Part shown: in pieces, positions 1 through 64,000 of the stretch | Position numbering within the stretch: the stretch's first letter is position 1 | How the letters are laid out: each line of letters begins with the position of its first letter | IMG/VR virus record: IMGVR_UViG_3300037258_000145 | Span: 23,684 to 87,683 of that record | Source of the DNA: a virus | Direction: 5' to 3' (one strand) | Length of the DNA: 64,000 bases | Position numbers and translations under genes: made by a program | Notes under the pieces: generated by a model | Told to the model about the DNA's origin: nothing | Seen by the model: only the letters and a program-made list of their open reading frames with translations | Database searches by the model: none

Positions 1-1473
1 GTTCTGCTCACTGGAGCACCCAGCATAAGTGCTGTCACTGCCGGTTACGTAGACGCCAACGCCGTAGTCGGGGGCCTGGTTCTGGGTTCCCCGCCCGGCA
101 CCGTACATGGGTCGCTGGGGAGCCAACCAGTTGGCGGTGTCCGTCGAGGGGGTGCCACTGTAGGCGGTTAAAGACGAGGCGGCGATGTAGATGCAACCGA
201 GATAAATAGTGGCGGCGCCCGCGGCCCAGTTCAGTCCATTGGTGTAGGGAACTGCCGTGCCGCTGTTGTAGAAGTGACAGTCCGCATAGGAGTTGTCGCC
301 CGCCGCGTTCCACGATCCGCTGAGACCGTTCTCGGAATACTTACAGGCAATGTGCTCATTGTCGAAGTTGCCCTGGAAGTGGCCGCTACCGCCGTTGTGA
401 TTGCAATAGACATTGAAATAGGTGATCTCACCGTGACCGCCAATTGTGCCGTTGATACCCTCGCCCGTCTGGTTCTTGATCGCCACCCGCTCGATGAGCG
501 CATTCGTGTCGAAATCACTGGCCGAAGTGGTGTCAAGAAGCAGCCCTGAATGCCAGTCACCCAAGGTCTGAGCATTTTCCTTGACAATCCGCAGATTGGC
601 CAGTCGGAACCATTGCGCGGCCCCCGTAGCCGACAGAGCAGCGCAGTCGGCATTCGCCGCCTGTGTGATGAAATACCCATTGGCCCATCCGAGACCTTCA
701 AGATTGCCGCCGCTTGGGATGACAAGAGTCGTGGATACGGTGACGACGGGATCTGTGAGCCACAGTACACCAAGCCCTCCAGGCCCAGCCGCCGCGAAAG
801 TAGCCCAGTTGGCCAGTCCTCCGATGGCCGTAGTGCTTGAGAGACCCAAGTTGAAGTTGATGTCGACCTCGGTCCCAGACGTGACCTTGATCGTCTCATT
901 GGGCGACGTGACCGTTCCGCCACCGCCTCCTCCTGGCCCCCACGCCGCCGATGCCCCGCTTGAAGGAGCAGTGGGCACGTAGCCGGGCGTAGGAGTGCCG
1001 GTGGCAAGTTGGGACAAGGGGACCACGCCGACAGGGCCCGTGCTGGCTACTCCGTTGGCCACTCCGACCGAAGTCACCAGCACGTATGAGTACGTCGGCG
1101 TCGACGTGGACGGAGAAAGTTGAGACAGGTCGATCGTCCCCCCAGGTGCCGCGTGAGGGATTACGACATCGTAGGTGCGCGACGGGGAGCCGGTGATGTT
1201 TTCAGTAACGACCCACGTGGAGCCGGTCGGCTGCGTCGTGGTGTCGTCGTTGGCGATCAGGACGATACCGACGGTGCTGTTGACCGAGATCTGGCCGCTG
1301 CCGTTGAGGGTGGCCGTCAGGGGGTTGGTGGAGGCGTCGGCGAACAGCTTGTCAGTCGAGTCCTGCAACAGGGTCGACAACCGGAATGTGACGGAACCTG
1401 CGGCGGGCGTTAGACCGTCACCTGACCCAAAAGGGACCAAATATGTCCCCGTAACGACGATAGGTGTAAACAG
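1..1473 (-). CDS. Tail fibre/tailspike with right-handed beta-helix (3' end outside window)
   Basis: Unbroken frame of 491 codons running off the left edge, so the C-terminus is missing. The start is taken as CTG (1473-1471), 3 nt after a perfect AGGAGG (1482-1477); no ATG or GTG is near that SD. The first ~180 residues look like a beta-rich virion-binding domain ending in a glycine-rich linker. The rest has the short strands, Asn turns and Gly/Ser loops of pectate-lyase-like beta-helices, as in phage depolymerase spikes. It is the last gene seen of the adhesion cassette and probably binds or degrades a host surface glycan. The fold is inferred from composition; no catalytic residues were identified. 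Confidence 0.75.
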   Translation of the reverse strand, partial: MFTPIVVTGTYLVPFGSGDGLTPAAGSVTFRLSTLLQDSTDKLFADASTNPLTATLNGSGQISVNSTVGIVLIANDDTTTQPTGSTWVVTENITGSPSRTYDVVIPHAAPGGTIDLSQLSPSTSTPTYSYVLVTSVGVANGVASTGPVGVVPLSQLATGTPTPGYVPTAPSSGASAAWGPGGGGGGTVTSPNETIKVTSGTEVDINFNLGLSSTTAIGGLANWATFAAAGPGGLGVLWLTDPVVTVSTTLVIPSGGNLEGLGWANGYFITQAANADCAALSATGAAQWFRLANLRIVKENAQTLGDWHSGLLLDTTSASDFDTNALIERVAIKNQTGEGINGTIGGHGEITYFNVYCNHNGGSGHFQGNFDNEHIACKYSENGLSGSWNAAGDNSYADCHFYNSGTAVPYTNGLNWAAGAATIYLGCIYIAASSLTAYSGTPSTDTANWLAPQRPMYGAGRGTQNQAPDYGVGVYVTGSDSTYAGCSSEQN

Positions 1474-1482
1474 ATGCCTCCT
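1471..1482 (-). promoter_or_regulatory. SD plus CTG start (AGGAGG-CAT-CTG)
   Basis: AGGAGGCATCTG on the minus strand. The same 12-mer, with small changes, begins several other structural genes (8047, 14498, 17367, 32040 on the plus strand). The SD-to-start gap of 3 nt is shorter than usual. Confidence 0.6.
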
Positions 1483-1493
1483 CTACGCCAAGC

Positions 1494-1874
1494 CTAGACC
1501 GGACAGAAGACAGTCGTCCGCATGCTCCACACCGCGTTTGATGGCGTGCCGGTGTAGCCGATCACCAGGGAGTAAGTGTGGCCCACGGTGAGAGCCGACC
1601 CGCGCAGCATTTGGGTGATGAGCCCGCCTGAGACCGAGGGGACGTCGGACAGGGTGACGACGCTGTTGGGCGTGGTCGAGGTATCGGTCAGGACCGAAGT
1701 GGGGAAGCGGAGCCCCGTGTCGCCAGTCGCGTTCTGATAGGTCGTCGGATCGAAGGTGAACAGTAAGGCATCAGTCGAACCGACCTCGATGGTGGCGGGC
1801 AGCGTGTCGATCAGCATGGGGACCTGAGCGACCAAAGACAGGGTGCGTGGAGGTGCGAATACCAGGAGTGCCAC
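1494..1874 (-). CDS. Small beta-rich virion-associated protein, unknown function
   Basis: 126 residues from GTG 1874, rich in Thr, Ser and Val, probably a beta-sandwich; the family is not recognised. It sits between the GH16 gene and the beta-helix fibre. The start is odd: the AGGAGGCATCTG motif at 1932-1921 opens a 15-codon frame that stops (TGA 1878-1876) just before this GTG and is one base out of frame. Initiation could be by coupling to that leader, by a +1 slip at the CCC codon before the stop, or the sequence may carry an indel. The stop codon precedes the SD of the next gene. Confidence 0.6.
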   Translation of the reverse strand: MALLVFAPPRTLSLVAQVPMLIDTLPATIEVGSTDALLFTFDPTTYQNATGDTGLRFPTSVLTDTSTTPNSVVTLSDVPSVSGGLITQMLRGSALTVGHTYSLVIGYTGTPSNAVWSMRTTVFCPV

Positions 1875-1875
1875 T

Positions 1876-1923
1876 TCACCTGGGCCCTCGTTCGGTGATG
1901 ACTTGTCGAACCTGGTTTGACAG
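1876..1923 (-). CDS. Possible 15-codon CTG-started leader peptide
   Basis: CTG 1923 follows a perfect AGGAGG-CAT and reads 15 codons to TGA, ending 1 nt before the GTG of the 126-residue gene. It may serve translational coupling or a +1 frameshift, or be an artefact of an indel. Confidence 0.3.
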   Translation of the reverse strand: MSNQVRQVITERGPR

Positions 1924-1959
1924 ATGCCTCCTCGACCCTCAGTGTAGTTGAGATGTCAC

Positions 1960-2742
1960 TCAGTGCTGCCACACCCGGACGTAGTCGACCATCATCACCG
2001 AAGGTGAGACGATCGGCGGGCTCAATGTGGACGAGCTGCCCAGGTTGAGGATCATGTACTCAAGCGAGCCGATGATGCCAGGAGCACCTATCCCGGCCGA
2101 GGTGAAACCGCCAATCAGCACGCCGTCGTAGTAGAAGTTGACAAAGCCGGGCTCCCAGTCACAAGCGAAGGTGTGCCAGCCGCCGGCATAGGTCCCACCG
2201 GAACCGGTCAAAGGACCGTAGGCGCCGTTGGCGTTGTTGTAGTGGGCTTTGGCGATACCACCAATGCCCTCCATGATGTCGATCTCACCGGCGCTCTCGT
2301 CCGAGGAGTAGCCGTGCAGCCAGAAGGAGGGCCAGTTGTCGATGACCCCTGTCGTGTCCGCTAGCCAGATGCGCGCCTCAAAGAACCCGTAGGACGCGGC
2401 GAAGCAGGGAGGGGTGGTCCAGGGGTAGGCGTTGGCCAATGTGCAAACAAGACCGGAGGTGTAGTCAAAGGTCCCCTTGGAACTCGTATTCGTCTCGGTG
2501 ATCATGGTCAGAGTCATCACGCTGTCGGCGACGCTGACCTGAGGGGAATAGTAAACGCACTCATCGAGCACGTTGATAGGTCCAGTAACGGTGCTGTCGT
2601 TGCCGAAGAAGGCAGGCGTCCACATCGTCTCGTTGAGAGATGAGCCGTTGAACTCGTCGTCAAAGATCAGGTGCCACGGACCGGGGATGTCACCCGTTGG
2701 CATCGGAGCCGCGGTGGCGGCCATAAGGCGAGCGAATTGCAT
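1960..2742 (-). CDS. GH16-family glucanase-like virion enzyme
   Basis: 260 residues with the GH16 (laminarinase/beta-1,3-glucanase, kappa-carrageenase) catalytic signature EIDIME at residues 153-158, where the first Glu is nucleophile and the last the acid/base. A concanavalin-like jelly roll is expected; residues 22-40 and the C-terminal DYVRVWQH fit GH16 ends. The N-terminus MQFARLMAAT resembles that of the protein starting at 6443, suggesting a shared virion-docking or export segment. Within the tail-fibre cassette it probably cuts host capsular or wall glucan during adsorption. Substrate is not predictable. No clear SD precedes ATG 2742. Confidence 0.85.
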   Translation of the reverse strand: MQFARLMAATAAPMPTGDIPGPWHLIFDDEFNGSSLNETMWTPAFFGNDSTVTGPINVLDECVYYSPQVSVADSVMTLTMITETNTSSKGTFDYTSGLVCTLANAYPWTTPPCFAASYGFFEARIWLADTTGVIDNWPSFWLHGYSSDESAGEIDIMEGIGGIAKAHYNNANGAYGPLTGSGGTYAGGWHTFACDWEPGFVNFYYDGVLIGGFTSAGIGAPGIIGSLEYMILNLGSSSTLSPPIVSPSVMMVDYVRVWQH

Positions 2743-2755
2743 TTAGAGCGGGGGT

Positions 2756-3328
2756 CTACGCTGCCTCAAGGTATTGGCCAACGATGGCGCTCGTCTGGGT
2801 CCCGGTGGCGCTCAGGAGCCGGTAATAGCCTGCTGGGACCTTGCACCGGAAGGTCATGATGCCGACCGAAGTGGAGCCGGTGACAAGAGTCGTCTGGGCT
2901 GGCGTGGCTGTCTTACCCACCCCGTCCGCAACCACTAGCGATGTGTTGGCGGTCACGTCCACGTAGACCGTGCACCACACGTCATAGCTCAGGATGTTCT
3001 GCCACGCGGTGCCGAGAACTAAGTTCCCGAGGGCGGTTTGGATGGTGGCTGAAGTCGGCGGGGCTGAGGCGACGGTACCGGGAACAGTCGGAGGGGTGGC
3101 GTTGATGCCCAGTTCAAGCTGAGCCCCAAGAGCGGCGGTGATAGCGGCATTGACGAAGGCGGTATTGGCACCAGCCTGCGAGTTGTCCCCAGCGGGTTGG
3201 GTTGGGACCTTTGGTGCCGGGATCGTCGGTGTATTCAGCGGTGCGACCAGATGCCTCCTTGGGGCATAGCCTACAGCCTGACCGCCCCAGGTCCCGGTAC
3301 CCCATGAGGAGCTACCCCACTGGCTCAC
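2756..3328 (-). CDS. Trp/Gly-rich N-terminus tail protein, unknown function
   Basis: 190 residues starting MSQWGSSSWGTGTWGG, a Trp-Gly repeat often seen at the N-terminus of phage tail or fibre proteins; the rest is beta-rich. The GTG start overlaps the stop of the 34-residue gene upstream (GTGA), supporting 3328. Curiously, AGGAGGCATCTG also lies inside this frame at 3259-3248, in phase, so a shorter product starting at CTG 3250 (164 residues) is possible. Confidence 0.7.
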   Translation of the reverse strand: MSQWGSSSWGTGTWGGQAVGYAPRRHLVAPLNTPTIPAPKVPTQPAGDNSQAGANTAFVNAAITAALGAQLELGINATPPTVPGTVASAPPTSATIQTALGNLVLGTAWQNILSYDVWCTVYVDVTANTSLVVADGVGKTATPAQTTLVTGSTSVGIMTFRCKVPAGYYRLLSATGTQTSAIVGQYLEAA

Positions 3329-3429
3329 CGGGCTTGGTGCTTACGCCTTCGCCACACCCCGTAGATGATCGACAGGCCCAACCAGACTTCGGCGACGTCG
3401 CGGTAACTGTCCGATAGGAAGTGGATCAC
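3325..3429 (-). CDS. 34-residue membrane-associated peptide
   Basis: GTG 3429 overlaps the stop of the 777-residue gene (GTGA) and its own TGA overlaps the next GTG (GTGA), so it is coupled at both ends. The peptide has a hydrophobic middle (VWLGLSIIYGVW) and a basic tail (RRRKHQAR). It fills the only space between two structural genes. Function unknown. Confidence 0.55.
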   Translation of the reverse strand: MIHFLSDSYRDVAEVWLGLSIIYGVWRRRKHQAR

Positions 3430-5759
3430 AGGCCCGTACTCCCGCCGTCTTGGCTACCACAGGTCGACCCCTGCCAGTTGGCGTAGGTCTGAGCGGTTCC
3501 CTGTCCCAGGCACGCCACAGCCCATGTCCCGGTGTATACGTTGTTGCTCCAGAGGTTGCCGTAGTGCAGGACCACGTTGTTTTGCGTAGCGCTCCCGGCA
3601 TAGGGTGACCATCCGCACAAGTTCGGAGCACCCCCGGAACAACTCCCTGAGTTGCCCCACAAGGCTTGGTATCCGCAGAGGTTGGTCGACGCTGGAGGAG
3701 AGCCCGTTGGCGCCACGCAACCAGCAAGCGAAGTCGGCGCCATATTGAACACATCAGATTGCGCGGTTACGTTCTGACTGGCCCAGGTGCAGGCATTGAA
3801 ATAGGCGTTACCGTGCGACGTGCCATTCAGGTTGGCCACCCCACACCCCCCGGCGGCGCCCACACCTATCTCCACGCTGGTCCCGGTACCAACCGCGGGC
3901 GTTGTGAGCGTGCAGGCATTAGCGCTGGCGCACGTCGAAATGGTGTCGCCCGCCGTGATGCACGCGCTTGATCCTCCGCCGCATGTCGACGCCGCCCACA
4001 CGTAGTCTCCGTTAGCTGGTGTTGTGCCCGCGCCGGTCTGGATGTTCTTGAAGCCGGCAGCCGAGGTGATAGCCGTCGTACCGTTCGTTACCCCGTCAGC
4101 GACACCGAGACCGGCGTTGTCGTAGTACGTGGACGGGTTGACCAGCGGGCAGTTGAGTTGATAGGGCGAGCCACAGAACCGGTTGCGGTCCTGGTAAACA
4201 TCGATGCCATCCCAGTTGTTGGTGAAAACGTCGCCCTCGATATTGGCAGTGTTGGCAAGCGAAGAGACGAGACCGGACGAGCCGCTGATCGTGGTGCCAC
4301 CGGAGGACGAGATGTAAATGGCCGGTGTGTAGTTGGAGTAGATCGTGCTACTGCCATCGATCGGGCCCTCACCGTCGGCGCAGGACGCCGAGTGGCCATT
4401 GAAGGTGGACGACGAGCAGGACGGCCAAGAGAAGTCATTCGAGGTCCCGTTGCCCTCGAATAGGTTGTTCAGCACCTGGACGTTGGCGCTGGCCTCGAAG
4501 TCGAGACCATAGCCGAAATTACCCTGGATGACGTTGTAGTTGACGTCCAAGCCCGCGTTGTTAAAGTCGAACCAGGTGCCCACGTAGTAGTTAACGTCGA
4601 CCCAGTTACCCAGGGCTTGGCACTGCGAGACCGTGTCGGACCCATCTGGCCCGCTCCCGGTGGCGCACGTGCCTGGCGCCCCAAAGGTGACGTTGGTAGC
4701 CCACAGCAGCTTGCCACCGCCCGAGTTACCGCCTCCACCATCAGCGTTGTCGGGGTAGTAGCCGATCCCGTTCTGAGTAATCTCGTTGGACTGGATGGTG
4801 ATGTCATCGGCACCGCCGGCCGAATTGGGGTCGGGGCAATGCGTGCCGTCCCCGGTGCAGGAGACGTTGTAACCGCCTTGATTGTTCTCGGTGATGCAGT
4901 TGCCGGTCAGAACGTCACCGGTCCCAAGATTGACCCCGTACCCGTACGCCTCGTCACCCTGGTAGCTGCTCGTCCCGTAATTGGGGCCGATCGTGTTGTG
5001 CGCGACGGTCCAGTCCGGCGTGTCGTTTGAGTTGATCAGCGCGTTGTTGTTGCCGGTGGCCCATCCGGTCACGGTCAGGTACTCAACCGTCACACCTGTC
5101 GCCGAGGTCGAGCCGTCTATGGCGTAACCGTTGGCCGTGCTGGTGCCTTCGAGCGTGGCCTCAGGGGGGCTGTCCCCGGAGTTGTAACCACCCTCCAACA
5201 CGTCGCCCGTAAAGACCGTGAACCCCGTGGAGTTGGTGCTGAAGGTGTGGTTGCCAGGAGCCAGCCAGTAGCTTGTGCTCGGCGCGAGCGTGACTGAGGA
5301 ATTGTCGCCCGCTGCGATGGTCGTGAAGCCACCAGGGGCCGACGTAGGGCCGTGGAGCCCCGACGTAGCGCAGACCGCAGTCCCCGCCGTTGGAGCGTTG
5401 CCTCCTGGCGTCGTCGTGGTTGTGGTGGAGCTGCTGGTGGTACTTGAGCTGGTGGTCGTGCCCGACGTGCTCTGCGAATAGTTCGGGGGCCAAAAGACCG
5501 AGTTGAGCGACCAGGTGATGACAAGGACGCTGAAGGCGATGCCGATTACTGCCTCGGTAACCCTCAGGATGGCCTGGTTCCGCTTGTGGCGCAGGGTGAG
5601 GGCGGCGACTACCTGCTGGCGCGCATGGAGCATGATGGCACCGCATTCGAGACAGCCCATCCACCACTCGGTCGGGTCGTGACCGTGGATGCAGCGCTCT
5701 ACGACAGCGGGGGGCGGAGCCTGCTGGGGTGCAGCCCAGGTCGGGCGTTTTCTGTTCAC
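3426..5759 (-). CDS. Membrane-anchored beta-helix surface protein
   Basis: 777 residues. The N-terminus has four Cys/His-like zinc ligands (CIHGH...CLEC), then a single transmembrane helix at about residues 67-92, a Ser/Thr linker, and ~600 residues of right-handed beta-helix repeats with many cysteines, suggesting disulfides outside the cytoplasm. This architecture is unusual for a virion fibre, because the TM segment would tether it to a host or virion membrane. It may be a lysogenic/infection-phase surface protein or a tail protein with an internal helix. GTG 5759 follows the upstream stop by 12 nt. The beta-helix is inferred from pattern, not from a profile search. Confidence 0.7.
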   Translation of the reverse strand: MNRKRPTWAAPQQAPPPAVVERCIHGHDPTEWWMGCLECGAIMLHARQQVVAALTLRHKRNQAILRVTEAVIGIAFSVLVITWSLNSVFWPPNYSQSTSGTTTSSSTTSSSTTTTTTPGGNAPTAGTAVCATSGLHGPTSAPGGFTTIAAGDNSSVTLAPSTSYWLAPGNHTFSTNSTGFTVFTGDVLEGGYNSGDSPPEATLEGTSTANGYAIDGSTSATGVTVEYLTVTGWATGNNNALINSNDTPDWTVAHNTIGPNYGTSSYQGDEAYGYGVNLGTGDVLTGNCITENNQGGYNVSCTGDGTHCPDPNSAGGADDITIQSNEITQNGIGYYPDNADGGGGNSGGGKLLWATNVTFGAPGTCATGSGPDGSDTVSQCQALGNWVDVNYYVGTWFDFNNAGLDVNYNVIQGNFGYGLDFEASANVQVLNNLFEGNGTSNDFSWPSCSSSTFNGHSASCADGEGPIDGSSTIYSNYTPAIYISSSGGTTISGSSGLVSSLANTANIEGDVFTNNWDGIDVYQDRNRFCGSPYQLNCPLVNPSTYYDNAGLGVADGVTNGTTAITSAAGFKNIQTGAGTTPANGDYVWAASTCGGGSSACITAGDTISTCASANACTLTTPAVGTGTSVEIGVGAAGGCGVANLNGTSHGNAYFNACTWASQNVTAQSDVFNMAPTSLAGCVAPTGSPPASTNLCGYQALWGNSGSCSGGAPNLCGWSPYAGSATQNNVVLHYGNLWSNNVYTGTWAVACLGQGTAQTYANWQGSTCGSQDGGSTGL

Positions 5760-5771
5760 GCTTCAAAGTCC

Positions 5772-6443
5772 TCAGGAGTGGGCAAGTTCTATCTCCGTGA
5801 TCGAGGCAAAGCCACCGGATGTCGGGCTGACCACGACGTTAGCGGTACCGGTCGACGTGACAACCCCGTACCAGATCTCTCCGTCTTGGCCGCCGTTGGT
5901 GGCTGTCTGCGCGGCTACCGCTTTGGCGAACCCGCCTGAGACGAGCGAACAGGTGACACCGGTTACGGCTGTCTCGGCTCCCATGGAAATCATGACCACC
6001 ACCAGGTTGCCGATGGTGTGAGTGGTGATCGACAGGGACGCGAACCCGGACCCGTCCCCGCTGGCTACACCAACCTCGCTGATGGTCTTGGCGGGGTAGA
6101 AGAACAGCGCCGCGATAACGCCGCAGTTGTCCGAGCCGTTGTTGTTGTTCGCCGCCGTCGGCGTCGTGACGGACGAAATGCTTGTGTTGTAACAGTAATA
6201 GTTGGTGGTTGCCCCGCCAGGATTGCCGTAGGTGTAGCCCGAGGTCGAACCGCCTGAGTTGGTGCCATAGCTCCAGAAGTTCAGGCCGACATAAGCCTCG
6301 TTGGAGTTAGCCGGCGTCAGGCTGGGGAAGCTGAAAACAGATCCGCTGACCGGTGCGTCGGCATTGGCTCCGGTGGTGTCGACCTGCCAGCCGGTAGCGG
6401 GGGGCGCCGAGACCGCTGCGGCCAGGAGCCGGGCGAATTGCAT
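5772..6443 (-). CDS. Fibre-cassette protein with MQFAR N-terminus
   Basis: 223 residues, low in charge and rich in Ser, Thr, Gly and Asn, with beta-strand patterns and a cluster YYCYNT. It starts at ATG 6443, overlapping the upstream stop (TGATG). The N-terminus MQFARLLAAA is nearly the same as in the GH16 protein (MQFARLMAAT), so the two may share a docking segment. Function beyond a structural or adhesion role is unknown. Confidence 0.65.
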   Translation of the reverse strand: MQFARLLAAAVSAPPATGWQVDTTGANADAPVSGSVFSFPSLTPANSNEAYVGLNFWSYGTNSGGSTSGYTYGNPGGATTNYYCYNTSISSVTTPTAANNNNGSDNCGVIAALFFYPAKTISEVGVASGDGSGFASLSITTHTIGNLVVVMISMGAETAVTGVTCSLVSGGFAKAVAAQTATNGGQDGEIWYGVVTSTGTANVVVSPTSGGFASITEIELAHS

Positions 6444-8047
6444 CAGGCGTCGAGCAGCGCCGAGGCGATCCAGGCGCTCCGGTGCACGGACCAAGCCAGG
6501 ACCAGGGTGTCAGTTTTGCCGTTGGTAGCCGTGAAGGTGGGAGCCGATCCGCCCACCCACGCCAGGGTCGCGCCGGTAAAAGTCCACGACGCCGCTGAGC
6601 CCGAGGCGGGTTGGTGGAGCATCGCTGCTATCTGGTCTCCTGGGTAGCCGGCGGGCACGGTGATGGCGCAGGAGTCGCCCGCTGTACCTAGAAGCTCAGT
6701 GAGCTTGTTGCGGACCAAGGTACCTGTGGTAGTAACGGTGGCCTGGGATGGGATCAGCGGTTGGGTCTCGGTGATCTGCCAGGTGTTGGCTGCTACCCGA
6801 ACGAGCGTGGCCTTCTCGACTCCACCGGTCAGGGCCACGATGACCGAGGTAGAGGTGGAACCGTTCAGCGATGCCGTGCCGTCGGTGGTGAACGTGATGG
6901 TACCGACACCGGACAGGCCAGTAACCACGATGATGTCAGCGGTGCCCGATGCCCACGCCGTGCCGAACGTCGAATCGTCGGTGACGGTGATCGCGCAGCC
7001 CGAGGAGTCGGAGCACTCGATGAGAGCCCCGACGTCGGTGTGGCTCAGGTTGTGCGTGGCACCGGCCACAGCCACAATGGCAGTCAGGCCCGTGCCCTCG
7101 ATGGTGACAATGCCGTTAGCGCCCGCGGTCGTGACTACCGGCTTGATCCCTGCGGTACCGATGAACTCAACGTTTCCAGTGGCGTTGGCCGACCCGTCGG
7201 TGATCTCCGAGACACCCGAGGACCCGCCGCCGCCCTCCACCCAGGTCTGAGACGAGGTGTCGATGGTGATACCGGCCGTCGGGGTAGCGAGGACCCAGTA
7301 GTACCCGGCGTAGGTACCGAGCTTGACGTGACAGACGCGCCCGCCGTTCACCACGGCCCCCGACGGGAACTCAGTGATACGGGTTAGCGCGCTGGAGGCG
7401 CCGTTCCATTGCCATAGCCCGTTCTGACTGGCCGTGGACTGCACCGTGAGTAGGAGCAGATCGCCGGCGGCCAGCGAGTAGCCGTTGATCGTGGCGCCGG
7501 GAGCGGACAGGGAAGCGATGTTCGACGTCGCCACCGTGGCCGCGGGGGTCAGCTCGGGGACGTGCAGGCCGAAGCGGTTGGTGCCGATGTTGGCGAAGAT
7601 GAGGGTCTTGTCGACCAGGTTGGACGATGCAAGCGACGACGCCCCGCCTGATACGTATATCTCGTTGATGGCGATGTACCCCGAAGGACAGGCGGCCCGG
7701 ACGGGAGGATTGCCGTTGCCAGGTGTCCAGTTGACGACGGAGCACTGCGCGCCCTGGACGATCGAAAGCGTGCCGCTGGGGTTGGAGACGACAAGGTCCT
7801 TGCGGTCGAACGTGGAGGCTGTGGCGCACGTCACGTTGCCGCTAGACCACGAGACGGGGCTCCAGTTCGATATGCCCGTACCGGCCACCACAGCCACCGT
7901 CAGACCGCTTACGACGCTGACGCTGCCACCCGTCAGTACCCCGGTACCGAAGATGGCGTTGACGAGCAGATCGATGTCGTTGACGTCGTCGGCTGCTTGA
8001 CCGGCGTAGGTCGGAGAGTCCTGGGCGTTGTAGAGCTTTAGGGCCAG
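6443..8047 (-). CDS. Tail fibre protein with CTG start
   Basis: 534 residues from CTG 8047 after AGGAGG-CAT. Starting at CTG adds 50 residues ahead of the first GTG (7897), and these read as a normal phage N-terminus (ALKLYNAQDSPTYAGQAADD). A TAG lies 12 codons upstream in frame, with no ATG/GTG/TTG between. Middle residues contain the fibre module seen in many receptor-binding proteins (GDLLLLTVQSTASQNGLWQW, then a YYWVLATP block), followed by repeated beta units. Likely receptor binding. Confidence 0.75.
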   Translation of the reverse strand: MALKLYNAQDSPTYAGQAADDVNDIDLLVNAIFGTGVLTGGSVSVVSGLTVAVVAGTGISNWSPVSWSSGNVTCATASTFDRKDLVVSNPSGTLSIVQGAQCSVVNWTPGNGNPPVRAACPSGYIAINEIYVSGGASSLASSNLVDKTLIFANIGTNRFGLHVPELTPAATVATSNIASLSAPGATINGYSLAAGDLLLLTVQSTASQNGLWQWNGASSALTRITEFPSGAVVNGGRVCHVKLGTYAGYYWVLATPTAGITIDTSSQTWVEGGGGSSGVSEITDGSANATGNVEFIGTAGIKPVVTTAGANGIVTIEGTGLTAIVAVAGATHNLSHTDVGALIECSDSSGCAITVTDDSTFGTAWASGTADIIVVTGLSGVGTITFTTDGTASLNGSTSTSVIVALTGGVEKATLVRVAANTWQITETQPLIPSQATVTTTGTLVRNKLTELLGTAGDSCAITVPAGYPGDQIAAMLHQPASGSAASWTFTGATLAWVGGSAPTFTATNGKTDTLVLAWSVHRSAWIASALLDA

Positions 8048-8056
8048 ATGCCTCCT
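8045..8056 (-). promoter_or_regulatory. SD plus CTG start (AGGAGG-CAT-CTG)
   Basis: Exact AGGAGGCATCTG ahead of the 534-residue fibre gene. In-frame upstream sequence hits TAG with no standard start, so initiation must be here or 50 codons later. Confidence 0.6.
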
Positions 8057-8127
8057 GAGGTCGTCACCGAGGTAATCCTACGCCGCGAACGGTCAGCCTG
8101 CTAGCGATGACCACCAGCCCCTCATGC

Positions 8128-8133
8128 TAAGCT
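8128..8133 (+). promoter_or_regulatory. Leaderless -10 box (TAAGCT)
   Basis: TGC-TAAGCT, 7 nt before GTG 8141; same spacing as the minus-strand leaderless set. Confidence 0.6.
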
Positions 8134-8140
8134 TGCTTTC

Positions 8141-8347
8141 GTGAAGTCCGACTCAAAACCTTCCGTGGACTGGAACGCTGGCTTTCTCTGGTTTCTCATC
8201 ACCGGTGTGCTCGGATTCTGGCTCCTGGTTGTCGCATACCACTCGCACAACTGGGAGAGGGCAAATATCCCCGACGAACTACTGTACGTAGCTCTCCCTA
8301 CGATCAGTCTTCTTGTGGGATGGCTCGTGGCAAAGTTCTCTCGATAA
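8141..8347 (+). CDS. Small two-helix membrane protein, holin-like
   Basis: 68 residues on the plus strand inside a minus-strand block. Two hydrophobic segments (about residues 14-34 and 46-64) are joined by a charged loop and followed by a short basic tail. Size and topology resemble phage holins but no lysin is next to it, so that role is only a guess. It has its own leaderless promoter and ends in a bidirectional palindrome shared with the convergent neck gene. Confidence 0.65.
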   Translation: MKSDSKPSVDWNAGFLWFLITGVLGFWLLVVAYHSHNWERANIPDELLYVALPTISLLVGWLVAKFSR

Positions 8348-8371
8348 AAGCGCGCGGTCACCGCGCGCTTT
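8347..8371. terminator. Dispersed palindrome copy 1, bidirectional terminator
   Basis: A 25-nt perfect palindrome (AAAGCGCGCGGT, C, then its complement) placed exactly between two convergent stop codons, with A and T tracts on both sides. This is one of seven copies in the window and the most terminator-like. Confidence 0.7.
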
Positions 8372-8911
8372 CAGGGGTCGACGCCAGGATTGTTCGGGTT
8401 GTAGTAGCTGCCAGGCAGGAAGTTGGCAGTCTCTTCGACGGTCATCACCATGTCGGCGGCGAAGAGGGCGAAACCCTGGCCTGAAGCGTTGGCCCTGATC
8501 CGGGTGTAGTCGACCGACCACTTCTCCCCGACATTCAAGAACTGGGTCTGGAACCCCGTCACCGGATCGGTCCACGGCACCACGGCGTCTGCTGGGTAGA
8601 CGAGGAACTGCGCCAGGACTTGGTCGATCACAAGCGGAAAAGCTGTATCGAGGGCGGGATCATCGAGATTCATTCCTTGCGTCAGTTGGATGTCGACCTG
8701 CCAGGTGAACTTGTAGAAGCCCTGAGGACGAGGAGCGGACTGACGGGCACCGGTCATGCGTCCGCCCCAGATGTAGGCCGCTGGCGCACTGGCACTGTTG
8801 GCCATGACAGGATCGCTGATGTATGCCTGAACCGGATCGGTCTGTGGCGTCCCGAGCCCATCGAGCTGCCCGAAGATCCAGCGCTGGAGGCTTGCTAACG
8901 TAGCTGCTCAC
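8371..8911 (-). CDS. Probable neck/head-tail completion protein, apparent +1 shift at its start
   Basis: The main frame (8898 down to 8371) encodes about 175 residues beginning LASLQRWIFGQLDG, with a clean protein-like sequence well before the first ATG (8805). The only good start is GTG 8911, which overlaps the upstream stop (GTGA) and gives MSSY, but it is one base out of phase; skipping one base near 8899 gives MSSYLASLQRW. Either an indel or a genuine +1 slip, or a non-canonical start (ACG 8901). Position after the connector gene suggests a neck, tail-completion or tail-terminator role; the family is not recognised. Confidence 0.6.
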
Positions 8912-8991
8912 CTGCTCCCATCAGCACGCGGCCAACCCAAGCCCTGTTCTTTGCGCTTGAGATACTCTACGTCTGACCTGTGCGATCTCAT
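8908..8991 (-). CDS. 27-residue small protein between connector and neck genes
   Basis: ATG 8991 lies just after the connector stop, and TGA 8910-8908 overlaps the next GTG (GTGA). The sequence is charged (KRKEQ) with a C-terminal Gly/Arg tail. It is too short for family assignment; tight coupling supports it. Confidence 0.45.
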   Translation of the reverse strand: MRSHRSDVEYLKRKEQGLGWPRADGSR

Positions 8992-8994
8992 CTA

Positions 8995-10074
8995 CTAATA
9001 CACACGCGAAAACGGCCTCACAGCCGCCGCCGCCATCTTCTGGGCCGTCATGATCGTCTCTTCGATCGTGACTACCCTGCCGTCGCCCGTGATGCTGAGC
9101 GTCGCTAGACCTTGCTGTAACGCCCATGCTTTGGCGTACAGCGCCGTACCCTGTCTTACCCCTCTCGGCATCGCGGTCACCAGTACCGGGGCCGTGTGAG
9201 CGAACTGAGTGGGGTTTGCGAGGGTCAGGGTGCCCGGCCCCACAGGGACGATGACCGAACTCCAATAGGGCGTGGACGCGTTGGAGGGAGCCTGGACGCC
9301 TGACGGAGAACCGGGGCCGTTGGCGATGGTGCACTGCCAGGTATTGGCTGAGGTGTCGTTCACCAGCGCGCCGGGCCAGTAGTTGCCTGTCGATGAGTAC
9401 GTAGCCGGTGTCGGGTAGCTCACCGAGGCGCACTGCACCACCTCGGCGTTGGGGCCGTCCAGGATGTCGAGGGCGGCGCCGAGCATCCCGCACACCTCGT
9501 CGACCTGGATCGTCGCCGCGCTCTTGGCGCAGTTGGCCGTCAATTGGCCATGGGGCCAGCCGTGGAGATAGTTGACCCACCACTCCAGCCCACCGCGTCC
9601 CAGCCCTCCCCCATAGCCCCAACTGAGCCCACCTGCTATCTGGATGGCGTTGTTACCGCCTCCGAACCCCGCCGGGGCAGACGAGCCGTACACGCCGAGC
9701 GGTCGTCTCTCAGGCCACAGAGCGCCCGCCTGGGCCACGGTCCATGTCTTGGGGTACGCCACCTGTGCCGCCGTGAAAGCACCGAAGGGAACCGAGACGA
9801 TGGGGTTGTACGAGCACAGGAGCCGTCCGTTGCCGTTGGACAGGATCGAAGCGCGGTGATCGGGCATGTACCAGTCCTCAGAGACGTACTGGCAGGGGAG
9901 GGACTGGTTGCATTCCCGGTTGACCTCGGAGGTGGCGAACTCGCAGACGACGAGCAGAGCGGCGACATTGACCGGATCAGACGGCTTGGTACTGCCTGCC
10001 TGGCCCATCGTCGACCAGCTCACACCTAAAGGCATCGCTACCAGGTCGGCTGGCTCAAGGAAGGGGGCGGACAT
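8995..10074 (-). CDS. Head-tail connector/adaptor-like protein
   Basis: 359 residues. The N-terminus (FLEPADLVAMPLG, then helices with ECNQ) and a C-terminal helix of repeated Ala resemble gp6/gp15-type head-tail adaptors, which pack alpha-helices under the portal. A beta-rich insert of about 150 residues occupies the middle. ATG 10074 overlaps the upstream stop (TGATG). The location between capsid and neck genes agrees. Family assignment is by position and pattern only. Confidence 0.55.
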   Translation of the reverse strand: MSAPFLEPADLVAMPLGVSWSTMGQAGSTKPSDPVNVAALLVVCEFATSEVNRECNQSLPCQYVSEDWYMPDHRASILSNGNGRLLCSYNPIVSVPFGAFTAAQVAYPKTWTVAQAGALWPERRPLGVYGSSAPAGFGGGNNAIQIAGGLSWGYGGGLGRGGLEWWVNYLHGWPHGQLTANCAKSAATIQVDEVCGMLGAALDILDGPNAEVVQCASVSYPTPATYSSTGNYWPGALVNDTSANTWQCTIANGPGSPSGVQAPSNASTPYWSSVIVPVGPGTLTLANPTQFAHTAPVLVTAMPRGVRQGTALYAKAWALQQGLATLSITGDGRVVTIEETIMTAQKMAAAAVRPFSRVY

Positions 10075-10280
10075 CAGCCCACCATAGCGATAGCGGCTTG
10101 GCGCACCTCAACTGGCTCAGAGCGTAGGCACCGGGCGCAGAGCTGGCGGTTGCCGTCGGAGATGTAGCGAACGTGCTTGGTGCACACCGACGTCCCACAG
10201 GAGCCGCAAATGGCCACGGGCGCGGGGTTGGCGCGACGCTTCATGCCGCCACACAACCCGCACCCGTTCGACTTCGCCAT
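10074..10280 (-). CDS. Small zinc-ribbon protein
   Basis: 68 residues with three CxxC pairs (CGLC, CGSC, CARC), enough for two zinc sites. It lies between head genes and is one of many mini zinc proteins here. Function unknown. Confidence 0.65.
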   Translation of the reverse strand: MAKSNGCGLCGGMKRRANPAPVAICGSCGTSVCTKHVRYISDGNRQLCARCLRSEPVEVRQAAIAMVG

Positions 10281-10283
10281 TGC

Positions 10284-10667
10284 TTACTTGGCACTACCGG
10301 CTGTGACCTGCTCGCGATGGGAGGCGGCGAGGGCGCGGAGGGCTTGGCCCATTTCGAGTTGGCCCATCTGCTGCTCATGCTCCACGGCCAGTCTCTCGTC
10401 CACCGTCAAAGGCACGGACTTCGGCTGTACGCCTGAGTGCTGGACGGTGGCCAGGATGGCGGCTTCGCAGGCCGGGGCACACGAGATGCGCCATACCCGG
10501 TCCTGGTCGGACTCGAGCGCCGGCTCTTCGACGTCGACCGGCTCGACAGGGTCAAGGGACAGATCGGCATTGTCAGGCAACCGACGGACTTTTACGGTGT
10601 CGGTGATCTTGTGCTCATGACCGCCGATGGAGATGGAGGTCAAATCATGGTGTAAAAATACGGTCAT
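10284..10667 (-). CDS. Hypothetical head-region protein
   Basis: 127 residues from ATG 10667, which overlaps the upstream stop (ATGA) and follows AAGGAGA by 7 nt. Acidic middle (VEPVDVEEP) and a helical Gln/Ala-rich C-terminus. Not recognised; location suggests a head accessory or joining role. Confidence 0.65.
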   Translation of the reverse strand: MTVFLHHDLTSISIGGHEHKITDTVKVRRLPDNADLSLDPVEPVDVEEPALESDQDRVWRISCAPACEAAILATVQHSGVQPKSVPLTVDERLAVEHEQQMGQLEMGQALRALAASHREQVTAGSAK

Positions 10668-11011
10668 TGGTCGTTCTCCTTTACTTCGGGATGTTCGCTG
10701 GGCTTTCCGGGGCCATCCATCACCATGGGCCCGCCGCATTTGGGACAAGGCGACTGCGCGTGAAATTGGAAGCCCGCGAAGCCGCATGTGAGACAGTGAG
10801 TGCCTTTGGACTTCGGCGGGTTGACAGAAGCGGCCTCGACGACAAAGCCGTCCGAGTTGCGCTTCATGGCGGCAATGTGTTCGGGATTGTTGACCTCGAT
10901 GTGACCGGCGCGGTTGGAGCGGTAAACAGTGCCGTCTTCCATCGTCACGCCGGTACAGCCTGTTGGGAGGCCGTCGCGCTTTTTGTAGGACTCAACCAGC
11001 ATGCGGGTCAC
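10664..11011 (-). CDS. Head-region protein with C-terminal zinc ribbon
   Basis: 115 residues. N-terminal part (TGVTMEDGTVYRSNRAGHIEV) resembles short phage head proteins that carry a small beta-hairpin unit. C-terminal CLTC and CPKC form a zinc ribbon. GTG 11011 overlaps the upstream stop (GTGA). Confidence 0.65.
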   Translation of the reverse strand: MTRMLVESYKKRDGLPTGCTGVTMEDGTVYRSNRAGHIEVNNPEHIAAMKRNSDGFVVEAASVNPPKSKGTHCLTCGFAGFQFHAQSPCPKCGGPMVMDGPGKPSEHPEVKENDQ

Positions 11012-11469
11012 TCGGACTCACGCTCAACCGTCACGGGGCCATGTTGGTTGAGACGGTGAACAGACCCGTGCGAAGCCCAACCGGTCGCCACCGCCATAGC
11101 GTCAGCGATCATGCCGACCGTCCATGAGACCTCTTCGCGTGAACTGAAGTCCCACGACAAGCGCCCATCCAAGACCAAGCTCCAACGCCACGGACCGGGG
11201 TGCGGCTGGACTACGTACGGCTCGACAAGGCTCTGAGCCTCATCCGTGCTCTCGCCAGCGAGATTGGTGAACGGGTAAACCTGCTGGCCATCTTCATCGA
11301 CCGGGACCCGGAATACCTCGATATAGGGCACCTTGCACCCGCGGTACGAGACCTCGCAGAGCGTGACCGACGGGTTCCGGCTCATCATCATGACAAGAGG
11401 ACGATCCTCGCGACCCTCATCAACTTGAGCTTGCTCTAGGTGGGTCTGATCATCGGGTAATGGGGTCAT
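11008..11469 (-). CDS. Hypothetical protein
   Basis: 153 residues from ATG 11469 with AGGAGG 8 nt upstream. Mixed alpha/beta, with a Met-rich stretch (VMMMSRNP) and no recognised motif. First gene downstream of the capsid-gene endonuclease and overlapped by the zinc-ribbon gene. Confidence 0.65.
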   Translation of the reverse strand: MTPLPDDQTHLEQAQVDEGREDRPLVMMMSRNPSVTLCEVSYRGCKVPYIEVFRVPVDEDGQQVYPFTNLAGESTDEAQSLVEPYVVQPHPGPWRWSLVLDGRLSWDFSSREEVSWTVGMIADAMAVATGWASHGSVHRLNQHGPVTVERESE

Positions 11470-11487
11470 TTTGGGGCCTCCTGGGGA

Positions 11488-12348
11488 CTAGGCGGGTGAG
11501 AGATAGGTGGATAGACGGGAGAAGTCGCGGGCCTTGATCTCGGCCTCGGAGAGACGAAGGACGGTGACGCCCTGCTCGGTGAGATAGGCATCTCGCACGG
11601 CCTCTCGGTCCGCATTGCGTCCGTCGTGGTAGTAGGCGCCGTCGGCCTCGATATCAAGACGTAGCGAGGGAACGTAGATGTCGAGCGTGTACGGGCCCTG
11701 AGGCTTGTGGACTAAGTAGGGGACCTCAGCCTCGGTCAGGTACGTCATGACGCCAGCCTCGGGCTTGGTGATGTGATGACCGCCCCTGATGCCGCGGTTC
11801 GCTTTGGCAATCGAGGTCAGAATGGGTTCTCGCTCGGCAGGTCCCATCTTCGCCCAACGGGCTTTGGCCGACTCGCTAGCCTTCTCCCTGGACTCAGGGG
11901 TCCACTTGCGGTAGGGGTTCTTCTTGCGATCAAGCCGGACCTGCGCCAACAGAGTGCGAAAGCGGTCGGCGTATTCGGGGTCGCTCTTGATCCAGCGGAA
12001 GTGCTGAGTGAACTCAACGCCCGACTTGGCACCGGCCGGTTTCAGCCAGTGAGTCTCAGCGAAGGCCGTCAAGAGAGCGTCCTGACGTTCCCTTTTGCGC
12101 TCTTCGTCAACCGGTCGACCGGTGCCTGTTGCCCGACCAGTTTTCAAGCCCTCGGCTTGACGCTCAAGGGTGACGATCTCCATGGCCTCTCGGTACTCAG
12201 GATCACTGAGCAGCCAGCGCTCATGTCGAGAACGAGGAATGCCGACGCGTTCGCAGGAAGAAGTGATGTGCCCCGACTCCCTGTAGTGCGTCAGCATCTC
12301 TTCCTTCCAGGCCGCTTGTACTTCCGGGGCCGGTCCTTTTCTGGGCAT
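11488..12348 (-). CDS. Homing-type endonuclease, HTH repeats plus DUF559/Vsr-like nuclease
   Basis: 286 residues. Residues ~1-130 hold two helical repeats with RWLLSDPEY and FRWIKSDPEY, DNA-binding in style. Residues ~145-170 resemble NUMOD3-type segments (TPESREKASESAKARW). Residues ~205-280 match the PD-(D/E)xK fold of DUF559/Vsr nucleases (LDIYVPSLRLDIEADG). It stands alone directly after the capsid gene, as free-standing homing endonucleases do. Its SD (AGGAGA, 8 nt from ATG) is paired in a 10-bp stem and it has its own -10 box. Cleavage site unknown; the nuclease fold is inferred from motif. Confidence 0.7.
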   Translation of the reverse strand: MPRKGPAPEVQAAWKEEMLTHYRESGHITSSCERVGIPRSRHERWLLSDPEYREAMEIVTLERQAEGLKTGRATGTGRPVDEERKRERQDALLTAFAETHWLKPAGAKSGVEFTQHFRWIKSDPEYADRFRTLLAQVRLDRKKNPYRKWTPESREKASESAKARWAKMGPAEREPILTSIAKANRGIRGGHHITKPEAGVMTYLTEAEVPYLVHKPQGPYTLDIYVPSLRLDIEADGAYYHDGRNADREAVRDAYLTEQGVTVLRLSEAEIKARDFSRLSTYLSPA

Positions 12349-12356
12349 CGTACAAA

Positions 12357-12396
12357 TCTCCTAGGGCTAGGCACACTCGGCCTTGACCCTAGGAGA
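12357..12396 (-). promoter_or_regulatory. SD-sequestering hairpin of the endonuclease gene
   Basis: TCTCCTAGGG (12396-12387) pairs perfectly with CCCTAGGAGA (12366-12357) over a 20-nt loop. The 3' arm contains the SD of the endonuclease gene. Read-through RNA from the capsid gene would fold and hide the SD. RNA started from the -10 box at 12403-12398 would begin near 12391, inside the 5' arm, leaving only about 5 bp. Confidence 0.65.
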
Positions 12397-12397
12397 T

Positions 12398-12403
12398 AGC
12401 TTA
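12398..12403 (-). promoter_or_regulatory. -10 box (TAAGCT) for the endonuclease
   Basis: TAAGCT as in the leaderless set, but here about 50 nt upstream of ATG 12348, so this transcript would have a leader. No convincing -35 box. Confidence 0.45.
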
Positions 12404-12509
12404 CCACCTTTTGTTACCCCAATACTATCGATCCATCCTTATGACACGGTGTTCTGAAGCAGTGCTGCATTCCCGTGACTTGCGGCGTCTTTAGAATTGG
12501 GGTGCACGC

Positions 12510-14498
12510 TCAAAAATACGGCGTTGACGTGCCTGAAGACTGTTGAAGACCGCTAATCAATCCTAAATATTGGGGTGCGGCACAAAAGAATGAGCCGAAA
12601 CGAAGGATGCTTTGCCTGAACGTAGGATCGATTACCGGCCAGCCGATCTGCGCGTAGTCCTGGACCATCACGTTCTCCATGACGTTGCCCAGGTTGTTTT
12701 GCGTCTGGGGCAGCGTGTAGGACAGGAACAATGCCATGCCCTGGGTCATGTACGGATGGACCACGATCTCGGGCATGGACCTCGTGACCGGGTTGACCAC
12801 GTTGGACACGGCGGCGCCGGCGGTAACGCCGGCCATCTCGGTCTGTTGGATCCGGAGCTGATAAGCGGCTACGGATTCGGACAGGATCGAGTTGTTGAGC
12901 GTGGTGGCGTCGTTGGGGCTCGTCATGATCTCGCTCGGGTTGGCGAAGTAGCCGTTGGTCCCGTTGAACATTTGCTGGAGGGCGGTTTGGACCACGCTCA
13001 CGTTGAGCGGGAGCCCTATGCCCTCTTTGTAGTAGCCGGGGTTGACGGCCGGGGAGCTTCCGGGGCCGGGGTAGGGGCCTGAGCCTGAGTTGTAGCTCCG
13101 ACCGCTGACGACGGCGATGATCGACTCCATGCGGTTCGTGGAGCCGGTGCCGGTGTCCGCGCTCGGGGGGTTGGCTCCCGTGGTGGGCAGCGCGCCCTGG
13201 AGCGTGAACTTGGTGGCGCCGACGATCCCGTTCAGGGTGTTGAGGCCGACGAACTGGAACAGGCTGGTCCGGGCGGGCTGGGTCGAGGAGTTGTTCCCGA
13301 TGTAGATCTTGTAGCCCATGGCCCCGTTTACGAGCGGCAGGGTTACGTCGATCACCGAGGTTCCCGTGGTGGCCGTGGTGGACTCGGCGGCAGTGGCGTT
13401 GTAGGTTGTCTCGCCCCAGAAGTCGAGCGCCGTCACGGTGACCCAGATGTTGGTACCACCGGCAAAGGTGATCGGGGTCTCGCCCGTTCCGGCGTTCCTG
13501 GTGGCGATCGTGGCCGTGGTCGGAGTGGCCAGGGCTTGCGAGCTGGACGCCAGGATGTCGTGCTCTTCGAGCAGCATGAACTCTTGGAGCAGGATCATCG
13601 CCGCCAAACCGAACACGTCATCGTAGCCCTGGCCCGCGAATTGGGCCAGCCAGGACACGCCTTCAGTCAGGGCGAAGAACTTGTACGGGATCATCAGGTC
13701 GTACGCCGTCTGGGTGCCCGAAGCCGGCAACGCGTTGGGCCAGGACGAGAAGCTGCCGCCGAAGAACTCAGAGGTGGAGTCGTCCTGGAGGGTACCGAGC
13801 TGGCCCGGGAGCGAACCGGTGATGCTCGCCATGATCTTGGCCCGGTGGTACGTGCCCTGGCCGGGAACGCGCGGGAGCTTGTTCCGGAGCAGGGTGTACA
13901 CGGGGTAGATCGTGCGCACGAACGGCACCAGGTCGTAGGGCACGAAGCCGGACGACAGGGGGCTTGTCAGGGCGATGGTCTTGTTCGACCGTCCTTTGCC
14001 GCCCTTTAGGAGCGACTGGCTCATGTTCTGGGCCGAGAATTGCGTCATGAACTGCATCGGTCCGCGCAGTTCAGGGCAGAAGCTCTTTAGGACCTTGTCG
14101 CCCTTGTACATGGACTTGTGGATCACTTCGTCCAAGGTGGCGGAGGCGAACGCCTCCAGGCGGGCTGAGGTGTTCATGTCGAGCCCGGCACCGTTCAGGC
14201 GCATGGCGGGGTCCTGGATGCGGGCTCCTGCGCTCTTGAGGGCCGGGTTGATGTCCCAGCGCTGGCCGATGTTCTGGGTCCCGTAGCCGCCGATGAGACC
14301 CTTCAGGGCCGCACTGCGGACTTCGGACGCCTTGGAGTAACGACCGCCTTCGATGGCGTCCTGCCAGTCGAGCACGCCGAGCCCGCCGCGGTGAGAACCA
14401 CCGGGAGCTTGGTCGAGCCTGGACTTCAGGCTGGTAAAGGGATTGACGTTCAGGTCTCCCTGCGCGCCTTGCTCCCGTGAGAATGCGGTAAAGGTCAG
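12510..14498 (-). CDS. Major capsid protein (HK97-fold type with insertion domain)
   Basis: 662 residues from CTG 14498 after AGGAGGGCAT. The CTG start adds 41 residues (TFTAFSREQGAQGDLNVNPF) ahead of the first GTG. Arguments for capsid: size, position after protease/scaffold, an N-terminal helical part, a GGSFSSWPNALPASGTQT segment, and a C-terminal PEIVVHPYMTQGMALFLSYT region like the P-domain/spine of HK97-fold capsids. Residues ~320-420 look like an Ig/FnIII-like insertion that may project from the capsid. A short near-copy of its 3' end follows its stop codon. Confidence 0.75.
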   Translation of the reverse strand: MTFTAFSREQGAQGDLNVNPFTSLKSRLDQAPGGSHRGGLGVLDWQDAIEGGRYSKASEVRSAALKGLIGGYGTQNIGQRWDINPALKSAGARIQDPAMRLNGAGLDMNTSARLEAFASATLDEVIHKSMYKGDKVLKSFCPELRGPMQFMTQFSAQNMSQSLLKGGKGRSNKTIALTSPLSSGFVPYDLVPFVRTIYPVYTLLRNKLPRVPGQGTYHRAKIMASITGSLPGQLGTLQDDSTSEFFGGSFSSWPNALPASGTQTAYDLMIPYKFFALTEGVSWLAQFAGQGYDDVFGLAAMILLQEFMLLEEHDILASSSQALATPTTATIATRNAGTGETPITFAGGTNIWVTVTALDFWGETTYNATAAESTTATTGTSVIDVTLPLVNGAMGYKIYIGNNSSTQPARTSLFQFVGLNTLNGIVGATKFTLQGALPTTGANPPSADTGTGSTNRMESIIAVVSGRSYNSGSGPYPGPGSSPAVNPGYYKEGIGLPLNVSVVQTALQQMFNGTNGYFANPSEIMTSPNDATTLNNSILSESVAAYQLRIQQTEMAGVTAGAAVSNVVNPVTRSMPEIVVHPYMTQGMALFLSYTLPQTQNNLGNVMENVMVQDYAQIGWPVIDPTFRQSILRFGSFFCAAPQYLGLISGLQQSSGTSTPYF

Positions 14499-14508
14499 AT
14501 GCCCTCCT
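14496..14508 (-). promoter_or_regulatory. SD plus CTG start of the capsid gene
   Basis: AGGAGG-GCAT-CTG, a 4-nt gap. It sits 7 nt after the protease/scaffold stop. The same CAT-CTG context recurs at other structural genes. Confidence 0.6.
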
Positions 14509-14514
14509 GGGGTA

Positions 14515-17367
14515 TCAGTCGTCAGAGACCATGGCGATAGCGAACTGCTCGGGAGTCAGTTCTTCCATGGCCTGAGCGATCGCGGGTCCCGCGATCTGCG
14601 AATTGGGGGAATGGATGCCGCTTTTCAGCCGCTTGATCTTGGCGTGGACCTCGGCCAGCTTTTTGCTGTCCACAAGGTCGGGAGTGGGCCGGAATGCCGT
14701 ACCGGTCTGGCGGGCCTTGCGGGCTCGGGGATCGGGTGCCCGAAGGGCGGTCCTCACCTCGGCCTTGAAGGCTTCGAGCTCGGCCCTGGTTATCGTCACC
14801 GTGTCACCTTTCTGGCTCTTGTTCGCCTTTGCCTTGCGGGCCTTACCTTGGTCCGCACCCTTCTCGGGTGCCTTTGGGCCTTTGGCCTTGGCCGCGCCTG
14901 CGGTAGAGGCGGGAGTCAATCTGCCGTCATTGGTGCCTGCTGGTTTCGGTAGGGGGACGGGCTTGGCCGTCGCTTGGTACATGGCGTCTGGTTGGCCCAT
15001 GACGTCGTCGGGGGTGACATCGTTCGGATAGATGCCACCGTCTTTGTCGGCACTGTCGTGCATGGGGCAGATGCCGGGGAAGTTGCGGGCGATGTGGTCG
15101 TGCAGCATGGCCGCTACGTCGCCGTCGCCCTTGTCGCTGTTCTTGTAGAACACCCGCGCCGACGTCGGCGGGGCCAGCTCGGCGGCGGGCTTGTCCTTCT
15201 TGCCCTTCCGGGAGCCTTTCTTGCTCTTGGGCAGGCTGGCAGCCGAGACGCCGGGAGTGGGAGACGGACGAGCTTCGTTCGGGATCTGGCTAGTCCGGTT
15301 GAAGTCGGATGGCCCGAAGGTCGGGGCCATGCCCGGTGTGGGGATAGCGAACCCACCCGTCGGGGTGTCAGAGGTCGCACCGGACAGGAACGGGCGCTTG
15401 AACTGGTCAGGCGAGTTGAGCGTGAACCCCGTACCGGTCATGGTCGGGTACGCCGCTTCCATCGCCTTGTGAGCCGCCGTGCGCAGCCGTTCAAAGGTCG
15501 GGGTCGCCATCTGGCTGAGCTTGGTGGCCGCGGCCAACGAGTCGTAGGCGCGGGTGACGTCGCTCTCGCGTCCCTTGTCCTTGGCCATCTGGTAAGCGGT
15601 GGCGAAGTAAGAGGGGTCGATCGACTTGAGGGCTGACTCGGCGTCCACGGCGTAGACGGGGCACAGGGCATCGTGAGCGGCCAGGGCAGGCAGAGGAACG
15701 TGGCGGGACTTGTTGGCTCGCTTGGCTTTCTTCTTGTCCTTCTTGGCCTTGCGCTTCATACACATCTTGCACTTGCCACACTTGCCGCTGTCGCAGTTGG
15801 CGGGCATGGCGTCGTCAGGATCACCGTCGTCTCCACTCGGGGGCGGGGCGTCGTCATCGGTAGCATCGGCGCTGTCAGCCGGGGGGGCGTCCTTGGCTGC
15901 CTTCGGGGCAACCGGAGGAGCTTCCTTGTTGGCGATGTTGTCCTCGTCGGCATCCTGCGCGTCGTCCAGCACCTCTACGGCGTCTTGGACGTTGTCGAGG
16001 GCGTCGTCCACGATGTCATCCCCCGCTGTGGGCGGGTGATCCTCGGTATCGGCGTCCTGGGCGTCAGAGACATCGCCGGTGGCGTCCATCAGTTCATCGA
16101 TAGCGTCAGACACGTCGTCGTCGGTATCAGGTACTCCGTCATCATTGGAGTCATCCTGCTTGGCCGCTACGGGCTTGGTCTTCTTGGCCTTTTTGAAATC
16201 CATCGGGACCTGGCCGGCGCCTTCGCAGTCAGGGCACTTGCGGTTGCCCATCATGATCGTGCCTGAGCCCTTGCAGGTGGGACATGCCTTGTTGCCCTCG
16301 GTCGGGTCCTTACCGTCGAGACCGCTGGCCGCGGCTGCCTTGGTGGACTTGGCCGTGCATGCCGGGCACTTGCCGCAATCGCCAGACTCGCAATCCTTCA
16401 TCTGCTTCCCTTTCTTGACGCCCCAGCTGTCCGGCAGCTCGGCTGTAAAGCTCGGGCCCTTACGCTTGCACAGGGCTATGAGCTTGGATTTGAACTCTTC
16501 GAAGGTGGTAGAGCCCTTGTACCGGCCCCATGAACTGACGGCATCAGAGACATCGGCCGGAGTGACGACAGGGAACTTGCCATCTCCCTCGTCAGGCAGT
16601 ACGAAGTCGGCCGGGTCGAGCTTGTCCCGGTCCACTCCTCCACCGACATCGGGGTCCATGTCCCGCTTGAAAGCGGCATACCAGTGCGCCGCGGCCAGTG
16701 TCTTTTCGGCTCGGTAGACCATGGCCCGCTTGAGCGCCCTGGTGATCCCGTCGCCTGTCTCGTCTGTTACCGGCACCTCGTCAATACGCGCGGCACCGCG
16801 CGCTTCTGGTTCGCTGGACAGTCCGAACAGGTCGGGGGCTTGGCCCTTCGCCTTGGACTTGGCCATGACGAAGCGAGGCACCTTGGTCTTTTCCTTGGTC
16901 CCGGACACGCCCTCGATGTGAGCGTTCGGGTTCGCCCCGGCGTCAACCAGCGACACCTCACGCGCCCAGCCTCCGACCATTCGGCCGTTGGGGGCTTCGG
17001 GGTCACGGACGTATTCAGGGTCGTACCAGCCAACCGAAAAGTCCTTGTAGACGCCATTGAGCACGTGCTGGACGGCAGTCGGCTCATAAACATGCGCCCG
17101 GATACTCGACCCGTCTTCGGGATCGACTTCCAGGGCTATGCCGTTGCCCGCGGGCGGATAATATTCGCAGTGCTGACCGAACACCGCAGCGCCACCTTGG
17201 TACCAGTCAGATAAGGCCTTGGCGGCAAAGTCAGCATCGACTATCTCGCCGTCTGAGTCCAGGGAATCGTCGGTCACCTTGCCCCAGACGATCACCGAAC
17301 CGTCGGGCTGTTCCTTGCGCTTGGTGATCGGATGATAGGTACGACGGAGCGCGGGCCTAGTAGCCAG
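14515..17367 (-). CDS. Prohead protease/scaffold polyprotein with DnaJ-like zinc fingers
   Basis: 950 residues from CTG 17367. Residues ~1-150 are a prohead serine protease: His in VFGQHCE and Ser in WAREVSLVDAGANP match the HK97/XkdF-type catalytic pattern. Residues ~220-320 match the DUF6582-like unit. Next come cysteine clusters (CESGDCGKCPAC; CPTCKGSG and CPDCEGAG, the CxxCxGxG repeat of DnaJ), long acidic Asp/Ala repeats, another Cys cluster, and a Lys-rich helical C-terminus typical of scaffold. Probably self-cleaving. Zinc fingers in a scaffold are unusual. Its start context is AAGGCGG-CAT-CTG. Confidence 0.75.
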   Translation of the reverse strand: MATRPALRRTYHPITKRKEQPDGSVIVWGKVTDDSLDSDGEIVDADFAAKALSDWYQGGAAVFGQHCEYYPPAGNGIALEVDPEDGSSIRAHVYEPTAVQHVLNGVYKDFSVGWYDPEYVRDPEAPNGRMVGGWAREVSLVDAGANPNAHIEGVSGTKEKTKVPRFVMAKSKAKGQAPDLFGLSSEPEARGAARIDEVPVTDETGDGITRALKRAMVYRAEKTLAAAHWYAAFKRDMDPDVGGGVDRDKLDPADFVLPDEGDGKFPVVTPADVSDAVSSWGRYKGSTTFEEFKSKLIALCKRKGPSFTAELPDSWGVKKGKQMKDCESGDCGKCPACTAKSTKAAAASGLDGKDPTEGNKACPTCKGSGTIMMGNRKCPDCEGAGQVPMDFKKAKKTKPVAAKQDDSNDDGVPDTDDDVSDAIDELMDATGDVSDAQDADTEDHPPTAGDDIVDDALDNVQDAVEVLDDAQDADEDNIANKEAPPVAPKAAKDAPPADSADATDDDAPPPSGDDGDPDDAMPANCDSGKCGKCKMCMKRKAKKDKKKAKRANKSRHVPLPALAAHDALCPVYAVDAESALKSIDPSYFATAYQMAKDKGRESDVTRAYDSLAAATKLSQMATPTFERLRTAAHKAMEAAYPTMTGTGFTLNSPDQFKRPFLSGATSDTPTGGFAIPTPGMAPTFGPSDFNRTSQIPNEARPSPTPGVSAASLPKSKKGSRKGKKDKPAAELAPPTSARVFYKNSDKGDGDVAAMLHDHIARNFPGICPMHDSADKDGGIYPNDVTPDDVMGQPDAMYQATAKPVPLPKPAGTNDGRLTPASTAGAAKAKGPKAPEKGADQGKARKAKANKSQKGDTVTITRAELEAFKAEVRTALRAPDPRARKARQTGTAFRPTPDLVDSKKLAEVHAKIKRLKSGIHSPNSQIAGPAIAQAMEELTPEQFAIAMVSDD

Positions 17368-17379
17368 ATGCCGCCTTCA
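17365..17379 (-). promoter_or_regulatory. SD plus CTG start of the protease gene
   Basis: AAGGCGG-CAT-CTG. Weaker SD than its relatives but the same CAT-CTG context; gives 24 extra in-frame residues (ATRPALRRTYHPITKRKEQ) typical of protease N-termini. Confidence 0.5.
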
Positions 17380-17391
17380 GCGCTCGACCAG

Positions 17392-17469
17392 TCATTGGCC
17401 GAAAATCCTAGCCCGTTCGGCGTCGTCGTGGTTGGACCGGCACCACAGGAGCCCGCCTACGGGGGTCAG
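17392..17469 (-). CDS. Possible 25-residue peptide, CTG start
   Basis: CTG 17469 overlaps the zinc-ribbon stop (CTGA) and the frame runs 25 codons to TGA 17394-17392. It fills the gap before the protease SD. Supported only by overlap geometry. Confidence 0.3.
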   Translation of the reverse strand: MTPVGGLLWCRSNHDDAERARIFGQ

Positions 17470-17648
17470 GAGCGCTCTAGCCCTACCCACTTCACGGCTA
17501 GGCAACTCCAGCACAGCAACCAACTGGCCCGCTTACGACCGTCTACAGCCAGGCTCAGCTTGTGTAGGGAGTGGTCATGCTCTCCGCAGTCGCTACAGCG
17601 GCCGAGTCGCGCGCGTGCGACTGGTTTGCGCTTGTGGTGCTTGCTCAG
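17466..17648 (-). CDS. 60-residue zinc-ribbon protein with CTG start
   Basis: CTG 17648 overlaps the upstream stop as CTGA, the same geometry as the ATGA/GTGA junctions elsewhere. Basic N-terminus, then CSDC and CWSC zinc pairs separated by 25 residues. One copy of the 19-bp palindrome (17604-17622) lies inside the frame. Function unknown; likely a virion or assembly accessory. Confidence 0.55.
   Translation of the reverse strand: MSKHHKRKPVARARLGRCSDCGEHDHSLHKLSLAVDGRKRASWLLCWSCLAVKWVGLERS
17604..17622. repeat. 19-bp palindromic repeat, copy a
   Basis: GAGTCGCGCGCGTGCGACT, identical at 29128-29146 and 50869-50887. It encodes V-A-R-A-R-L here, a different reading frame from the other copies. 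Confidence 0.75.
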
Positions 17649-18052
17649 TGGACGTAGCCGGCGAGAACGGCGCTGATGACCGCGGCCGAGCCCGTCACAG
17701 CCAGGGTCAACGCGTTTCCGCTGCCGCCCGCCGAGGTGATCGACACGATAACCGGAGCCAGGGGCAGGGTCACTCCACACGTAATCGTGGCCAGGACGGT
17801 AGGCCCGGCCGCGTCGGTCAGGGTGATAGTGCCCGACGGTCCGCCCGCGAACACGACCAGGGCGCCGCGGAAGGTCTTGCCCGAGGGCACGGTGTACAAC
17901 ACGCCCGTCGTTTCCAACTCCACAGCCACGATGTTGCCAAGGGTGACGCCGTTGACCTGGGCTTGGGTGCCCTGATTGGGCAGGAGGCTGATGTTGCCGT
18001 TTACGGGATCGACCTTGACGAGACTGGCGGGGTTCGGGACGATGGTAGCCAC
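17645..18052 (-). CDS. Possible capsid decoration protein
   Basis: 135 residues, beta-rich, Gly/Ala/Val/Thr-dominated with almost no charge after residue 40, from GTG 18052. Composition and position just upstream of protease and capsid genes resemble small head-decoration or stabilisation proteins. No SD is clear. Assignment is by analogy only. Confidence 0.5.
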   Translation of the reverse strand: MATIVPNPASLVKVDPVNGNISLLPNQGTQAQVNGVTLGNIVAVELETTGVLYTVPSGKTFRGALVVFAGGPSGTITLTDAAGPTVLATITCGVTLPLAPVIVSITSAGGSGNALTLAVTGSAAVISAVLAGYVH

Positions 18053-18189
18053 GGGGCTTATCCTACGTCCGGTCTTGGCTCAGGGGTGGGATGGCCGGTC
18101 AGGACTTGCCGTGGATGGAGACCCCTCAACGTCTCAGGTTTTCTCTCCCGAGACGAAACCGGCCACCCGAGCTGTGAGCTTGTACCCGC
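18053..18189. other. Intergenic stretch without recognised gene
   Basis: 137 nt between two minus-strand genes. Contains GGCCGGT and ACCGGCC about 55 nt apart (weak inverted repeat). No promoter or terminator is convincing. Confidence 0.4.
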
Positions 18190-18396
18190 TCAAGAACCTA
18201 CCAAAAGTCCGAGACTGACGAACAGGAGCACCAGCAACCCGAAAGCTCCGATGGCCCACGCATACGGCCGGCCGAGAGGGATCACGCCGAACAACAGTCC
18301 GACCGCGGCCACGATCACGGCAATGAGAAAGAACAGTTGGGCGAGGTTCTGGTCCTGAGCAACGATGACAGCTAGCACGTTGGCGATCCTACCCAT
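18190..18396 (-). CDS. Two-helix membrane protein, holin-like
   Basis: 68 residues, mostly hydrophobic, with two TM helices (about 17-39 and 46-66) and a short loop (LGRPY). ATG overlaps the upstream stop (TAATG). Could be a holin or a small membrane accessory; no lysin gene is near. Confidence 0.6.
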   Translation of the reverse strand: MGRIANVLAVIVAQDQNLAQLFFLIAVIVAAVGLLFGVIPLGRPYAWAIGAFGLLVLLFVSLGLLVGS

Positions 18397-18755
18397 TACT
18401 GGCGAAGCTCTACCTTGGTGCCGTGCTCACCGCGGCGCACTACGCGTACGGGGGCGTTATAGCCCGCCCAGCCATCCACTGGTGGCACTGTCATGGTCAC
18501 CGGCTCGTCTGGCATTTCTAAGAGCCGTCGGCCCAATTCATGTGCCGTGAAGCAGTCAGGACCGAACGGTTTGAGTAATCCCGCTTCAGTCAGGGCCACA
18601 ACAGCGCATTGGGCCAATTGCCAAGTTGTGGAGGACTTCGGCCACGGGAAGTCGGACGGCAGTCCGTTCCTTAGAATGTTGTGAACGATGCCCTCTGCTT
18701 GGGTCTGAGCGTGGCCGATAGCGGCTTCGTTCCTGGGGTCCTTCTTTGCGGTCAT
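18396..18755 (-). CDS. Hypothetical protein
   Basis: 119 residues from ATG 18755, SD GAGGGAG 7 nt upstream. Helical, with a DFPWPKSSTTWQLA segment. A TATTAT hexamer about 35 nt upstream may be its -10 box. Family not recognised. Confidence 0.6.
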   Translation of the reverse strand: MTAKKDPRNEAAIGHAQTQAEGIVHNILRNGLPSDFPWPKSSTTWQLAQCAVVALTEAGLLKPFGPDCFTAHELGRRLLEMPDEPVTMTVPPVDGWAGYNAPVRVVRRGEHGTKVELRQ

Positions 18756-18827
18756 GGGGGTACTCCCTCTCGCTGGGTTTTGGGGACATAATATCTGGTG
18801 GGTGCTCCCCTCATGCTTAGCGTGGGG

Positions 18828-19064
18828 CTACTTTCGGCTAGGCGCGGGTGGCCGAGGCCAACACCGGAATTTAGGACCCCACGCATCGTAGCCATTACCT
18901 GCGTGGTCGCTGACGTGGGAGGGGTTGAGGACGCAGACCGCCTTATCAGGTCCAGACGCATGACACTTGGGCTGCGAGCCCACCTGAAGATCCATGAACT
19001 GAGCCCAACTCAGATCATCCACTTCCAGCGCTTCGCGGACTCGTATATCAACTGCGTCGGGCAT
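18828..19064 (-). CDS. Small zinc-binding protein of actinophage type
   Basis: 78 residues ending with a C...C..NPSHVSDHAGNGYDAW pattern, which resembles the short Cys/His proteins common in actinophages. ATG 19064 has no clear SD. A TAAGCT box lies about 55 nt upstream. Confidence 0.55.
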   Translation of the reverse strand: MPDAVDIRVREALEVDDLSWAQFMDLQVGSQPKCHASGPDKAVCVLNPSHVSDHAGNGYDAWGPKFRCWPRPPAPSRK

Positions 19065-19116
19065 GGGGTTCGATTTCGTAGTGCCAGTCTTTCAGGACTC
19101 GGAATTGCGCTACCTG

Positions 19117-19122
19117 AGCTTA
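19117..19122 (-). promoter_or_regulatory. -10 box (TAAGCT), leadered
   Basis: TAAGCT at 19122-19117 with GTGCCG 16 nt upstream as a weak -35. Would drive the 78-residue gene. Confidence 0.4.
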
Positions 19123-19201
19123 GCGCTATGCTCAGTCTCGGCACTCGACGGTCTACAGAACTGAGCACCTGATTCGCGATAGAAACGGCTCCCGGGTGGA
19201 G

Positions 19202-19459
19202 CTAGGTGTTGGGCTCGAGAGTGCTGCCGCTGGGCGGGCCTGGTCGACGTGACGATGTTGACGTAGGGCCCGCTTGGCGGTCTGTCTCTTTCTTCGTCCG
19301 TTGTCTGGCTTCGAAGCGTCGTATTGCCACGCGTTGATCGACATGGTTGGTCAGATCAAGCAGGAGATTCATGCCATCGATCCCGCCTGACGACCAGTCG
19401 ATCTGCACCCATTCGCCGCGGCTACGGCTGAAGAACGGACCTGTCAGGTCTCTGCTCAT
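19202..19459 (-). CDS. Hypothetical protein
   Basis: 85 residues from ATG 19459 with GGGAGGG just upstream. N-terminus WVQIDWSSGGIDGMNLLLDL may form a beta-hairpin and helix; the C-terminus is disordered and rich in Ser/Pro. Not recognised. Confidence 0.55.
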   Translation of the reverse strand: MSRDLTGPFFSRSRGEWVQIDWSSGGIDGMNLLLDLTNHVDQRVAIRRFEARQRTKKETDRQAGPTSTSSRRPGPPSGSTLEPNT

Positions 19460-19469
19460 TTTCCCTCCC

Positions 19470-19883
19470 TCATCTCAATCGACGTTGGCGCTTGCTATCC
19501 AGCCGGACCGTAGACCTCAACTGGTCCAGCGTGGCCAGGTACTCCTCCCAGTGTGCCTGGACGAGCAAGCCGACCGCTCGCAACTCCAGACGAGCCAGCT
19601 CGGCTCGGCCGTCCGTGCTCCAGCCGTTCGGCAACCGGCCGATGGCACTGAGCGGGTCGCGGTCCCATGTGGCGTGACGCTGGACCGTCTGTAGGCAGGT
19701 GACGCAAAACTCGTAATGTGAGCGCGCCTGGCCGATCTCCTGCGCCCTTTTGGTGGCTTGCTCCCGAGACAGGACTCGGGTGAACTCAATGGCGTCATGA
19801 CCGCACTCGGTGCGCGGTGTGCCCGTTTCCCAAGGCAGACGGTCCCGGGCAATGTGCGCCAACGCCGCCGCGACCTCAGTCAT
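19470..19883 (-). CDS. Hypothetical protein with zinc motif
   Basis: 137 residues. CGH (residues 27-29) and CVTC (about 60-63) with HYEF suggest a zinc site; C-terminal half is helical and basic. ATG 19883 overlaps the upstream stop (ATGA). Confidence 0.6.
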   Translation of the reverse strand: MTEVAAALAHIARDRLPWETGTPRTECGHDAIEFTRVLSREQATKRAQEIGQARSHYEFCVTCLQTVQRHATWDRDPLSAIGRLPNGWSTDGRAELARLELRAVGLLVQAHWEEYLATLDQLRSTVRLDSKRQRRLR

Positions 19884-20182
19884 TCTCCTCCGTCAAGCAA
19901 GACAGGCAATCGCACCAAGGGACAGCCGCAGGGCCAAGGACCTTCCTCGGGAGCATCGGCGATGCACTCGGCCAGATCGGCTTCTGTCGGAAGTTCACCT
20001 TGCATGGCGCGTGCCACGACGAAAGCGAGCTGCAAGGTCACAATGACCAACTCGTCGTGGTCCAACAGTTGCAGTCGGGCCTTCAGGGTGTCGTAGTTTT
20101 CTTGCCCGTGTTCTTGGCAATAGTCGTCCAGCAACAAGCTCACGGCTTGCACCGTCGCCGGCTCCAGGGCTAGTTCGCTCAT
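19880..20182 (-). CDS. Hypothetical protein
   Basis: 100 residues from ATG 20182, which overlaps the upstream stop (ATGA). Helical and acidic, with a C-terminal CGCP. Unknown; part of a three-gene operon read from 20880. Confidence 0.6.
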   Translation of the reverse strand: MSELALEPATVQAVSLLLDDYCQEHGQENYDTLKARLQLLDHDELVIVTLQLAFVVARAMQGELPTEADLAECIADAPEEGPWPCGCPLVRLPVLLDGGE

Positions 20183-20880
20183 CGGGTCTTGGCTCCAGAC
20201 GGGCACACGGCGTGGGCGAAGGCCAGACCAGCCCGCACGATGCTGGACTCCTTGTCGAAGGGTCGTTTGCAACGAGAGCACTTCCCGCTGGCGTGGAGTT
20301 CGATCAAGATGCCCTCAGTAGCTGTAGCCGTCATCAGATATTGCTCAGGCGTGATGCGGGCCCTCGCCGTGTTGAACTCTTCCGTCCTAGACCGGGCGAC
20401 GTTCGTTTTGGGAGGCTCGGCCAACTTGGACTCGGCATCGATCAGGCCGCTGGCGGTAGGGCGCGGCGATTCGGAGGCGTAACGCTCAAACTCTGGTTCA
20501 GGTACGAACGCAATCTTCTGGGCCTCAGAGGACTCTCGTTTAGTTATGCCCAGGTCGGAGAGGGTCGGCGAAACCGGTTCCCCCGGTAACCGGTTTTTCG
20601 GAGGACGCCCGCCCTTCGGCAAATCGGTCTTCACCAGCAACTCACCAAGCCGTCGCTTGGTGCGCAGGACCACTTCGGCCGCTTGCCGTTGAACATCCTT
20701 GGCGGCGTTCATGGTGCGAGTCAGATACTCCACCGCCTCGGCTTGCTTGAGGAATTGGGCGACCTCGATAGGGTCCTCCAATGTCGCTAGCGCGGTGCTC
20801 GCCCGCTCAAAGAAGTCGAACGCTTGTTGGACTTCGCCATAGCGCTCAGGAAGGTTGTCGCTAGTACGCTGCTCTGTCAT
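20179..20880 (-). CDS. DNA-associated phage/plasmid protein (LGITKxxSSxxQxIA family)
   Basis: 233 residues from ATG 20880 with GGAGG upstream. Coiled N-terminus, then RRLGELL and SDLGITKRESSEAQKIAFVP. This resembles phage and plasmid proteins found beside ParB or methyltransferase genes, where the segment acts like a small HTH. C-terminal CSRC...HAVC zinc pair. Role in DNA binding is inferred. Confidence 0.6.
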   Translation of the reverse strand: MTEQRTSDNLPERYGEVQQAFDFFERASTALATLEDPIEVAQFLKQAEAVEYLTRTMNAAKDVQRQAAEVVLRTKRRLGELLVKTDLPKGGRPPKNRLPGEPVSPTLSDLGITKRESSEAQKIAFVPEPEFERYASESPRPTASGLIDAESKLAEPPKTNVARSRTEEFNTARARITPEQYLMTATATEGILIELHASGKCSRCKRPFDKESSIVRAGLAFAHAVCPSGAKTR

Positions 20881-20951
20881 CGGGACCTCCAGTGTCTCGA
20901 TCAGTGGCCCGGCTGCTCATCACAGTGCGGGCCACACCTATGTCACCGACC

Positions 20952-20957
20952 ATCTTA
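20952..20957 (-). promoter_or_regulatory. -10 box (TAAGAT), leadered
   Basis: TAAGAT at 20957-20952, about 70 nt upstream of ATG 20880, in a 160-nt gene-free gap (20881-21040). Confidence 0.4.
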
Positions 20958-21040
20958 GCCTGTCATCGAACACCGATTCGCCCCGCCAACCACCGAATCT
21001 AGGGCGCTAACCGCCCTTTCACGATGTCACTACGGCAGGA

Positions 21041-21292
21041 TTAGGACCGCCACCAGTGCACCGGTCGAACTCCGACGAGGGTGTTTGTGGCGTAGTCGAT
21101 GTCCTCGTAACGGTAGACCTCGCCGTCAATGACGATGCGACCTCGCCTTGGCAGACTGCCCGCTTGGGCTATCGGAAGCCTGACGTCGTCCCAGCACCGG
21201 ATGGCGCGACGGCGGATAGCTATCGGAAAGGCCAAGATCGCTATCCCAAGGATCGCGGTGACAACGTAGGCCATGATCCAGGCGACACTCAT
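21041..21292 (-). CDS. Single-pass membrane protein
   Basis: 83 residues. ATG 21292 overlaps the upstream stop (TGATG). Residues 2-26 form a TM helix, followed by RRR and a small beta domain (GRIVIDGEVYRYEDIDYATN). Likely inserted with its C-terminus in the cytoplasm. Function unknown. Confidence 0.6.
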   Translation of the reverse strand: MSVAWIMAYVVTAILGIAILAFPIAIRRRAIRCWDDVRLPIAQAGSLPRRGRIVIDGEVYRYEDIDYATNTLVGVRPVHWWRS

Positions 21293-21570
21293 CAGTAAGT
21301 GACCCGCCAAACGATGTTGATCGTGTTACCGTTGCCGCCGAAGTTGACCGTCACGCTTTCGTACACCGGAGCTGCATCTGTAGGTTGGCGGAAGCCTAGA
21401 ACTGGATCGACTGGGGCGCGGTTCAGGTCGTCTTCGGTGATGCCGTGACGCTCCATCACTTGGGCGGCTTTGGCTCTACAGGCCTCAGCTTCGGCGGGGA
21501 AGGTGGTGCGGTCGGCTTTACGGAGCAGTAGCTCAACCAGTCTGACTCTCTTCGGGTCAGGCATCGACAT
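21292..21570 (-). CDS. DUF2786-like protein
   Basis: 92 residues. LLRKADRTTFPAEAEACRAK then MERHGI matches the N-terminal motif of DUF2786 proteins. C-terminus is a beta-hairpin with NFGGNGNTINI. ATG 21570 has GGAGAG 5 nt upstream. Molecular role of the family is unknown. Confidence 0.65.
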   Translation of the reverse strand: MSMPDPKRVRLVELLLRKADRTTFPAEAEACRAKAAQVMERHGITEDDLNRAPVDPVLGFRQPTDAAPVYESVTVNFGGNGNTINIVWRVTY

Positions 21571-21793
21571 GCGTCTCTCCACTCGGTCCCGATTTGAAAA
21601 GTTCCTGGTGAGCTACGCACAACGACACCAGCACGAACCATGTGTCAATAGACAATACGAGGGTGTCAGTTGCAATATTCTGGCACTGGAGTAGGCCGAT
21701 TTCTTCCCTTATTGCCGCCATGCAATGGGCATCTCCAGCGGCGACAGCATTGATCAGGGTCGAACGCGAGGGCTTGGAGTCAGGAGCAGTCAT
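21557..21793 (-). CDS. Hypothetical protein
   Basis: 78 residues, helical, with several Cys (HCM, LQCQ, SLCV). Overlaps both neighbours by about 14 nt. Not recognised. Confidence 0.5.
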   Translation of the reverse strand: MTAPDSKPSRSTLINAVAAGDAHCMAAIREEIGLLQCQNIATDTLVLSIDTWFVLVSLCVAHQELFKSGPSGETHVDA

Positions 21794-22067
21794 CGACAGC
21801 GACCTGCTTGATGTCCCGGAGTGCGGCTAGAACCTTGACCAGTCGGACGCGCTGACATCGCAGGGCGTGATGGTAGTGAGCTGGTGACGCTACTCCTAGG
21901 TGCCAGTGCCGGCCCATGCGACAACGGTAGGGGATCAGGTGGTAGACGTCGAAGCCCTTGGCCGTCAGTCGTTGCGCTGCGAGGCAGGCTTCCCATGCCG
22001 TCGGGTAGGGCTTCTTTGGCTTGGTGCGACCATCTCTCAAGGTGACGTGACCGAGACCGCGCGTCAC
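21780..22067 (-). CDS. Small Cys/His protein (YRCRxGRHWHLG motif)
   Basis: 95 residues. KPYPTAWEACLAAQRL followed by YHLIPYRCRMGRHWHLG is like short actinophage proteins that carry an incomplete zinc finger before an aromatic HxG motif. GTG 22067 lies 21 nt after the previous stop; no SD seen. Confidence 0.55.
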   Translation of the reverse strand: MTRGLGHVTLRDGRTKPKKPYPTAWEACLAAQRLTAKGFDVYHLIPYRCRMGRHWHLGVASPAHYHHALRCQRVRLVKVLAALRDIKQVAVDDCS

Positions 22068-22088
22068 GACAGCACCCAGGCTACGGGT

Positions 22089-22439
22089 TCAGGCATTGAA
22101 CGTGCTGTCCAGGAGGGCTTGGCCGATGATCGAGGGAAGGCGTCCACCGTCGGGGACACAGCCCCAGGGGCAGGGCATGTCCTCGACTACTCCCCACAAG
22201 CGGCACAGTGTCGGTCTCACGTCGTAGACGCTACAGCGACCGTCCTTTAGGGCTGGGCAGGTGTAGTCGCCGTCCATGAGATAGCTGGCAACCGCCTCGG
22301 CGACAGGAGGGAGGTGTATTCCCTTCATGCTGAGCAGGGCGCGCTCTTGGCTACTGGCTTCGATCGGGCCGCAGGACTCGGCGCACAGGCCCTTGCAGTG
22401 CATGGCTGGGATCTTCCCCCAAGCTACGGGGTCAGGCAT
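22089..22439 (-). CDS. YkgJ-family zinc/iron-chelating protein
   Basis: 116 residues. Cysteine pattern CKGLC...SCG, then CPALKDGRCSVYDVRPTLC and CPWGC matches YkgJ/FliB-like CxxxCxxC metal-binding proteins. Such proteins chelate Zn or Fe; a role in phage biology is not known. ATG overlaps the previous frame. Confidence 0.75.
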   Translation of the reverse strand: MPDPVAWGKIPAMHCKGLCAESCGPIEASSQERALLSMKGIHLPPVAEAVASYLMDGDYTCPALKDGRCSVYDVRPTLCRLWGVVEDMPCPWGCVPDGGRLPSIIGQALLDSTFNA

Positions 22440-22683
22440 GTCGGCGCCGTTTGCGTCGAGGCAGGAGTGCGATGCGTTGGGCCATCTTCACCTCGGACTC
22501 CGCCTGTTTGGCTTTCCACAACTCGGACGCCGACAGGGCGCGCTCGTACTGGCTGCGGAGGTAGCGCTCGCGTACCTCGTCGGGAGTCAGGGACCGACTG
22601 GAGTGTACGCCGCAGTAGCGACAGGGCTTGCCGGAGTCTGGGGCGCCGCAGTTCGGGCACCTCACTACGATGTCAGTGCTCAC
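22432..22683 (-). CDS. Zinc-ribbon protein with helical basic tail
   Basis: 83 residues. CPNC and CRYC form an N-terminal zinc ribbon, then a long helix with Lys/Arg-rich end (RRKRRRH). GTG overlaps the upstream stop (GTGA). Confidence 0.65.
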   Translation of the reverse strand: MSTDIVVRCPNCGAPDSGKPCRYCGVHSSRSLTPDEVRERYLRSQYERALSASELWKAKQAESEVKMAQRIALLPRRKRRRHA

Positions 22684-22958
22684 ACCTGTCTCCTAGCTAG
22701 TCCTCGGGCTCCGTAAGTGCCCCAGCGGGTCCACTCGTCCATGGTGATGAGGATGGCGCCTTCGGACTGGGCTAGGCGCTCTAGGGCCTCCAGGTGGTCC
22801 GGAGATAGGCCGTCGTGGACGATCGTGGTCTTGAGTCGCGAGCCGTGGCCGACGCGGCGAGCCGACTTCTCTCTGATGGCGCTACGACGACGTACCTCGT
22901 CTGCGCTCATGTCGGCGAAGCTGCCGGCGCGTCTCCAGTCGCGGTAGGGCTTGGTCAC
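22680..22958 (-). CDS. Hypothetical basic protein
   Basis: 92 residues if started at GTG 22958, overlapping the upstream stop (GTGA). An ATG at 22973 is the alternative. Basic helical N-half, then SPDHLEALERLAQSEGAILITMDEW, possibly a short nucleic-acid-binding unit. Not recognised. Confidence 0.5.
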   Translation of the reverse strand: MTKPYRDWRRAGSFADMSADEVRRRSAIREKSARRVGHGSRLKTTIVHDGLSPDHLEALERLAQSEGAILITMDEWTRWGTYGARGLARRQV

Positions 22959-23314
22959 GGCTTGTCGAAGCATTCTTGGGAGCAGAACCACTGACTGTCT
23001 CGCCACAAACCGCGCAGGCCGGTCTTGCCCGGTGCGAGCTTGAGGAAAGACGCCCCACAGCATTGGCAGGTGCGCTCGATCGACGTCGACGGCTTCGGGC
23101 TTCCCCAACAGGACTGTTGACGTACTGGCCAGTCGGGAACGTTCAACGGCTTAGCCCCGAGGCTCCCAATGAGGGCCTCCAGGCGGTCGGTGTAGGTCGG
23201 CGCTGGTTCGTGGCCGAGAGAGTCCTCTCCGGGCGTCCCAGGAGGCGCTACGCCGTCCGAGGGCACGTTCGACGCGAGGTTGGCGTGAGGCATGGTTTCG
23301 TCGGTCACGGCCAT
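22955..23314 (-). CDS. Protein with C-terminal zinc ribbon
   Basis: 119 residues from ATG 23314 with GGAGG 4 nt upstream. Disordered N-half; C-terminal CQCC...WFCSQEC is a treble-clef or ribbon zinc site as in MYM/FCS fingers. Unknown role. Confidence 0.6.
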   Translation of the reverse strand: MAVTDETMPHANLASNVPSDGVAPPGTPGEDSLGHEPAPTYTDRLEALIGSLGAKPLNVPDWPVRQQSCWGSPKPSTSIERTCQCCGASFLKLAPGKTGLRGLWRDSQWFCSQECFDKP

Positions 23315-23625
23315 TGGACCTCCGGCGGCCGTTTGGCTCGCAGGGCAAGGATGACCTGCGCCGCTATCGCCGTGTCCATTCCGTACACCGTAGACAGGAC
23401 GCCGAGCAACATGGCGTCTTGGTCAGCGGCCTCGGCTACCGAGAGGAAGCGCATGGCCATCACTCGAAGCTCGGCCGGGTCGAGTTGGCCGGTCATGAAT
23501 GAACCGTCCTCAGCTATGGCTCGGATCGTGACGAAACCTCGGAACGTCGGCGCCTCGATCGGTCCACCCTGCGCGGTACCGCTGGTCACTTCGACGTTGA
23601 CTAAGCCTGCCCAGGTCTTGGTCAC
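23305..23625 (-). CDS. Hypothetical protein
   Basis: 106 residues from GTG 23625, overlapping the upstream stop (GTGA). Beta-rich N-half (NVEVTSGTAQGGPIEAPTF) followed by two helices with DPAELRVMAMRFLSVAEAAD. Family unknown. Confidence 0.55.
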   Translation of the reverse strand: MTKTWAGLVNVEVTSGTAQGGPIEAPTFRGFVTIRAIAEDGSFMTGQLDPAELRVMAMRFLSVAEAADQDAMLLGVLSTVYGMDTAIAAQVILALRAKRPPEVQWP

Positions 23626-24008
23626 GTCTTGTCCACGAAGATGTGAAGGGTGACGTTGCCGAGGTTGTCGCTGGCGCGGATGGCTCCGATGTAGGTCATG
23701 TCCTCTACGTCGTCGCAGGGGGTGTGGTCCGGGACCAGGGCGAAGGTGTACTTGCGGATGGGGAGGGTGTGGTCGAAGATGCCCCAGGCTATGAAGCCCA
23801 TACCTGAGACGCTTTTGTCCACGCTCAGCCATCTGGCACCTTCGGGGGCTTGGACCTCTTGGGTCCTCATCATGGACAGGGGGACAGAGTGAATGAGCTT
23901 GCGGGGCTGCTCCACTGGGCACGGTACTCGCATTGCCTGGAGACGGTCCAGCGGTGTGCCCGCCCACGCGTCGCTGCCCATCTTGCCTAGACGGTCCTCG
24001 GCGCTCAC
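23622..24008 (-). CDS. Hypothetical protein
   Basis: 128 residues from GTG 24008, overlapping the upstream stop (GTGA). Beta-rich, ending VTLHIFVDKT. Not recognised. Confidence 0.55.
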   Translation of the reverse strand: MSAEDRLGKMGSDAWAGTPLDRLQAMRVPCPVEQPRKLIHSVPLSMMRTQEVQAPEGARWLSVDKSVSGMGFIAWGIFDHTLPIRKYTFALVPDHTPCDDVEDMTYIGAIRASDNLGNVTLHIFVDKT

Positions 24009-24178
24009 GACTGGTCCTCTGCTGGCGGCAGCAAGCCCAGGAGCCGGCTGCGAAGTTCGATGATGGGCAGTAGGCGGTCCACGGTCGGCAGTGGGTTCTC
24101 GTCCAACTGACGCACAAGTAACTTCTCTATGGCGTCGAGGAGGATGAGCGTGGCTTGTAACTGGCTCTCGGCACTCAT
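24005..24178 (-). CDS. 57-residue helical protein
   Basis: ATG 24178 overlaps the previous stop (ATGA), and its TGA overlaps the next GTG (GTGA). Two amphipathic Leu-rich helices (LQATLILLDAIEKLLVRQL; TVDRLLPIIELRSRLLGLL) suggest a small helical hairpin or dimer. Unknown function. Confidence 0.6.
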   Translation of the reverse strand: MSAESQLQATLILLDAIEKLLVRQLDENPLPTVDRLLPIIELRSRLLGLLPPAEDQS

Positions 24179-24402
24179 GACTTCGCCTCGGGCAGCGGGG
24201 CCCGGTAGCGCTTCTCTACGTTGAACCAGTAGCCGGGACGCACCTTTTCGCGTCCACCTTCTAGGGCTTTGGCGTAGGTGGAATAGGGACCGAACAGGGC
24301 GGGGCTGTCGCCGATGCTGACCCAGAACTCTACCTCTAGGCCTTCGGGGACGTCGAAGCGACGGGGTTTGGGTTTGGGGTTGCGCGGGGTTTCAGCCATC
24401 AC
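24175..24402 (-). CDS. Hypothetical protein
   Basis: 75 residues from GTG 24402 (ATG 24399 also possible), overlapping the upstream stop. Basic N-terminus (PKPKPRRF) then a compact alpha/beta part with FGPYSTYAKALEGG. Not recognised. Confidence 0.55.
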   Translation of the reverse strand: MMAETPRNPKPKPRRFDVPEGLEVEFWVSIGDSPALFGPYSTYAKALEGGREKVRPGYWFNVEKRYRAPLPEAKS

Positions 24403-24692
24403 GGCATTTCCAGAAGTCGGTCCAGATAGTTGAACGCTTGGTCTACCAAGGCGGGGGTCAGAGATACCTCATGGTCCTCATCATCCACCAGGAGCAGTAC
24501 GTGACCGCCATCGCATTTCAGTTCCCAACTGATTTCGTAGGGCGTGGGTTCTGCGAAGTCATCGGTGCAGGTGAAGCCGTAATATCGCACTAGCTCGCCA
24601 CAGGGTTCTATCCGGTGCTCACGGTGGTAAGCGAAGTCGTCATTGGACCACGCCCTTACCACGGGCAGAAGACACGTCGGTTGATCAGCCAT
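24399..24692 (-). CDS. Hypothetical acidic protein
   Basis: 97 residues from ATG 24692, overlapping the upstream gene end. The 16-nt junction (GCCGGACCATGGCTGA) is identical to that at 25019-25004. Acidic C-half (LLLVDDEDHEVSL), C/H residues scattered. Unknown. Confidence 0.55.
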   Translation of the reverse strand: MADQPTCLLPVVRAWSNDDFAYHREHRIEPCGELVRYYGFTCTDDFAEPTPYEISWELKCDGGHVLLLVDDEDHEVSLTPALVDQAFNYLDRLLEMP

Positions 24693-25011
24693 GGTCCGGC
24701 TCCAAATACGCGCGGTCACCGCGCGCTTTCAGTTCGTCGGCCACTAGATCGGCCAAGTGGTCGAGGGCGTCGGGTGGGATCATGGCGGTTGAGAACTCAA
24801 TATCGCCGACGATGACGAAGATTGGGGGCGGGTCAACACCTCGATAGAGGAAATTAGCCTCGATGGCATCCTGTAACTGGTGGCCTGCCTCCCAGCTCAG
24901 GCTTGGGCTCTTGACGACCAGCATCTCGCCCGGTTTCAACTCCAGCTTGGCTATCTCGACGCGGACCGCCTCAGCGATCACAGGGACTTGGACCAAGGGG
25001 ACTTCAGCCAT
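24685..25011 (-). CDS. Hypothetical protein carrying the palindrome in its 3' end
   Basis: 108 residues. ATG 25011 overlaps the upstream gene. The dispersed palindrome falls within codons for KARGDRAY near the C-terminus; without that insertion the neighbouring +1 frame would have stopped at the TGA inside the repeat. Suggests the repeat landed in the end of this gene. Function unknown. Confidence 0.55.
   Translation of the reverse strand: MAEVPLVQVPVIAEAVRVEIAKLELKPGEMLVVKSPSLSWEAGHQLQDAIEANFLYRGVDPPPIFVIVGDIEFSTAMIPPDALDHLADLVADELKARGDRAYLEPDHG
24704..24732. repeat. Dispersed palindrome copy 2 (intragenic)
   Basis: ATACGCGCGGTCACCGCGCG followed by CTTTCAG on the plus strand; encodes KARGDRAY in the minus-strand gene. 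Confidence 0.75.
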
Positions 25012-25228
25012 GGTCCGGCACCTTCACTACGAGCAGGGCCGCTTTCAAGGCCTGCCAGTCAGCGTAATCCGGCACTCCGTGACCCTCGCCCTGGACGCAG
25101 GCCTCAATGGCGTGGACAAGGTCAAGGACCGATTCAATATCTCTTTTCAGGACCGTCATTCCAGCGCCAGGATTTAGATAGCCCTGGGTAAGACGGTCCA
25201 ACGCACTCGTTGGTTGTGTGGTGGTCAT
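25004..25228 (-). CDS. Hypothetical protein, leaderless
   Basis: 74 residues from ATG 25228, which lies 8 nt after a TAAGCT box. Begins MTTTQP, like other leaderless genes here (MTT cassette). Helical C-half. First gene of the operon read toward 18 kb. Unknown role. Confidence 0.6.
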   Translation of the reverse strand: MTTTQPTSALDRLTQGYLNPGAGMTVLKRDIESVLDLVHAIEACVQGEGHGVPDYADWQALKAALLVVKVPDHG

Positions 25229-25236
25229 AGAAAGGA

Positions 25237-25242
25237 AGCTTA
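25237..25242 (-). promoter_or_regulatory. Leaderless -10 box (TAAGCT), minus strand
   Basis: 8 nt ahead of ATG 25228; overlaps the plus-strand promoter region, forming a divergent pair. Confidence 0.6.
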
Positions 25243-25249
25243 GCGCATC

Positions 25250-25255
25250 TAAGCT
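25250..25255 (+). promoter_or_regulatory. Leaderless -10 box (TAAGCT), plus strand
   Basis: 6 nt ahead of ATG 25262. The two -10 boxes are only 7 nt apart on opposite strands. Confidence 0.55.
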
Positions 25256-25261
25256 AGGGCC

Positions 25262-25546
25262 ATGGACCGCAGTTTGAACATCCTCGCCAAGTCGATCCAC
25301 CGCGTCGCCAACAAGCGGGCACCGATGGTCCCAGCTACCCCGTTGTTTGGGACAGTGGTCAGCGTTCAGACGGGTTCAGGACCAACAACGATCTCGCTGG
25401 AGATAGGCAAGACGGGGTCGATCATCGTTGGCGTCGGGATTCTCGGCAACGGATCCGGATGGACGCCCTCACCTGGCGAGCAGGTCTATTACAACTCCAT
25501 CAGGAACGTACCGCTGGCACTGGGGCCGGCCGGCAATCCGGCTTAG
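25262..25546 (+). CDS. Possible OB-fold tail or spike-like protein
   Basis: 94 residues on the plus strand. Beta-rich, with GTVVSVQTGSGPTTISLEI, which is spaced like OB-fold baseplate/spike units or single-strand binders. Leaderless start. It is isolated from other plus-strand genes and ends 4 nt past the convergent XF1762-like gene stop. Function is uncertain. Confidence 0.55.
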   Translation: MDRSLNILAKSIHRVANKRAPMVPATPLFGTVVSVQTGSGPTTISLEIGKTGSIIVGVGILGNGSGWTPSPGEQVYYNSIRNVPLALGPAGNPA

Positions 25547-25998
25547 AGGTACTTCCCCCAGCGCTCCTTATCCTCAGCGCCGCGTCGTGAACCAAAGAGC
25601 GTGTCGTCTTGGCGCGGTCTGCTCTCGCATCCCCATGGCCGAGTAGGTACGTCGGACTCCTTCACGAAGCCAGCTGCCTTGAGGCTGACCCCAGGTTCGG
25701 AGACCAGCTTGTACGTGATCACATGCCGATAGCCAAGCGCCTTTGCGGCCCGAGTTAGGGCACCGTAAAGCATGGAGTTGGCCATAGGAGTGCCCAGCGT
25801 GCAAGTACGTGTGATCTCGACCGTCCGACCGTCCTGCGCCCCGCGGCCGACTGGTCTGCCCGCCACTCCTACTCCGACCAATTCATCGCCCTCGCTCAGC
25901 CCCACGCCAAAGAGCCAGCCGATCGGAGGTTCACTGTGGCGATGGTGCTCGGCAATGAAGATGCGCGCCTGACGAAGCGTGATCGGGATCAGGACCAC
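25543..25998 (-). CDS. XF1762/GNAT-like protein
   Basis: 151 residues. HHRHSEPPIGWLFGVGL, GRPVGRG, EITRTCTLG, ANSMLYGALTRAAKALGY and VSLKAAGF follow the XF1762 family, phage proteins related to GNAT acetyltransferases. The target is unknown. Starts GTG 25998, 6 nt after the collagen-like gene. Confidence 0.75.
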   Translation of the reverse strand: MVLIPITLRQARIFIAEHHRHSEPPIGWLFGVGLSEGDELVGVGVAGRPVGRGAQDGRTVEITRTCTLGTPMANSMLYGALTRAAKALGYRHVITYKLVSEPGVSLKAAGFVKESDVPTRPWGCESRPRQDDTLFGSRRGAEDKERWGKYL

Positions 25999-26004
25999 TG
26001 TCCG

Positions 26005-26598
26005 TCAGGACGCGCATACGGCGTAGGCCGTGATAGTGGCGCTCTGACCGGGCTCCAGGACGCCGAAGAACGTCACGCTCCATCCCGTAGACGGGCTACC
26101 CGTCGGCACTGAACCGGTCATGGGAAGAGGCTCAGCAGGTGGCCGGGCGTAGGTCATGGTCCCGCCTCCGCCTAAGGCGTAGTCACCGGACGGGCAGAAC
26201 GTCGACTCGATCCATGTCCCGTTGGTCCCCTCAGGGACCGGCAAGGTGTTGGAGACCACGAAAGAACTCGCTATGGACGCTGGAGCTATCACTGTGACCG
26301 GGCCGGGTGTCCCCGGTAGTCCTTCAGGTCCTTCAGGCCCTGACGCACCCTGAGGGCCTTGTGGACCGGTCAGGCCAGGTTGTCCGGCTGGGCCTTGGGC
26401 GTTGACGGGCTCGGACTTGGTACCTGTTGGGCACTTGCCCTCTTTGGCGCTGTAGACCAGACCAGCCTTGACACAGACGTGGTAGACGGGCGCGGGCGTC
26501 GATCCGAAGGCCAGGACACTGCCACCTACGACCAGCCCGAAGATGAGGACGACAACCAAGAAGGGAGCGATGATGCCGGGACTGCTGCGAGTGCTCAT
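26005..26598 (-). CDS. Membrane-anchored collagen-like protein
   Basis: 197 residues. An N-terminal TM/signal-anchor (about residues 10-31), a CxxC-spaced segment (VCVKAGLVYSAKEGKCPTG) seen in actinobacterial surface proteins, about ten Gly-X-Y triplets (GPAG to GTPG), then a beta C-terminal domain with FCPSGDYALGGGG. Probably exported and trimeric on the cell surface, or a fibre. A TACTCT hexamer ends 6 nt before ATG, perhaps a leaderless -10. Likely acquired from the host. Confidence 0.7.
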   Translation of the reverse strand: MSTRSSPGIIAPFLVVVLIFGLVVGGSVLAFGSTPAPVYHVCVKAGLVYSAKEGKCPTGTKSEPVNAQGPAGQPGLTGPQGPQGASGPEGPEGLPGTPGPVTVIAPASIASSFVVSNTLPVPEGTNGTWIESTFCPSGDYALGGGGTMTYARPPAEPLPMTGSVPTGSPSTGWSVTFFGVLEPGQSATITAYAVCAS

Positions 26599-26754
26599 AG
26601 CCTGAGAGTACGTCCTGCAAGGTCCCTTAGTGGATATTCGAACAGACGTGCGATGTGGCGTAGGGGCCGGTTGTCATCTCAGCAAGGGCATCTCGTTCTC
26701 AACTCTTAGATGCCACGGTATCGGTCTCGCGAGCCCCGACCCCTGTTGCAAAGC
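26599..26754. other. Gene-free gap
   Basis: 156 nt between minus-strand genes. No SD-led frame, hairpin or clear terminator seen; possible -10 (TACTCT) near 26609 for the collagen-like gene. Confidence 0.35.
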
Positions 26755-27231
26755 CTACATCGGCCGCAGCACGTGGCCTACCGGAGGCTGGTGGACGTGA
26801 GGTCGGAGCGGGGCTAGCTCGGCTGCTATGGCGTCGTCCAAGCGCGCCCAGTGCCCTGGTCCTGAACCCATGTCCCGCTGCACGGCCTCGGCCATCAGGT
26901 AGGGCAAGGTCTCCATCAGTTCGGCCCGGAAGCGCACACAGCCGAGCGAACCTGATACCAGCCGGTCGATCGGGCCCTTGGCGTCATGCGCATAATATTC
27001 GAATATGCACCACAGTTCGGGGCAGTATTCAAACTCTTTGAACACGTCAGCATGCGGGATTACATCGTGCTCGATGATCGTAAAATCCTGGCATTCGCTC
27101 CACAGACGGCACAGAAGTTGTCCGTAGGCGAACCGGTTGCCCCCGACGTCTACGGCTTCATAGTTGGAGTGGAACAGGGCGCTAATGGTTTCAGGGGTGA
27201 TGTAGGGCGTGAAGGGAACGACGATGCGCAC
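26755..27231 (-). CDS. Glycosyltransferase-like phage protein
   Basis: 158 residues. FTIIEHDVIPHADVFKEF, CPELWCIFEY, GCVRFRAELMETLPYLM and HWARLDDAIA...HQPPVGH match a short phage family often annotated as GT-A glycosyltransferase; EHD could be the metal-binding DxD equivalent. GTG 27231 lies 8 nt after TAACCT. Donor and acceptor are unknown; could be a DNA or virion glycosylation enzyme. Confidence 0.55.
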   Translation of the reverse strand: MRIVVPFTPYITPETISALFHSNYEAVDVGGNRFAYGQLLCRLWSECQDFTIIEHDVIPHADVFKEFEYCPELWCIFEYYAHDAKGPIDRLVSGSLGCVRFRAELMETLPYLMAEAVQRDMGSGPGHWARLDDAIAAELAPLRPHVHQPPVGHVLRPM

Positions 27232-27239
27232 GCTAAGCG

Positions 27240-27245
27240 AGGTTA
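27240..27245 (-). promoter_or_regulatory. Leaderless -10 box (TAACCT)
   Basis: 8 nt ahead of GTG 27231; overlaps the stop codon of the HNH gene. Confidence 0.5.
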
Positions 27246-27794
27246 GCTGTTATCCTTCGTGCCCGGCAGCTCCTCACGGGCGTCTTCATGCGGTACTACA
27301 TGATTCCAACTCCGACCTTTCATGATGTGCACGATAGTGCTCGGCACCACGGCGAACAGAACAGCGATGTCCTTGACCATCACCCCGCTGGCCCGTAACC
27401 GCCGTACCTCCTCGACCTGTTCAGGCGTCAGTTTGGACCGACCTGGATTGGGACGGCCCTTGGCCATCCGGTCATGCACGTTGTCGGCGGCCGTGCCCAA
27501 GAACAGATGCGAGGGACGGACACAGAGCGTGTTGTCACAGTGGTGACAGACCTGGAGTCCTGTTGGAACCGGACCGTAAGCCCACTCCCACGACAGTCGA
27601 TGCGCCGAGAGTTTGTTGTCCGTAGACAACCCCGTAGACGACAACATGCCGTACGCAGGTCTGGGACGGGATCTCGTTTTGCGATGAGCCCCAGTCCATA
27701 CCCAGCACGGTCCGAGATGCAGCATGTGAGCGGGAATCGGGCCGTCCTTGTTGACCTTGACCCAAAAACGCTCGGCGAGAGTAGCCTTTGACAC
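27243..27794 (-). CDS. HNH homing endonuclease with portal-like C-terminal tail
   Basis: 183 residues from GTG 27794, with GGAGG 7 nt upstream. CWVWTGA, AHRLSWEWAYGPVPTGLQVCHHCDNTLCVRPSHLFLGTAADN is a standard HNH_3 unit, followed by KLTPEQVEEVRRLRASG and a HTH (IAVLFAVVPSTIVHIMKGRSW), typical for homing enzymes. The last ~19 residues (NHVVPHEDAREELPGTK then DNS) copy the portal C-terminus (NHDVPREDVREELPGTK) with nearly every codon changed. It stands directly after the portal gene. See the separate finding. Confidence 0.85.
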   Translation of the reverse strand: MSKATLAERFWVKVNKDGPIPAHMLHLGPCWVWTGAHRKTRSRPRPAYGMLSSTGLSTDNKLSAHRLSWEWAYGPVPTGLQVCHHCDNTLCVRPSHLFLGTAADNVHDRMAKGRPNPGRSKLTPEQVEEVRRLRASGVMVKDIAVLFAVVPSTIVHIMKGRSWNHVVPHEDAREELPGTKDNS

Positions 27795-27862
27795 CGTCAG
27801 TCCTCCTATCCAGGATTGTCCACGCCCGGGGCCGTACCAGCGGTGCCCGGGCAACCTCTATC

Positions 27863-30800
27863 TTACTTGGTACCAGGTAATTCTTCCCGCACATCCTCAC
27901 GTGGCACGTCGTGATTTTTTGTGTTGTACTGCATCTGGCGCACCTTCTGTGGCCAGTCTGCGTCTCCGCTGCCCGGGGTCCCCACCCAGGCAGCGGAGGT
28001 GGTGTGCCCTGCCTTTTGGAGCGCTTCGGTGCGGTAGTACCCGTCAGCGATGACCATCTTCGGCCCCGCGCCCGCCACTAAGACAATGGGCTTGGGCTGC
28101 TTGCCGCCCTTGATCTCTTCCACCTTTTCCTCGACACGGGCGGGGTCGCGCCCGCCGGGGCGGTGGGCCATTTCGATGTCGTCGAGGGCGACGGCGGGCT
28201 TTAGCTGCCACTCGCAACCCTTCACCCAGTCCAGGTCGACCTTGTCGTAGTGCTTGGCCAGGTACTTGTAGACGTGGTCAGCGGCATCGTCGTCGTCGTC
28301 GGCCTTACCGTAGGCGCCGGGCTTCACCTGTCCTTCAGGCCAGGGAGCGGGCGCTTTGGTAGCGGTGTAGCCGGGAGGGAGGCGGCGGTTCAGGAGGGAT
28401 TCGAACGACTCCTCGTCGGACTTCAGCGCCGGCGCGGCCAGGGTGTGCATGATCTGAGGCAAGCTCGCCATCATTTCGGGACGTAGTGGGAGCTGAGCCA
28501 GGTGGTTGGGGTCGAACCACGCCACGGCCTCGAAGCTGTCGCCGTCGGGATTGTTCACCTCGCGCCATTCGCCCTGGTTGACATCCACGCTCGCCTCATG
28601 GGCTGTCTCGACCACGAAGCCCTGATAGATGCCGCTCGTCCAGGAGCCGAGCCACTTGGCGTCTGCCGGTAGGAAGGTCCCTACCTCTTCGCCCCATTCC
28701 CTCGCCGCGCCTTGCTCGGGTGATTCGCCCGCCTCAAGATGTCCCCCTGGCAATTCCCACATGCCGGCGCAGGGGTCAGAGGGGTCGTTGGCCCGCTGGA
28801 GCAGTAGGACTCGCCCGGAGTCGAAGGCACGGAGCAAAGCGCCAGCACAGGTGACCTGAGGCGTGGCTGTGGTCATCGCTGGGCCTTCGGAATCGGGGCC
28901 CTGTGCCTTGGCGGCGTTGGCTTCGTCGAGGCGTTGCTGGCCCCACTGCTTGGGGTGCTTGGCTGGCTTCTTGCCGCACTGGAGGCAGCGCACTCCTGAG
29001 CCGACGTAGGCATGGCGTTGGGTGCGCTCGGCGACGTTGTTCGGTGCTACCTGGCCCGGTTCGGGGCCTGAGAGGTCGAAGGGGACAAAGCCAGTGTCCA
29101 GGGGTGCTCCGACGCTGATGTCCTTGGGAGTCGCGCGCGTGCGACTTTTGCTCATCCATGCGGGATCGGTGCCCTGCGTGGTCTGGCGGGCGATCGAGGG
29201 GCTTTGGGTCTGAGCTAGGACCGAGTCGCCCTGCTCATAACTGAGCGAGCAGGCGCAGGCGGGCCCTCCGAGGCACAGGGTATCTTGGCCGTAGTCCCCG
29301 TCTCCAGGGAATCCGGGCAGATCAGCGGGGCTAAACGTCTGGCCGTCGAGAGCCAGGCAGTTCTCACAATTTTCGGCGTCACCGAGGGTCCAGCGGATCA
29401 CACTGTTGGTGCCATCGGCATCCGGCGCCGCGGCGATGTAGCCCTGCTCGTACGGCGCCGTGAGCCCATCGGCGTAAGATTGGACCCTGGTAGCGGTCGA
29501 CTGCGCCCCGCTCGGTGCGTTGACCGCGCCTGCGACAACTCCACCGACTACGTCGAGAGCTAGGTCCTTCAGGTACGGCATCATGCTCATGGCCCGGGTT
29601 TGAGCTAGGGCGGGGGCACTCTCGGGACTGGGTGGGCTGGCAGCGTCCCCCCAGTCACCAGCCCCGCTACCGGCACCAGCGGTATATGCGTCCTGGTATG
29701 CCTGAGCCAGGATGGGGATGGCGGCCGGCGCGAACTGGGCGGGCTTTAGCTTGTGATCGGTGAGCTTGTGCACCAGGGCGGTCAGACCGGCCATCAGGGA
29801 GGCTCTGGGCTTGGCCAGAGCGGTCTCCCGGTGGTCTAGCCGTCTCTGGGCCTTAGCGGCCTTCAGGGCGGCCGTGGCGGGGTCCTGCTCGCCTTTGGCG
29901 GCCTTCAGGGCGGCAGGGCGCAGTGCTCGGGGCTCGAAGCTCTCCAGCGACTTGCCGCGGGCCAGATAGCGGCGCAGGGCGCGCAGTTCGTTTGCCTTCT
30001 CTTTTTGGCTGGCCGATTCGTGCGGCTCGGCATCTCCCGCCGCCGTCAGGCCTTGGTCGGCGGTGCTCTTGTCGGGTTCAGGAGCATTGCCGTTGGCGGG
30101 CGGTTTGGGTAGAGCAGGAGGCTTGTTGCCGGGCTTAGGCGGCGCTGGCGGCTTGCTAGCGCCGCCCTCAGGTGGCAAGGGTCGGGAGTTGGCGTCGATC
30201 GGGGCCGGACCTGAGCCGGGCGGAGGGGGCGGAGTTTGGCCCATGGGGATAACGCCGGTCGGGAGGAATTGGAGCGGCACCATCGACCAAGGCTCGTTGT
30301 AGGTCTTCAGGTCCAACGCGATGCACGCTTCGTCGATCGAGGTGAGAGACGCCTTGACGAGTGCAACTTGGTCGGTGATGCGGTCCGACAAGGTCTCGCC
30401 CTGGTCCATGACTCCCCAGGACCACGCCATGTCCGTCTGGCCGAACTTGCCCCGGATCAGGGGATCGAACAGGCCCGTTTTCAGCTTCTTGGCCAGGGGG
30501 ATGGCACTGCGGCGCGTCGTCTGGTCGGCGGCTTGGGTGGCGGCGTTCTTGGAGGCCGCCGGGCTCATCATCGAAGAGAGCTTGGGGGTGATGCCGAGGT
30601 CGCTGATCGACAAGCCGAACGGCATGGCGATGAGTGAGGTAAACCACGTGTCGATGTCGTCGGAGAGGTCGGCCGGCTTTTGGGGACTGACTTTTGCTCC
30701 AGGCGGTGTGACAATGACTTGATGCATGTTGGCGAGGTCGCCACCGAGTTGGTTGATCGCCTGCATGAGCTGGCGGGCTTCCTCGGGCGTAGCGATCGAC

Positions 30801-31900
30801 TCGCCGGGGTCCATGAAAACCGCCGGCAGCGACCCGTTTCGGAACCACTCACTTTGCCAAGTCTGACGGGCCAGCATCAGCGATATGGCCATGATGCCCT
30901 GTTCTGTTGGCCCCATGCCGTAAGGCGTCCAAGTCCTCGGGTTGGACTTGAAGTAGATCATCTCCGACCCGATCCACTCCTCACCCGTGGTGGTCAATTG
31001 GTCTAGCAAGGGGTTTAGCGCCTTGTAATCCTCGATCGTGGCGTCAGGACCGAGGTTGATGATGTCCATGAGGTCGACGCGGGGCACGCCCCAAAGCACC
31101 TGTTGATAGGCCACGGCTGGCTGCTTGGGTCGGGTCCCCCACTCGTCCATCAGGGGCTTTATCAAACTGGCATCTTGTAGGCACAGAGCACCCACGCTTG
31201 AGCCAGCCGGACCGTTCCCCTTCCCACCCGCTGGCTGGAGATAGATGGCCACAGCATCCAGTACAAGATTGTCTTCGAAGAGGGCATTGAGCCAGAGATC
31301 GCCTGAGTCGTACTGGTCAGGGTCAGGGTTCGCAAAGAACTCCATCAGCTCGCCCTTGCGACTCTCCCAGTCGGCTTTCTTGGAGGGATTTCCCTGCATC
31401 CCTGCTTGAGCGGCGGGCGTCGGGACTATGTCGTAGTCGGCGACGATAAGGTCCGCTTTTCTTATTTCTATGCACGTCCGACCAATAGCGGGTATTTCGG
31501 CTAAATCGCGCAGCTGAGCGAAGTTTGCGAGCTTAATTCCTTCGGTGCCGGGCTGGCCGATCGGCAAATTCCAACCGACCATCGGCTGAAGTCGCCTCGG
31601 GCGGGGCCGTCCGTTCGGCTCCTCCGGTATGTCGATGGGCACCGGCAGGATCGGTGACAGCGGGGAGAAGTCGCCGCTCGTGAACGTCTGCATGGGGCGC
31701 GGCAGCCCCAGCAATCCCTCGTATGCCTGACTGGCCCAGCCCGCGGCCTGGCCTGGCAGTTGGTACATGTTCGCCCGAGGACTATTGGGCTGGATGCCGT
31801 TGGCCCCGACGTCACCAGGACGAGCAGAATTGATAACGGCCCTAGCCAAGGGGTTCACGAGCCGAGCTTTCGTGTCGAGGTGGAGTTCAGATGTCCCCAA
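27863..31900 (-). CDS. Portal protein fused to MuF-like, NUDIX and ParB-like domains
   Basis: About 1345 residues from TTG 31900; a GTG at 31858 (14 codons in) overlaps a short CTG-led frame and may be the true start. Residues ~20-560 are portal (IGSEMIYFKSNPRTW, TPYGMGPTEQG, PFGLSISDLGI). Residues ~700-900 are MuF-like head morphogenesis (LGDAENCENCLALDG). Residues ~1016-1150 hold a complete NUDIX box (GHLEAGESPEQGAAREWGEE, then VG) at ~1053-1075. Residues ~1236-1325 are ParB/sulfiredoxin-like (KPIVLV...MVIADGYYRTEAL). Domain order is portal, MuF, NUDIX, ParB. The last two on a portal are very unusual. Confidence 0.85.
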   Translation of the reverse strand: MGTSELHLDTKARLVNPLARAVINSARPGDVGANGIQPNSPRANMYQLPGQAAGWASQAYEGLLGLPRPMQTFTSGDFSPLSPILPVPIDIPEEPNGRPRPRRLQPMVGWNLPIGQPGTEGIKLANFAQLRDLAEIPAIGRTCIEIRKADLIVADYDIVPTPAAQAGMQGNPSKKADWESRKGELMEFFANPDPDQYDSGDLWLNALFEDNLVLDAVAIYLQPAGGKGNGPAGSSVGALCLQDASLIKPLMDEWGTRPKQPAVAYQQVLWGVPRVDLMDIINLGPDATIEDYKALNPLLDQLTTTGEEWIGSEMIYFKSNPRTWTPYGMGPTEQGIMAISLMLARQTWQSEWFRNGSLPAVFMDPGESIATPEEARQLMQAINQLGGDLANMHQVIVTPPGAKVSPQKPADLSDDIDTWFTSLIAMPFGLSISDLGITPKLSSMMSPAASKNAATQAADQTTRRSAIPLAKKLKTGLFDPLIRGKFGQTDMAWSWGVMDQGETLSDRITDQVALVKASLTSIDEACIALDLKTYNEPWSMVPLQFLPTGVIPMGQTPPPPPGSGPAPIDANSRPLPPEGGASKPPAPPKPGNKPPALPKPPANGNAPEPDKSTADQGLTAAGDAEPHESASQKEKANELRALRRYLARGKSLESFEPRALRPAALKAAKGEQDPATAALKAAKAQRRLDHRETALAKPRASLMAGLTALVHKLTDHKLKPAQFAPAAIPILAQAYQDAYTAGAGSGAGDWGDAASPPSPESAPALAQTRAMSMMPYLKDLALDVVGGVVAGAVNAPSGAQSTATRVQSYADGLTAPYEQGYIAAAPDADGTNSVIRWTLGDAENCENCLALDGQTFSPADLPGFPGDGDYGQDTLCLGGPACACSLSYEQGDSVLAQTQSPSIARQTTQGTDPAWMSKSRTRATPKDISVGAPLDTGFVPFDLSGPEPGQVAPNNVAERTQRHAYVGSGVRCLQCGKKPAKHPKQWGQQRLDEANAAKAQGPDSEGPAMTTATPQVTCAGALLRAFDSGRVLLLQRANDPSDPCAGMWELPGGHLEAGESPEQGAAREWGEEVGTFLPADAKWLGSWTSGIYQGFVVETAHEASVDVNQGEWREVNNPDGDSFEAVAWFDPNHLAQLPLRPEMMASLPQIMHTLAAPALKSDEESFESLLNRRLPPGYTATKAPAPWPEGQVKPGAYGKADDDDDAADHVYKYLAKHYDKVDLDWVKGCEWQLKPAVALDDIEMAHRPGGRDPARVEEKVEEIKGGKQPKPIVLVAGAGPKMVIADGYYRTEALQKAGHTTSAAWVGTPGSGDADWPQKVRQMQYNTKNHDVPREDVREELPGTK
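29128..29146. repeat. 19-bp palindromic repeat, copy b
   Basis: Identical to the copies at 17604 and 50869. Encodes S-R-T-R-A-T in the portal fusion, in the inter-domain region between MuF and NUDIX. Confidence 0.75.
31855..31890 (-). CDS. Possible 11-codon CTG leader before the portal
   Basis: CAT-CTG at 31890 after GGGGA opens 11 codons to TGA 31857-31855, overlapping GTG 31858 (GTGA). The SD-like GGGGA is weak. A coupled start would be consistent with the other CTG sites. Confidence 0.3.
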   Translation of the reverse strand: MNSTSTRKLGS

Positions 31901-31923
31901 TACGCGCGGTCACCGCGCGCATT
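31897..31923. repeat. Dispersed palindrome copy 3
   Basis: CAATACGCGCGGTCACCGCG and following CGCATTCG. Lies just upstream of the portal start; the TTG start overlaps its edge. Confidence 0.7.
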
Positions 31924-32030
31924 CGTCTCCGTCAGTACCGGCAATTGTGCGTTGCGTGGGCGAGGAGGACCGCATTGCCATCTTCGCCATCGTAGCCCGA
32001 CCTATCATGGCTCAGCAGTGACCAGCGCCG

Positions 32031-32042
32031 GGGAGGCATCTG
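32031..32042 (+). promoter_or_regulatory. SD plus CTG start, plus strand
   Basis: GGGAGG-CAT-CTG, in frame with the membrane protein downstream. Shows the context is not limited to the minus strand. Confidence 0.55.
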
Positions 32043-32390
32043 CATAGGTTCTTGGCAACGGCAACGACCTCGTCTCCTCCCCTGTCCTATTGGGGTCTCG
32101 TCGTTGTCACCAGTGTGCTGGCCGCCGGGATCATCGCTCTACTGGTGTGGGTCATCCGCTGGTCAAGGAAGTCCGGAGCGCGTGATGACGCCCTCGACGA
32201 ACTGGTGGCGCTGCGCGGCGACCTGAAAGAACTGCTCCGCTTGGCCAACGGCAACACCAGCGTCTACCCCCCGGTACCGGGATGGAGCCGCACGATCAAT
32301 GTCACATCCCAAGAGACTCAGTGGCTCTCCGAGCATGTCGATCTGAGTGACGCCGACCGACGCAACTTCCAAGCCCTCAGGAGGGTATGA
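32040..32390 (+). CDS. Single-pass membrane protein, CTG start
   Basis: 116 residues from CTG 32040 after GGAGG-CAT; TTG 32052 is the alternative. A TM helix at about residues 19-40 is followed by basic residues and a cytoplasmic helical domain with LDELVALRGDLKELLRLANG. First gene of a two-gene plus-strand island; pairs with another TM protein. Could be a spanin- or holin-like unit; not proven. Confidence 0.6.
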   Translation: MHRFLATATTSSPPLSYWGLVVVTSVLAAGIIALLVWVIRWSRKSGARDDALDELVALRGDLKELLRLANGNTSVYPPVPGWSRTINVTSQETQWLSEHVDLSDADRRNFQALRRV

Positions 32391-32840
32391 ATGACCCCAG
32401 GCCGGTTTCTCACTCTGATGGGTACCGTGATCGTCTTTTTGACCCTCACCTGTGGCGGCATGGTTTACTTCACTTACGAGGGCAACCATCACTCCATCGC
32501 TGCGGCTCTGAGCGCGACCAAGGCTGCACGAAGCGCAGCGGCAGACGCGAAACAAACAGCCGCCGAGGAAAACACGCTGAAGGGGATCGTGAACACCAAC
32601 CACGCCGCCAGCGTCAAGGAAGCCATCCAGGAAAAGGCCGCTACGGGTGAACTCAAAGTAATTGTCGGGGAGGTTGAACAGACCATCTCGGTCTACGTCA
32701 CCAACACCCTGACACGTCTGCTGACCAACGGGAAGACAACCTCGGCCAAGCTCGGGGCGAAGGAGTTAGCCGTCGTCTGCGCCCTGGCCAGGGCCCTTGA
32801 CATCTCAGCCCAAGCGATCGTGCTGAACTGTCCTAGCTAG
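32391..32840 (+). CDS. Single-pass membrane protein with Ala-rich coiled coil
   Basis: 149 residues from ATG 32391, AGGAGG 6 nt upstream, abutting the previous stop. TM helix at residues 7-29, then a helical Ala/Lys-rich region (AALSATKAARSAAADAKQTA). It ends 4 nt into the convergent minus-strand gene. Two adjacent small TM proteins suggest a lysis or superinfection-related unit; evidence is weak. Confidence 0.6.
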   Translation: MTPGRFLTLMGTVIVFLTLTCGGMVYFTYEGNHHSIAAALSATKAARSAAADAKQTAAEENTLKGIVNTNHAASVKEAIQEKAATGELKVIVGEVEQTISVYVTNTLTRLLTNGKTTSAKLGAKELAVVCALARALDISAQAIVLNCPS

Positions 32841-33619
32841 CGTCTCCGGGCGCTGTTGCGCCAGCACAGCCGACATGAACCTGCTGGTTGACCGTGAGCG
32901 GGACAGGTGCGCTGTGGGCGTCGAGCTGGCTTGGACGTTTCGGTCTCAGGACGCACCATCGAGCCCTCTTGCCATACCCACACGCCGTTACAGGCCGGTT
33001 CGGGATCGTCGGTAATAAGAACCGCTGCGCCCATGTAGCCCCCTTCCAGCGCCCCGCTGAGAGTCCCGTTAACCATCTCAACTCGGGCAAGCGGAATCCC
33101 TCCGACGCCAATAAGCGTAAAGGTGCGACGGAACTCCTCAACGTCGGCCTCTGACGCCAAGGTCTCATCGTCCTCGGGTGAACTCGGCCGGTGGACTTCC
33201 CACATGCCTTCGCCCTGCTGCTCACCAACCACAAAGGTCTCACCGACGATCATCACCGGACTGCCGAGGTGCAGCCGATCCGCCCAGGGCTCGGAGGCTC
33301 TGATGGAGACCGGATCTGTACTGCCCAACTGGTACAACGGATAGACGCCCTCAGTCGTCGTGGCCCGCTGTCGGCGCAACCACTCCGCCGCTGCTGTCAT
33401 GTCATCGGGATTCAGGATCACTCCTGAGGGCTCCAGGTAGGTTCCGTCCTCACGGGTCACAGCCGGGTTCATCAGGTCCTCGTAATAGCCTGAAACTACC
33501 TGCGACTCGCCATCTTCGTCCCAATGCACCACCATGGCGCTGTCCCATGAGAATGGATCGGGTTCGTTGATCCACTCCGTGTCTTCCAACCACTTGTCAA
33601 GCTCCGGACGATCAGGCAT
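32837..33619 (-). CDS. Hypothetical protein with C-terminal zinc knuckle
   Basis: 260 residues from ATG 33619, overlapping the upstream gene. Large acidic N-terminal domain and C-terminal CPAHGQPAGSCRLC. Position between portal and terminase suggests head-related or an early accessory. Not recognised. Confidence 0.55.
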   Translation of the reverse strand: MPDRPELDKWLEDTEWINEPDPFSWDSAMVVHWDEDGESQVVSGYYEDLMNPAVTREDGTYLEPSGVILNPDDMTAAAEWLRRQRATTTEGVYPLYQLGSTDPVSIRASEPWADRLHLGSPVMIVGETFVVGEQQGEGMWEVHRPSSPEDDETLASEADVEEFRRTFTLIGVGGIPLARVEMVNGTLSGALEGGYMGAAVLITDDPEPACNGVWVWQEGSMVRPETETSKPARRPQRTCPAHGQPAGSCRLCWRNSARRR

Positions 33620-33983
33620 GGCCGTTGAGCGCCGCCAGTTCGGCCAACTCCCGCTCGACGCCCGACACCTGCGGTAAGGAGACGACCGGAGCGCTGGTCT
33701 GGCCGTGGCGAGGCTCATGGGGTAGCGGGGACAGGTGAGGCTCAGGGAGACGCTTGCCGTCGAGGAAGAACCGGGCTCGTGCTGCTCGGCGTGCGTCGCG
33801 GTGCTCGGCCTTGGCGATCGTCACGGCGAGGTCGTAGGACGCCTTGGCCTCGTCCTGGTCGGTCTCGTACTGGCGCTTGGCTGCTTGCCTGGCTGCTTGC
33901 AGAGCGGAGTCGGCTTGGGCCAGCTCAACGTCATACCGACCGTTGAGCGTGGCCATGCCGCTTGAGTAGGTTGCGGTGGTCAT
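33612..33983 (-). CDS. Coiled-coil protein, leaderless
   Basis: 123 residues from ATG 33983 (MTTATY cassette). Long Ala/Gln/Arg-rich helix (ALQAARQAAKRQYETDQDEA) then Pro-rich linker and C-terminal helix. Reads like a scaffold or structural filament, but the function is unknown. Confidence 0.6.
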   Translation of the reverse strand: MTTATYSSGMATLNGRYDVELAQADSALQAARQAAKRQYETDQDEAKASYDLAVTIAKAEHRDARRAARARFFLDGKRLPEPHLSPLPHEPRHGQTSAPVVSLPQVSGVERELAELAALNGHA

Positions 33984-33990
33984 GTAAGCA

Positions 33991-33996
33991 ACCTTA
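33991..33996 (-). promoter_or_regulatory. Leaderless -10 box (TAAGGT)
   Basis: 7 nt ahead of ATG 33983. Confidence 0.55.
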
Positions 33997-34013
33997 GCGC
34001 ATTTGCGACGGGG

Positions 34014-34259
34014 TCAGGAGGGCGAAAGTAGTTCGCCCGCAGGGTGCCAGACCGAATCCGGACCGGTGTACCCACCAGATGGCGGGGCGACCTTGCCGGC
34101 AGCGTGCGCTTCGGCCCAGACAGCATCGGCATGGATAGCGGCGTCGGCGATCTCTTGGTCCGTGGCGTCAGGGGAAGCGACAAATTGCGTTTGCGGCGAG
34201 CCGAACGGAGCGGCTTGGCCAGGAGATAGGAATTGGGGAATGGCAGGTTCAATGGTCAT
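34014..34259 (-). CDS. Hypothetical protein after terminase
   Basis: 81 residues from ATG 34259, 9 nt after the terminase stop. Pro/Gln-rich N-terminus and helical middle (DATDQEIADAAIHADAVWAE). Unknown. Confidence 0.5.
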   Translation of the reverse strand: MTIEPAIPQFLSPGQAAPFGSPQTQFVASPDATDQEIADAAIHADAVWAEAHAAGKVAPPSGGYTGPDSVWHPAGELLSPS

Positions 34260-34268
34260 GCCGTCAGC

Positions 34269-36125
34269 CTAACGCCCTGGAAAACCGGACGGGGGCTGTC
34301 CTTGCGCTTTGCGTTCTTCGTCGGTCGGAGGTGCGTACACGCTGGCCCATCCACCTGTTGAGCGAGGTTTGGGCTTGGGTACCAGGACGGGAGGCGCGCC
34401 GTAGACCTGCATCTCTTCGGCCTTGGCCTTCAGTGATTCGGTCAGGTCTTCGCACTCGGCGGCGAGCTTGCCGCAACTGCACCGACCGGCGCCTAGGAGG
34501 TAGGCATCCTGGTAGTGCTGAGGCTTTTCGCCGCGCTCCTCGGCTGCTACGCCGGCGTAGAAGTCAGCCCAACTCATGCCGCCCGCGGCCGCCCAATATG
34601 CTTGAACCACCGCGTCGCCATCATCAGGTGACCGGCCGAGTCGTTTCTTGATGTCGTCCTTGGACTCTATCTGGATCCGGGCTCCGCTGATCTCTCGTTT
34701 GCGAGCTGCCACCAAATCGCCGGTCAGGCGATCGTCGGGGGGTAGAGCCATGTCAAGCTCAGCCGAGGGATCCAACATCTCGCGCAACGACCACCATGCA
34801 GCGGCCCGGACATTGAGCGCCGAAATTTCCCCAGTCGCATCACGCCATTTGGTTGCGCCGCTGCCGTGGAATGCCACGCAGGGCTTACCGATCACCCGGA
34901 GATGGTCGTAGACGCCCGAACCGATGCCATCGGCGTCTACGACCGCCTTGGGGTCGCCGTGGGCTTCCTGGATGGCAGCTACCTTGTCAGCCAGAATCTC
35001 GAGGTTGTCCGTATAGGCGTCTCGGCGCAACTCGATGATCGCATTACCCTGTCTCAGGGCGAAGACGCTCTTATCACCGCCGGCCCGGGCGACGTCGACA
35101 CCGATCACGTGGAGGACTTCGCTGTGACCGAGCACGCGCGCCGTACCAAGAGCAGGGTCGATCTTCGCTCCGTTGCCGCCCAGACGTGAGCCGTAAAGCT
35201 CCAACCAACGGGCATTGGCTGCTTCCACCCATGACAGCGGGATCACCCCGTCGGCGTCGACGGATGCGAACTCGCCGAGGGCCCGGTTCTTGAATAGGGC
35301 GCTGTCCTCGCCCCACAACCGTCCAACCTGATCGACCCATTCCTGAGTAACCCGGCCAGCGGCGATAGCGTCCGACAGGGTGACCTGACGCGTCCACCAG
35401 TTCTCAGTACCGGGCTTGTGGCTCTGGATGTCGTAGAACCGGCCCACGGGCTCGCCAGGGGTTGAGACGGCCAGGGCGTAGGCGTTAGTTCCCGACTTCT
35501 TGCCACCGGTCGAAAAAGCGCCCTCGGCCGAGTCAAAGAAGGCGTCGGGGATACTGCGGGCCTCGTCGAACACGTACAGCAACTCATCGGCGTGGGCGCC
35601 TTCCAGCGCGCTCGGGTCACCGACGGCCATGGCAAAGGCCAGACCGGTGCGAAGTTGGATCGACAGCTTGAGCAGTTCGGCATTCATCTTGAACGGCTCC
35701 CGGCCCACCTTGTCCCAACGCACCCGGCGCGTCCACTTGTGGATCTCAGGCCACAGGTAGTGGATCAACTGGCCCCATACGCTGGCCGTCGTCGGTACTT
35801 TCCAGTCCGCTCCGATGGCGTCGCGGGTCACCGAGAACCACAGGATCGTCAAAGCCGCGATCGTGCTCTTGCCTGAACCATGCAACGAGCGCACACACAC
35901 CCTTCGCTCGTCGGCCAGATGCCCGAGAATGTCCTCCTGGTACGGAGCTAGACCGCCACCCTCAGGCCAGGAAATGCAGTCGTGACACCAACCCACGGGA
36001 TCATTGAGGTAACGCTCTTGCTTGGCTCTCTCGGCGCTTCGGATGCGGCCCGCCGCGGCTAGAGCGCGCTTGCGAAGCTCGGGAGGTAGGACGGTTAGGT
36101 CTAGCGGGACAGCCTTAGTGGGCAG
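34269..36125 (-). CDS. terL: Terminase large subunit, CTG start
   Basis: 618 residues from CTG 36125; the next in-frame start (GTG 35996) would lose 43 residues that read as a normal terminase N-terminus (VLPPELRKRALAAAGRIRSA). Walker A (GSGKS) at residues ~83-87 and Walker B with DEA (YVFDEA) at ~185-190 form the packaging ATPase; C-terminal HVIGVDVARAGGD and DADGIGSGVYDHL are the RNase-H-like nuclease with Asp residues. Packages phage DNA into proheads. Start context is ACCATCTG, with a weak GGA upstream. Confidence 0.9.
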   Translation of the reverse strand: MPTKAVPLDLTVLPPELRKRALAAAGRIRSAERAKQERYLNDPVGWCHDCISWPEGGGLAPYQEDILGHLADERRVCVRSLHGSGKSTIAALTILWFSVTRDAIGADWKVPTTASVWGQLIHYLWPEIHKWTRRVRWDKVGREPFKMNAELLKLSIQLRTGLAFAMAVGDPSALEGAHADELLYVFDEARSIPDAFFDSAEGAFSTGGKKSGTNAYALAVSTPGEPVGRFYDIQSHKPGTENWWTRQVTLSDAIAAGRVTQEWVDQVGRLWGEDSALFKNRALGEFASVDADGVIPLSWVEAANARWLELYGSRLGGNGAKIDPALGTARVLGHSEVLHVIGVDVARAGGDKSVFALRQGNAIIELRRDAYTDNLEILADKVAAIQEAHGDPKAVVDADGIGSGVYDHLRVIGKPCVAFHGSGATKWRDATGEISALNVRAAAWWSLREMLDPSAELDMALPPDDRLTGDLVAARKREISGARIQIESKDDIKKRLGRSPDDGDAVVQAYWAAAGGMSWADFYAGVAAEERGEKPQHYQDAYLLGAGRCSCGKLAAECEDLTESLKAKAEEMQVYGAPPVLVPKPKPRSTGGWASVYAPPTDEERKAQGQPPSGFPGR

Positions 36126-36342
36126 ATGGTTTCCGGTGCTGAGCAGCGTTGATGCAGGTTGCGAAGTGGCTCAGGAACCTACGGCCCGGAGGATCGGACG
36201 CCGTGGCCACATGGACGTTCTCGCCGTCAGGATGTAGGACCAGGTTCCCGTTTAGGGCGGGTTGGGAGTCGATCGGCATGGACTTACCGGTGGAGGTCTT
36301 CACCCATCTGACGGGGGCTGAGCATGACTTGCAGACGCTCAC
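36115..36342 (-). CDS. Conserved actinophage zinc protein
   Basis: 75 residues. CKSCSAPVRWVKTSTGKSMP and SHFATC are like a family common in actinophages beside terminase genes; CxxC...H/C may bind one zinc. GTG 36342 overlaps the upstream stop (GTGA). Confidence 0.65.
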   Translation of the reverse strand: MSVCKSCSAPVRWVKTSTGKSMPIDSQPALNGNLVLHPDGENVHVATASDPPGRRFLSHFATCINAAQHRKPSAH

Positions 36343-37274
36343 AGGAAGGCCTCAGACGGCTCGACGTCGATGGACGAGTCCTCGGTAACGTCATCGAACA
36401 GCGAGGGCACCGATGCGGCCAGTTCGGCCTTGCGCAGGTTCTCGCACGCTGTCTGCCAGTACGAGGGCTTCAGTTCGATCCCCGTGAAGCGTCGACCCCA
36501 CTCGATGGCCACGTAGCCCTCGGAGCCGATGCCGGCGAAGGGCGACAGGACCAGTTCGTCAGGGTTGCTCCACAGCCTCACACAGCGCTCGATGAGCGGG
36601 AGTTGGAGCGGGCAGATGTGGCGCTCGTCGGCGTCGTCCGCTCCGGAACCGGGATTGAGCGTGGCCATCTCGGCGATGTCGTACCAGATCGGTGACGCCC
36701 ATTTGATCCACGTTTCGTTATCGATGTCGGGCTTGATCGGGACCTCGTTGTCACCCGGCTTGTGGAAGATAAGGACGTAATCGGCCATGGCTGGCCGTGA
36801 CAGGGCCGAGTCCCGATGCAACTGTACGAACATGAGCCCTTGCGCTTTGGTGCGCACCGCCTGGAGCTGGGGGTTCTTGTCGACCGTTACCTCGCCGTAG
36901 TAAATCCATCCCGCGTCAAGATGCGCTTGGATGACTCGGCCTCGGAAGTCCTGGAGCCCGACGTAGCCCTCCCTCGACTTCAAGATGGCGATCTGCTGGA
37001 CGTGGACGGCGCAGGTGCGACCCGGCTTCATCACCCGTAGTAGCTCGTCAATGACGAAGGCGTAATGCTCGATGAACTGGTCCGTGCTCGTCGAGTTACC
37101 CAGGTCACGATCACTCGGGCTGTACGTGTACAGCGAGGCGAAAGGCGGGCTGTAGACGCACAGGTCGATGGAGTTATCCTCCAGCTCGGCGAGGCGCTCG
37201 ACGCTATCGCCTAGTCGTAGATGCCAGCATTCGCCGTGGGCGTCGTCCGTCACGTATGGCTGAGGGTCGCTCAT
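36339..37274 (-). CDS. DNA N4-cytosine/N6-adenine methyltransferase
   Basis: 311 residues. SPPF at 42-45 (motif IV) and FAGIGSEGYVAIEWGRRFTGIEL (motif I/II) identify an amino-methyltransferase of the beta class, with motif order IV then I. Overlaps the helicase gene by 71 nt. With that helicase it may form a methyl-modification pair; protects phage DNA or alters expression. Target sequence unknown. Confidence 0.9.
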   Translation of the reverse strand: MSDPQPYVTDDAHGECWHLRLGDSVERLAELEDNSIDLCVYSPPFASLYTYSPSDRDLGNSTSTDQFIEHYAFVIDELLRVMKPGRTCAVHVQQIAILKSREGYVGLQDFRGRVIQAHLDAGWIYYGEVTVDKNPQLQAVRTKAQGLMFVQLHRDSALSRPAMADYVLIFHKPGDNEVPIKPDIDNETWIKWASPIWYDIAEMATLNPGSGADDADERHICPLQLPLIERCVRLWSNPDELVLSPFAGIGSEGYVAIEWGRRFTGIELKPSYWQTACENLRKAELAASVPSLFDDVTEDSSIDVEPSEAFL

Positions 37275-38565
37275 CGATGGGCCCCTTTCGAAGTTGGGAG
37301 TAGGTGACTAGACCGTGCGCGGCATCGGCGGCCTCGCGTTCTTTACGCTGTACGTTGTCGACGATCTGGCGCTCAAGGTTCGACACGACGATACGCACAT
37401 CGACCGGCTCGGTCTGGCCGAACCGGTAGCAGCGCCGGATGGCCTGGTAGTAGGCCTCGTAGCTATCAGACAAGCCGAGGAAGACCATGCGGGAGCACTG
37501 CTGGAAGTTCATCCCGAACCCAGCGATCGCCACCTTGGTCACCAGCACCCGGATAGCGCCATCCTGGAACGCCTCTAGAGCACTGGCCTTGGCCTCGGGC
37601 GTCATCGACCCTTCCACGTTCACGGCGCCTTTTACGCTCGCCGCCACCGCGTCAGCTTCGGCGTTCAGCCCGCACCATACGACCCACTGGTTGCCGTCGT
37701 CCACCAGACCGACCGTGCGGTCTACCCGGGCATCCATCGTGTGGTGACGGACCCTTGACCGCCCGCCGATCCCCCCAAGCTCGGTGGCGAAGAGTTGGCC
37801 CTCAGGGGTTATCTCGACGTCGACGACTTCGGGCGTGATCGTCAAGGGCGGCAGTTCGTAACCCTCGTCGGGATAACCCATGTCGGATGGCTTGCGCAGC
37901 GCTACGGCCCAGCCCGCCATCCACTGGTACATCGGTATCGCAGCGTGGCCCTTCAGACGCCAACCGACCTCGTCGTGGACAAAGAACGCCGCCAGCATCT
38001 CTCGCCGGCTCATCACACCCAGGAACTCGGCATGGTTGCACAACTCGGCTACGTCGTTCGGCGCCGGCGTCGCCGTGCAGGCCAGACGGGCAGGGACGGA
38101 AGCGAACGCCGTAGTCAGTCGTTGACGGACTCGGCCCTCAACGTTTTTCAGGATGCTCGACTCGTCCAGGACGACCGCCCCGAAGTCGGACGGGTCGAAC
38201 CCGTCGGTCATCTCGTAGTTCGTGACCCATATCCCAGGCCCGTTCGCCTCACTACCGTGGCGCACGTAACGAGCAGGGATACCTATCGATTCGGCCTCTC
38301 GGACGGTCTGACGGGCTACGGACAGCGGAGCGACGATCAGCGACTTAGCAGCGGAATGCCGCGCCCAGTCCAATTGACATCTCGTCTTGCCGAGCCCGCA
38401 GTCAGCGAAGATCGCCGCTCGGCCCTTACGGATAGCCCACGTTGTGATGTCCCGCTGGAAGTCGAACAGAGACGGGTGCAGATCGGACGGCTCGACGACG
38501 GGGCCGTGGTCTGGGGTCGCCCGCTGCTTGCGAGCCAGGAAGTCAGCGTAAGCCTCAGCGTTCAC
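37204..38565 (-). CDS. SNF2/DEAD-like helicase
   Basis: 453 residues from GTG 38565, overlapping the upstream stop (GTGA). Walker A ADCGLGKT at ~54-61, DESS (motif II), TATPAPND (motif III), and QAIRRCYRFGQ (motif VI) give a SF2 helicase/translocase. Immediate neighbour is the amino-methyltransferase, a pairing also seen in other actinophages. Probable role: DNA remodelling for replication or modification. Confidence 0.85.
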   Translation of the reverse strand: MNAEAYADFLARKQRATPDHGPVVEPSDLHPSLFDFQRDITTWAIRKGRAAIFADCGLGKTRCQLDWARHSAAKSLIVAPLSVARQTVREAESIGIPARYVRHGSEANGPGIWVTNYEMTDGFDPSDFGAVVLDESSILKNVEGRVRQRLTTAFASVPARLACTATPAPNDVAELCNHAEFLGVMSRREMLAAFFVHDEVGWRLKGHAAIPMYQWMAGWAVALRKPSDMGYPDEGYELPPLTITPEVVDVEITPEGQLFATELGGIGGRSRVRHHTMDARVDRTVGLVDDGNQWVVWCGLNAEADAVAASVKGAVNVEGSMTPEAKASALEAFQDGAIRVLVTKVAIAGFGMNFQQCSRMVFLGLSDSYEAYYQAIRRCYRFGQTEPVDVRIVVSNLERQIVDNVQRKEREAADAAHGLVTYSQLRKGPIDERPSAIRDGRRPRRMLASTTRR

Positions 38566-38765
38566 TTCAGCACCAGCGTGACTGTCGGGTCCAGGTGAGC
38601 TACCACGCCGTGGGTTTCGATGGCGCAAAACAAGGCGTCGGTCTCGGTCCAGAAGTGTTGCTTGTGCAGGTCAGGAGCCCCGACGTCGTAGGTGACCTCC
38701 CATTCTGGAGCGGTGAAAGTTATGGTCTTGCGCCCGTCCTCTGTTTTGCCGCGAACAATCTTCAC
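38562..38765 (-). CDS. Hypothetical protein
   Basis: 67 residues from GTG 38765, overlapping the upstream stop (GTGA). Short beta-rich protein (KTITFTAPEWEVTYDV). Unknown. Confidence 0.5.
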   Translation of the reverse strand: MKIVRGKTEDGRKTITFTAPEWEVTYDVGAPDLHKQHFWTETDALFCAIETHGVVAHLDPTVTLVLK

Positions 38766-39298
38766 AGCGGCACCACGGCGGCCTGGGCAGCCAGTTCCTT
38801 GTAGCGCACGTCTTCCCACATGCGACGGAAGGTGGCCTCGATTGTGTCGGGGACTTCCCCCTTCCACGAGGCGTAGTAGGAACCTTTCGGAGCGCCGCTC
38901 CTGTCGAGCCAGTAGTCGATGCGGTCTCGGACGATTAGCGCCCGCCAGTGCTCGCAGGACTCACATTCCGGCTCGTCCTTCGTCCATGTCAGGCCCAGTT
39001 CCCGGTAAATCTCTTCGCAACCGTTCAGACCGTTGATCAGCTCGGAGTCGAGCAGGTTGAGCACAAGGCAAAGGTCGGCCTCGTCGGCTGTGCGCCACCG
39101 GGACTTGATTGGCTGGCGTCGCTTCTCGAAGCGCTGAAGAGCGGCCAAGGTGTCCCGCTCCCAATCCTGCGGCTCCGCGCCCAAGAGCACGTCGGGATCG
39201 TCCACGTAAAGGCTCAAGCAGGCGATGACGGCCTCAAACAAGTCGGCGGGCACGCGCACTCGCACACCACGTCGCCCGAAGCGAAGCAACTGGCTCAT
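38762..39298 (-). CDS. Hypothetical protein with Cys/His cluster
   Basis: 178 residues from ATG 39298, which overlaps the stop of the 13-codon leader (ATGA). C-terminal ECESCEHWRALIVRDRIDYWL. Helical; maybe a DNA-replication accessory. Family unknown. Confidence 0.55.
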   Translation of the reverse strand: MSQLLRFGRRGVRVRVPADLFEAVIACLSLYVDDPDVLLGAEPQDWERDTLAALQRFEKRRQPIKSRWRTADEADLCLVLNLLDSELINGLNGCEEIYRELGLTWTKDEPECESCEHWRALIVRDRIDYWLDRSGAPKGSYYASWKGEVPDTIEATFRRMWEDVRYKELAAQAAVVPL

Positions 39299-39336
39299 TC
39301 GCGCTCCCACTCTGAAGCGGAGAAGGTGCGGGTCAC
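39295..39336 (-). CDS. 13-codon leaderless mini-ORF
   Basis: GTG 39336 lies 7 nt after TAAGCT and reads MTRTFSASEWERE, with stop overlapping the next ATG (ATGA). Best explanation: a tiny leaderless uORF that couples to the 178-residue gene. Confidence 0.45.
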   Translation of the reverse strand: MTRTFSASEWERE

Positions 39337-39343
39337 GAAAGGA

Positions 39344-39349
39344 AGCTTA
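39344..39349 (-). promoter_or_regulatory. Leaderless -10 box (TAAGCT)
   Basis: 7 nt ahead of GTG 39336; partly overlaps the 3' end of the nuclease gene. Confidence 0.55.
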
Positions 39350-39940
39350 GCATGAGCGGTACTCCAGTCGGACCGTCCCGGATATCCTCTTGCCGTCCGC
39401 TCCCCTGACATTGAGCGCGTCGCCGAGTACCCATGTGCCCGGTTTGGTCTCGTTCAGGGCCACGGTCAGGAGCCTAAGCGCCTCTCCGCTGGTGACCATT
39501 TTCTCGGTAAATCGGAGCGTTCTCCAACCGAGCGCCGCGGCGTTTGATTGCTTGAGGCTGTCGTTCTCCACTCCCAGGCCCCGGACGTGCGCGCCGTCGG
39601 AGTAAGTACCGCCGTCGACTTCGGCTAGGACGCCGTGATCGGGCCAAGCGAAGTCCCAGCGCCAGCGCTTGCCTGTAGCGGCCAGGGCGGCCTTGTACTG
39701 ACGCGTGGGGGCAGGGAGACGGGCCATCTTGATCTGAGCCGCCAGGGCGTCCTCCAGCTTGTCTCTGTCGGCTTTGGCTACTGCTCGGCATAGCTCGTCA
39801 TTGGCTGGTGTTGGTACGGCTTTCAGGCCACAGCAAGGCGGGTTGCACTTCACTGCCGGGTTTTTGTGGTGGGGACAGTCGCACTTCTCGGCTAGTGCCG
39901 TGGGAGCGGACGGGCGGCGGTTTGGGGGATAGCGGGTCAC
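39347..39940 (-). CDS. PD-(D/E)xK-type endonuclease (Vsr/HJR-like)
   Basis: 197 residues. N-terminal Cys cluster (CDCPHH, CNPPCC) then RWRWDFAWPDHGVLAEVDGG and LKQSNAAALGWRTLRFTEKMV, the pattern of phage Vsr/MutH/Holliday-resolvase-like nucleases. Likely resolves or trims DNA branches. GTG 39940 overlaps the upstream stop (GTGA). Confidence 0.7.
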   Translation of the reverse strand: MTRYPPNRRPSAPTALAEKCDCPHHKNPAVKCNPPCCGLKAVPTPANDELCRAVAKADRDKLEDALAAQIKMARLPAPTRQYKAALAATGKRWRWDFAWPDHGVLAEVDGGTYSDGAHVRGLGVENDSLKQSNAAALGWRTLRFTEKMVTSGEALRLLTVALNETKPGTWVLGDALNVRGADGKRISGTVRLEYRSC

Positions 39941-40218
39941 ATCGGACCCGTTTTGGATTCGCGGCTGAGCGAGATCGACCAGACCGGATCGCTGTTCCCG
40001 TTGCCGTAGCTGAGCGCTATGAACTCGATCGGACGGCTCTCGTCGATCACCAGATATGGACGATTGAGGTTCGACAGGTCAAGTTCGGCGTGCCAGTGCT
40101 TGCCCTTCCACTCCCAACGCCAGCGGTCTAACCAGTGCTCGACGCAGTAGCCGAAGATGGCGCGGTGATGACAGCGATAGCCCGGCGCCCAGGCCATAGT
40201 GTGGCAACAGCCGATCAC
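39937..40218 (-). CDS. Hypothetical Cys/His/Trp-rich protein
   Basis: 93 residues from GTG 40218 (GTGA overlap). CCH, CHH and CVEHW at the N-terminus may bind zinc; beta-rich after. Unknown. Confidence 0.55.
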   Translation of the reverse strand: MIGCCHTMAWAPGYRCHHRAIFGYCVEHWLDRWRWEWKGKHWHAELDLSNLNRPYLVIDESRPIEFIALSYGNGNSDPVWSISLSRESKTGPM

Positions 40219-40451
40219 TTCACAGCCCTCAGGTAGTCAGCCCTCCAACGCTTGCGAGCCTTGATGAGCGCCTTGACACCGGGCTCGTCTTGACGCTGCT
40301 GGAGGTAGTCGTACATGACATCATGGACAAGCTCGTGCGGCTTGCGGCTCTCCAAAGCGCAGATGGCGTCGAATACCTCGACCATCGATCCATTGCACAC
40401 CACGGCGTTGACGCGCCTGCGAGGGATGCCGTCAGGCCAGGGACGCGTCAC
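40215..40451 (-). CDS. Hypothetical helical protein
   Basis: 78 residues, GTG 40451 in a GTGA overlap. Helical with basic C-terminus (ALIKARKRWRADYL). Not recognised. Confidence 0.55.
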   Translation of the reverse strand: MTRPWPDGIPRRRVNAVVCNGSMVEVFDAICALESRKPHELVHDVMYDYLQQRQDEPGVKALIKARKRWRADYLRAVK

Positions 40452-40615
40452 TCATCGTCTCCGTCGATGATCTGGAAAAAGCATGGTCGACAGGCGGGCT
40501 TACCGCCGAAGGGGTCGGGCTTGACTCGGGTCTTGGCGCCGCAGTATTCGCACTGGCCGTCATCGCTGCCGCCTTCGCCCCAGACGGTGCCCTCTTCGGC
40601 GCGGGGCTTAGGCAT
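40448..40615 (-). CDS. 55-residue zinc-ribbon protein
   Basis: ATG 40615 overlaps the previous frame; TGA overlaps the next GTG. CEYC and CRPC zinc pairs; acidic tail. Unknown role. Confidence 0.6.
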   Translation of the reverse strand: MPKPRAEEGTVWGEGGSDDGQCEYCGAKTRVKPDPFGGKPACRPCFFQIIDGDDE

Positions 40616-40820
40616 GTTCGCCCCAATACGCAATGGCGTCATCCAAAGCCACGCGGTACTCCGGAGACATGGTGGTGATCGTTTGGCCAGGGATGTAGAA
40701 GGCCCAGATGCGGTCTCTGATCGACTTGGGTAATTGGTACCAGTGGCCTCGACAGGCCAAGCGGCTGTCTCCCACCTTGACATTGCACTTGGGTGCTGGG
40801 CAGTCGTGCTGGCCGTTCAC
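40608..40820 (-). CDS. Conserved zinc protein (CxxHW motif)
   Basis: 70 residues. CPAPKC, then ACRGHWYQLPKSIRDRIW, matches a small phage family with Cys-rich N-terminus and a Trp/Leu-Pro motif. GTG 40820 in a GTGA overlap. Confidence 0.65.
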   Translation of the reverse strand: MNGQHDCPAPKCNVKVGDSRLACRGHWYQLPKSIRDRIWAFYIPGQTITTMSPEYRVALDDAIAYWGEHA

Positions 40821-41149
40821 CGGTAGTCGTCCTCATCCTCGCGGTCATGGGTGACGGCTTCCCTGGCCTCCAGCTCCCATCGCGTCGCTGGTCGGGGCTG
40901 GTTGTCAGCGGCCACCTTCCGAGCGATGGCCTCGGTGACCGGCGTCATCCGGTAGACCGAGGACGGGTTGAAGTATTGCGTCGCGACCCAGTCAGTGAGT
41001 AGACCGTCGGCCTTGGGTACGTCGATGCGCAAGAAGCCGTGCCCGGCGATGGTGGCCTCACTGACGAGACCGGCCATGCGGACGTGGCCCATCAGCTCCA
41101 ATATGACCCAAGAACTGAAGCCGTCCTCGGTCGAAGGTGTGTCGCTCAC
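40817..41149 (-). CDS. Conserved phage protein
   Basis: 110 residues. WVILELMGHVRMAGLVSEAT and LRIDVP resemble a small family shared by many actinophages and bacteria. Function unknown. GTG 41149 in a GTGA overlap. Confidence 0.6.
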   Translation of the reverse strand: MSDTPSTEDGFSSWVILELMGHVRMAGLVSEATIAGHGFLRIDVPKADGLLTDWVATQYFNPSSVYRMTPVTEAIARKVAADNQPRPATRWELEAREAVTHDREDEDDYR

Positions 41150-41430
41150 GACCGGCCCTCATTTCTCACGAACACGTGCCCGATGAAGTGGCCCTCATCC
41201 ATCTGGAAGGTGGACAGGTACTTGAAGCTGTCCAGATCGTGGTATTCATGACCGGTGAGGGCTACTCGGACAAGCCAGTTCTGATGGACACCTAAGGGCG
41301 GGTTGGAGTTGACCTTGGCCCACAAGACAGGGAGCCCATGCTGGATTCGAACGGTCAGGGGTTCAGCGTGAATGGGCAAGCTCAAGGGGGTGTCCCCGAG
41401 AGCGAGCGGGTACTTGTAGACGACGCTCAT
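41146..41430 (-). CDS. DUF7352-like protein
   Basis: 94 residues. VVYKYPLALG, the LHV-type beta strands, and the C-terminal GHVFVRNEG are typical of this short beta family found in phage accessory regions. Unknown role. ATG 41430 in an ATGA overlap. Confidence 0.65.
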   Translation of the reverse strand: MSVVYKYPLALGDTPLSLPIHAEPLTVRIQHGLPVLWAKVNSNPPLGVHQNWLVRVALTGHEYHDLDSFKYLSTFQMDEGHFIGHVFVRNEGRS

Positions 41431-41681
41431 CGGTCAGCCCACTTCACCTTGTCAGGGTGAGCGACCTGCCAAGCGAGGACGGCCTCCCGATGCGCTTCCA
41501 GTTCGCTGATCACGGCATCATCAACGACAGCCCGATCTTGGTACTCGCTCAAGTAAAAAGACAGGACGCTACAAGCCAGTCGGTCCTGCGCTCGAATGAC
41601 GATACAGGGCTCGTCCTCAGGAATGGGGCCGTGACCACCCACTCCGGGAGCCTTCACGACGACGTAGCGGGGTTTGAACAT
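41427..41681 (-). CDS. Conserved small phage protein
   Basis: 84 residues from ATG 41681; SD AAGGAGA 3 nt away. FKPRYVVVKAPG then CIVIRAQDRLACSVLSFYL, similar to short proteins near the DUF7352 gene in other phages. Dispersed palindrome copy 4 lies just upstream. Confidence 0.55.
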   Translation of the reverse strand: MFKPRYVVVKAPGVGGHGPIPEDEPCIVIRAQDRLACSVLSFYLSEYQDRAVVDDAVISELEAHREAVLAWQVAHPDKVKWADR

Positions 41682-41695
41682 GATTCTCCTTTTCC

Positions 41696-41722
41696 ATACG
41701 CGCGGTCACCGCGCGCTTTCAG
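41696..41722. repeat. Dispersed palindrome copy 4
   Basis: Directly after the stop codon of the SWIM-like gene (TGA AAGCGCGCGG); terminator-like or regulatory hairpin ahead of the next gene's SD. Confidence 0.75.
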
Positions 41723-42069
41723 TCGACCAACGCGGATACTGCGGGCGGGGCGATCGGGCGGGGCGCGTGCCCGTCTGCCATCTCGGCCGCGGCGACGGAC
41801 TGGATGTGGCGGCAGGTCCGCTCGTACAGCGGGGCACCCATGCGCTTGAACCCGTCGTGACCGGCTGGGCAGCTGCAGGTCCACCACCGTCCCTCTTTGG
41901 GGGTGCTGTGGAACTGGACGAGACGGAAGGCCCCAGGCTCGCTCTTAGAGCTAACGAACCAGGTGTTCTCGGCCATCCCGTCATGGTCGTAGACCTTGAA
42001 TACCGACGTGCCCGAGACGGTGCGGGGCCAAGGTGCGGAGGTAGTGGTAGGAACTGGCGAGGTGGTCAT
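41719..42069 (-). CDS. SWIM zinc-finger protein, leaderless
   Basis: 116 residues from ATG 42069 (MTT cassette). CSC...CRH (WWTCSCPAGHD and ERTCRHIQ) is the CxCx(n)CxH SWIM finger. SWIM domains mediate DNA or protein contacts. First gene of a short operon ending at the palindrome. Confidence 0.7.
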   Translation of the reverse strand: MTTSPVPTTTSAPWPRTVSGTSVFKVYDHDGMAENTWFVSSKSEPGAFRLVQFHSTPKEGRWWTCSCPAGHDGFKRMGAPLYERTCRHIQSVAAAEMADGHAPRPIAPPAVSALVD

Positions 42070-42076
42070 GCAAGCT

Positions 42077-42082
42077 AGCTTA
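42077..42082 (-). promoter_or_regulatory. Leaderless -10 box (TAAGCT)
   Basis: 7 nt ahead of ATG 42069; -35-like TTGCGC about 16 nt upstream. Confidence 0.6.
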
Positions 42083-42104
42083 GCAGATTCACGGCACGGC
42101 GCAA

Positions 42105-42605
42105 CTACTCGCTGTCAGTCTCCGGGTCGGGGCTGTCGAGCGGGGCGCCTCCGAAGGGGAAGGTGTGCTCGCCGGTCTTTTCGGCGCGCTTGCGCTCCTT
42201 TTCGTCGGCCTTCATGGCTTCTACTTGGGCGATCATCTTGTTGACCGTGTCACCCGCTATCTCGTCAGGAATGTTGGCCACTCCGAGGGCGTAGACCACC
42301 TGGACACGGGTCAGGGTGACGTCGTCGGACTCGTCGCCCTTTTCGGGCTTGGTCTCGTCGAAGCGCACGCCTTGGCGACCGGGAGCACCGCAACGCCACT
42401 TGATGAGCGAGTACCCTTCGTCGCCGTCTTCGATACGGATCGGCGCCACCTTGACGGCGTCTCCCAAAGCGTCACCGAGGTCTCGGAAGATCATGGCGAC
42501 GGAGACGACCTCCTTGCCTTCGAACATCTCGGGCTCGAAGTCCCGGCTTAGTTGAGGGTCGGGCGGATCGAACGCGGGCGGCACGGATGCCAGATTACGA
42601 GCCAT
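42105..42605 (-). CDS. Hypothetical acidic protein
   Basis: 166 residues from ATG 42605; SD AAGGAGA 9 nt upstream. Beta-rich N-half with EVVSVAMIFRDLGDALGD, acidic C-terminus. Not recognised; position between replication and small-gene blocks. Confidence 0.6.
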   Translation of the reverse strand: MARNLASVPPAFDPPDPQLSRDFEPEMFEGKEVVSVAMIFRDLGDALGDAVKVAPIRIEDGDEGYSLIKWRCGAPGRQGVRFDETKPEKGDESDDVTLTRVQVVYALGVANIPDEIAGDTVNKMIAQVEAMKADEKERKRAEKTGEHTFPFGGAPLDSPDPETDSE

Positions 42606-43185
42606 CGACTTGATCTCCTTGGGTTGGTGTAGCAGGGGGTACATCATCGAAAACGTCGGCCACTGACAGGTGCCACTCAGGCAGGGACCATTGTCCGTCG
42701 GGCCAGTACTCGGTAGTGACGGTGACGATCTGGGCGCCTTTGCGCTCGGTCACGATCCTGGCTATGCGCGGGCAGACGCCGAAGTGGAGGTACCCGCAGG
42801 TTGGGCAGTGTTCGGTCGCCCAGCGGCCCTGCATGTTGGAGCGCTCCTCAAGGTCGAGGGGCTTGCGGGGCAGGGGGAGCGGTTTCATCGCCTCGACGTC
42901 GGCGCGCAGGCGGGCCTCGGTGGTGTGCATGAGAGCATCGATGCGCTGCTCTACGGTCGCCTTGGGCGCCTTATCTCGCTCCAGCGCTCCGATACGCAGC
43001 ATGGCCGACAGGCGGAACCGGAAGGCCTTGCGACGGGCCTGGAGCAACTCCTCGGTGAGCTTGGCAACGGCAGCGGCGTGTGCCTCACGGATTTCCCGAA
43101 AGAAGTACCTCGAGCCCCAGACGGCGTAGACGGTCATGAGCACGGCCCAAAGACTGAGTGCCAGGGCTGCTATCGCCACGGCCAC
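42595..43185 (-). CDS. Membrane protein with zinc ribbon
   Basis: 196 residues. N-terminal TM helix (about 5-27), a helical basic region (LLQARRKAFRFRLSAMLR), and C-terminal CPTCGYLHFGVC. Start GTG 43185 overlaps the upstream gene. Function unknown. Confidence 0.6.
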   Translation of the reverse strand: MAVAIAALALSLWAVLMTVYAVWGSRYFFREIREAHAAAVAKLTEELLQARRKAFRFRLSAMLRIGALERDKAPKATVEQRIDALMHTTEARLRADVEAMKPLPLPRKPLDLEERSNMQGRWATEHCPTCGYLHFGVCPRIARIVTERKGAQIVTVTTEYWPDGQWSLPEWHLSVADVFDDVPPATPTQGDQVDGS

Positions 43186-43568
43186 AACCTACGCCTGTGC
43201 GCTTCGGGCGGATCGGGGGGGGGTATCTCGGGTGCGGGCTCGGGTGACCACGGCGGCAAGTCGGAGGTGTCGGGTGTCCCATCCAGTAAGGGCAGCGCGG
43301 CCTCGATCGTGTAAATGATGCTGGCCATGTAGCGAGGGTGACCGTACGAGCACGGGACGTTCATGCAGGTGGCGCTGTGAGCCATGAACAGGCCCGTCAT
43401 GTAGGCCAGGACGTGGGACTCGTCTATGACGGCGAGGTTGGTCGCTATCGACGTGCGGATCTGGTCAGCCAACCACGTTGGTAGATCGCCGTGGGGATAG
43501 TTCATGGCGTCCATCTGGCCTCGACAGGCGCTCAGGAACGTCTCGACGTCGGCCCTGCTAGTCGGCAT
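43170..43568 (-). CDS. Hypothetical protein
   Basis: 132 residues. Helical with CMNVPCSYGH in the middle and a proline-rich C-terminus. Overlaps both neighbours. Not recognised. Confidence 0.55.
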   Translation of the reverse strand: MPTSRADVETFLSACRGQMDAMNYPHGDLPTWLADQIRTSIATNLAVIDESHVLAYMTGLFMAHSATCMNVPCSYGHPRYMASIIYTIEAALPLLDGTPDTSDLPPWSPEPAPEIPPPDPPEAHRRRLWPWR

Positions 43569-43935
43569 TGACCACTTCCTTGGCCTGAAGTCGTTCGATG
43601 GTGCGGCGAGCGTCGTCAGGGTCGAGTTTGGTCACCCGTACCCCGGCCTTGTCGTCGACCCACTCGGCTACTCGGAGCTTGCCGTCGTCCAGGACGCGGA
43701 CGAGCTGGGCGTGTACAACGGCCGGGAGGTGACCGAGACCGCGCTGGCAGACGTAGCCGAACTTGACCGACGGGCAGGGCTCGGGTGCCTTGACCTCGCG
43801 TAGACCGTCTCCGTGGGCCGTACAGACGTTGTGCACGACCCCAGCGACTTCCCACCGCTCGGTTGCCTGCTCGCCGCACAGGGCATCGCCAGCGGGGTCA
43901 GCGAGGGCTTCGCAGGGAAGGACGACCTCAGCCAA
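43558..43935 (-). CDS. Hypothetical Cys/His-containing protein
   Basis: 125 residues from TTG 43935, overlapping the upstream gene. CEAL...CGE and CTAHG, then CPSVKFGYVCQRGLGH resemble several zinc sites. Unknown. Confidence 0.5.
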   Translation of the reverse strand: MAEVVLPCEALADPAGDALCGEQATERWEVAGVVHNVCTAHGDGLREVKAPEPCPSVKFGYVCQRGLGHLPAVVHAQLVRVLDDGKLRVAEWVDDKAGVRVTKLDPDDARRTIERLQAKEVVNAD

Positions 43936-44116
43936 GGCTCGGCACCCAGTCGCGAGGCATGACGATGGTGGCCTTGAACTCGACCGTGGGCCCGCCGAAG
44001 ATGGTGTGACTGAAGCTGTCGTTGCGAGGCGTCAACTCGTAGTCCTTCAGATGACCGCCTTGTTGTTGCAACTCGGCGAGGTGGAGCTGCAACTGGTCGA
44101 TCGTCCAGGTCTTCAT
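43928..44116 (-). CDS. 62-residue hypothetical protein
   Basis: ATG 44116 with GAAGGG 3 nt upstream. Helical N-terminus with Gln-rich run (LQLHLAELQQQGG), then beta strands. Not recognised. Confidence 0.5.
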   Translation of the reverse strand: MKTWTIDQLQLHLAELQQQGGHLKDYELTPRNDSFSHTIFGGPTVEFKATIVMPRDWVPSLG

Positions 44117-44123
44117 TGACCCT

Positions 44124-44930
44124 TCAGAACCCATCGATCTCATCTACGAATGCCGCCAGCCACTTGGTCACTTTGTTACCCATCTCGTCCTTCGGCACGA
44201 CGAGGCGATCACCGCTGAACGACAGATAGGCGCGGGCGATGAGGACAGGGTCGAACTCGGAGATGATGCGCTGGAGCGTGCCCGCGGCCTGTTCGTCTCG
44301 AGTTGAGGGCTCACCGGTCGTCTCCGGGCCCTCTTCCTTGACGCCCTCGGCGTCCTCGTACTCTTCCGGGCCCTCGTCGTCCTGCTCATCTTCGGCTTCC
44401 TCGATGATGGCCTCAACGGAGCGCAGGAACGGTTCGCCGGCAGGGGGCTCAGGCTCGACTACCTCAGGGATCAGGGGGCTCGGAGACTGCGGAGTACCCT
44501 CGACGGCCTTGGCCTCAGCCACCTTGGCGGCGACGTTCTCCCTCAGTGCGGCTGAACGGCTCTCCACGTCATCAGGAGCAGCTACCACAGCCTTGGCTAC
44601 CTCGGCGGCGCCCTCGACACCCAACGTCTCCGCAGCGCGGCCTGAGACTTCCTTGGCCACGGTGTGCTCGGGTAGGCCGGTCTGGACCGAGATTTCTTTG
44701 ATGACCTTGGCCTGGTTGACGAGGCGGTACCCCTGGCCCTTGGTCAGGTCGAACTCGCCGGTCACGTAGGCGCCGAAGTTCTTGTAATTGAGCGGCTCCC
44801 AGGCCCGGCCATCGTGGGCTTCACCGAGCAGGCTCCAGACCTCCTCGGCGCCTTTTCGGATCTTGTCGGTGAGCTTGGTGGCTTGGGCCAGGGTTAGAAC
44901 CGGATGGGTGACTTCGACTGCGGACGACAT
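44124..44930 (-). CDS. DUF3102-like DNA-associated protein
   Basis: 268 residues from ATG 44930 with AGGAGG 5 nt upstream. AHDGRAWEPLNYKNFGAYVTGE is the motif of phage/plasmid proteins that precede methyltransferase or ParB genes. The C-half is acidic and disordered, then a C-terminal helix. Likely DNA binding; neighbour of dcm. Confidence 0.6.
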   Translation of the reverse strand: MSSAVEVTHPVLTLAQATKLTDKIRKGAEEVWSLLGEAHDGRAWEPLNYKNFGAYVTGEFDLTKGQGYRLVNQAKVIKEISVQTGLPEHTVAKEVSGRAAETLGVEGAAEVAKAVVAAPDDVESRSAALRENVAAKVAEAKAVEGTPQSPSPLIPEVVEPEPPAGEPFLRSVEAIIEEAEDEQDDEGPEEYEDAEGVKEEGPETTGEPSTRDEQAAGTLQRIISEFDPVLIARAYLSFSGDRLVVPKDEMGNKVTKWLAAFVDEIDGF

Positions 44931-44939
44931 GGGGACCTC

Positions 44940-45086
44940 CTAGAACGACGTCGGGGTGGCGTCTGGATCGATCAGCCTAATTGGGTAGTGCCGCTCCACG
45001 GCGAGTATGACCTCGGCGCCGCTCAAGGCTCGGCACAGGTGTTGGGCGGGGACTGACTCATGGCAGAAGTGACAGGGGGTGGTCAT
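44940..45086 (-). CDS. 48-residue zinc protein, leaderless
   Basis: ATG 45086 lies 7 nt after TAACGT and overlaps the dcm stop (ATGA). CHFCHE then HLC may bind one zinc. Short MTT-cassette gene; stop is followed by the SD of the next gene. Confidence 0.55.
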   Translation of the reverse strand: MTTPCHFCHESVPAQHLCRALSGAEVILAVERHYPIRLIDPDATPTSF

Positions 45087-46243
45087 GAAACGGACGTTAG
45101 CAGATCAAGCCGAGCGCGCAGTTCGTGAATGGCGACCGCAGCCTGCAACCAGACAACCGAGTTACCCGCGAGCCGCTTCTTAGCGCTGTTGGAAACGCCG
45201 TCCAACCAGCCCTCAGGAAGGAACTGCATCCACGCTGAGAAGTCCCCATTGAGCGATCGGCCGATGGTGGGAGCCGGCCAAGGACGGCCTAGAACAGCGG
45301 CATGTCGTCGGAGGGCGGGCCCGTAGTCTCGGATAGTTCCGTCAGGCATTCGAGCGAGAAAAGACCCGTCACGTCCGTCAGGTCGTGAGCCATCGTCCGG
45401 TGTCCTCCCCTGCGCCCGCGTCCCTTCTCGTCGTGGGCTGTCGGTGTTGGCAGGAGCGCTGTCACAATCGCTGGCAGGGAGACCCCCCCTCCCTCTTGGC
45501 AGCATCCTTCGGCCCCGGTCCCGTCCGAGGCCGTCGGCGTCGGGAGCAGTGACAAGCCGCGGGCCGCTTCGGTCAGCGTCGTCCCCGCTTTCGGTCTGTC
45601 GGGTCTGTCCGCTTGTCCCGCCGAGCTCTTCGCATCCCCCGCCGTTGGAGTGGGCAGCAGACAGCCCGTCAGGAGAACCTGCAACGAAGTCACCACCGTG
45701 TGTTGGCTGCCGTCTATCCGGTTCTTCTTGTGCAGGTGCATCTCCGGTGTCCCCGCCGCGTCCTGCGCCACTGGAGTGGGCAACAATGAAGAACCGGTCT
45801 CGCTGGTGGCAGGCTCCAATGTCGGCTGCGCCGAGAACCCTCCAAGATCCCACGTACCCGAGCTGGGCAAGCTGATAGAGGGTGGCTCCAAGGAAAGGAG
45901 CGAACCCTGTGGGATTCTCAAAGACCAGCCATCGAGGTCGCAATCTTCCCACCGCATCGAGTACGTCGGGCCAGAGGAAGCGGTCATCGTCGGGTCCCTT
46001 TCTAAGGCCGGCTTGGCTAACAGGTTGGCACGGCGGGCCACCGCACAGAATGTCGACCGGCTCGACCGTCGACCAGTCCACCGTCTTGATGTCACCCAGG
46101 TTCGGTACACCGGGGTAGTGACGGGCCAGCACCTTGCAGGCGTCTTTGTCCACCTCGCACTGCCACGCCGGCAGGGCGCCGAAAACAGCCTCCACGGCTC
46201 GGTCGAGACCGGCGACTCCGGTGCATATCGAGCCATAGTTCAC
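45083..46243 (-). CDS. dcm: DNA cytosine-5 methyltransferase (Dcm type)
   Basis: 386 residues. FxGxG-like N-terminus (YGSICTGVAGLD), catalytic PPCQ with Cys72, ENPTG (motif VI), QRDRFFIVA (motif VIII) and C-terminal KKRLAGNSVVWLQAA (motif X). A disordered Gly/Asp/Arg-rich region of ~100 residues separates motifs VIII and X. Probably methylates phage DNA against host restriction. GTG 46243 overlaps the upstream stop (TAGTG). Confidence 0.9.
   Translation of the reverse strand: MNYGSICTGVAGLDRAVEAVFGALPAWQCEVDKDACKVLARHYPGVPNLGDIKTVDWSTVEPVDILCGGPPCQPVSQAGLRKGPDDDRFLWPDVLDAVGRLRPRWLVFENPTGFAPFLGATLYQLAQLGYVGSWRVLGAADIGACHQRDRFFIVAHSSGAGRGGDTGDAPAQEEPDRRQPTHGGDFVAGSPDGLSAAHSNGGGCEELGGTSGQTRQTESGDDADRSGPRLVTAPDADGLGRDRGRRMLPRGRGGLPASDCDSAPANTDSPRREGTRAQGRTPDDGSRPDGRDGSFLARMPDGTIRDYGPALRRHAAVLGRPWPAPTIGRSLNGDFSAWMQFLPEGWLDGVSNSAKKRLAGNSVVWLQAAVAIHELRARLDLLTSVS
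45094..45099 (-). promoter_or_regulatory. Leaderless -10 box (TAACGT)
   Basis: Inside the 3' end of dcm; 7 nt ahead of ATG 45086. Confidence 0.5.
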
Positions 46244-46785
46244 TAGCTCGCCTGAGATTCAGACAGCGGCAATGACCGGGTCTCGTGAATGTCGATGGCT
46301 TCGCGCTCGGCTGTCGTGGCCCGTTCCTCAAGCAGGATGACAGCTTGGAGAGCGGCTTCGTAGGTGAGCGAGACGTCGACCTGAGTGGGGGCGTCCAGCC
46401 CGTTCAGCTTGGCTCGGCGCTCCATGATGCGAAGTACGGCCTGGATGCCGGCGAGGCGGGCGCTCATGTCCACCAGCGGTCTGCCGGATTCGGGGTCCAT
46501 GGCGATCCGCCCTGACGCCGCCACGTGGTAGCCGGGTCTTGCCACTACGCCCCAGCCGATACGCTCCAGTTCGTCCAGGGCTTCGTTTTCCTGCGCCCGG
46601 CGTACCTTGGCCTCGGGGACGTCGAGGTGGTCCAGGCCCCTGTCGACCAGTTTCTTAGCCATCCAACCTGATACGCCCATCTCTCGGGCTATAGCCGGGA
46701 TGGTGAGCTTGCGGGCCCAGAGTTGGAGAGCCTTCCTTTGTCGCTCGCGGTCGGCCAGCATCTTGGCCCGGTCCGGTTCGCTCAC
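46243..46785 (-). CDS. HTH protein, possible terminase small subunit
   Basis: 180 residues. [19 protein letters not shown] is an HTH; then [16 protein letters not shown] and [12 protein letters not shown] resemble phage terminase-small/HTH proteins. It lies far from terL, so it may instead be a regulator. GTG 46785 in a GTGA overlap. Confidence 0.55.
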
Positions 46786-47144
46786 AGGATCTCTCGCACT
46801 TCCACGCCAGCCTTGCGAGCGCGCTGCACCATGTCGGCCGTGCCTCGTCCTCCGGGGAAAGCCACGACCAGATCGGGTTTGCCCTCATCAAGCATCCGCT
46901 GGTTACGGACCACGCCCGCTGCCTTGCCGTAACGCTGCCAGTCGGCCTGGAATAGCAGCTCGTCGCCCTCATGGTCCTCGGCAAGTATCTGTGCCCATTC
47001 GCGGGCCAATCTGTCGGCTCCTGGCGCACCGCCATGAATGATCGTCACGAACCGGCCGGCCTCATGTTCCCAGATGTCGTTCAAGACCTTGTCGAGCTTG
47101 ACCCAATCGGTGAAGTCGCGACCGCCAGTAACGAGGATGCGCAT
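46782..47144 (-). CDS. SLOG/DUF2493-like protein
   Basis: 120 residues. [40 protein letters not shown] and [13 protein letters not shown] match DUF2493/YspA, a Rossmann-like SLOG family predicted to bind nucleotides. ATG overlaps the upstream stop (TAATG). Confidence 0.8.
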
Positions 47145-47431
47145 TACCACACCACACACTTTCTCGCTAGGCCCCGGGCCTTGAGCGGAGACGGGGCCGT
47201 GCCGACGAGGCGGGAGTGCAGCTCGTCGTCGGCTACGTAGACCTTCCAACGGGTGTCGGTCAGGGTGGAGGTGTCGTGCAGGATCACCACGCCTGCCAAG
47301 CAGCCCGTCTCTTTGATGTGCAGGAAGGCTCGGGCGGCGCCGTGCTGGGGACCGGACTGGATGGCCACAAAGCCATGGTCGTCACAACTCACCACGACGT
47401 GCCCGCCTGTCGCTGCCACCACGATCACCAC
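47144..47431 (-). CDS. Hypothetical protein
   Basis: 95 residues from GTG 47431, overlapping the upstream gene. Beta-rich with [16 protein letters not shown]. Function unknown. Confidence 0.5.
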
Positions 47432-47796
47432 AGCATCCCGTGGTCGTTCGGGTCGGACGTGTCCATGCCTGGATAGTTGCGATCGTCGTGATAGCGCTTC
47501 ATGGGACCGTACACAGTTCTGACAGCAAAGCCGGGAATACCCAGTCCGAAATCGTCATCGCCAGTCGCTGGACGGATGGGTGCGCGTAGTTCCTTCTCGT
47601 CCACAGAGCACATAGGTTGATCAGGCATATCGCCTGCTTGGACACCGATCCAGCGAAAGGGCTCGTCACATGCGGCGCAGTTGACCCGCACGCTGGTGGT
47701 GAAGCCGATTACCGGACCATCCTCGGTCTCAGTGCGACGGATGACTTCTACTGTGGCGACGAAGTCAGGATGCTCGCACGGTCGATCGGGGTTCAC
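47425..47796 (-). CDS. Conserved zinc protein
   Basis: 123 residues. CEHPDFVATVEVIRR then VNCAACDEPFRWIG and DEKELRAPIRP follow a phage family carrying one zinc and a C-terminal DxxxR part. GTG 47796 in a GTGA overlap. Confidence 0.6.
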   Translation of the reverse strand: MNPDRPCEHPDFVATVEVIRRTETEDGPVIGFTTSVRVNCAACDEPFRWIGVQAGDMPDQPMCSVDEKELRAPIRPATGDDDFGLGIPGFAVRTVYGPMKRYHDDRNYPGMDTSDPNDHGMLW

Positions 47797-48062
47797 TGGC
47801 CGTTTGCTCGGGAAGCGTGGCGCAGTTTCTTGGACCGTAGCTCATGGATCTGCATCGTCACCGCTACTCCGCTGATACCGCACGCCTGGCCTACGGTCTT
47901 GGTTGTGACCAACAGGTCCCTGGCCTCGGCCATGGCTTGGGTGCGCGCTATTTCGACCTCTTCGACCATGTGCTCCAGACGGTCTATCTCGGCTGTGTAG
48001 CGCCTGATCTTGTCGAGTAGGACATCCGCCCGGGGGTCGTCGATCTGTCTAGCGAGAGCCAT
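47793..48062 (-). CDS. HTH DNA-binding protein
   Basis: 89 residues. Coiled N-half (RRYTAEIDRLEHMVEEVE) then TVGQACGISGVAVTMQIHEL, an HTH. ATG 48062 lies 9 nt after TAAGCT. Likely transcriptional or DNA-structure protein in this early operon. Confidence 0.65.
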   Translation of the reverse strand: MALARQIDDPRADVLLDKIRRYTAEIDRLEHMVEEVEIARTQAMAEARDLLVTTKTVGQACGISGVAVTMQIHELRSKKLRHASRANGQ

Positions 48063-48071
48063 GGTAAAGGC

Positions 48072-48077
48072 AGCTTA
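48072..48077 (-). promoter_or_regulatory. -10 box (TAAGCT), near-leaderless
   Basis: 9 nt ahead of ATG 48062; the TAA is also the stop codon of the upstream gene. Confidence 0.5.
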
Positions 48078-48254
48078 GCCTATCGAGACGGGCGAAGGGT
48101 CAGGCTCGGCGATGGTCTCGGTCACGTCGTGGCCGCGGTGGTGGAGCTTGAACAACGTAACGAACATCGGGGTCATTTCGTGTTCAGCTGTCGCTGCTTC
48201 CTGGCCACAGGTGGCGCACTCCAACTTGTGATAGGTGCGGTTACGGTCGCTCAC
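48075..48254 (-). CDS. 59-residue zinc protein
   Basis: GTG 48254 overlaps the previous stop (GTGA). CATC then HEM and FKLHHRGH may form one zinc site. Stop codon lies inside the next promoter's -10 box. Unknown function. Confidence 0.6.
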   Translation of the reverse strand: MSDRNRTYHKLECATCGQEAATAEHEMTPMFVTLFKLHHRGHDVTETIAEPDPSPVSIG

Positions 48255-48457
48255 AGAGTCATCGTCTCGGGATCGGTGCCGATCCGGACTACTCGGTTCC
48301 CATCACAACTCGGACAGGGCTTGCGCGCCATCCCGTGCCAGGAACCGTCGACAGGTTCCTTCACGATGGTGGCGTGGCTTCGGTACTCGGTGCCACAACG
48401 ACAGGTCACCGTGGACTCGGCCAAGTCATCGAAACGGGACCAGTCATAATCAGGCAC
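48251..48457 (-). CDS. Zinc-ribbon protein
   Basis: 68 residues. CRCGTEYRSH and CPSCDGNRVVRI; two zinc pairs. Starts GTG 48457 overlapping the upstream gene. Confidence 0.6.
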   Translation of the reverse strand: MPDYDWSRFDDLAESTVTCRCGTEYRSHATIVKEPVDGSWHGMARKPCPSCDGNRVVRIGTDPETMTL

Positions 48458-48773
48458 GACACACTCGGCTCCGTGGTCGCTTCCGACCCGTCAGGTCCCA
48501 GCACTCAGCGCAGCGGGAACCGAGTTTGGTGAGACCGACAGTCGAAACGGGCCACGGCAGGACAGCGACACCGTCGAGCCAGAAGGCCTTGACCGGCTTG
48601 GCACCGCAAGCGGCGGGCATCTCCTTTGGAACCTCGCCGAAGCCCATCTGGTCGATGATGGCCTCCATCGTCACGGCGTGGATCACCTTGTCGCCGTCGG
48701 GGACCACGGCGCACAGCGGGGCAGCCATGGCCATCTCGATCAGGAGCGGCGCGCGGGGTTCAGTCGTGGTCAC
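48450..48773 (-). CDS. Hypothetical protein with zinc pair
   Basis: 107 residues from GTG 48773 (GTGA overlap). N-terminus MTTTEPRAP, C-terminal CAECWD and R-rich end. Not recognised. Confidence 0.5.
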   Translation of the reverse strand: MTTTEPRAPLLIEMAMAAPLCAVVPDGDKVIHAVTMEAIIDQMGFGEVPKEMPAACGAKPVKAFWLDGVAVLPWPVSTVGLTKLGSRCAECWDLTGRKRPRSRVCRA

Positions 48774-49033
48774 GAAAAGCCTCCGACTTCCTCGCACCAT
48801 TGACAGAACCGGATGTGGACGTGAATGGGCATCGTCCACTCTTTCCATGTCATGGTCCCGAACCGGTCGGTCGCAGCTTGCTCATAGCTCTCGATCAGTC
48901 CTTTATGCTCCAGGACCTTCAAGGTGGACGTCCGGCATCCGTGACCCTTCCCACCAAACGCCACGTTACCCAAGACATCGATCTGCGCTGGCGTCAAGCG
49001 GTCGAAGTTGTAAGCCGTCTCGGTCGTGGTCAT
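48770..49033 (-). CDS. Small winged-helix-like protein
   Basis: 87 residues from ATG 49033, overlapping the HNH stop (ATGA). LTPAQIDVLGNVAFGG...TSTLKVLEHKGLIESYEQ suggests a wHTH, with C-terminal CQWC. Probably DNA-binding; unverified. Confidence 0.55.
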   Translation of the reverse strand: MTTTETAYNFDRLTPAQIDVLGNVAFGGKGHGCRTSTLKVLEHKGLIESYEQAATDRFGTMTWKEWTMPIHVHIRFCQWCEEVGGFS

Positions 49034-49368
49034 CGAAGCAGCCCTGCCGCCTTGGCTGGGCCGGGAAAAGAATCGCACCACGCGTGGTGGAACGAGCACA
49101 GCGCATTCCCGTTCGCAGGATCAACACGTTCGGCTTTGGAACACCGAGACCTCGGCAAGATATGGTTTGCTTCCAGCCGACCTTGACACGGGCCCGCCTC
49201 GGCCAACAGTTCGGGGATGATGCTGAGCTGGCACACCTTGTCCCGCTCCATCACGGCGTCGTGCCAGGCCCGCATCGCTGGTTGCTCATCCTTGCGGTTG
49301 TCGCTCATCGGGTTGATACGCGAGCGCTTCAGCCCCTTGGTCCCCCTTTTGAGCGCTGTGCGCTTCAT
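49030..49368 (-). CDS. HNH endonuclease
   Basis: 112 residues from ATG 49368, coupled to the 30-residue gene (ATGA). CQGRLEANHILPRSRCS and NALCSFHHAWCD form an HNH/treble clef. N-terminus is basic (MKRTALKRGTKGLKRS). Could be a packaging, recombination or free-standing nuclease. Not next to terminase, so packaging is less likely. Confidence 0.75.
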   Translation of the reverse strand: MKRTALKRGTKGLKRSRINPMSDNRKDEQPAMRAWHDAVMERDKVCQLSIIPELLAEAGPCQGRLEANHILPRSRCSKAERVDPANGNALCSFHHAWCDSFPGPAKAAGLLR

Positions 49369-49457
49369 AGCCAGTGCCACACGCGGTCGATGACGTCACA
49401 AGAACCGTCTATCCAGTCGTTGACGACCTCGATGAGCCACTGCCAAAACCGGGTCAC
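49365..49457 (-). CDS. 30-residue aromatic peptide
   Basis: GTG 49457 overlaps the DUF4326 stop (GTGA); TGA overlaps ATG of HNH (ATGA). Sequence is Trp-rich (WQWL, VWHWL). Both-ends coupling supports it; function unknown. Confidence 0.5.
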   Translation of the reverse strand: MTRFWQWLIEVVNDWIDGSCDVIDRVWHWL

Positions 49458-49819
49458 GAGTTGGCCAGAGGGAGTAGGACGTCCTGCACATGGCAGGGAC
49501 TACCGGCATCGCACCAACAGCCGAGCTTCCGGCCACGTAATTCAACCTCGACGCGCCGAGCGAACGAACGGGGCCAGTCGTGCTCGACTGAGCGACGGTA
49601 CAGGTCCACCACTTCCTGAGCCGTGCGTGGCTCCCAAGTGTGCTCGTCTAGGTCGCCCACACGGAACGGATTGCCCCAGACGGTGCGACGGTCGCAGATG
49701 ACGGTACCGGCCGGGATCACCCAACCCTTAGTGCGACGGAGACGGACGTACAGCGAGGCGAGTTCGGCACGCTTCAGCGACTTCTCAAGCGCGTCCATCA
49801 GGTCCACGACCTCAGCCAT
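49454..49819 (-). CDS. DUF4326 protein
   Basis: 121 residues. GWVIPAGTVICDRRTVWGNP, then ELRGRKLGCWC and CHVQDVLLPLAN, match DUF4326, a zinc-containing family widespread in phages with unknown role. ATG 49819 overlaps the small TM gene. Confidence 0.8.
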   Translation of the reverse strand: MAEVVDLMDALEKSLKRAELASLYVRLRRTKGWVIPAGTVICDRRTVWGNPFRVGDLDEHTWEPRTAQEVVDLYRRSVEHDWPRSFARRVEVELRGRKLGCWCDAGSPCHVQDVLLPLANS

Positions 49820-49973
49820 GTTCGACAAACATCCAGGGCTGCTCGGAGCCGCAGGTCCACACCATGGGCTCAGGCGCGGGTTCGTCGTCATCGGGGTTGT
49901 AGCACCACGCACTGGCCACCATGAGGACCAGGGCAACCACAGCGAGACAGCCGATAACCAGGGCTAGGGTCAT
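49812..49973 (-). CDS. 53-residue single-TM protein
   Basis: ATG 49973 overlaps the upstream stop (ATGA). TM helix at residues 2-23 (LALVIGCLAVVALVLMVA) then acidic tail with CGSEQPW. Likely small inner-membrane protein. Unknown. Confidence 0.6.
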   Translation of the reverse strand: MTLALVIGCLAVVALVLMVASAWCYNPDDDEPAPEPMVWTCGSEQPWMFVEHG

Positions 49974-50203
49974 TCGTCCACCAGGAACCAGACGTCTTCC
50001 ACGGGGTACGGCGCCTGGTTACCTGCGCCCTCGACGCCATCATCATCGAAGTTGATATACACCAAGCCATCCTCTACGTGGTCAACGGTGCCATGATGGT
50101 TCGGCGGTGCTGGCTGGCCAGTCGCGCTGGCCATGATGGCCCGGAGTTGCGCCAGTCCTGGATCACTCACCAGCACTCGCGTCCCAACAGCGAAACCTGT
50201 CAC
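49970..50203 (-). CDS. Conserved small beta-barrel protein
   Basis: 77 residues, GTG 50203 with GGAGG nearby, GTGA overlap. FAVGTRVLVSDPG, HHGTVDHVEDGLVYINFD and APYPVEDV resemble SH3/Tudor-like small barrels present in phages. Unknown role. Confidence 0.6.
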   Translation of the reverse strand: MTGFAVGTRVLVSDPGLAQLRAIMASATGQPAPPNHHGTVDHVEDGLVYINFDDDGVEGAGNQAPYPVEDVWFLVDE

Positions 50204-50403
50204 GATTCGTCCTCCTTGTCAAGGGCGTCTAGGGCCGCTGCCAGCGTGGCCGACGCGAGTCGTACCGAGCGAGCAGCCTCAATCACTTTTAGTGCTCGGA
50301 TAATGTCCTCGCGAAGTTGGTCCTCAAACTCGTTCAGCCCTACTTCGGGTATCAACAAGCCGTTACCAGCCAGACCAACGAGTCTGTCAATGCAGGCGCT
50401 CAC
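50200..50403 (-). CDS. Hypothetical helical protein
   Basis: 67 residues, GTGA overlap, helical with Ala/Leu repeats. Not recognised. Confidence 0.5.
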   Translation of the reverse strand: MSACIDRLVGLAGNGLLIPEVGLNEFEDQLREDIIRALKVIEAARSVRLASATLAAALDALDKEDES

Positions 50404-50783
50404 GCAAACATCTCCGAGGGCTGCTCGTCGTCGGCTGAAAGCGCGCGGTCACCGCGCGTATTGGTCTTGGCCAGCGCTTCGCGGCTCAAGTCAAGGAAGT
50501 GCCGATGAGACAGGCGGTCCGGCACTGTCCCAAGCGCGCCCTTCAGCCCTCCGCGTCGTCGTACGGCTCCACAGCGGGCCATGACCTCTAGTACGGAGGG
50601 ATGGGTGGAGTGGATGGCCTGAAGCTCGGACAGGGCACCGCGGGCTTCTCCGTAGCTCCAGGGGGACAGGGCTGCGGCTAGGGACTCCAGCGCCTCTTCG
50701 TCGATGATCTCAGGGCTCCAGTAGGCCGCGTAGACGCTAGTCATGGCTCGCAGCTCTTGGGGGCTCATGGGTTCCGGTGTCAC
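50400..50783 (-). CDS. Helicase-loader-like protein carrying a palindrome copy, leaderless
   Basis: 127 residues from GTG 50783 (8 nt after TAAGCT); an ATG 5 codons later is the alternative. The pattern (LRAMTSVYAAYWSPEIIDEE, WSYGEARGALSELQAIHSTH, LSREALAKTNTRGDRA) resembles phage replicative-helicase loader/inhibitor proteins. The palindrome codes for TRGDRALS near the C-terminus. Adjacent to the initiator operon, so a replication role is plausible. Confidence 0.5.
   Translation of the reverse strand: MTPEPMSPQELRAMTSVYAAYWSPEIIDEEALESLAAALSPWSYGEARGALSELQAIHSTHPSVLEVMARCGAVRRRGGLKGALGTVPDRLSHRHFLDLSREALAKTNTRGDRALSADDEQPSEMFA
50435..50462. repeat. Dispersed palindrome copy 5 (intragenic, inverted orientation)
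   Basis: Same 20-nt core as the others but oriented opposite to copies 2, 4 and 6 relative to the host strand; lies inside a coding frame. Confidence 0.75.
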
Positions 50784-50791
50784 TGTAACCA

Positions 50792-50797
50792 AGCTTA
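50792..50797 (-). promoter_or_regulatory. Leaderless -10 box (TAAGCT)
   Basis: 8 nt ahead of GTG 50783. TTCGGT about 18 nt upstream may be the -35. Confidence 0.55.
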
Positions 50798-50824
50798 GCA
50801 TATGTCGCTTCGGCTACCGAACTT

Positions 50825-51274
50825 TTACCCACGGTCGTCGTCCTCAGAACCATCCTCGGAGTCGCGCGCGTGCGACTCGTCCGAGCCGATAGCAAGCTGG
50901 GCGCGTTCCCATCGGGCTCGCAGGATGGCAGCGTGGCCCTTGCTTGCCCACGGCATGGCGCCGATCAACCGTTCCCGAGCTTGGCCCAGAAAGGACCGAC
51001 TCGCTTCGGGAGCTGCCGGTGGACCTGGCGGGAGGCTCGGCAGCGCTTCAAGCACTCGGTAGTGAGCGGAGCGGAGCGCCTGGGCGACTTCGGCGGGCGC
51101 GGGCCGGAATTGACGTTGCTGGTTGAACAGCATGTCAAACGCCATCTCAAACTCTTGGCGCGTGTACCGGGCGAGATGGGCCGTCAGGACCAAGGTCTCA
51201 TCCTGGGTCGGTGCTGGCGTCGGCCAGTAGCCAAGAAGCTGATGAAGGCATGAATAGATGCGGTCCTCATCCAC
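50825..51274 (-). CDS. Helicase-loader-like protein
   Basis: 149 residues from GTG 51274, overlapping the initiator stop. LHQLLGYWPTPAP, HLARYTRQEFEMAFDML and FRPAPAEVAQALR match the same loader-like pattern as the next gene. Follows the replication initiator directly. Contains one 19-bp palindrome copy. Assigned by position and pattern only. Confidence 0.5.
   Translation of the reverse strand: MDEDRIYSCLHQLLGYWPTPAPTQDETLVLTAHLARYTRQEFEMAFDMLFNQQRQFRPAPAEVAQALRSAHYRVLEALPSLPPGPPAAPEASRSFLGQARERLIGAMPWASKGHAAILRARWERAQLAIGSDESHARDSEDGSEDDDRG
50869..50887. repeat. 19-bp palindromic repeat, copy c
   Basis: Identical to the copies at 17604 and 29128; encodes S-H-A-R-D-S here, a third reading frame. 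Confidence 0.75.
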
Positions 51275-51992
51275 GGTTAGACCTCAGCGCCTCCATGGCC
51301 TGGTCAATGAACAGGTTGTTTTGCTCGTCGCGTGAAACTGACCTAGAGACAGCGCTCACTGGGGCCGGGGCGTCCTCCCACTGGTGGCGATTGAGCCAGG
51401 TGGCCGGATAAGGGATCTTGTCCGTTGGCGTCTTCGCTGCTCGCCAATAGCTGATCCATCGACTCAAACCCGCCATAATGGCGGGGGCCGAACCTTGGAC
51501 TCGCTTGAAGGCTTTCAAAGCATCGGACCGCACCATCTTGTGGGGATAGGCCGCATAGAAGGCATCGAAGCTCGACATGACACGCCCTTGTGGTTCTTCC
51601 GGTTCTCTTTTGGTTATAGGTAAAGGTGCAGATCCCGTATTTGTCGCATTGGTTTGACAAACTGTCGTGTTGGTCGGACAATTTGTCGCATTGGGAGTCC
51701 CGGACAATTTGTCGCATTGGGTAGTCCCGGGCATCAGGAAGCGATAGAGCAGATTGCCGTTTGCGTGGCGCTCATGAAGGTCCTCAAGGAATCCGTCCTC
51801 AATCATCTGGGTCTTGGCTCGCTCCACGGAACGCCGTGAGCACCGAGCTGCCTTGGCCAGGGTGGCGTCTCCGCAATAAAGCATCCAGCCGTGTCCCTCA
51901 TTGGCCCAGTCCGCCATTTTTAGATGTATGACTTGGGCTCTGCCAGCATAGGGCGAGTGATTCCAGACCCAAGCCCGTTCGTCGTCGCTCAT
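51267..51992 (-). CDS. Replication initiator (O-like, HTH) containing an iteron origin
   Basis: 241 residues from ATG 51992. N-terminal HTH (ATLAKAARCSRRSVERAKTQ, then MIEDGFLEDL). A central flexible Thr/Asn segment is encoded by the iteron array. C-terminal FDAFYAAYPHKMVRSDALKA and PYPATWLNRHQWED are typical of phage replication proteins. Same layout as lambda O, where the initiator binds iterons inside its own gene. The next two genes look like helicase loaders. Confidence 0.75.
   Translation of the reverse strand: MSDDERAWVWNHSPYAGRAQVIHLKMADWANEGHGWMLYCGDATLAKAARCSRRSVERAKTQMIEDGFLEDLHERHANGNLLYRFLMPGTTQCDKLSGTPNATNCPTNTTVCQTNATNTGSAPLPITKREPEEPQGRVMSSFDAFYAAYPHKMVRSDALKAFKRVQGSAPAIMAGLSRWISYWRAAKTPTDKIPYPATWLNRHQWEDAPAPVSAVSRSVSRDEQNNLFIDQAMEALRSNRG
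51640..51720. repeat. Iteron array, candidate replication origin
   Basis: Four direct repeats of TTTGTCGCATTGG (one degenerate, ACTGTCGTGTTGG) start at 51640, 51661, 51682 and 51708; spacing is 21, 21 and 26 nt. Two of them carry the dyad GACAATTTGTC. Lies inside the initiator gene, with a relatively A+T-rich stretch just beyond (51596-51625). Confidence 0.75.
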
Positions 51993-52038
51993 TGGTTCGG
52001 TCCCCTGTGCCTCTCTGGGAATTGCTCGCGGTGAGCCG

Positions 52039-52353
52039 TCATCCAGCGCCCTCCGCCTCGGCAAGAAAAGTGATGGCGTGCGTGCCCGACTTACCAGCCG
52101 TCCAGTGCTGGTGACCGTGCAGAGCCACGTACAGTTTGGCCGCCTCAGCCAGCTTCTCGGCAATGAGTGTGTCATCACCAGCCCATGCGATTTGTCGGGC
52201 ATCGGTGTGGTCGCCGCTGTGGTCCAACCAGAGGACGCACCGCACTGGCTCAAACGGACCAGCAGCCTGATACCTAGCCCGGCAACGGTGCATGGCCTGG
52301 GCCTCGGCGTTTTGCTCGGGATCGGGCGGAAGTTGCATGCGCTCTATAGGCAT
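52039..52353 (-). CDS. Hypothetical zinc-type protein
   Basis: 104 residues. CRARY and RCVLWLDHSGDHTDARQIAW resemble the actinophage CxLx(n)GHxGDH pattern. ATG 52353 overlaps the 31-residue frame. Start of the initiator operon's neighbour. Confidence 0.55.
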   Translation of the reverse strand: MPIERMQLPPDPEQNAEAQAMHRCRARYQAAGPFEPVRCVLWLDHSGDHTDARQIAWAGDDTLIAEKLAEAAKLYVALHGHQHWTAGKSGTHAITFLAEAEGAG

Positions 52354-52439
52354 GACGCACCAGCGATCCCGAAAGAGCGCTTAGCATTGCCGCCAGAGGG
52401 GTACTGCTTGGGGTAAGATGCTTTCGCATCGATGAGCAT
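52344..52439 (-). CDS. Possible 31-residue peptide
   Basis: ATG 52439 follows AGGAGG by 11 nt (rather long); frame ends in the start of the next gene (ATG 52353). Not conserved in any pattern I know. Confidence 0.4.
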   Translation of the reverse strand: MLIDAKASYPKQYPSGGNAKRSFGIAGASCL

Positions 52440-52507
52440 GGGAGACGTGACCTCCTGTGTTATGGGCGGGGTCCCCGGGTTCACGCCCGGGCCTCGTCTT
52501 TTTTTAG
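52414..52507 (+). ncRNA. Candidate ~80-nt plus-strand RNA with terminator
   Basis: A TAAGAT hexamer (52414-52419) precedes a stretch that ends in a strong hairpin (CCCGGG TTCACG CCCGGG, near 52478-52495) followed by TCGTC and seven Ts (to 52507). The only strong T-run terminator seen in the window, and no plus-strand gene precedes it. Could be a small regulatory RNA; the -10 overlaps a GATGC/GCATC hairpin. Confidence 0.35.
52476..52507 (+). terminator. Rho-independent terminator, plus strand
   Basis: GC-rich stem (CCCGGG/CCCGGG) followed by a seven-T run. Minus-strand transcription has no T tract here. Confidence 0.7.
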
Positions 52508-52513
52508 GTAGGG

Positions 52514-52981
52514 CTACTCTAGCCCACCCTTGGCCGACAGGCGCTCAATCTCGCGCTCTACGTACCAACGGGCCTTTCGCAGATCCTCAAGCTGGTCGCC
52601 CTTCAGCCCAGACCAACTCCTGGGACTCAACTTCAGCCCAGCCCGCCAGAGATACTTGATGGCGTTGCCGACGTTGAATGGGAAGACCTCGACCACATCG
52701 ATGCACTCGATCCCGGCTGGATGGCTTGTGTAGTGGGGCGGGTGGTTGATCAGGTCGGGCGCGGTCGCCTCGGGAGGTGCCACTATCCACTCCCAGTTCA
52801 CGCCGTGGGCGCAGCCATTCGACGCCGGGACCTTGACAGGAGGACCGCATGGGGCGCAGCTCGCCGTACAGCGGACGAGCCCTCCATCGAGCCCAGGTAA
52901 CCAAGTGCCGAGCCACATGTGATCGCCGGCATAGACCCTGACTCCCAGGATCGGGGGGAGTTGATCTCTGCGCTTGGTCAC
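52514..52981 (-). CDS. DUF3310 protein
   Basis: 155 residues. C-terminal HPPHYTSHPAGIECIDVVEV, then VGNAIKYLWRAGLK and KARWYVEREI, match DUF3310, a phage nucleotide-kinase-neighbour family of unknown activity. N-terminal half is Cys-rich. GTG 52981 in a GTGA overlap. Confidence 0.8.
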   Translation of the reverse strand: MTKRRDQLPPILGVRVYAGDHMWLGTWLPGLDGGLVRCTASCAPCGPPVKVPASNGCAHGVNWEWIVAPPEATAPDLINHPPHYTSHPAGIECIDVVEVFPFNVGNAIKYLWRAGLKLSPRSWSGLKGDQLEDLRKARWYVEREIERLSAKGGLE

Positions 52982-53658
52982 CTCTCGACCGGCCCGCGTA
53001 TCACCAGCAACGCGTCTACGTCGGTCGTATCGTTCAGGAAGCCCGTCAGCCAGCGCTCACGACCCATCATCAGGTTTCCAAAGTAGGTGGCGTGTTCAGC
53101 GCACCAGTCAGCCAGTGCTTCGGCTGTAGCAAACACTGGGCTCACTGGAGAGCCTTCGGTCGTCGTCTCCCATAGCTGCCAGCCCTCGCCTGTCGGCGGT
53201 TCAGTGCTCTCCCATGTCTCAGAAGCCTCTCGGTCGTCGGGGTGGATGGCGTGACCGTGACAGACCGGACATATGCCCCAGTCCTCGGACAAACCAGCGG
53301 CCTTGACGACAGCCCTTGTGGCCGCAAAACGGTCGCAGGCATCATGTCCGAATATCGACGGTGCTCGTCCCGCCAGACCAGCAGTCAACTCGACGGCTTG
53401 GGGCCCAGGACGTTTATCAGGACGGAGAGGCACCGCGGCCAACCAAGGGTGCAAGGCTCTAGGAGGTCGCTTGTCGTCCTCGCCAAGCATGAGGATCAGG
53501 TGGGTTAGGTCATTGAGCCAGGCCTGGGCGATCGTCTCGCCGTTCTCGCAATCGTCACTCGGACAGGGGCGGTAGTCCGGACGCTGATAGCCCTCCCATA
53601 TCTCGTTGAGGGGCGCGTCGAAGTCGAGCGGTACGCGTTTGCAGGTGCGGTTTCCCAT
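52978..53658 (-). CDS. Conserved phage protein with Cys clusters
   Basis: 226 residues from ATG 53658 (TAATG overlap). CKRVPLDFDAPLNEIWEGYQ, GHDACDRFAATRAVVKAAGL, WGICPVCHGHAIHP and GEGWQLWETTTEGSPVSPVF form a pattern shared with phage proteins of unknown role. Likely zinc-binding. Part of the recombination operon. Confidence 0.7.
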   Translation of the reverse strand: MGNRTCKRVPLDFDAPLNEIWEGYQRPDYRPCPSDDCENGETIAQAWLNDLTHLILMLGEDDKRPPRALHPWLAAVPLRPDKRPGPQAVELTAGLAGRAPSIFGHDACDRFAATRAVVKAAGLSEDWGICPVCHGHAIHPDDREASETWESTEPPTGEGWQLWETTTEGSPVSPVFATAEALADWCAEHATYFGNLMMGRERWLTGFLNDTTDVDALLVIRGPVER

Positions 53659-55097
53659 TACGCCTTCACCTGCGCCTTGCGCATCTCTACGCCCGCCTCC
53701 AGCAACATGGCAGCCGTCTGGTGCCCTCCCTCGACCTGGTTGAGCAGCAACGTGGCGAAGGGTAGCTCGTCGTCTCCGCACTCTCCTGCATGGGTGGTCC
53801 TCCCGTTGGACGCGAGCAGGACCACAGCCTCTTGGGTGGCCTTGTCCAAGCCCATGGCGCCGGCGCGACGGTGGAAGTGCTGGGCTGAGCTTACGACCCT
53901 ACCCTGGTCCGGTTCGGGCGGTACTGCTGCCACATCGGCGCGGAGCTTGGCGAGAGTGGCTTGGCGGGCCTCAACGGCTTCGGCCACGGGCACAGACGAA
54001 GACGGTTGGGCGCTCGGGGTTGCGGCGGGACCACTCTGCGACGTCGCTAAAGGGGCCTCGGACGGGACCGCCTTCGCAAGATTGAGCCCGCGGGCGAACT
54101 CAGGCTCGTCGCTGTCATCCAAGACCGTGGGCCCCGAACCAGGCAAGCTCGGCTGGGGACCAGTGTCGAAAGGGGCACCACCATCGTCTTCGCCTGTTTG
54201 CGGTGCCTCTGTGGGCGCTACAGCGGCGCCGGGCGCTCCGATGGGGGACTGGGAGGGCTGAGGCGCTGAGACCTCCTGAGGGCCACGGAGACCGACCAGC
54301 ATGCCGATACGGACCAGGGTGCGCTCGACGTCGGGCGCGGTCATGGACCGGGGGGCGGGCATGTCTTCGGACTTGCGCCAGTCTCCGAGGGCTTTGATCT
54401 CTTCGGGGGTCAGTTCGGCCAGGAAGGGACCGAGGTGGGTCATGGCATCGTAAGCCTCGACGACAGCGGCTTCGGGCTGGGCGTCCTCGAGGTCTTGCGT
54501 GAACAGGCCCGATGCTGACATGGCATTCAGGATGCACCCCACGTGGCTGCGCTTCTGGGCCATCTTCATGACCGAGTTGAGCGGGGCCCGGTAGTCCGTC
54601 TCTGGGATGTCCTCCCATTTCCGGGGGTTGACGCTGCGCTGATAGCGGACAGCGTTGGCCCGTTCCCGCTTCTCGGCCTCAGCGCGGCGCTGGGCGCCCG
54701 GCTGAAAGAACCGGTCCTCGTCGTAGCCCGCATAGCCTTCGACCTGACCGACAGGGATCCCGTTGAACTCCTCGGTGCAGACTCCGCACTTCCAATGGAT
54801 GCCCGGGTCGGGGCGCAGGGCGGTGTAGCGGTAGGTCACGCCATCAGCCTCACCTGGGCTCGGCATACGGTCCTCATGGATGGCGTAGCCGGCGATCATC
54901 TGGAGCTTCTCGGCGCCCGGCTTGTACAGGCTCGGGCGCGGAGTCCCGGGGATCACACCGTAATCCGTGCCTTCGATCAGCACGGCCCGGACCAAGTCGA
55001 CCAGACCGAGAGACCAGGTCTGTAGCTCGGCGGGGGTGTAGCGGAAGGCTAGACCTTGGGGGGCGGTCTGGAACACTTCAACGTCGGTAGTGGTCAT
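53658..55097 (-). CDS. Recombination-associated phage protein (IPGTxxPSLxKPGAEKL family)
   Basis: 479 residues from ATG 55097 with GAGGGAG nearby. VLIEGTDYGVIPGTPRPSLY then KPGAEKL, and NSVMKMAQKRSHVGCILNA, resemble a phage family found beside replication or recombination genes, perhaps ssDNA-binding/annealing. CGVCT may hold zinc. The Pro/Ala-rich C-half is disordered. First gene of the operon that includes DUF3310 and the Cys-cluster protein. Confidence 0.6.
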   Translation of the reverse strand: MTTTDVEVFQTAPQGLAFRYTPAELQTWSLGLVDLVRAVLIEGTDYGVIPGTPRPSLYKPGAEKLQMIAGYAIHEDRMPSPGEADGVTYRYTALRPDPGIHWKCGVCTEEFNGIPVGQVEGYAGYDEDRFFQPGAQRRAEAEKRERANAVRYQRSVNPRKWEDIPETDYRAPLNSVMKMAQKRSHVGCILNAMSASGLFTQDLEDAQPEAAVVEAYDAMTHLGPFLAELTPEEIKALGDWRKSEDMPAPRSMTAPDVERTLVRIGMLVGLRGPQEVSAPQPSQSPIGAPGAAVAPTEAPQTGEDDGGAPFDTGPQPSLPGSGPTVLDDSDEPEFARGLNLAKAVPSEAPLATSQSGPAATPSAQPSSSVPVAEAVEARQATLAKLRADVAAVPPEPDQGRVVSSAQHFHRRAGAMGLDKATQEAVVLLASNGRTTHAGECGDDELPFATLLLNQVEGGHQTAAMLLEAGVEMRKAQVKA

Positions 55098-55128
55098 GCT
55101 GGCTCCCTCGTGTTCGATTGTGAAAGCT

Positions 55129-55134
55129 AGCTTA
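55129..55134 (-). promoter_or_regulatory. -10 box (TAAGCT), leadered
   Basis: TAAGCT, about 31 nt ahead of ATG 55097; the same CTAGCTTTC follows, but the ATG of the cassette is replaced by CACAATCG and an SD-led start. Confidence 0.55.
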
Positions 55135-55165
55135 GCATACCACGGCCCACCGACCGTCAAGTCCG

Positions 55166-56899
55166 TCAGTAGGCCTCGTCCAGCGCCTTCAGTTTCATCT
55201 CTGTGGCGATCAGGTTCGCAGCGTCGCGGACCATGACGGGACGGTGCGAGGGATTGACGAAATGGGGGACGTTGGTCAGGTCCAGTTCGAACTGCGCCCG
55301 GGTACTGGCAACGTAGGCGAGACGAAGCTCGGCGGGGACCAGATCGTCCTCGTTCTCCCGTGGGGGCATGAAGTCGGAGTGAACCTGTACCCGCGGCCAC
55401 TGACGGCCCTTGGACTTGTGCGTAGTACTGACCACGACGTCGGCTTGGTCCTCGGCGGGCTGGCGCTCAAGGGCGTCGAGGATAACCCCGGCCCCGAAGT
55501 CGTCGATCAGCTTGACCATGAGACGGAGATCGTCACCTTGCTCGTCGTTGCCGACGTAGAACTGGACCTCGGCCCAGTTGGCGAAACAAGCCAGCTCGGG
55601 GTATTGGGTGCGGCGTCCGGTTTGTAGCTCGATGGCGGCTTTGCAGAAAGCGACCACCTCGGTCCCACCTCCCACCAAGTGCGGCCGGCGGCGCATGCGC
55701 AGGGCGTCGAGTACCACGGTCACGGCGCCAGCGTTGGTACGGCACAGGATGGCCGAGGGCTCGGCTATCGGCCCGACCGTGGACGACACCGGACCGTAGC
55801 CCCGGAGACGGAGCGGAGCGTTCAGCCGGCCGAGGAGATTGTTGGCGATGGCAGCGATCGAGTCCCCGAACCGGAAGGACTGGGTGAGCTGGGCGACGTT
55901 GGCCCCCATCTCCTCGAAGTCGGCCAGGGCGTTGACCGCGCCGCGCCATTCGTAAAGCACCTGGTAGGTGTCTCCCACGACGACGATCTGGGTATCATGG
56001 ACCTTCTGGAACTCCACGATGGCCACCTGTACGGGATCGGCGTCCTGGCCTTCGTCGAGCAATATGAAGTCAGCCTCTATGGTCGGACCGGATAGCTGCC
56101 AGAGCTTGAGGTAGATGTCGTGGCTGAACCGCAAGCGACCGGTGACCGTGATCAAGTCCTCCCACGCTTTGCGAGCGAAGGGGAACAGGTAAGCAGCTAG
56201 GGCGTCGTTGTTGACGTAGGTCTTGTTACCGGCGGCGTCTGGCATGTCCAGCCCATCGACAGGGGCGAAGTGGCGGACGGTGACCTCCCGTTCGGCGGTG
56301 GCACAAAAGGCGCGTACGGCGCCCATGACCTTGCCGGCGAGGAACCCCGCGGCCAAGGTACGACCTTCACGCTTACCGCCAGTGTTGGGCAGCTCTACCG
56401 AGAAGGACCACGGGTCGATCCCGAGAATGGAAGCGGTCTCGTCGGCCTTGATGCGGGGGCCGTTCAGGCGGGAGCGGTACTGATGACCGAGAGCCCGGTA
56501 CGCGAGGCTGTGCATCGTCGAGGCATTGACATTGCCCGGGACCTTGGTTGCTACGTCATCGACGATCGACTTGTTGTAGGCGACGTACTGGCCGTGCTTG
56601 CCGTGTTCCTTGGCGTACTGAGCGATCAGGAGCAGCGTGGCCGTCTTGCCCGTCCCGGCCCCGGCTTGGATCACGAGGTCCTCTCCGGTAGCGAAGAGAC
56701 GAACGCACTCAGCCTGCTCGGGGGTCGGGATGATGTCGATTGTGGCTCGGGCAGGCTGGACAGCGGTCGGGCCCGTGGTGGAGCACTCACCATCGTGAGC
56801 GACCTTCCACTTGCCGTCGATCTTGAGAGCGATACCGGCCGCGACGGGGACGCGTACGCCACAGCGGTGACAGTTACCGGGGTACTTGTTGGTGGTCAT
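55166..56899 (-). CDS. UvrD-like SF1 helicase with N-terminal zinc ribbon
   Basis: 577 residues from ATG 56899 (MTT cassette). Zinc ribbon CHRC...C at residues 10-39, Walker A GAGTGKT at 80-86, LLDEGQDADPVQ (motif II), RFGDSIAAIANN (motif IV) and RLAYVASTRAQ (motif VI). 3'-5' unwinding for replication or repair. Last in its own single-gene transcript with a palindrome right behind the promoter. Confidence 0.9.
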   Translation of the reverse strand: MTTNKYPGNCHRCGVRVPVAAGIALKIDGKWKVAHDGECSTTGPTAVQPARATIDIIPTPEQAECVRLFATGEDLVIQAGAGTGKTATLLLIAQYAKEHGKHGQYVAYNKSIVDDVATKVPGNVNASTMHSLAYRALGHQYRSRLNGPRIKADETASILGIDPWSFSVELPNTGGKREGRTLAAGFLAGKVMGAVRAFCATAEREVTVRHFAPVDGLDMPDAAGNKTYVNNDALAAYLFPFARKAWEDLITVTGRLRFSHDIYLKLWQLSGPTIEADFILLDEGQDADPVQVAIVEFQKVHDTQIVVVGDTYQVLYEWRGAVNALADFEEMGANVAQLTQSFRFGDSIAAIANNLLGRLNAPLRLRGYGPVSSTVGPIAEPSAILCRTNAGAVTVVLDALRMRRRPHLVGGGTEVVAFCKAAIELQTGRRTQYPELACFANWAEVQFYVGNDEQGDDLRLMVKLIDDFGAGVILDALERQPAEDQADVVVSTTHKSKGRQWPRVQVHSDFMPPRENEDDLVPAELRLAYVASTRAQFELDLTNVPHFVNPSHRPVMVRDAANLIATEMKLKALDEAY

Positions 56900-56906
56900 G
56901 AAACCT

Positions 56907-56912
56907 AGCTTA
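56907..56912 (-). promoter_or_regulatory. Leaderless promoter: TTGACC-17-TAAGCT
   Basis: Best example: TTGACC at 56935-56930, 17-nt spacer, TAAGCT at 56912-56907, then 7 nt to ATG 56899. The palindrome overlaps the -35. Confidence 0.75.
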
Positions 56913-56933
56913 GCAGACCGACCTGAAGGGGTC

Positions 56934-56960
56934 AATACGCGCGGTCACCACGCGCTTTCA
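56934..56960. repeat. Dispersed palindrome copy 6
   Basis: One mismatch (CACCACGCGC). Directly after the stop of the upstream gene and joined to the -35 TTGACC; terminator and promoter appear as one block. Confidence 0.75.
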
Positions 56961-57395
56961 CGGTCGGCTCAGGTACTCCATCAGTCGGTCCTGCGCCTCA
57001 GGCGACATGGCTACATTCGGGCATCCCAGAGTATGGCGACTGGCCTTGGGGTCGGTCTGCTCTAAACCGCACTTCATGCAGCGGGGCGCTCTCGGTAGCG
57101 GCGGTCCAAGAGACGACTTGTCGATCTCGGTGGCGAAGTGCTCGCCCCAGCGCTGGATCGGCGCGCGCCACTGAGTCTCAGGCCCGTGTGGTCCTAGAGA
57201 TGACCACCCGCATGAGCAGTAAGCGACCGACTTTTCGATGCCGTCTCGGATGTCCAGGGTCAGACCGTCGAAGAGGTGCCGGGTCACAACGGCTCGGCCC
57301 GCAAGCGTGCCGTCATCGACAGCCCCGCAGCCTCCGCAGGGACCCGTCGTGAAGTCGTGAAAACACCCGAGACAGCGACCAACGGGGACGGTCAT
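56958..57395 (-). CDS. Multi-zinc-ribbon protein
   Basis: 145 residues from ATG 57395 (TGATG overlap). CLGC, CGGC, CSC and CMKC...C clusters give two or three zinc sites. Stop is directly followed by the palindrome. Unknown role. Confidence 0.65.
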   Translation of the reverse strand: MTVPVGRCLGCFHDFTTGPCGGCGAVDDGTLAGRAVVTRHLFDGLTLDIRDGIEKSVAYCSCGWSSLGPHGPETQWRAPIQRWGEHFATEIDKSSLGPPLPRAPRCMKCGLEQTDPKASRHTLGCPNVAMSPEAQDRLMEYLSRP

Positions 57396-57553
57396 CAGTC
57401 GACCTGCTCAAGCCAAGCAGGTTCGCCGCGACGCTCGGCCAAGACGTCGCCGTGGCATTCGGTCATGTGCTCATGCTGGGCCAGCTCGTCTGAGCCTTCC
57501 GGGCCTCCGCAGAACAGGCACTCATCGTCGGGGGGAGCTTCGTAGGTGGTCAT
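57395..57553 (-). CDS. 52-residue zinc finger protein, leaderless
   Basis: ATG 57553 (MTT cassette) lies 7 nt after TAAGCT. CLFCGG...HMTECH looks like a CCHC/CCCH zinc unit. Short acidic protein. Partner of the multi-zinc-ribbon gene downstream. Confidence 0.65.
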   Translation of the reverse strand: MTTYEAPPDDECLFCGGPEGSDELAQHEHMTECHGDVLAERRGEPAWLEQVD

Positions 57554-57558
57554 GAAAG

Positions 57559-57984
57559 CTAGCTTAGCAGATGTCGGCTGGGGGTCAAGCGCTGCTGAAC
57601 AGCCTTCAGTGCCATACACGTCGGTTCGTCGCCCGCGGCTAGCAGCTTCTCGACCTGACGCACAGCTGAGATAGCTGTGGTGTGGTCCCGTTGGAACGCG
57701 TTGCCCACTCGGGACCAGGTGTAGCCGGGAAGGTGACGGACGAGGTACATGGCCAGACGCCGGGCGGGTAGAAGGTAGGCCAGGGTGCGAGGACCGATCA
57801 CCTCGGCCACACTGATGCCGAAGTACTCCGCCACCGCGGCGGCGATGGCCTCGACCGGACCGTGGGAGGCTACCCGGGCGTCGGTCTCGGTGAGGGCCCG
57901 CTCAAGGTCGGACAGGGCTTCGTCGAGCCGGACCTGACAGGCCCGGACGTTAGCGGTCGCCCGCCATACCGCCTCAGATGGCAT
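57559..57984 (-). CDS. Orphan DnaA domain IV protein
   Basis: 141 residues from ATG 57984 (GTG 58008 also possible). VAEYFGISVAEVIGPRTLAY, LPARRLAMYLVRHLPGYTWS and QRDHTTAISAV match DnaA domain IV, including the DHTT signature that contacts DnaA boxes. No AAA+ domain. It overlaps whiB, so both are made together. It could titrate host DnaA sites or steer origin use. Mechanism is inferred. Confidence 0.8.
   Translation of the reverse strand: MPSEAVWRATANVRACQVRLDEALSDLERALTETDARVASHGPVEAIAAAVAEYFGISVAEVIGPRTLAYLLPARRLAMYLVRHLPGYTWSRVGNAFQRDHTTAISAVRQVEKLLAAGDEPTCMALKAVQQRLTPSRHLLS
57561..57566 (-). promoter_or_regulatory. Leaderless promoter: TTGACC-16-TAAGCT
   Basis: TTGACC 16 nt upstream, TAAGCT, then AGCTTTC and ATG. 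Confidence 0.7.
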
Positions 57985-58237
57985 GGGACCGAAGACGCGC
58001 GGCGTCACGCGGATTGTCCCGCTCTCGGGTGTTCAGGCCGCCCCAGATGCCCATGGGCTCGGCTCGGTCTAAGGCGTCCGCTAGGCACTGTCGACGTACT
58101 GGACAACTGGCACAGACGGCTTTGGCCTTGGCGCCGCGGTCACCGGGCGGAGGAAAGAACAGGTTCGGGTCGATGTCGCGGCAGGAAGCTCGGTCGCGCC
58201 ATGTGCCCGTAGCGACGAGGCGTAGCGAGGTGGTCAT
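57974..58237 (-). CDS. whiB: WhiB-family protein
   Basis: 87 residues from ATG 58237 (MTT cassette). Cys19, Cys42, Cys45 and Cys51 and GIWGG are the WhiB [4Fe-4S] signature. WhiB proteins bind sigma factors and DNA; phage homologues repress host WhiB genes or exclude superinfection. Leaderless; first gene of the operon with the DnaA-like protein. Confidence 0.92.
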   Translation of the reverse strand: MTTSLRLVATGTWRDRASCRDIDPNLFFPPPGDRGAKAKAVCASCPVRRQCLADALDRAEPMGIWGGLNTRERDNPRDAARLRSHAI

Positions 58238-58242
58238 GAAAG

Positions 58243-59397
58243 CTAGCTTAGCGTATCGGTCACGTCAGGTCTAGGGCGGCCGTAGTCCCTGACTTGGCGG
58301 AGCAGACCGATGACGAAGTCCCAGTCGCCTTGCTCAAGGTCGGTCAGGTCGGCCGCTACCTCCAGACGCACGGTGCCACCTGAAGCGAGCGTGATCGTGC
58401 GCGCCCATTTGGGTGGGTCGGGTAGGTCGACGTTGCGGAGAGGTAAGTCCATCTCGGGGATGAACCGGCGGGGGGCTGGCACACTGGCGATGGCAGGCGT
58501 CCCACTACTGAAGGCGGTTACGGGCTTCTCGGCGGCAGCTTGCACGATTGACTCCCTCGATACTCTCGTCTGAGGCGGTATGGCCCTGTCAGGGTGCCTG
58601 GTGCGCAGATGACGGACCAGGTTCTTGGTCGTGATCGACTCCAAGCAGACAGGACAGGGCGTGGTCGGAGAGGTGGCCACGGGCTCCCTCCTCCTGTCGG
58701 GATGATGCCAGCGGACATGATTGCCAACGCCACCCTTGACGGGCTCGACGCAGCCGTACGGACACGCCTCCTCGGTGTCCCTGGTCTGACCGCACCACCT
58801 CATGTGACCAGCGCGGCCGGCGCTGTCTTTGAAGTCGGACTTGCCACACTTCGGGCAGGGCTTGGGGTAACCCGATGTCCTATCCGGACTACTCCCAATT
58901 GAAGAATCTGACAACGATGTCTGTTTCATTTGCGCATCTGTGTCTACGGCCGGCGCTGTCTTCTCAGCCTCGGCGCGCGTCGGTGCCAGTTTGAGCGTGG
59001 ACTGGTGAGGATGATGGTTCTTGCCGCTGCTGTGGACAGGGACCGGTTTGGGGTCTTCGATCTTGCCCGACTCAGGAAGGTGTGGGACCGGGAAGCTGGA
59101 GACCAGCGCTTCCCGGGATGAAGCGCCCTGCTGGTTCAGGCTCTCGGGAGACTGCACAGGGTCGTAAGCCCGGACCCTTGGAGCGGACGCTCCATCTCCC
59201 CAGATTTCATCGACGTCGGCACCGAACGAACTGGCCCACTGAATAGCCATGTCCTCGGTGATCGCCTTCCAACTTCTCATGGCAACTCGGACCTCTCGGC
59301 ACCCGAGGCGGGCGGCGGCGTTCACACCCGAACCGGTCGACTCCAACCAGTCAGCAAATTTGGAGACCGAGAACATCTGGACAGCGATCTCAGACAC
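58243..59397 (-). CDS. Protein with three C2H2-like zinc fingers
   Basis: 384 residues from GTG 59397, overlapping the upstream stop. N-terminal helical unit, a disordered middle, then CPKC...HMRWC, CPYGC...HVRWHH and CPVC...HLRTRH, three tandem finger-like units, and a beta-rich C-terminus. DNA-binding fingers of this type are uncommon in phages. Neighbours MT-A70 and whiB. Function unknown. Confidence 0.75.
   Translation of the reverse strand: MSEIAVQMFSVSKFADWLESTGSGVNAAARLGCREVRVAMRSWKAITEDMAIQWASSFGADVDEIWGDGASAPRVRAYDPVQSPESLNQQGASSREALVSSFPVPHLPESGKIEDPKPVPVHSSGKNHHPHQSTLKLAPTRAEAEKTAPAVDTDAQMKQTSLSDSSIGSSPDRTSGYPKPCPKCGKSDFKDSAGRAGHMRWCGQTRDTEEACPYGCVEPVKGGVGNHVRWHHPDRRREPVATSPTTPCPVCLESITTKNLVRHLRTRHPDRAIPPQTRVSRESIVQAAAEKPVTAFSSGTPAIASVPAPRRFIPEMDLPLRNVDLPDPPKWARTITLASGGTVRLEVAADLTDLEQGDWDFVIGLLRQVRDYGRPRPDVTDTLS
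58245..58250 (-). promoter_or_regulatory. Leaderless -10 box (TAAGCT) for whiB
   Basis: 7 nt ahead of ATG 58237; TAGACC about 17 nt upstream as -35. Confidence 0.65.
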
Positions 59398-60265
59398 CGT
59401 AGACCGCCTCCTTAGCGAAGACTTGGTACCGCTCGAGCTTCGGGTACATCCGCTCAACTAGTTGGTCCAGATGGGAATGCAACGGGCCGGCCGGACCGTA
59501 ACCGGCCCCAGGCTCCAACATCGTCCCTGGCTTGAAGGCCGGCGTGAACTCGCCGCGGGTGGCGTACAGGATGAACTCGTGCTCGCCCTTCACCCACAGC
59601 CCGTTGTAGTCGCTGTTCTCCTCGGCGCTCGGCCAGATCAGACAACTCCGGTAGGTCATTTGCCAGGCTCCGAGCACTGACAGGCCGTCAGGGAGCTTGT
59701 CGTGGGGCACCCACAGGAACAGGGCGCACAGCGGAGCGGCAGGGACCGTCACGTCGCAGATGTCGTCGGTGTCCATGTGTTCCCACGGAGCGTCAGCGAT
59801 CAGGACGGGCCAGGTCTTGCGTTCTTCAGGGGGGATGGAGGCCTGATGTTGACGGGTGACCTCCTGTGCCCGCTTGGAGCGTTCGGCGTGGACTTCGTTA
59901 CGAAGGTCGCCTGAGGTCAGGTTCTCGGCCTTGGCCCGCTTCAGGAGGGCTCTGGCTGTGTCTGGTGGGAGGGCCGCTACCTCGCGGTGATGAGCAAACG
60001 GCACTCCAGGTTCGCGCATGCCTTGAGGGAACCGTTTAGCCACCCAAGCCGAGGCCCGGATGGTCGACAGGGCGTAGCCCGTGGGAAGTGCTTGGGCGGC
60101 TGACTCGCCATACGCTCGCTCCCCATACAAAAACCACTCACCGAGTACCCACTGGATGCCCTTTTCCATCTCCTGGAGTTGGGCGCCGACCTCTTCCCAT
60201 TCGGCATAAGTCAGCCCTGGAGGGAGCATGAGCCCTTCGGGCGTCCACCACTCTTTGAGGCTCAT
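59390..60265 (-). CDS. LmbU-like N-terminus fused to MT-A70 adenine methyltransferase
   Basis: 291 residues. N-half (YGERAYGESAAQALPTGYAL, VAALPPDTARALLKRAKAEN) is LmbU-like. C-half has VLIADAPWEH (the DPPW equivalent; here DAPW), LCALFLWVPHD, KGEHEFILYATRG and YPKLERYQVFA, which mark MT-A70 N6-adenine methyltransferases. A non-canonical DAPW may affect activity. ATG 60265 in an ATGA overlap. Confidence 0.75.
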   Translation of the reverse strand: MSLKEWWTPEGLMLPPGLTYAEWEEVGAQLQEMEKGIQWVLGEWFLYGERAYGESAAQALPTGYALSTIRASAWVAKRFPQGMREPGVPFAHHREVAALPPDTARALLKRAKAENLTSGDLRNEVHAERSKRAQEVTRQHQASIPPEERKTWPVLIADAPWEHMDTDDICDVTVPAAPLCALFLWVPHDKLPDGLSVLGAWQMTYRSCLIWPSAEENSDYNGLWVKGEHEFILYATRGEFTPAFKPGTMLEPGAGYGPAGPLHSHLDQLVERMYPKLERYQVFAKEAVYGV

Positions 60266-60474
60266 GACGTCTTCTCCGGATAGATGCCCTCTTTAGCCAG
60301 CGTCTCGCTCAGGCGCTTCAGACGGTCCCGGTTGGTCTGGAGCCGTTGGCGCCAGTTGTCGGCGGCTTCCTCAAAGGCCTGGGTCGTGACTTCGTTCTCC
60401 CTGATCTCGTCGGCCAGTTCCTTCAGCGCTAGCTTGGCGCGGGCTACGGCAGCGGGATCCCAGTTGAGGCTCAT
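60262..60474 (-). CDS. Helical protein
   Basis: 70 residues, coiled (ALKELADEIRENEVTTQAFE), in an ATGA overlap at both ends. Unknown; may pair with the methyltransferase. Confidence 0.55.
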   Translation of the reverse strand: MSLNWDPAAVARAKLALKELADEIRENEVTTQAFEEAADNWRQRLQTNRDRLKRLSETLAKEGIYPEKTS

Positions 60475-60797
60475 CCCGCCACCTCGTCCTGTACCGCCTC
60501 CACAGCGTCACGAAGTAGCATCATGGCTCCAGCGAAGGGGGCTCGGTACTCGGGGTCGGCCTCGCTAAGACGGCGCAGCATGGCCACGCTGGCGTCTCGG
60601 AGCCCCTTGAACGCTTCTCCCCCGTAGAGGTCCATGGTCACCTCGGCGCCGTCCAGGTAGCGCTGAAGAACCACGGTGTTCAGGCCCATGGGCGTCATGT
60701 TGATCTGAAGCCCAGTTACGTCACAGACCTTCTGGCCGTCCAGGTAGATCACGGCCTTGGCGCCCTGGATGGAGTCGCTGACGAGTTTGAGTTTCAC
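60471..60797 (-). CDS. Hypothetical protein
   Basis: 108 residues from GTG 60797 (GTGA overlap). Beta-rich N-half (KAVIYLDGQKVCDVTGLQIN), helical C-half. Not recognised. Confidence 0.55.
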   Translation of the reverse strand: MKLKLVSDSIQGAKAVIYLDGQKVCDVTGLQINMTPMGLNTVVLQRYLDGAEVTMDLYGGEAFKGLRDASVAMLRRLSEADPEYRAPFAGAMMLLRDAVEAVQDEVAG

Positions 60798-61081
60798 GGC
60801 GCCATCTCCAAGGCTGAGCGGGCCATCGAATACTTGCACCACCGGCATACGCCACAGGGCTCGCCAGGTGATCGATAAGACATGATCCGCCGCTTGACTT
60901 CGTAGCACTGACGCTCATGCTCAGGTAAAAGTTCGTCGGCCATCTCAACTGCGGTCAACAACAGGCGAAGATCGATATCCCACCAGGGGGTTTCAGAGGG
61001 TGTGGTGTGCAGACGTTCGGCCACGTGCTCGCGGCGAGCCTTGAGTGCATCCAGGCGTGAACGTACGCTCTCGGCGCTCAC
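60794..61081 (-). CDS. Hypothetical protein with zinc pair
   Basis: 95 residues from GTG 61081 (GTGA overlap). Helical; CGVCRWC at the C-terminus. Unknown. Confidence 0.55.
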   Translation of the reverse strand: MSAESVRSRLDALKARREHVAERLHTTPSETPWWDIDLRLLLTAVEMADELLPEHERQCYEVKRRIMSYRSPGEPCGVCRWCKYSMARSALEMAP

Positions 61082-61293
61082 GACGGCTCCGGCCATGACT
61101 GACGAGGCGATAGATGACGACCGAGGTGCCCAGTCTCGCGCCGACACGTCTCATAGATCGTGATGGCCTCGTCCTCGCGAACATCATTCGACTCTTCCCC
61201 AACAAAGCGAGCGTAGACCGGCAGGGCATCACCGTAGGCGTAATGGGAGAATACGAATGTCGGGTGCTGTGCCCCGCACAGGTCGACGCTCAC
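61078..61293 (-). CDS. Hypothetical protein
   Basis: 71 residues from GTG 61293 (GTGA overlap). Beta-rich N-half; no motif. Follows the Gam-like gene. Confidence 0.5.
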   Translation of the reverse strand: MSVDLCGAQHPTFVFSHYAYGDALPVYARFVGEESNDVREDEAITIYETCRRETGHLGRHLSPRQSWPEPS

Positions 61294-62123
61294 GACGGCT
61301 CCACCTTGGGTGTGACCGACTCAGCCCTCACACCAAGCCCAGGGACCGGGACCCGTCCCAACAGAGGGAGCGTGGTCATTACCACCTGCACCGCCATGAT
61401 CTCGCCGTCACCGTCATGGATCGGCTGATGTCGCCAGCCGGTGAACTCAACGGCTGGCGGCTCGGCCGGACAAGCAGCCCCGACAGAACTGACCCAATGC
61501 GCCAACGTAGCCGAGAACGCGCCCGCCTCCGCCTCATGGCTCTCGGGGATCAAAACGATCGGCTCACCGCAGTTGCCGCAGATGGCTCCGCTCTCGATGA
61601 ACACCTCAGGCTTGATGCGCGACACTTGAGGCTCCGGGTCGATCTTGCACCACCGGTCCTCCAGGTCGTGGTAGGTCGCCAACCAGGCCAGCAGTTCGGC
61701 CTTAGCGGTGATCTCGACCGCTCCGCCCTGGTTGTGCAGCGTGGTCCCCAGTGTCCCGTTAGGCAGCTTGACGGACTTCTCGCCTGTCTCCTCGCGGCGA
61801 CGGAGGGCGTAGTCCGAGAGCAGGAAGTTCCAGCGCGCTTCATCGGCAATCAGTGGGGCGTCTACCTCATGGCTCCATCGATGGATATTGGCCAGACGCT
61901 CGTCTGCAAGTTGGTGGACTTCGGCTCTCTTGGCTTTGACCTTGGCCAGTTTGCGGAGCGCCCAGTCGGCGGCGCCGTCGTTCTGGACGCTCCAAGGGCC
62001 TTGCGGCCCGCCGTCCGGCTCCCGGGGGTACTGGTCAACCTCAGGACTGTGGTAGTCGTCGGGCTGCTCAAGGTGGTCTAGGTACTCATCAAGCTCAGGA
62101 TAGTTTTCAGGTGCGGTGGTCAT
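61290..62123 (-). CDS. gam: Gam-like host-nuclease inhibitor
   Basis: 277 residues from ATG 62123 (MTT cassette). ADWALRKLAKVKAKRAEVHQ, RWNFLLSDYALRRREETGEK and VKLPNGTLGT follow the Mu Gam family, which coats DNA ends and blocks RecBCD-type exonucleases. C-terminal CGNC adds a zinc site. Leaderless; first gene of the minus-strand operon at the right edge. Confidence 0.8.
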   Translation of the reverse strand: MTTAPENYPELDEYLDHLEQPDDYHSPEVDQYPREPDGGPQGPWSVQNDGAADWALRKLAKVKAKRAEVHQLADERLANIHRWSHEVDAPLIADEARWNFLLSDYALRRREETGEKSVKLPNGTLGTTLHNQGGAVEITAKAELLAWLATYHDLEDRWCKIDPEPQVSRIKPEVFIESGAICGNCGEPIVLIPESHEAEAGAFSATLAHWVSSVGAACPAEPPAVEFTGWRHQPIHDGDGEIMAVQVVMTTLPLLGRVPVPGLGVRAESVTPKVEPS

Positions 62124-62130
62124 GAAAGGC

Positions 62131-62136
62131 ATGTTA
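62131..62136 (-). promoter_or_regulatory. Leaderless promoter: TTGCCA-17-TAACAT
   Basis: TTGCCA 17 nt upstream, TAACAT, then 7 nt to ATG 62123. The palindrome again touches the -35. Confidence 0.65.
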
Positions 62137-62157
62137 GCGCATCGACAGACCGATGGC

Positions 62158-62183
62158 AATACGCGCGGTGACCGCGCGCTTTG
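62158..62183. repeat. Dispersed palindrome copy 7
   Basis: Joined to the -35 of the gam promoter, as copy 6 is. Centre base differs (GGTGACC rather than GGTCACC). Confidence 0.75.
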
Positions 62184-62195
62184 GGGACTTGGCGG

Positions 62196-62228
62196 GAGAC
62201 GGGCCCCCCATCGGAGAGGACCCGTCTC
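62196..62228. repeat. Inverted repeat between divergent operons
   Basis: GAGACGGG and CCCGTCTC, 17-nt loop, no T-run. Could be a hairpin or operator between divergent promoters. Confidence 0.45.
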
Positions 62229-62296
62229 AACCTTGTACGGCGCGCCTTAGTTATGACCACCTCAACTCGCCGTGAAAGTCACCTTACCAGATCGGT

Positions 62297-62302
62297 TAGG
62301 CT
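62297..62302 (+). promoter_or_regulatory. Leaderless -10 box (TAGGCT)
   Basis: 8 nt ahead of ATG 62311 on the plus strand. Confidence 0.5.
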
Positions 62303-62310
62303 CGGCAAGT

Positions 62311-62886
62311 ATGGCCACCGTCCCCAAGCCTCCCGGCCCCGGTATCTTGCCCGACCTGGAACCGCTGTGCGTCCCGACCGACAAGGTCCACCTGTTCCCC
62401 GGCAACCCTCGTGTCGGCGATGTCGACGCCATCAAGGAATCCATCAAACGGTTCGGCGTTCACCGTGCCTTGGTTGCCCGGCGTAACGGAGATCTCCTGA
62501 TCGGCAACCATGAGTACAAGGCGATGGTCGCGCTCGGGTTTGAGCGGGTGCCGGTGATCTGGGTCGATGACAACGAGGCTGAAGCTCGGGCTAGGAACCT
62601 CGCCGACAACAAGCTTGGTGAAATGGGGGGCTACGACAACGACCTCTTGATCGAAATGCTCTCGTATGTCGCTGGCGATGCCGAGTTGTTCGCGGCCACG
62701 GCGTACACGCAAAAGGACCTGGACGCCCTGCTCGGTGAGTTCGACGCCACGACTGGCGACGCGCCCTCCAGCGATTTGGCCTCCAGTTACCAGGTGGTCG
62801 TCACCTGCACCGATGAGCACCAACAGGCCACGCTCCTAGAAGAGTTGACGGGCCGAGGCCTCAACGTTCGTGCCGTAGTCGTCTGA
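62311..62886 (+). CDS. ParB-like nuclease/partition-domain protein
   Basis: 191 residues from ATG 62311. VHLFPGNPRVGDVDAIKESI, KRFGVHRALVARR, LLIGNHEYKAMVALGF and RNLADNKLGEMGGYD match ParB/RepB/Spo0J N-terminal domains. Lacks an obvious HTH and DNA-partition C-domain, like phage ParB-type enzymes next to DNA-modification genes. Operon with the ABC-GNAT fusion. Confidence 0.85.
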   Translation: MATVPKPPGPGILPDLEPLCVPTDKVHLFPGNPRVGDVDAIKESIKRFGVHRALVARRNGDLLIGNHEYKAMVALGFERVPVIWVDDNEAEARARNLADNKLGEMGGYDNDLLIEMLSYVAGDAELFAATAYTQKDLDALLGEFDATTGDAPSSDLASSYQVVVTCTDEHQQATLLEELTGRGLNVRAVVV

Positions 62887-62902
62887 ACCAAAGGAGCAGC
62901 CG

Positions 62903-64000
62903 TTGAAAACCACCCTGGAAGTCGAGGTACCCATCTGTCGGTCGCCGCGCGTCATGCAGGTGGAGAGCCTGTTTGACGTCCCGGCCGCCGAGCACGCCAA
63001 GCGGGCCTGGGAAGTAGACCTGCCGATCGAGGACAAGGACTGGAACGTCGGCCTCATCGTGGGCCCCTCGGGAGCAGGCAAGTCCCGAGTAGCACGCAAG
63101 GTGTTCGGACCGGCCGTGATGGACGGTTTCGACTGGGCGCCCGACAAGGCGGTCGTCGACGGTTTCCCGGCCGAGATGGCGGTCAAGGACGTGACTGGGC
63201 TACTCGGGGCGGTCGGGCTCGGGTCTGCGCCGGCATGGTTACGACCGTGGGGGTCGCTCAGTACGGGCGAGCAGTTCAGGGCTAACGTCGCCCGCGCCCT
63301 AGCCGAGATGCCTGAGCTGGCCGTGATCGATGAGTGGACTTCGACCGTCGATCGTCAGGTGGGCAAGGTCGCATCCGCCGCCGCGGCCAAGGCAGTACGT
63401 AAGCGCGGTCAGAAACTTGTGGCCGTCACCTGTCACTACGACGTCGAGGAGTGGCTACAGCCCGACTGGACGTACCAGCCCCACACGGGCGAGTTCACCT
63501 GGAGGTCCGTTCAACCCCGACCCCAGGTCCACCTCGACATCTTCCCGATGGGACGCCAAGCGTGGAGCGTCTTTCGGGTCCATCACTACCTGAGCGCCAG
63601 GGCCCCCTATGGGCGCTACTTCGGGGGTTTCGTGGGCGATGAATGCGTGGCCTACGTGGTCGTAGCGGGGACACCTCATCGGGCCGCCAGCGCCAAGCTC
63701 ATCCGCCGAGCACACCGGATCGTGGTCCTGCCCGACTGGCAGGGGTTGGGGCTCGGCACGGCGATGGTGGATTTCCTGGCCCAGTTCTACGTCGAGAAGG
63801 GGTACCGGTTCCGTGTCGTAACGGCCCACCCTGGTTTGCTGCGCTGCTATGCCCGCTCGCCGCGATGGCGCTACGAGGGCAAGATCGGCCCCGGTGGAGC
63901 TACCAGTAACGTTTCGCTACGCGCTCACCAGTCTGAGCCACGGATGATGCAGGTGCGAGCCTACGAGTACCAGGCGCCCAGCGGGACAGTGATCCCTCGC
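62903..64000 (+). CDS. ABC ATPase fused to GNAT acetyltransferase (3' end outside window)
   Basis: 366 codons open to the window end. TTG 62903 has AAGGAG 6 nt upstream. Walker A GPSGAGKS at ~54-61, signature LSTGEQ, Walker B LAVIDEWTS and CHY (H-loop) form an ABC ATPase. From ~205 a GNAT domain follows (IVVLPDWQGLGLGTAMVDFL with the QGLGLG P-loop). Membrane domains are absent, so it is a soluble ATPase. Acetyl acceptor unknown; a DNA-modification role like that of Mom is possible. Confidence 0.8.
   Translation, partial: MKTTLEVEVPICRSPRVMQVESLFDVPAAEHAKRAWEVDLPIEDKDWNVGLIVGPSGAGKSRVARKVFGPAVMDGFDWAPDKAVVDGFPAEMAVKDVTGLLGAVGLGSAPAWLRPWGSLSTGEQFRANVARALAEMPELAVIDEWTSTVDRQVGKVASAAAAKAVRKRGQKLVAVTCHYDVEEWLQPDWTYQPHTGEFTWRSVQPRPQVHLDIFPMGRQAWSVFRVHHYLSARAPYGRYFGGFVGDECVAYVVVAGTPHRAASAKLIRRAHRIVVLPDWQGLGLGTAMVDFLAQFYVEKGYRFRVVTAHPGLLRCYARSPRWRYEGKIGPGGATSNVSLRAHQSEPRMMQVRAYEYQAPSGTVIPR

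What the first reader, a model, noticed from the sequence alone, without database searches (positions are those of the whole stretch)
27863..31900. Portal protein carrying MuF-like, NUDIX and ParB-like domains in one chain
The ~1345-residue frame reads without break from portal through MuF, a full NUDIX box (GHLEAGESPEQGAAREWGEE, then VG) and a ParB/sulfiredoxin-like domain. Portal-MuF fusions are known, but a NUDIX hydrolase and ParB-like domain attached to a packaging/ejection protein are not something I know of. The enzyme domains could be delivered into the cell or act at the portal vertex.
Basis: partly seen in the sequence, partly recalled or inferred. Interest (0 to 1): 0.85.

Follow-up and report, generated by a model that had tools for sequence, protein, structure and literature searches.

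The report
Phage portal carrying two enzyme-like domains
The ring protein through which this phage's DNA enters and leaves its head carries, on the same chain, two nucleotide-handling domains that related viruses also carry in swapped order or on a neighbouring gene, which suggests cargo that may travel into the host with the DNA.

Summary
One unbroken 1345-residue frame (27863-31900, minus strand) reads portal, a divergent MuF-like domain, an intact Nudix domain and a C-terminal ParB/sulfiredoxin-fold domain. Pfam and PHROGs miss the last one, but its predicted fold (pLDDT 88) matches ParB and sulfiredoxin (Z 12.3, 11.6). It is no assembly fusion: 13 other ORFs from 12 IMG/VR contigs, about 9 lineages, hold portal, Nudix and ParB-like domains in one frame, some with the last two swapped; others carry them on the next gene. 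'Not known' is only partly right: portal-MuF fusions and Nudix fused to portal, MuF and capsid protease are in print (PMC7302621, PMC9503650), and phages Sonali, Mufasa8 and BcepNY3 have portal-Nudix chains. I found no report of a ParB/Srx domain on a portal. Best reading: virion-packaged 'polyvalent' cargo on the portal's lumenal C-terminus, ejected with DNA to act on nucleotides; localisation and activity are inferred. Caution: this copy alone among 49 lacks a conserved histidine (DGHHR becomes DGYYR), so its ParB-like domain may bind nucleotide without turnover.

The parts
27863..31900 (-). whole ORF, 1345 aa: portal - MuF-like - NUDIX - ParB/Srx-like; start codon uncertain (TTG 31900 is the first possible start)
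30326..31678 (-). portal core, residues 75-525
   Evidence: phrog_2662 1.1e-30; clade HMM seeded with the window itself, 6e-129
30026..30244 (-). Pro-rich linker, residues about 553-625
   Evidence: read from the translation
29186..29830 (-). divergent MuF-like domain, residues 691-905 (core 727-892, CxxC...CxC)
   Evidence: no PF04233 hit; hhalign to C-terminal regions of nine portal-NUDIX relatives E 9.8e-6, prob 82.5
28931..29005 (-). short Cys/His motif (VRCLQCGKKPAKHP), possible zinc site
   Evidence: sequence only
28457..28849 (-). NUDIX domain, residues 1018-1148; Nudix box 1053-1075 at 28676-28744
   Evidence: Pfam 1.2e-19; model pLDDT 89.2; VIA Z 17.6 to RenU
27905..28309 (-). ParB/sulfiredoxin-fold domain, residues 1198-1332; P-motif DGYYR 1286-1290 at 28031-28045
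27243..27854 (-). HNH endonuclease gene 8 bases after the portal stop (first possible start), shares a C-terminal tail with the portal
   Evidence: phrog_1872 7.5e-25; tail alignment
34269..35996 (-). terminase large subunit, upstream, places the ORF in the packaging module
   Evidence: phrog_2 5.6e-27

Best explanation
It is a portal protein whose C-terminal half is cargo. Shown: the chain is one open frame with portal, MuF-like, Nudix and ParB/Srx-fold domains, and relatives swap the last two or carry one or both on another gene nearby. Inferred: the C-terminal side of a portal ring faces the capsid lumen (general knowledge of portal structure), so up to 12 copies of the MuF-NUDIX-ParB arm would sit inside the head, perhaps be cut free, and leave with the DNA. 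In the new host the Nudix domain would hydrolyse an NDP-X nucleotide (ADP-ribose/NADH/FAD class is the best guess) and the ParB/Srx domain would bind an NTP, together blunting a nucleotide-based defence or stress signal early in infection. In this particular virus the ParB-like domain is probably a binder or a weakened enzyme.
For: Portal, Nudix and ParB-like domains share one ORF in 13 other ORFs from 12 contigs, about 9 lineages after near-duplicates. Both orders occur, NUDIX-ParB and ParB-NUDIX. Domain presence on the portal ORF changes at least 7 (ParB) and 8 (NUDIX) times on a quick portal tree of 70 rows, 66 of them counted. When not fused, the domain can sit on the gene next to the portal: in L107, L149 and L154 the ORFs overlap by 4 bases, in L145 they are 2 bases apart (first possible starts). 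Two very distant Nudix lineages, both with intact boxes, occur in this portal clade. Other portal or ParB-bearing ORFs carry ADP-ribosyltransferase, Arr-type and 2'-5' RNA ligase-like domains; ARTs and 2H domains are among the injected effectors proposed in PMC5512222 and PMC9503650 (passages). Nearest Nudix structure is RenU (Z 17.6, next 13.7), which cleaves ADP-ribose, FAD and NADH (PMC4401782, passages).
Against: No virion proteomics or activity data. By sequence profile the Nudix is nearest to MutT-type enzymes, and RenU is not among the 26 hits at E 1e-8. The window's ParB-like copy is the only one of 49 without His at alignment position 92 (Y1289) and one of two without His at 124 (R1321). 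The MuF-like HMM fires in only 4 of the 13 other three-domain ORFs (L061 and its duplicate L117, L134, L136), all with the order ParB-NUDIX, so the window's exact four-domain order was recognised in no other ORF. 30 of 58 ParB-like ORFs carry neither this clade's portal nor NUDIX nor the MuF-like HMM. A large arm on all 12 subunits may be sterically costly; no PF04586 capsid protease was found in the record (other protease families were not sought there), so release is unexplained.
Confidence: 0.55

Rival explanations
1. The arm works in the cell that makes the phage: late-expressed, partly unassembled or protease-released chains degrade nucleotide signals made during late infection, and fusion to the portal only secures expression level and timing.
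For: In several relatives the domain is on an adjacent or nearby gene rather than fused, as expected if co-expression is what matters; a free Nudix gene follows the head morphogenesis gene in phage Bm1.
Against: Fusion to head-module proteins recurs in different frames: portal (30 of 36 Nudix ORFs), MuF (23 of 36) and XkdF-type protease (2 of 36), and the gene annotated capsid maturation protease in Pam4, which expression alone would not need. The 36 were picked by Nudix or portal similarity.
Confidence: 0.22
2. The domains act at the portal vertex during assembly or packaging, as nucleotide sensors or structural plugs.
For: The ParB/Srx fold is an NTP-binding switch elsewhere (PMC12704722, abstract and passages); GxxR is kept in the window. 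Of the 7 rows in the window's 25-row portal group with neither domain on the portal ORF, 6 have one or both on another ORF of the fetched locus.
Against: L092, the nearest portal, has neither domain on the portal nor, by these HMMs, elsewhere in the 17,380 bases fetched; and fusion to the portal itself is not kept.
Confidence: 0.13
3. The domains are non-enzymatic decoration or decaying passengers.
For: The window's ParB-like copy has lost two near-invariant histidines, close to a tail shared with an HNH endonuclease gene.
Against: Nudix RE..EE kept in the window; 66 of 82 Nudix domains match the full strict box and the 16 misses keep the RE..EE core; 48 of 49 ParB-like domains keep His92.
Confidence: 0.08
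4. Assembly or annotation fusion of separate genes.
For: Separate-gene versions exist.
Against: The fused set is on 12 other contigs with 12 different IMG sample ids, and portal-NUDIX chains are in GenBank phages.
Confidence: 0.02

Closest known systems
Nudix fused to MuF, portal and capsid serine peptidase (Iyer, Burroughs, Anantharaman, Aravind 2022, PMC9503650; passages seen)
   Same: Nudix domain in the chain of a head protein, proposed to be packaged and injected
   Different: That text speaks of T4 NudE-like Nudix (not tested here) and does not mention ParB (0 occurrences); here a ParB/Srx domain is on the same chain and the order is shuffled
Arthrobacter phages Sonali gp3 and Mufasa8 gp3
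   Same: One gene with portal, the same Nudix subfamily (45-56% identical) and MuF
   Different: Order portal-NUDIX-MuF, about 1000 aa, no ParB-like domain found; Sonali's portal is only about 27% identical to the window's
Burkholderia phage BcepNY3 portal (Bcep781 and Bcep43 seen in the hit list only)
   Same: Nudix at the C-terminus of the portal (residues about 586-670 of 695 in BcepNY3)
   Different: Phage of a proteobacterium, head morphogenesis protein on the next gene, Nudix only about 36% identical
Polyvalent proteins and DdrB-like ParB domains (PMC5512222; passages seen)
   Same: Several effector domains on a virion-linked chain; portal fusions to PBECR, 2H and inorganic pyrophosphatase; a ParB/Srx-superfamily domain
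   Different: The 12 of 28 passages shown do not put the DdrB-like ParB on a portal; kinship of the two ParB-like families was not tested
Free serine kinases SerK and SbnI, sulfiredoxin, ParB/Noc CTPases
   Same: Fold; SerK shares the DGHHR segment with the family
   Different: Identity 11-24% over the aligned parts, no HTH family found, no ParA-binding motif; the window has DGYYR

Membership tests
Nudix hydrolases (PF00293) | profile match over curated cut-off | tested here: met
   71.1 bits against 21.1
Nudix hydrolases (PF00293) | Nudix box GX5EX7REUXEEXGU | tested here: met
   GHLEAGESPEQGAAREWGEEVGT; last position T instead of a bulky hydrophobic
Nudix hydrolases (PF00293) | hydrolysis of NDP-X | not testable with these tools
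   needs an enzyme assay
ParB/sulfiredoxin superfamily | fold | tested here: met
   model pLDDT 88.3; Z 12.3 ParB, 11.6 Srx
ParB/sulfiredoxin superfamily | GxxR phosphate motif | tested here: met
   G1287-Y-Y-R1290
The phage ParB/Srx-like family aligned here | second His of DGHHR | tested here: not met
   Y1289; 48 of 49 rows have His
Canonical ParB partition protein | HTH domain and ParA-binding motif | tested here: not met
   no HTH family up to E 1; motif as printed in PMC12704722 (passage) not found in the chain
DdrB-like ParB | match to that family | tested here: inconclusive
   no Pfam match for P0002 up to E 1; that Pfam holds such a model is recalled
Tailed-phage portal | profile match | tested here: met
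   phrog_2662 1.1e-30; Pfam PF04860 below its cut-off
MuF (PF04233) | profile match | tested here: inconclusive
   no direct hit up to E 10; hhalign E 9.8e-6 to C-terminal regions of nine portal-NUDIX relatives taken as MuF
Polyvalent, virion-injected effector | two or more effector-like domains on one virion-linked chain | tested here: met
   Nudix and ParB/Srx domains in a portal chain
Polyvalent, virion-injected effector | packaged and delivered | not testable with these tools
   needs virion proteomics and a translocation assay

The most novel reading that the evidence does not exclude
In a broad clade of viruses the portal ring itself is a delivery platform: a shuffled Nudix plus ParB/Srx pair, with a Nudix recruited more than once, forms a two-enzyme nucleotide-processing module that is loaded in up to 12 copies per head and injected to dismantle a nucleotide signal, with the ParB/Srx part acting as an NTP-dependent kinase or phosphotransferase rather than a partition protein.
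Probability: 0.22. Interest if true: 0.78.

Novelty: new variant of a known kind. Interest (0 to 1): 0.52.

Why it matters
If true, the portal, a part every tailed phage needs, doubles as a cargo carrier, and the repeated pairing of a Nudix with a ParB/Srx domain points to one substrate pathway that phages attack early. No ParB family of Pfam showed among the matches of the 45 ORFs scanned that bear this domain (E up to 0.001), and PHROGs missed the window copy, so surveys built on such models would probably miss it. Cultured phages with portal-Nudix chains (Sonali, Mufasa8, BcepNY3) make part of the question directly testable.

Tried and rejected
Scans of viral contigs with the whole protein or the C-terminal piece alone found no relative; alignments were needed. 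tblastn of the single C-terminal piece against phages found nothing at E 0.01. A genome-contig scan with the ParB-like alignment matched 588 stretches but confirmed none, so no host could be named. Library look-ups missed the ParB-like domain. A Tyr downstream of the Nudix box occurs in 60 of 84 parsed boxes; the rule that ties it to diadenosine polyphosphates is recalled and speaks against ADP-ribose, and I do not rely on it. Of the hits, ZL12 and BcepSauron were read and show no head gene in the stretch; Bcep43, Bcep781, XacN1, LR745208 and OP650936 were not opened. The NUDIX tree puts the window with the Sonali type while its portal groups with L092, which hints at module exchange, but support is 88 and long branches meet, so it is not claimed. 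The repeat finder found no repeat between portal and HNH ends at its settings; the shared tail was seen by alignment, whose score only equals the best of 500 shuffles. Left out of the portal tree: rows with under 300 matched residues, portal spans over 700 residues (possible inteins) and rows over 90% alike; four rows open at the 3' end were drawn but not counted.
Full report
What is there. The minus-strand frame 27863-31900 is open for 1345 codons. It lies in a packaging module: terminase large subunit at 34269-35996, a 293-aa ORF without a PHROG match, then this chain, then an HNH endonuclease 8 bases after its stop. The window is part of an 87,683-base virus record, 61-64% G+C in 4-kb steps.

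Portal. PHROG family 2662 (portal) covers residues 109-889 with E 1.1e-30. Pfam Phage_portal scores 34.1 bits, under its cut-off of 39.1. Of six portal relatives scanned, four pass that cut-off, L097 (35.2 bits) does not and L103 has no hit. I take the portal call as safe.

MuF. The region 691-905 has no Pfam MuF hit up to E 10; of seven such regions scanned only L140's has a weak one, 0.041. A family of eight such regions compared with the C-terminal regions of nine portal-NUDIX relatives gives E 9.8e-6 and probability 82.5, aligning the Cys pairs. Those nine are taken as MuF because 23 of 36 such chains hit PF04233 and Sonali's is annotated so; the nine regions themselves were not scanned. 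I call the window's region MuF-like and divergent.

Nudix. Pfam E 1.2e-19 over 1019-1142. The box is intact. The model has pLDDT 89.2. Against solved structures the best is RenU of M. smegmatis at Z 17.6 (rmsd 3.4, 135 aligned), the next at 13.7; RenU cleaves ADP-ribose, FAD and NADH (PMC4401782, abstract and passages). By sequence profile the nearest are MutT-type enzymes, and RenU is not among the 26 hits at E 1e-8. The substrate is therefore open, with ADP-ribose/NADH/FAD a guess.

ParB/Srx. No library hit. Four relatives were found by phmmer among fetched loci, their alignment with the window found 50 IMG/VR loci and 49 rows were aligned. The model has pLDDT 88.3. Foldseek: ParB-CDP 4.5e-5, human Srx 2.3e-4. 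VIA: ParB 7bnr Z 12.3, Srx 6ky4 Z 11.6, SerK 5x0b Z 10.3 at rmsd 6.6. Profile against PDB sequences: SerK 1.7e-4, SbnI 2.2e-4, Noc 2.1e-3. Against predicted viral proteins, most of the named top hits are ParB or sulfiredoxin proteins. The family motif is DGHHR. The window has DGYYR: Y1289 stands where 48 of 49 rows have His, and R1321 where 47 of 49 have His. GxxR, whose Arg was the negative-control site in NTP-binding tests of ParB-like proteins (PMC12704722, passages), is kept.

Relatives. The Nudix alignment found 319 relatives in IMG/VR; the best 80 were kept. I scanned 36 complete ORFs, 34 from those loci and 2 (L103, L107) from the portal search: 36 of 36 Nudix, 30 of 36 Phage_portal, 23 of 36 Phage_Mu_F. 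So portal-NUDIX chains are common, though this set was selected by similarity. Over all fetched IMG/VR loci and the window (6776 ORFs of at least 80 aa, selected by three searches and with duplicates), 105 ORFs carry the Nudix HMM and 79 of them also the portal HMM; 58 carry the ParB-like HMM, 23 of them with portal and 19 with Nudix; 14 including the window carry all three. The other 13 come from 12 contigs; merging those over 80% identical leaves 9 lineages. The MuF-like HMM fires in 4 of these 13 (L061, its duplicate L117, L134, L136), all of the order ParB-NUDIX; the exact order of the window with a recognised MuF was seen only in the window.

Shuffling. Orders portal-NUDIX-ParB (window, L075, L131, L141, L148, L150, L151, L156-L158) and portal-MuF-ParB-NUDIX (L061/L117, L134, L136) both occur. 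Among the 50 loci found by the ParB-like domain alone, 18 have it in a portal ORF of this clade, 6 have such a portal as a separate ORF and 26 have none that this clade's HMM sees; 13 of 50 have a Nudix in the same ORF and 5 in another ORF. Pfam sees Phage_portal in 22 of the 45 ORFs scanned (45 of the 49 non-duplicate ORFs listed were given). In L107, L149 and L154 the next ORF with the ParB-like domain overlaps the portal ORF by 4 bases, and in L145 it starts 2 bases after it (first possible starts). On a quick portal tree of 70 rows (66 counted) the ParB state of the portal ORF changes at least 7 times and the Nudix state at least 8. In the window's 25-row group (support 94) the portal ORFs have both domains in 10, ParB only in 7, Nudix only in 1 and neither in 7; six of those seven (L094, L095, L107, L122, L149, L154) have one or both on another ORF of the fetched locus. 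The seventh, L092, is the window's nearest portal (44% identical); its MuF-like domain is on a separate gene.

Two Nudix lineages. The Nudix of L131, L145, L151, L156 and L158 is a distant lineage (branch 6.7, support 100) with intact boxes, and their portals lie together in the window's group (L156 there represented by its duplicate L157). So a Nudix was probably recruited at least twice in this portal clade; in four of these five it shares the chain with the ParB-like domain, and in L145 the ParB-like domain is on the next ORF.

Cargo company. L103 carries Nudix and an ADP-ribosyltransferase in one 2198-aa ORF whose start matches the portal HMM, L095 portal and an Arr-type domain. Of 45 ParB-bearing ORFs, 4 match 2'-5' RNA ligase-like, 1 ADP-ribosyltransferase and 1 HipA-like and PI-kinase-like. 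ARTs and 2H domains are among the virion-packaged effectors proposed in PMC5512222 and PMC9503650 (passages); the kinases are not in the passages I saw.

What is known. PMC9503650 (passages) says that T4 NudE-like Nudix are fused to MuF, portal and the capsid serine peptidase and might be packaged and injected. PMC7302621 (abstract and passages) reports portal-MuF fusions and MuF-VIP2 fusions in Microbacterium phages. PMC5576092 (passages) describes MuF toxins. PMC5512222 (passages) describes portal fusions to PBECR, 2H and pyrophosphatase and DdrB-like ParB in polyvalent proteins. PMC7824862 (passages) has Nudix in jumbo phages, not on portals in what I saw. In PMC12704722, the ParB-fold survey, portal, MuF and Nudix occur 0 times in the main text. 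My searches for a ParB-portal or ParB-MuF link and a Nudix-portal link in the held open-licence library returned no description of a ParB/Srx domain on a portal; papers outside that library were not searched, and several listed papers were not opened.

Verdict. A real and recurrent multi-domain portal, a new variant of the polyvalent, head-linked effector theme. New here, as far as these searches go, are the ParB/Srx-fold family on portals, its pairing and shuffling with Nudix, and a second Nudix lineage in the same portal clade. Delivery and catalysis remain inferred, and the window's own ParB-like domain may be weakened.

Noticed in passing
27243-27310 and 27863-27930 (-): The HNH endonuclease and the portal end in nearly the same peptide (NHxVPxEDxREELPGTK); the DNA matches at 33 of 51 bases, with most differences at third positions. 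The HNH insertion may have replaced the end of the ParB-like domain.
   Followed up: partly
L100 5582-8452; several members of A5 and A8: Some portal genes of this clade seem to carry inteins: the L100 portal match is split by about 330 residues, and LAGLIDADG, Hint or intein-splicing families match a few chains.
   Followed up: no
L103 5967-12563: One 2198-aa ORF with a portal HMM match, Nudix and an ADP-ribosyltransferase exoenzyme domain.
   Followed up: partly
L095 7755-12032: Portal ORF with an Arr-type (rifampin ADP-ribosyl transferase) domain at residues 694-800.
   Followed up: no
L120 3701-11671: 2657-aa ORF with the ParB-like domain plus HipA-like and PI3/PI4-kinase matches.
   Followed up: no
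window 25543-25998 and 45083-46243 (-): Mom-like DNA modification protein and a C5 cytosine methylase: the phage may modify its DNA.
   Followed up: no
GenBank phages Gilgamesh gp52, Pam4_13, PdC23 pdc_04, QDWS_44: Nudix is also part of other large head-module genes: Gilgamesh gp52 (annotated hydrolase, start reads to me like a prohead protease), Pam4_13 (annotated capsid maturation protease), and genes two after the portal in PdC23 and QDWS.
   Followed up: partly
window 14515-17295 (-): 926-aa ORF with weak PHROG hits to major head protein and head maturation protease families, a better one to a family of unknown function and none in Pfam; the capsid protein and protease of this phage were not identified.
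   Followed up: no

Follow-up and report, generated by a model that had tools for sequence, protein, structure and literature searches.

Two adjacent phage genes for a ParB-like protein and an ABC ATPase–GNAT fusion probably form a DNA-base acyltransferase

The window analysed here is a stretch of 64,000 nucleotides corresponding to positions 23,684–87,683 of an 87,683-bp virus record, which begins and ends with the same 127 bp and so represents a circular genome of 87,556 bp. At the right end of the window, two plus-strand genes encode a ParB-like protein and a soluble ABC ATPase fused to a GNAT domain, a pair named in the original prediction and confirmed here by rechecking the ORFs, translations and coordinates. 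The fusion gene does run past the window, as had been claimed; because the genome is circular, it can be read to its stop, which lies 21 nt further on at record position 148. The features of the locus are as follows.

62127–62310, no strand: intergenic region separating the minus-strand Gam operon from the divergent plus-strand ParB–ABC–GNAT operon, from sequence
62157–62182, no strand: copy of a 26-bp palindrome, AAtacGCGCGGTsACCGCGCGctTT, from sequence
62311–62886, plus: ParB-like partner gene, 191 aa, from ORF, profile and fold searches
62782–62883, plus: conserved ~35-aa partner tail, about residues 158–191, the proposed ABC–GNAT docking element, from alignments and model
62890–62896, plus: ribosome-binding sequence AAAGGAG of the ABC–GNAT gene, from sequence
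62903–64000, plus: ABC ATPase–GNAT fusion, 372 aa in all, including the 21 nt beyond the window, from ORF and profile searches
62903–63511, plus: ABC ATPase domain, about residues 1–203, with Walker A, signature, Walker B/catalytic Glu, D-loop and H-loop intact, from profile, alignment and fold
63515–63970, plus: GNAT domain, about residues 205–356, with HHYL motif, CoA-binding RIVVLPDWQGLGLG and W322, from profile and alignment

Translation of the fusion starts at a TTG codon at 62903, 16 nt after the end of the ParB-like gene and 6 nt after AAAGGAG. The intergenic region 62127–62310 contains only a weak sigma-70-like match, on the minus strand. Across it lies the minus-strand operon in which a Gam protein had been expected and is indeed found (PF07352, E=3e-11). 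Its supposed MT-A70 enzyme (59390–60265, minus) has no Pfam MT-A70 match: this protein joins an LmbU-like N-terminus (NF038070, below cut-off) to a methyltransferase-like C-terminus that carries DAPW instead of DPPW. Given the missing match and the altered motif, its methyltransferase activity is in doubt, and it is possibly inactive or a regulator. The phage host is probably an actinobacterium, since the genome encodes WhiB and its terminase is nearest to that of Streptomyces phage TurkishDelight (48% identity).

The ParB-like protein is matched weakly in Pfam (PF02195, E=1.3e-3) and clearly in PHROGs (phrog_620, ParB-like, E=7.6e-32), and Foldseek retrieves Noc and ParB–CTP structures for its ParB N-terminal fold (E about 1e-6). 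Its AlphaFold model (pLDDT 88) is similar to Noc and to ParB with CTP bound, with weaker similarity to sulfiredoxin and free serine kinase. A ParB/Srx-fold domain spans about residues 18–145 and is followed directly by the C-terminal tail; DNA-binding helices are possible. The GERRxRA-type motif, which is the CTP motif of the canonical ParB/Noc clamp, is absent; the window protein has GNHEYKA and its relatives mostly GN(G/H)R..A. In all partners, the tail follows the pattern YxVxVxCxDExxQxxLxxxLxxxGxxCRxL, in which E169, Q172 and G183 are nearly invariant. It is modelled confidently, but in the model of the isolated protein its strands have no pairing partner, an arrangement that would fit edge docking onto another protein. 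The tail may not be exclusive to the ABC–GNAT system, because Arthrobacter phage Ranunculus encodes a ParB protein with a weak, partial tail match and no ABC–GNAT was found there.

Both halves of the fusion protein are recognised by Pfam (ABC_tran, E=3.5e-7; Acetyltransf_1, E=9e-8), and the chain is matched over its whole length by phrog_11143, annotated 'unknown function' (E=3.4e-95, residues 5–344). It shares 29–51% identity with 65 relatives. Walker A (GPSGAGKS), the signature (LSTGEQ), Walker B (D143–E144) and the H-loop (H178) are all present in the ABC half, as is the CoA loop QGLGLG in the GNAT half. Alignment of 66 relatives revealed that the Walker A Lys, LS.GE, the Walker B Asp with the catalytic Glu, the D-loop, the H-loop His and the stretch RxVxLPDxQGxG are invariant or nearly so, the conserved positions including K60, S120/G122, D143/E144, H178 and Q280/G281/G283. 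By these motifs, the ABC and GNAT domains both look active. In the AlphaFold model (pLDDT 91, pTM 0.86), the ABC half resembles the transporter ATPases FtsE and MetN, and the locus is without a membrane partner. ABC transporter ATPases dominate a whole-chain fold search, which was uninformative on the GNAT half, and no solved GNAT structure emerged as a significant relative of the GNAT domain (best E=0.012).

To place the pair in context, 391 fusion loci were surveyed in phage records, IMG/VR and GTDB genomes, of which 317 remained after dropping near-identical copies. A single query recovers relatives in at least 595 viral contigs. The family is distributed over Planctomycetota, Actinomycetota, streptococci and Pseudomonas, with many prophages, and its occurrence among phages is patchy. 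A tail-bearing partner lies directly upstream of the fusion in 271 of the 311 non-redundant loci with upstream sequence: ParB plus tail in 201 and a short tail-only protein in 70, with no adjacent partner detected in the other 40. The tail-only partner is a microprotein of 49–65 aa comprising little beyond the tail, encountered in Mu-like Pseudomonas and Porphyromonas phages and in Roseibium and Stappia genomes. In one set of loci, the commonest spacing between partner and fusion is a 22-nt overlap (59 loci), followed by a 4-nt overlap (19 loci), a signature of translational coupling. The pair has varied neighbours, mostly packaging genes. In many prophages, terminase and portal genes follow it directly; in Pseudomonas phage Komp_PAO1_1, it comes after the tail-fibre assembly gene. 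In Porphyromonas phage 008a, which is Mu-like, it stands past the tail genes at the extreme right of the genome, the place of com–mom in Mu.

The most informative comparison is between two streptococcal phages. Streptococcus phage Javan128 encodes ParB_N fused to an N6_N4_Mtase domain (PF01555, E=5e-24). In the same slot, upstream of terminase, Javan141 has a ParB gene with the tail, then ABC, then GNAT, all as separate genes. The two phages share 97.2% DNA identity over 845 bp, a stretch that begins ahead of the gene and ends inside the ParB coding sequence; beyond that point, one continues into a SAM-dependent N6/N4 methyltransferase and the other into the tail and ABC–GNAT. One and the same ParB domain thus serves a DNA methyltransferase or an ABC–GNAT in sibling phages, which constitutes the strongest evidence for DNA as the substrate.

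Downstream of the fusion, and often overlapping it by 4–13 nt, lie genes for enzymes that handle acyl and amino groups. In 15 non-redundant loci, including Rhodococcus phage Jace, one Alsobacter and one Gemmataceae genome, an aspartate decarboxylase (PF02261, best E=2e-33) is accompanied by a half-size CoA-transferase-like protein of class III (PF02515, best E=4e-10). The two genes usually follow the fusion directly, decarboxylase first, and the decarboxylase never occurs alone. A different gene, for a formyltransferase-like protein (PF00551), comes next in a clade whose partners are ParB proteins (Gordonia phage Axumite and its relatives) and in a further clade, of Mu-like phages, whose partners are tail-only proteins. 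It was seen in 62 loci across two scans and in Komp_PAO1_1, Axumite, Porphyromonas phage 008a and Stappia. These proteins conserve the HPSLLP motif and the catalytic Asp, but Gly replaces the usual catalytic Asn in 96% of them, so their chemistry may differ from the usual. Single loci have a CoA-transferase (PF01144), a GT2 glycosyltransferase or a hexapeptide acyltransferase gene overlapping the fusion. The window fusion falls inside the clade of decarboxylase/CoA-transferase operons (tree support 0.88–0.93), and no donor or tailoring gene was found in the window phage genome.

Several observations were made alongside at these loci. Gp3 of Gordonia phage Axumite (L016, 1805–2452), annotated as 'tRNA-methyltransferase', matches PF00551 (E=1e-8), and the annotation is likely wrong. 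A family of 143–168 aa without a Pfam match overlaps the 3' end of the ABC–GNAT gene in three distant phages (L063, 5059–5490; L181, 1806–2237; L232, 6104–6610) and is a further candidate tailoring or donor enzyme. Some contigs (L368–L373) have two ABC–GNAT genes about 1.06 kb apart in one locus, which flank the decarboxylase and CoA-transferase genes.

Taken together, the two genes likely encode a ParB-associated, ATP-driven DNA-base acyltransferase of the phage. DNA is the likely substrate because of the exchange with a methyltransferase, the mom-like and terminase-adjacent positions, and the ParBc-domain neighbours of the phage enzyme CmoX; an acyl group is likely because the downstream neighbours are enzymes of acyl and amino chemistry. 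We infer the course of the reaction, the docking role of the tail and the purpose of the modification as follows. The ParB-like protein would bind or scan DNA with its ParB/Srx domain and hold the ABC–GNAT by the conserved tail at its C-terminus. Like others of its kind, the ABC domain should dimerise on ATP; it would drive a conformational change, for instance one that clamps the DNA or exposes a base, and the GNAT domain would transfer an acyl group from acyl-CoA to the exocyclic amine of a base, shielding the phage DNA from restriction. Related phages would probably make their own acyl donor, with aspartate decarboxylase supplying beta-alanine and the class-III CoA-transferase-like protein activating it; elsewhere, formyltransferase-like, hexapeptide acyltransferase or GT2 enzymes could trim the adduct further. 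The window phage, being without donor genes, would use host acyl-CoA.

A beta-alanyl refinement of the base-modification reading is worth stating, if with less than even confidence. In the window clade, beta-alanyl-CoA formed from phage or host beta-alanine would be a plausible donor, and other phages would decorate the free amine of the adduct. We tentatively propose that phages of the clade run a self-contained DNA beta-alanylation, in which the decarboxylase and the half-size CoA-transferase yield beta-alanyl-CoA and the ABC–GNAT places its acyl group on the exocyclic amine (+71 Da), while the formyltransferase-like, hexapeptide-acyl and glycosyl transferases of sister clades cap or elaborate the product. 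As part of the same proposal, and held equally loosely, the ~35-aa tail could be a universal docking element through which DNA methyltransferases and ABC–GNATs exchange ParB or other targeting parts.

Comparison with known systems sharpens what is shared and what is not. The Mom protein of Mu (PF25680), which momylates adenine at N6, is placed in the GNAT superfamily in the literature and likewise modifies phage DNA; a small upstream gene, com, overlaps the mom gene, and the operon occupies the right end of Mu-like genomes. Unlike the module, Mom has no ABC domain, com does not encode the tail-only protein, and the com–mom operon is without donor-synthesis genes. Membership of the fusion in the Mom family was considered and rejected on an hhalign comparison of low power, Mom being a single sequence (probability 0.1%, E=0.55, the match lying outside the GNAT domain). 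The notion of a base-modifying GNAT gained comparative evidence from the swap and the operon context; its link to Mom reduces to the general GNAT fold and the genomic position.

ParBc domains have been described as fused to DNA methyltransferases and as neighbours of the phage cytosine carboxymethyltransferase CmoX (PMC12783734). The CmoX system resembles the module in serving phage DNA hypermodification, in its ParBc-domain neighbour and in its second-step decorating enzymes; it differs in being methyltransferase-like and in using Cx-SAM and an AMP-forming ligase, and ABC–GNAT proteins are not mentioned in that account. Closest in architecture is a phage GNAT coupled to an ABC ATPase, for which an acyl modification of a DNA base was predicted, with Tenacibaculum phage pT24 named as an example; the accessible text, which restates Iyer et al. 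2013, puts the Mu-type DNA-modification idea for ABC–GNAT proteins already in print (PMC7824862). The architecture is the same, homology is detectable and pT24 is among our tblastn matches, and the prediction agrees with the reading given here. The accessible portion of that account makes no mention of the ParB/tail partner, of donor or tailoring enzymes, or of the methyltransferase swap; the operon context found here may partly stand in Iyer et al. 2013.

Proteins, RNA and small molecules are also known substrates of GNATs, and other readings were weighed. There is a small chance that the module acetylates tRNA or another RNA, as TmcA and NAT10 do in forming N4-acetylcytidine. TmcA consists of an ATP-driven motor and a GNAT domain, a layout which the fusion resembles; the motor of TmcA/NAT10 is, however, an RNA helicase and not an ABC ATPase, their substrate is RNA, and the NAT10 profile match is weak and not significant (E=0.09). 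RNA as the substrate is also at odds with a partner ParB domain that is interchangeable with that of a DNA methyltransferase, and with the mom-slot and terminase-adjacent positions.

The same reading assigns a role to a neighbouring ASCH-domain gene (PF04266, E=3e-4), which would act on N4-acylcytosine. This gene lies past the window end, convergent with the fusion and overlapping its 3' end by 15 nt. Convergent ASCH genes within 600 nt of the fusion occur in 18 non-redundant loci including that of the window, a count from the fusion loci alone, and a DUF3850/ASCH-like gene follows the fusion in a marine ParB-less subclade. The E. coli ASCH protein YqfB hydrolyses N4-acylcytosines, with Thr24 as the nucleophile (PMC6972931). 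The ASCH protein of the window phage departs from the Lys-Thr-Glu triad, with KTIETR against K-x-x-T-x-R and Glu at the Thr position, and YqfB-type hydrolase activity is therefore unlikely. Since Glu takes the place of the nucleophile, the protein possibly reads the modified base rather than hydrolysing it, a role for ASCH domains that Iyer and colleagues reportedly suggested in 2013.

Slimmer still is the prospect of protein acetylation for host takeover, in which the GNAT would target a host protein on the DNA, RNA polymerase for example, and the ParB-like protein would be a DNA-tethering cofactor. Phage GNATs of this type are known, Rac of phiKMV-like phages among them (PMC7824862), but such a function leaves unexplained both the swap with a DNA methyltransferase and the aspartate decarboxylase, CoA-transferase, formyltransferase-like and GT2 partners.

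A defence operon, the other function raised in the original prediction, is less credible again and was set aside. In this scenario, ParB and the ABC ATPase would sense foreign DNA for defence or superinfection exclusion and the GNAT would be a toxic effector. ABC ATPases and ParB-like nucleases do occur in defence systems (PMC10853773), and the patchy distribution of the module would agree. Against this, PADLOC returned only generic ATPase and methyltransferase matches and no core gene set, neither a nuclease nor an immunity partner was found, the survey turned up no restriction nuclease, and Gam and the methyltransferase-like protein are encoded in a separate, divergent operon; the late, packaging-side position and the donor-synthesis genes suit a biosynthetic role better. 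Least probable of all is a function in small-molecule or pantothenate/CoA metabolism, with the GNAT acting on a metabolite and the decarboxylase feeding host CoA synthesis: aspartate decarboxylase does make beta-alanine for pantothenate, but it is always accompanied here by the class-III CoA-transferase and the ABC–GNAT (15 of 15 loci), most modules are without a metabolic gene, and the ParB/tail partner is nearly constant.

Acylation of DNA bases by the ParB-associated ABC–GNAT, if true, would bring to phage DNA chemistry a writer that draws on acyl-CoA and is powered by ATP, and would explain a widespread family. With the operon context, 'some acyl modification' can be narrowed to beta-alanyl, perhaps formyl-capped, bases, a chemical prediction that bears on phages already isolated. 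The survey also brings out the partner with its conserved tail and the natural exchange of methyltransferase and ABC–GNAT behind one ParB domain; product, partner and donor are all absent from the accessible part of the earlier account (PMC7824862). A literature search returned nothing on ABC–GNAT/COG2401 and nothing linking aspartate decarboxylase with DNA modification, and the acyl-DNA prediction appears untried in the literature. Modifications of this kind shield phages from restriction and matter for sequencing and phage engineering.

The palindrome noted in the intergenic region belongs to a set of nine near-perfect 26-bp copies over the circular genome, mostly intergenic, with the consensus AAtrCGCGCGGTsACCGCGCGyaTT.

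Window 8346, 24704, 31898, 41694, 50437, 56933 and 62157, no strand: palindrome copies, 26 bp each
Record positions 5359 and 18066, no strand: palindrome copies, 26 bp each

As an RNA hairpin, the copy at 62157 shows no unusual stability (z = -1.4). The copies may act as operators, stoperators, terminators or centromere-like sites, and the one at 62157 is a possible ParB site.

Further observations concern the rest of the window. At 36339–38628 (minus), an N6_N4 DNA methyltransferase (PF01555, E=2.7e-19) adjoins a protein with a Helicase_C domain; by this match the phage also has at least one ordinary DNA methyltransferase. A small protein at 25543–25998 (minus) belongs to the XF1762 family (NF045478, E=6.8e-48), whose function is not known, and profile comparison revealed no similarity between it and the ABC–GNAT. 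The 1345-aa protein at 27863–31900 (minus) is an unusual fusion of a phage portal region and a NUDIX domain (E=1.2e-19); by eye, a Cys-rich MuF-like stretch follows the portal and the C-terminal segment is ParB-like (IADGYYRTEALQKAG). Finally, a recurrent leader surrounds start codons at about 56900, 57560, 62105 and 62270 of the window and at about 1150–1205 of locus L009, with the peptides AKLxFMTT, KMTFMTT and MKVTL and DNA like GTGAAAGTCA/TTTCATGA; it is perhaps a phage promoter or translation signal.
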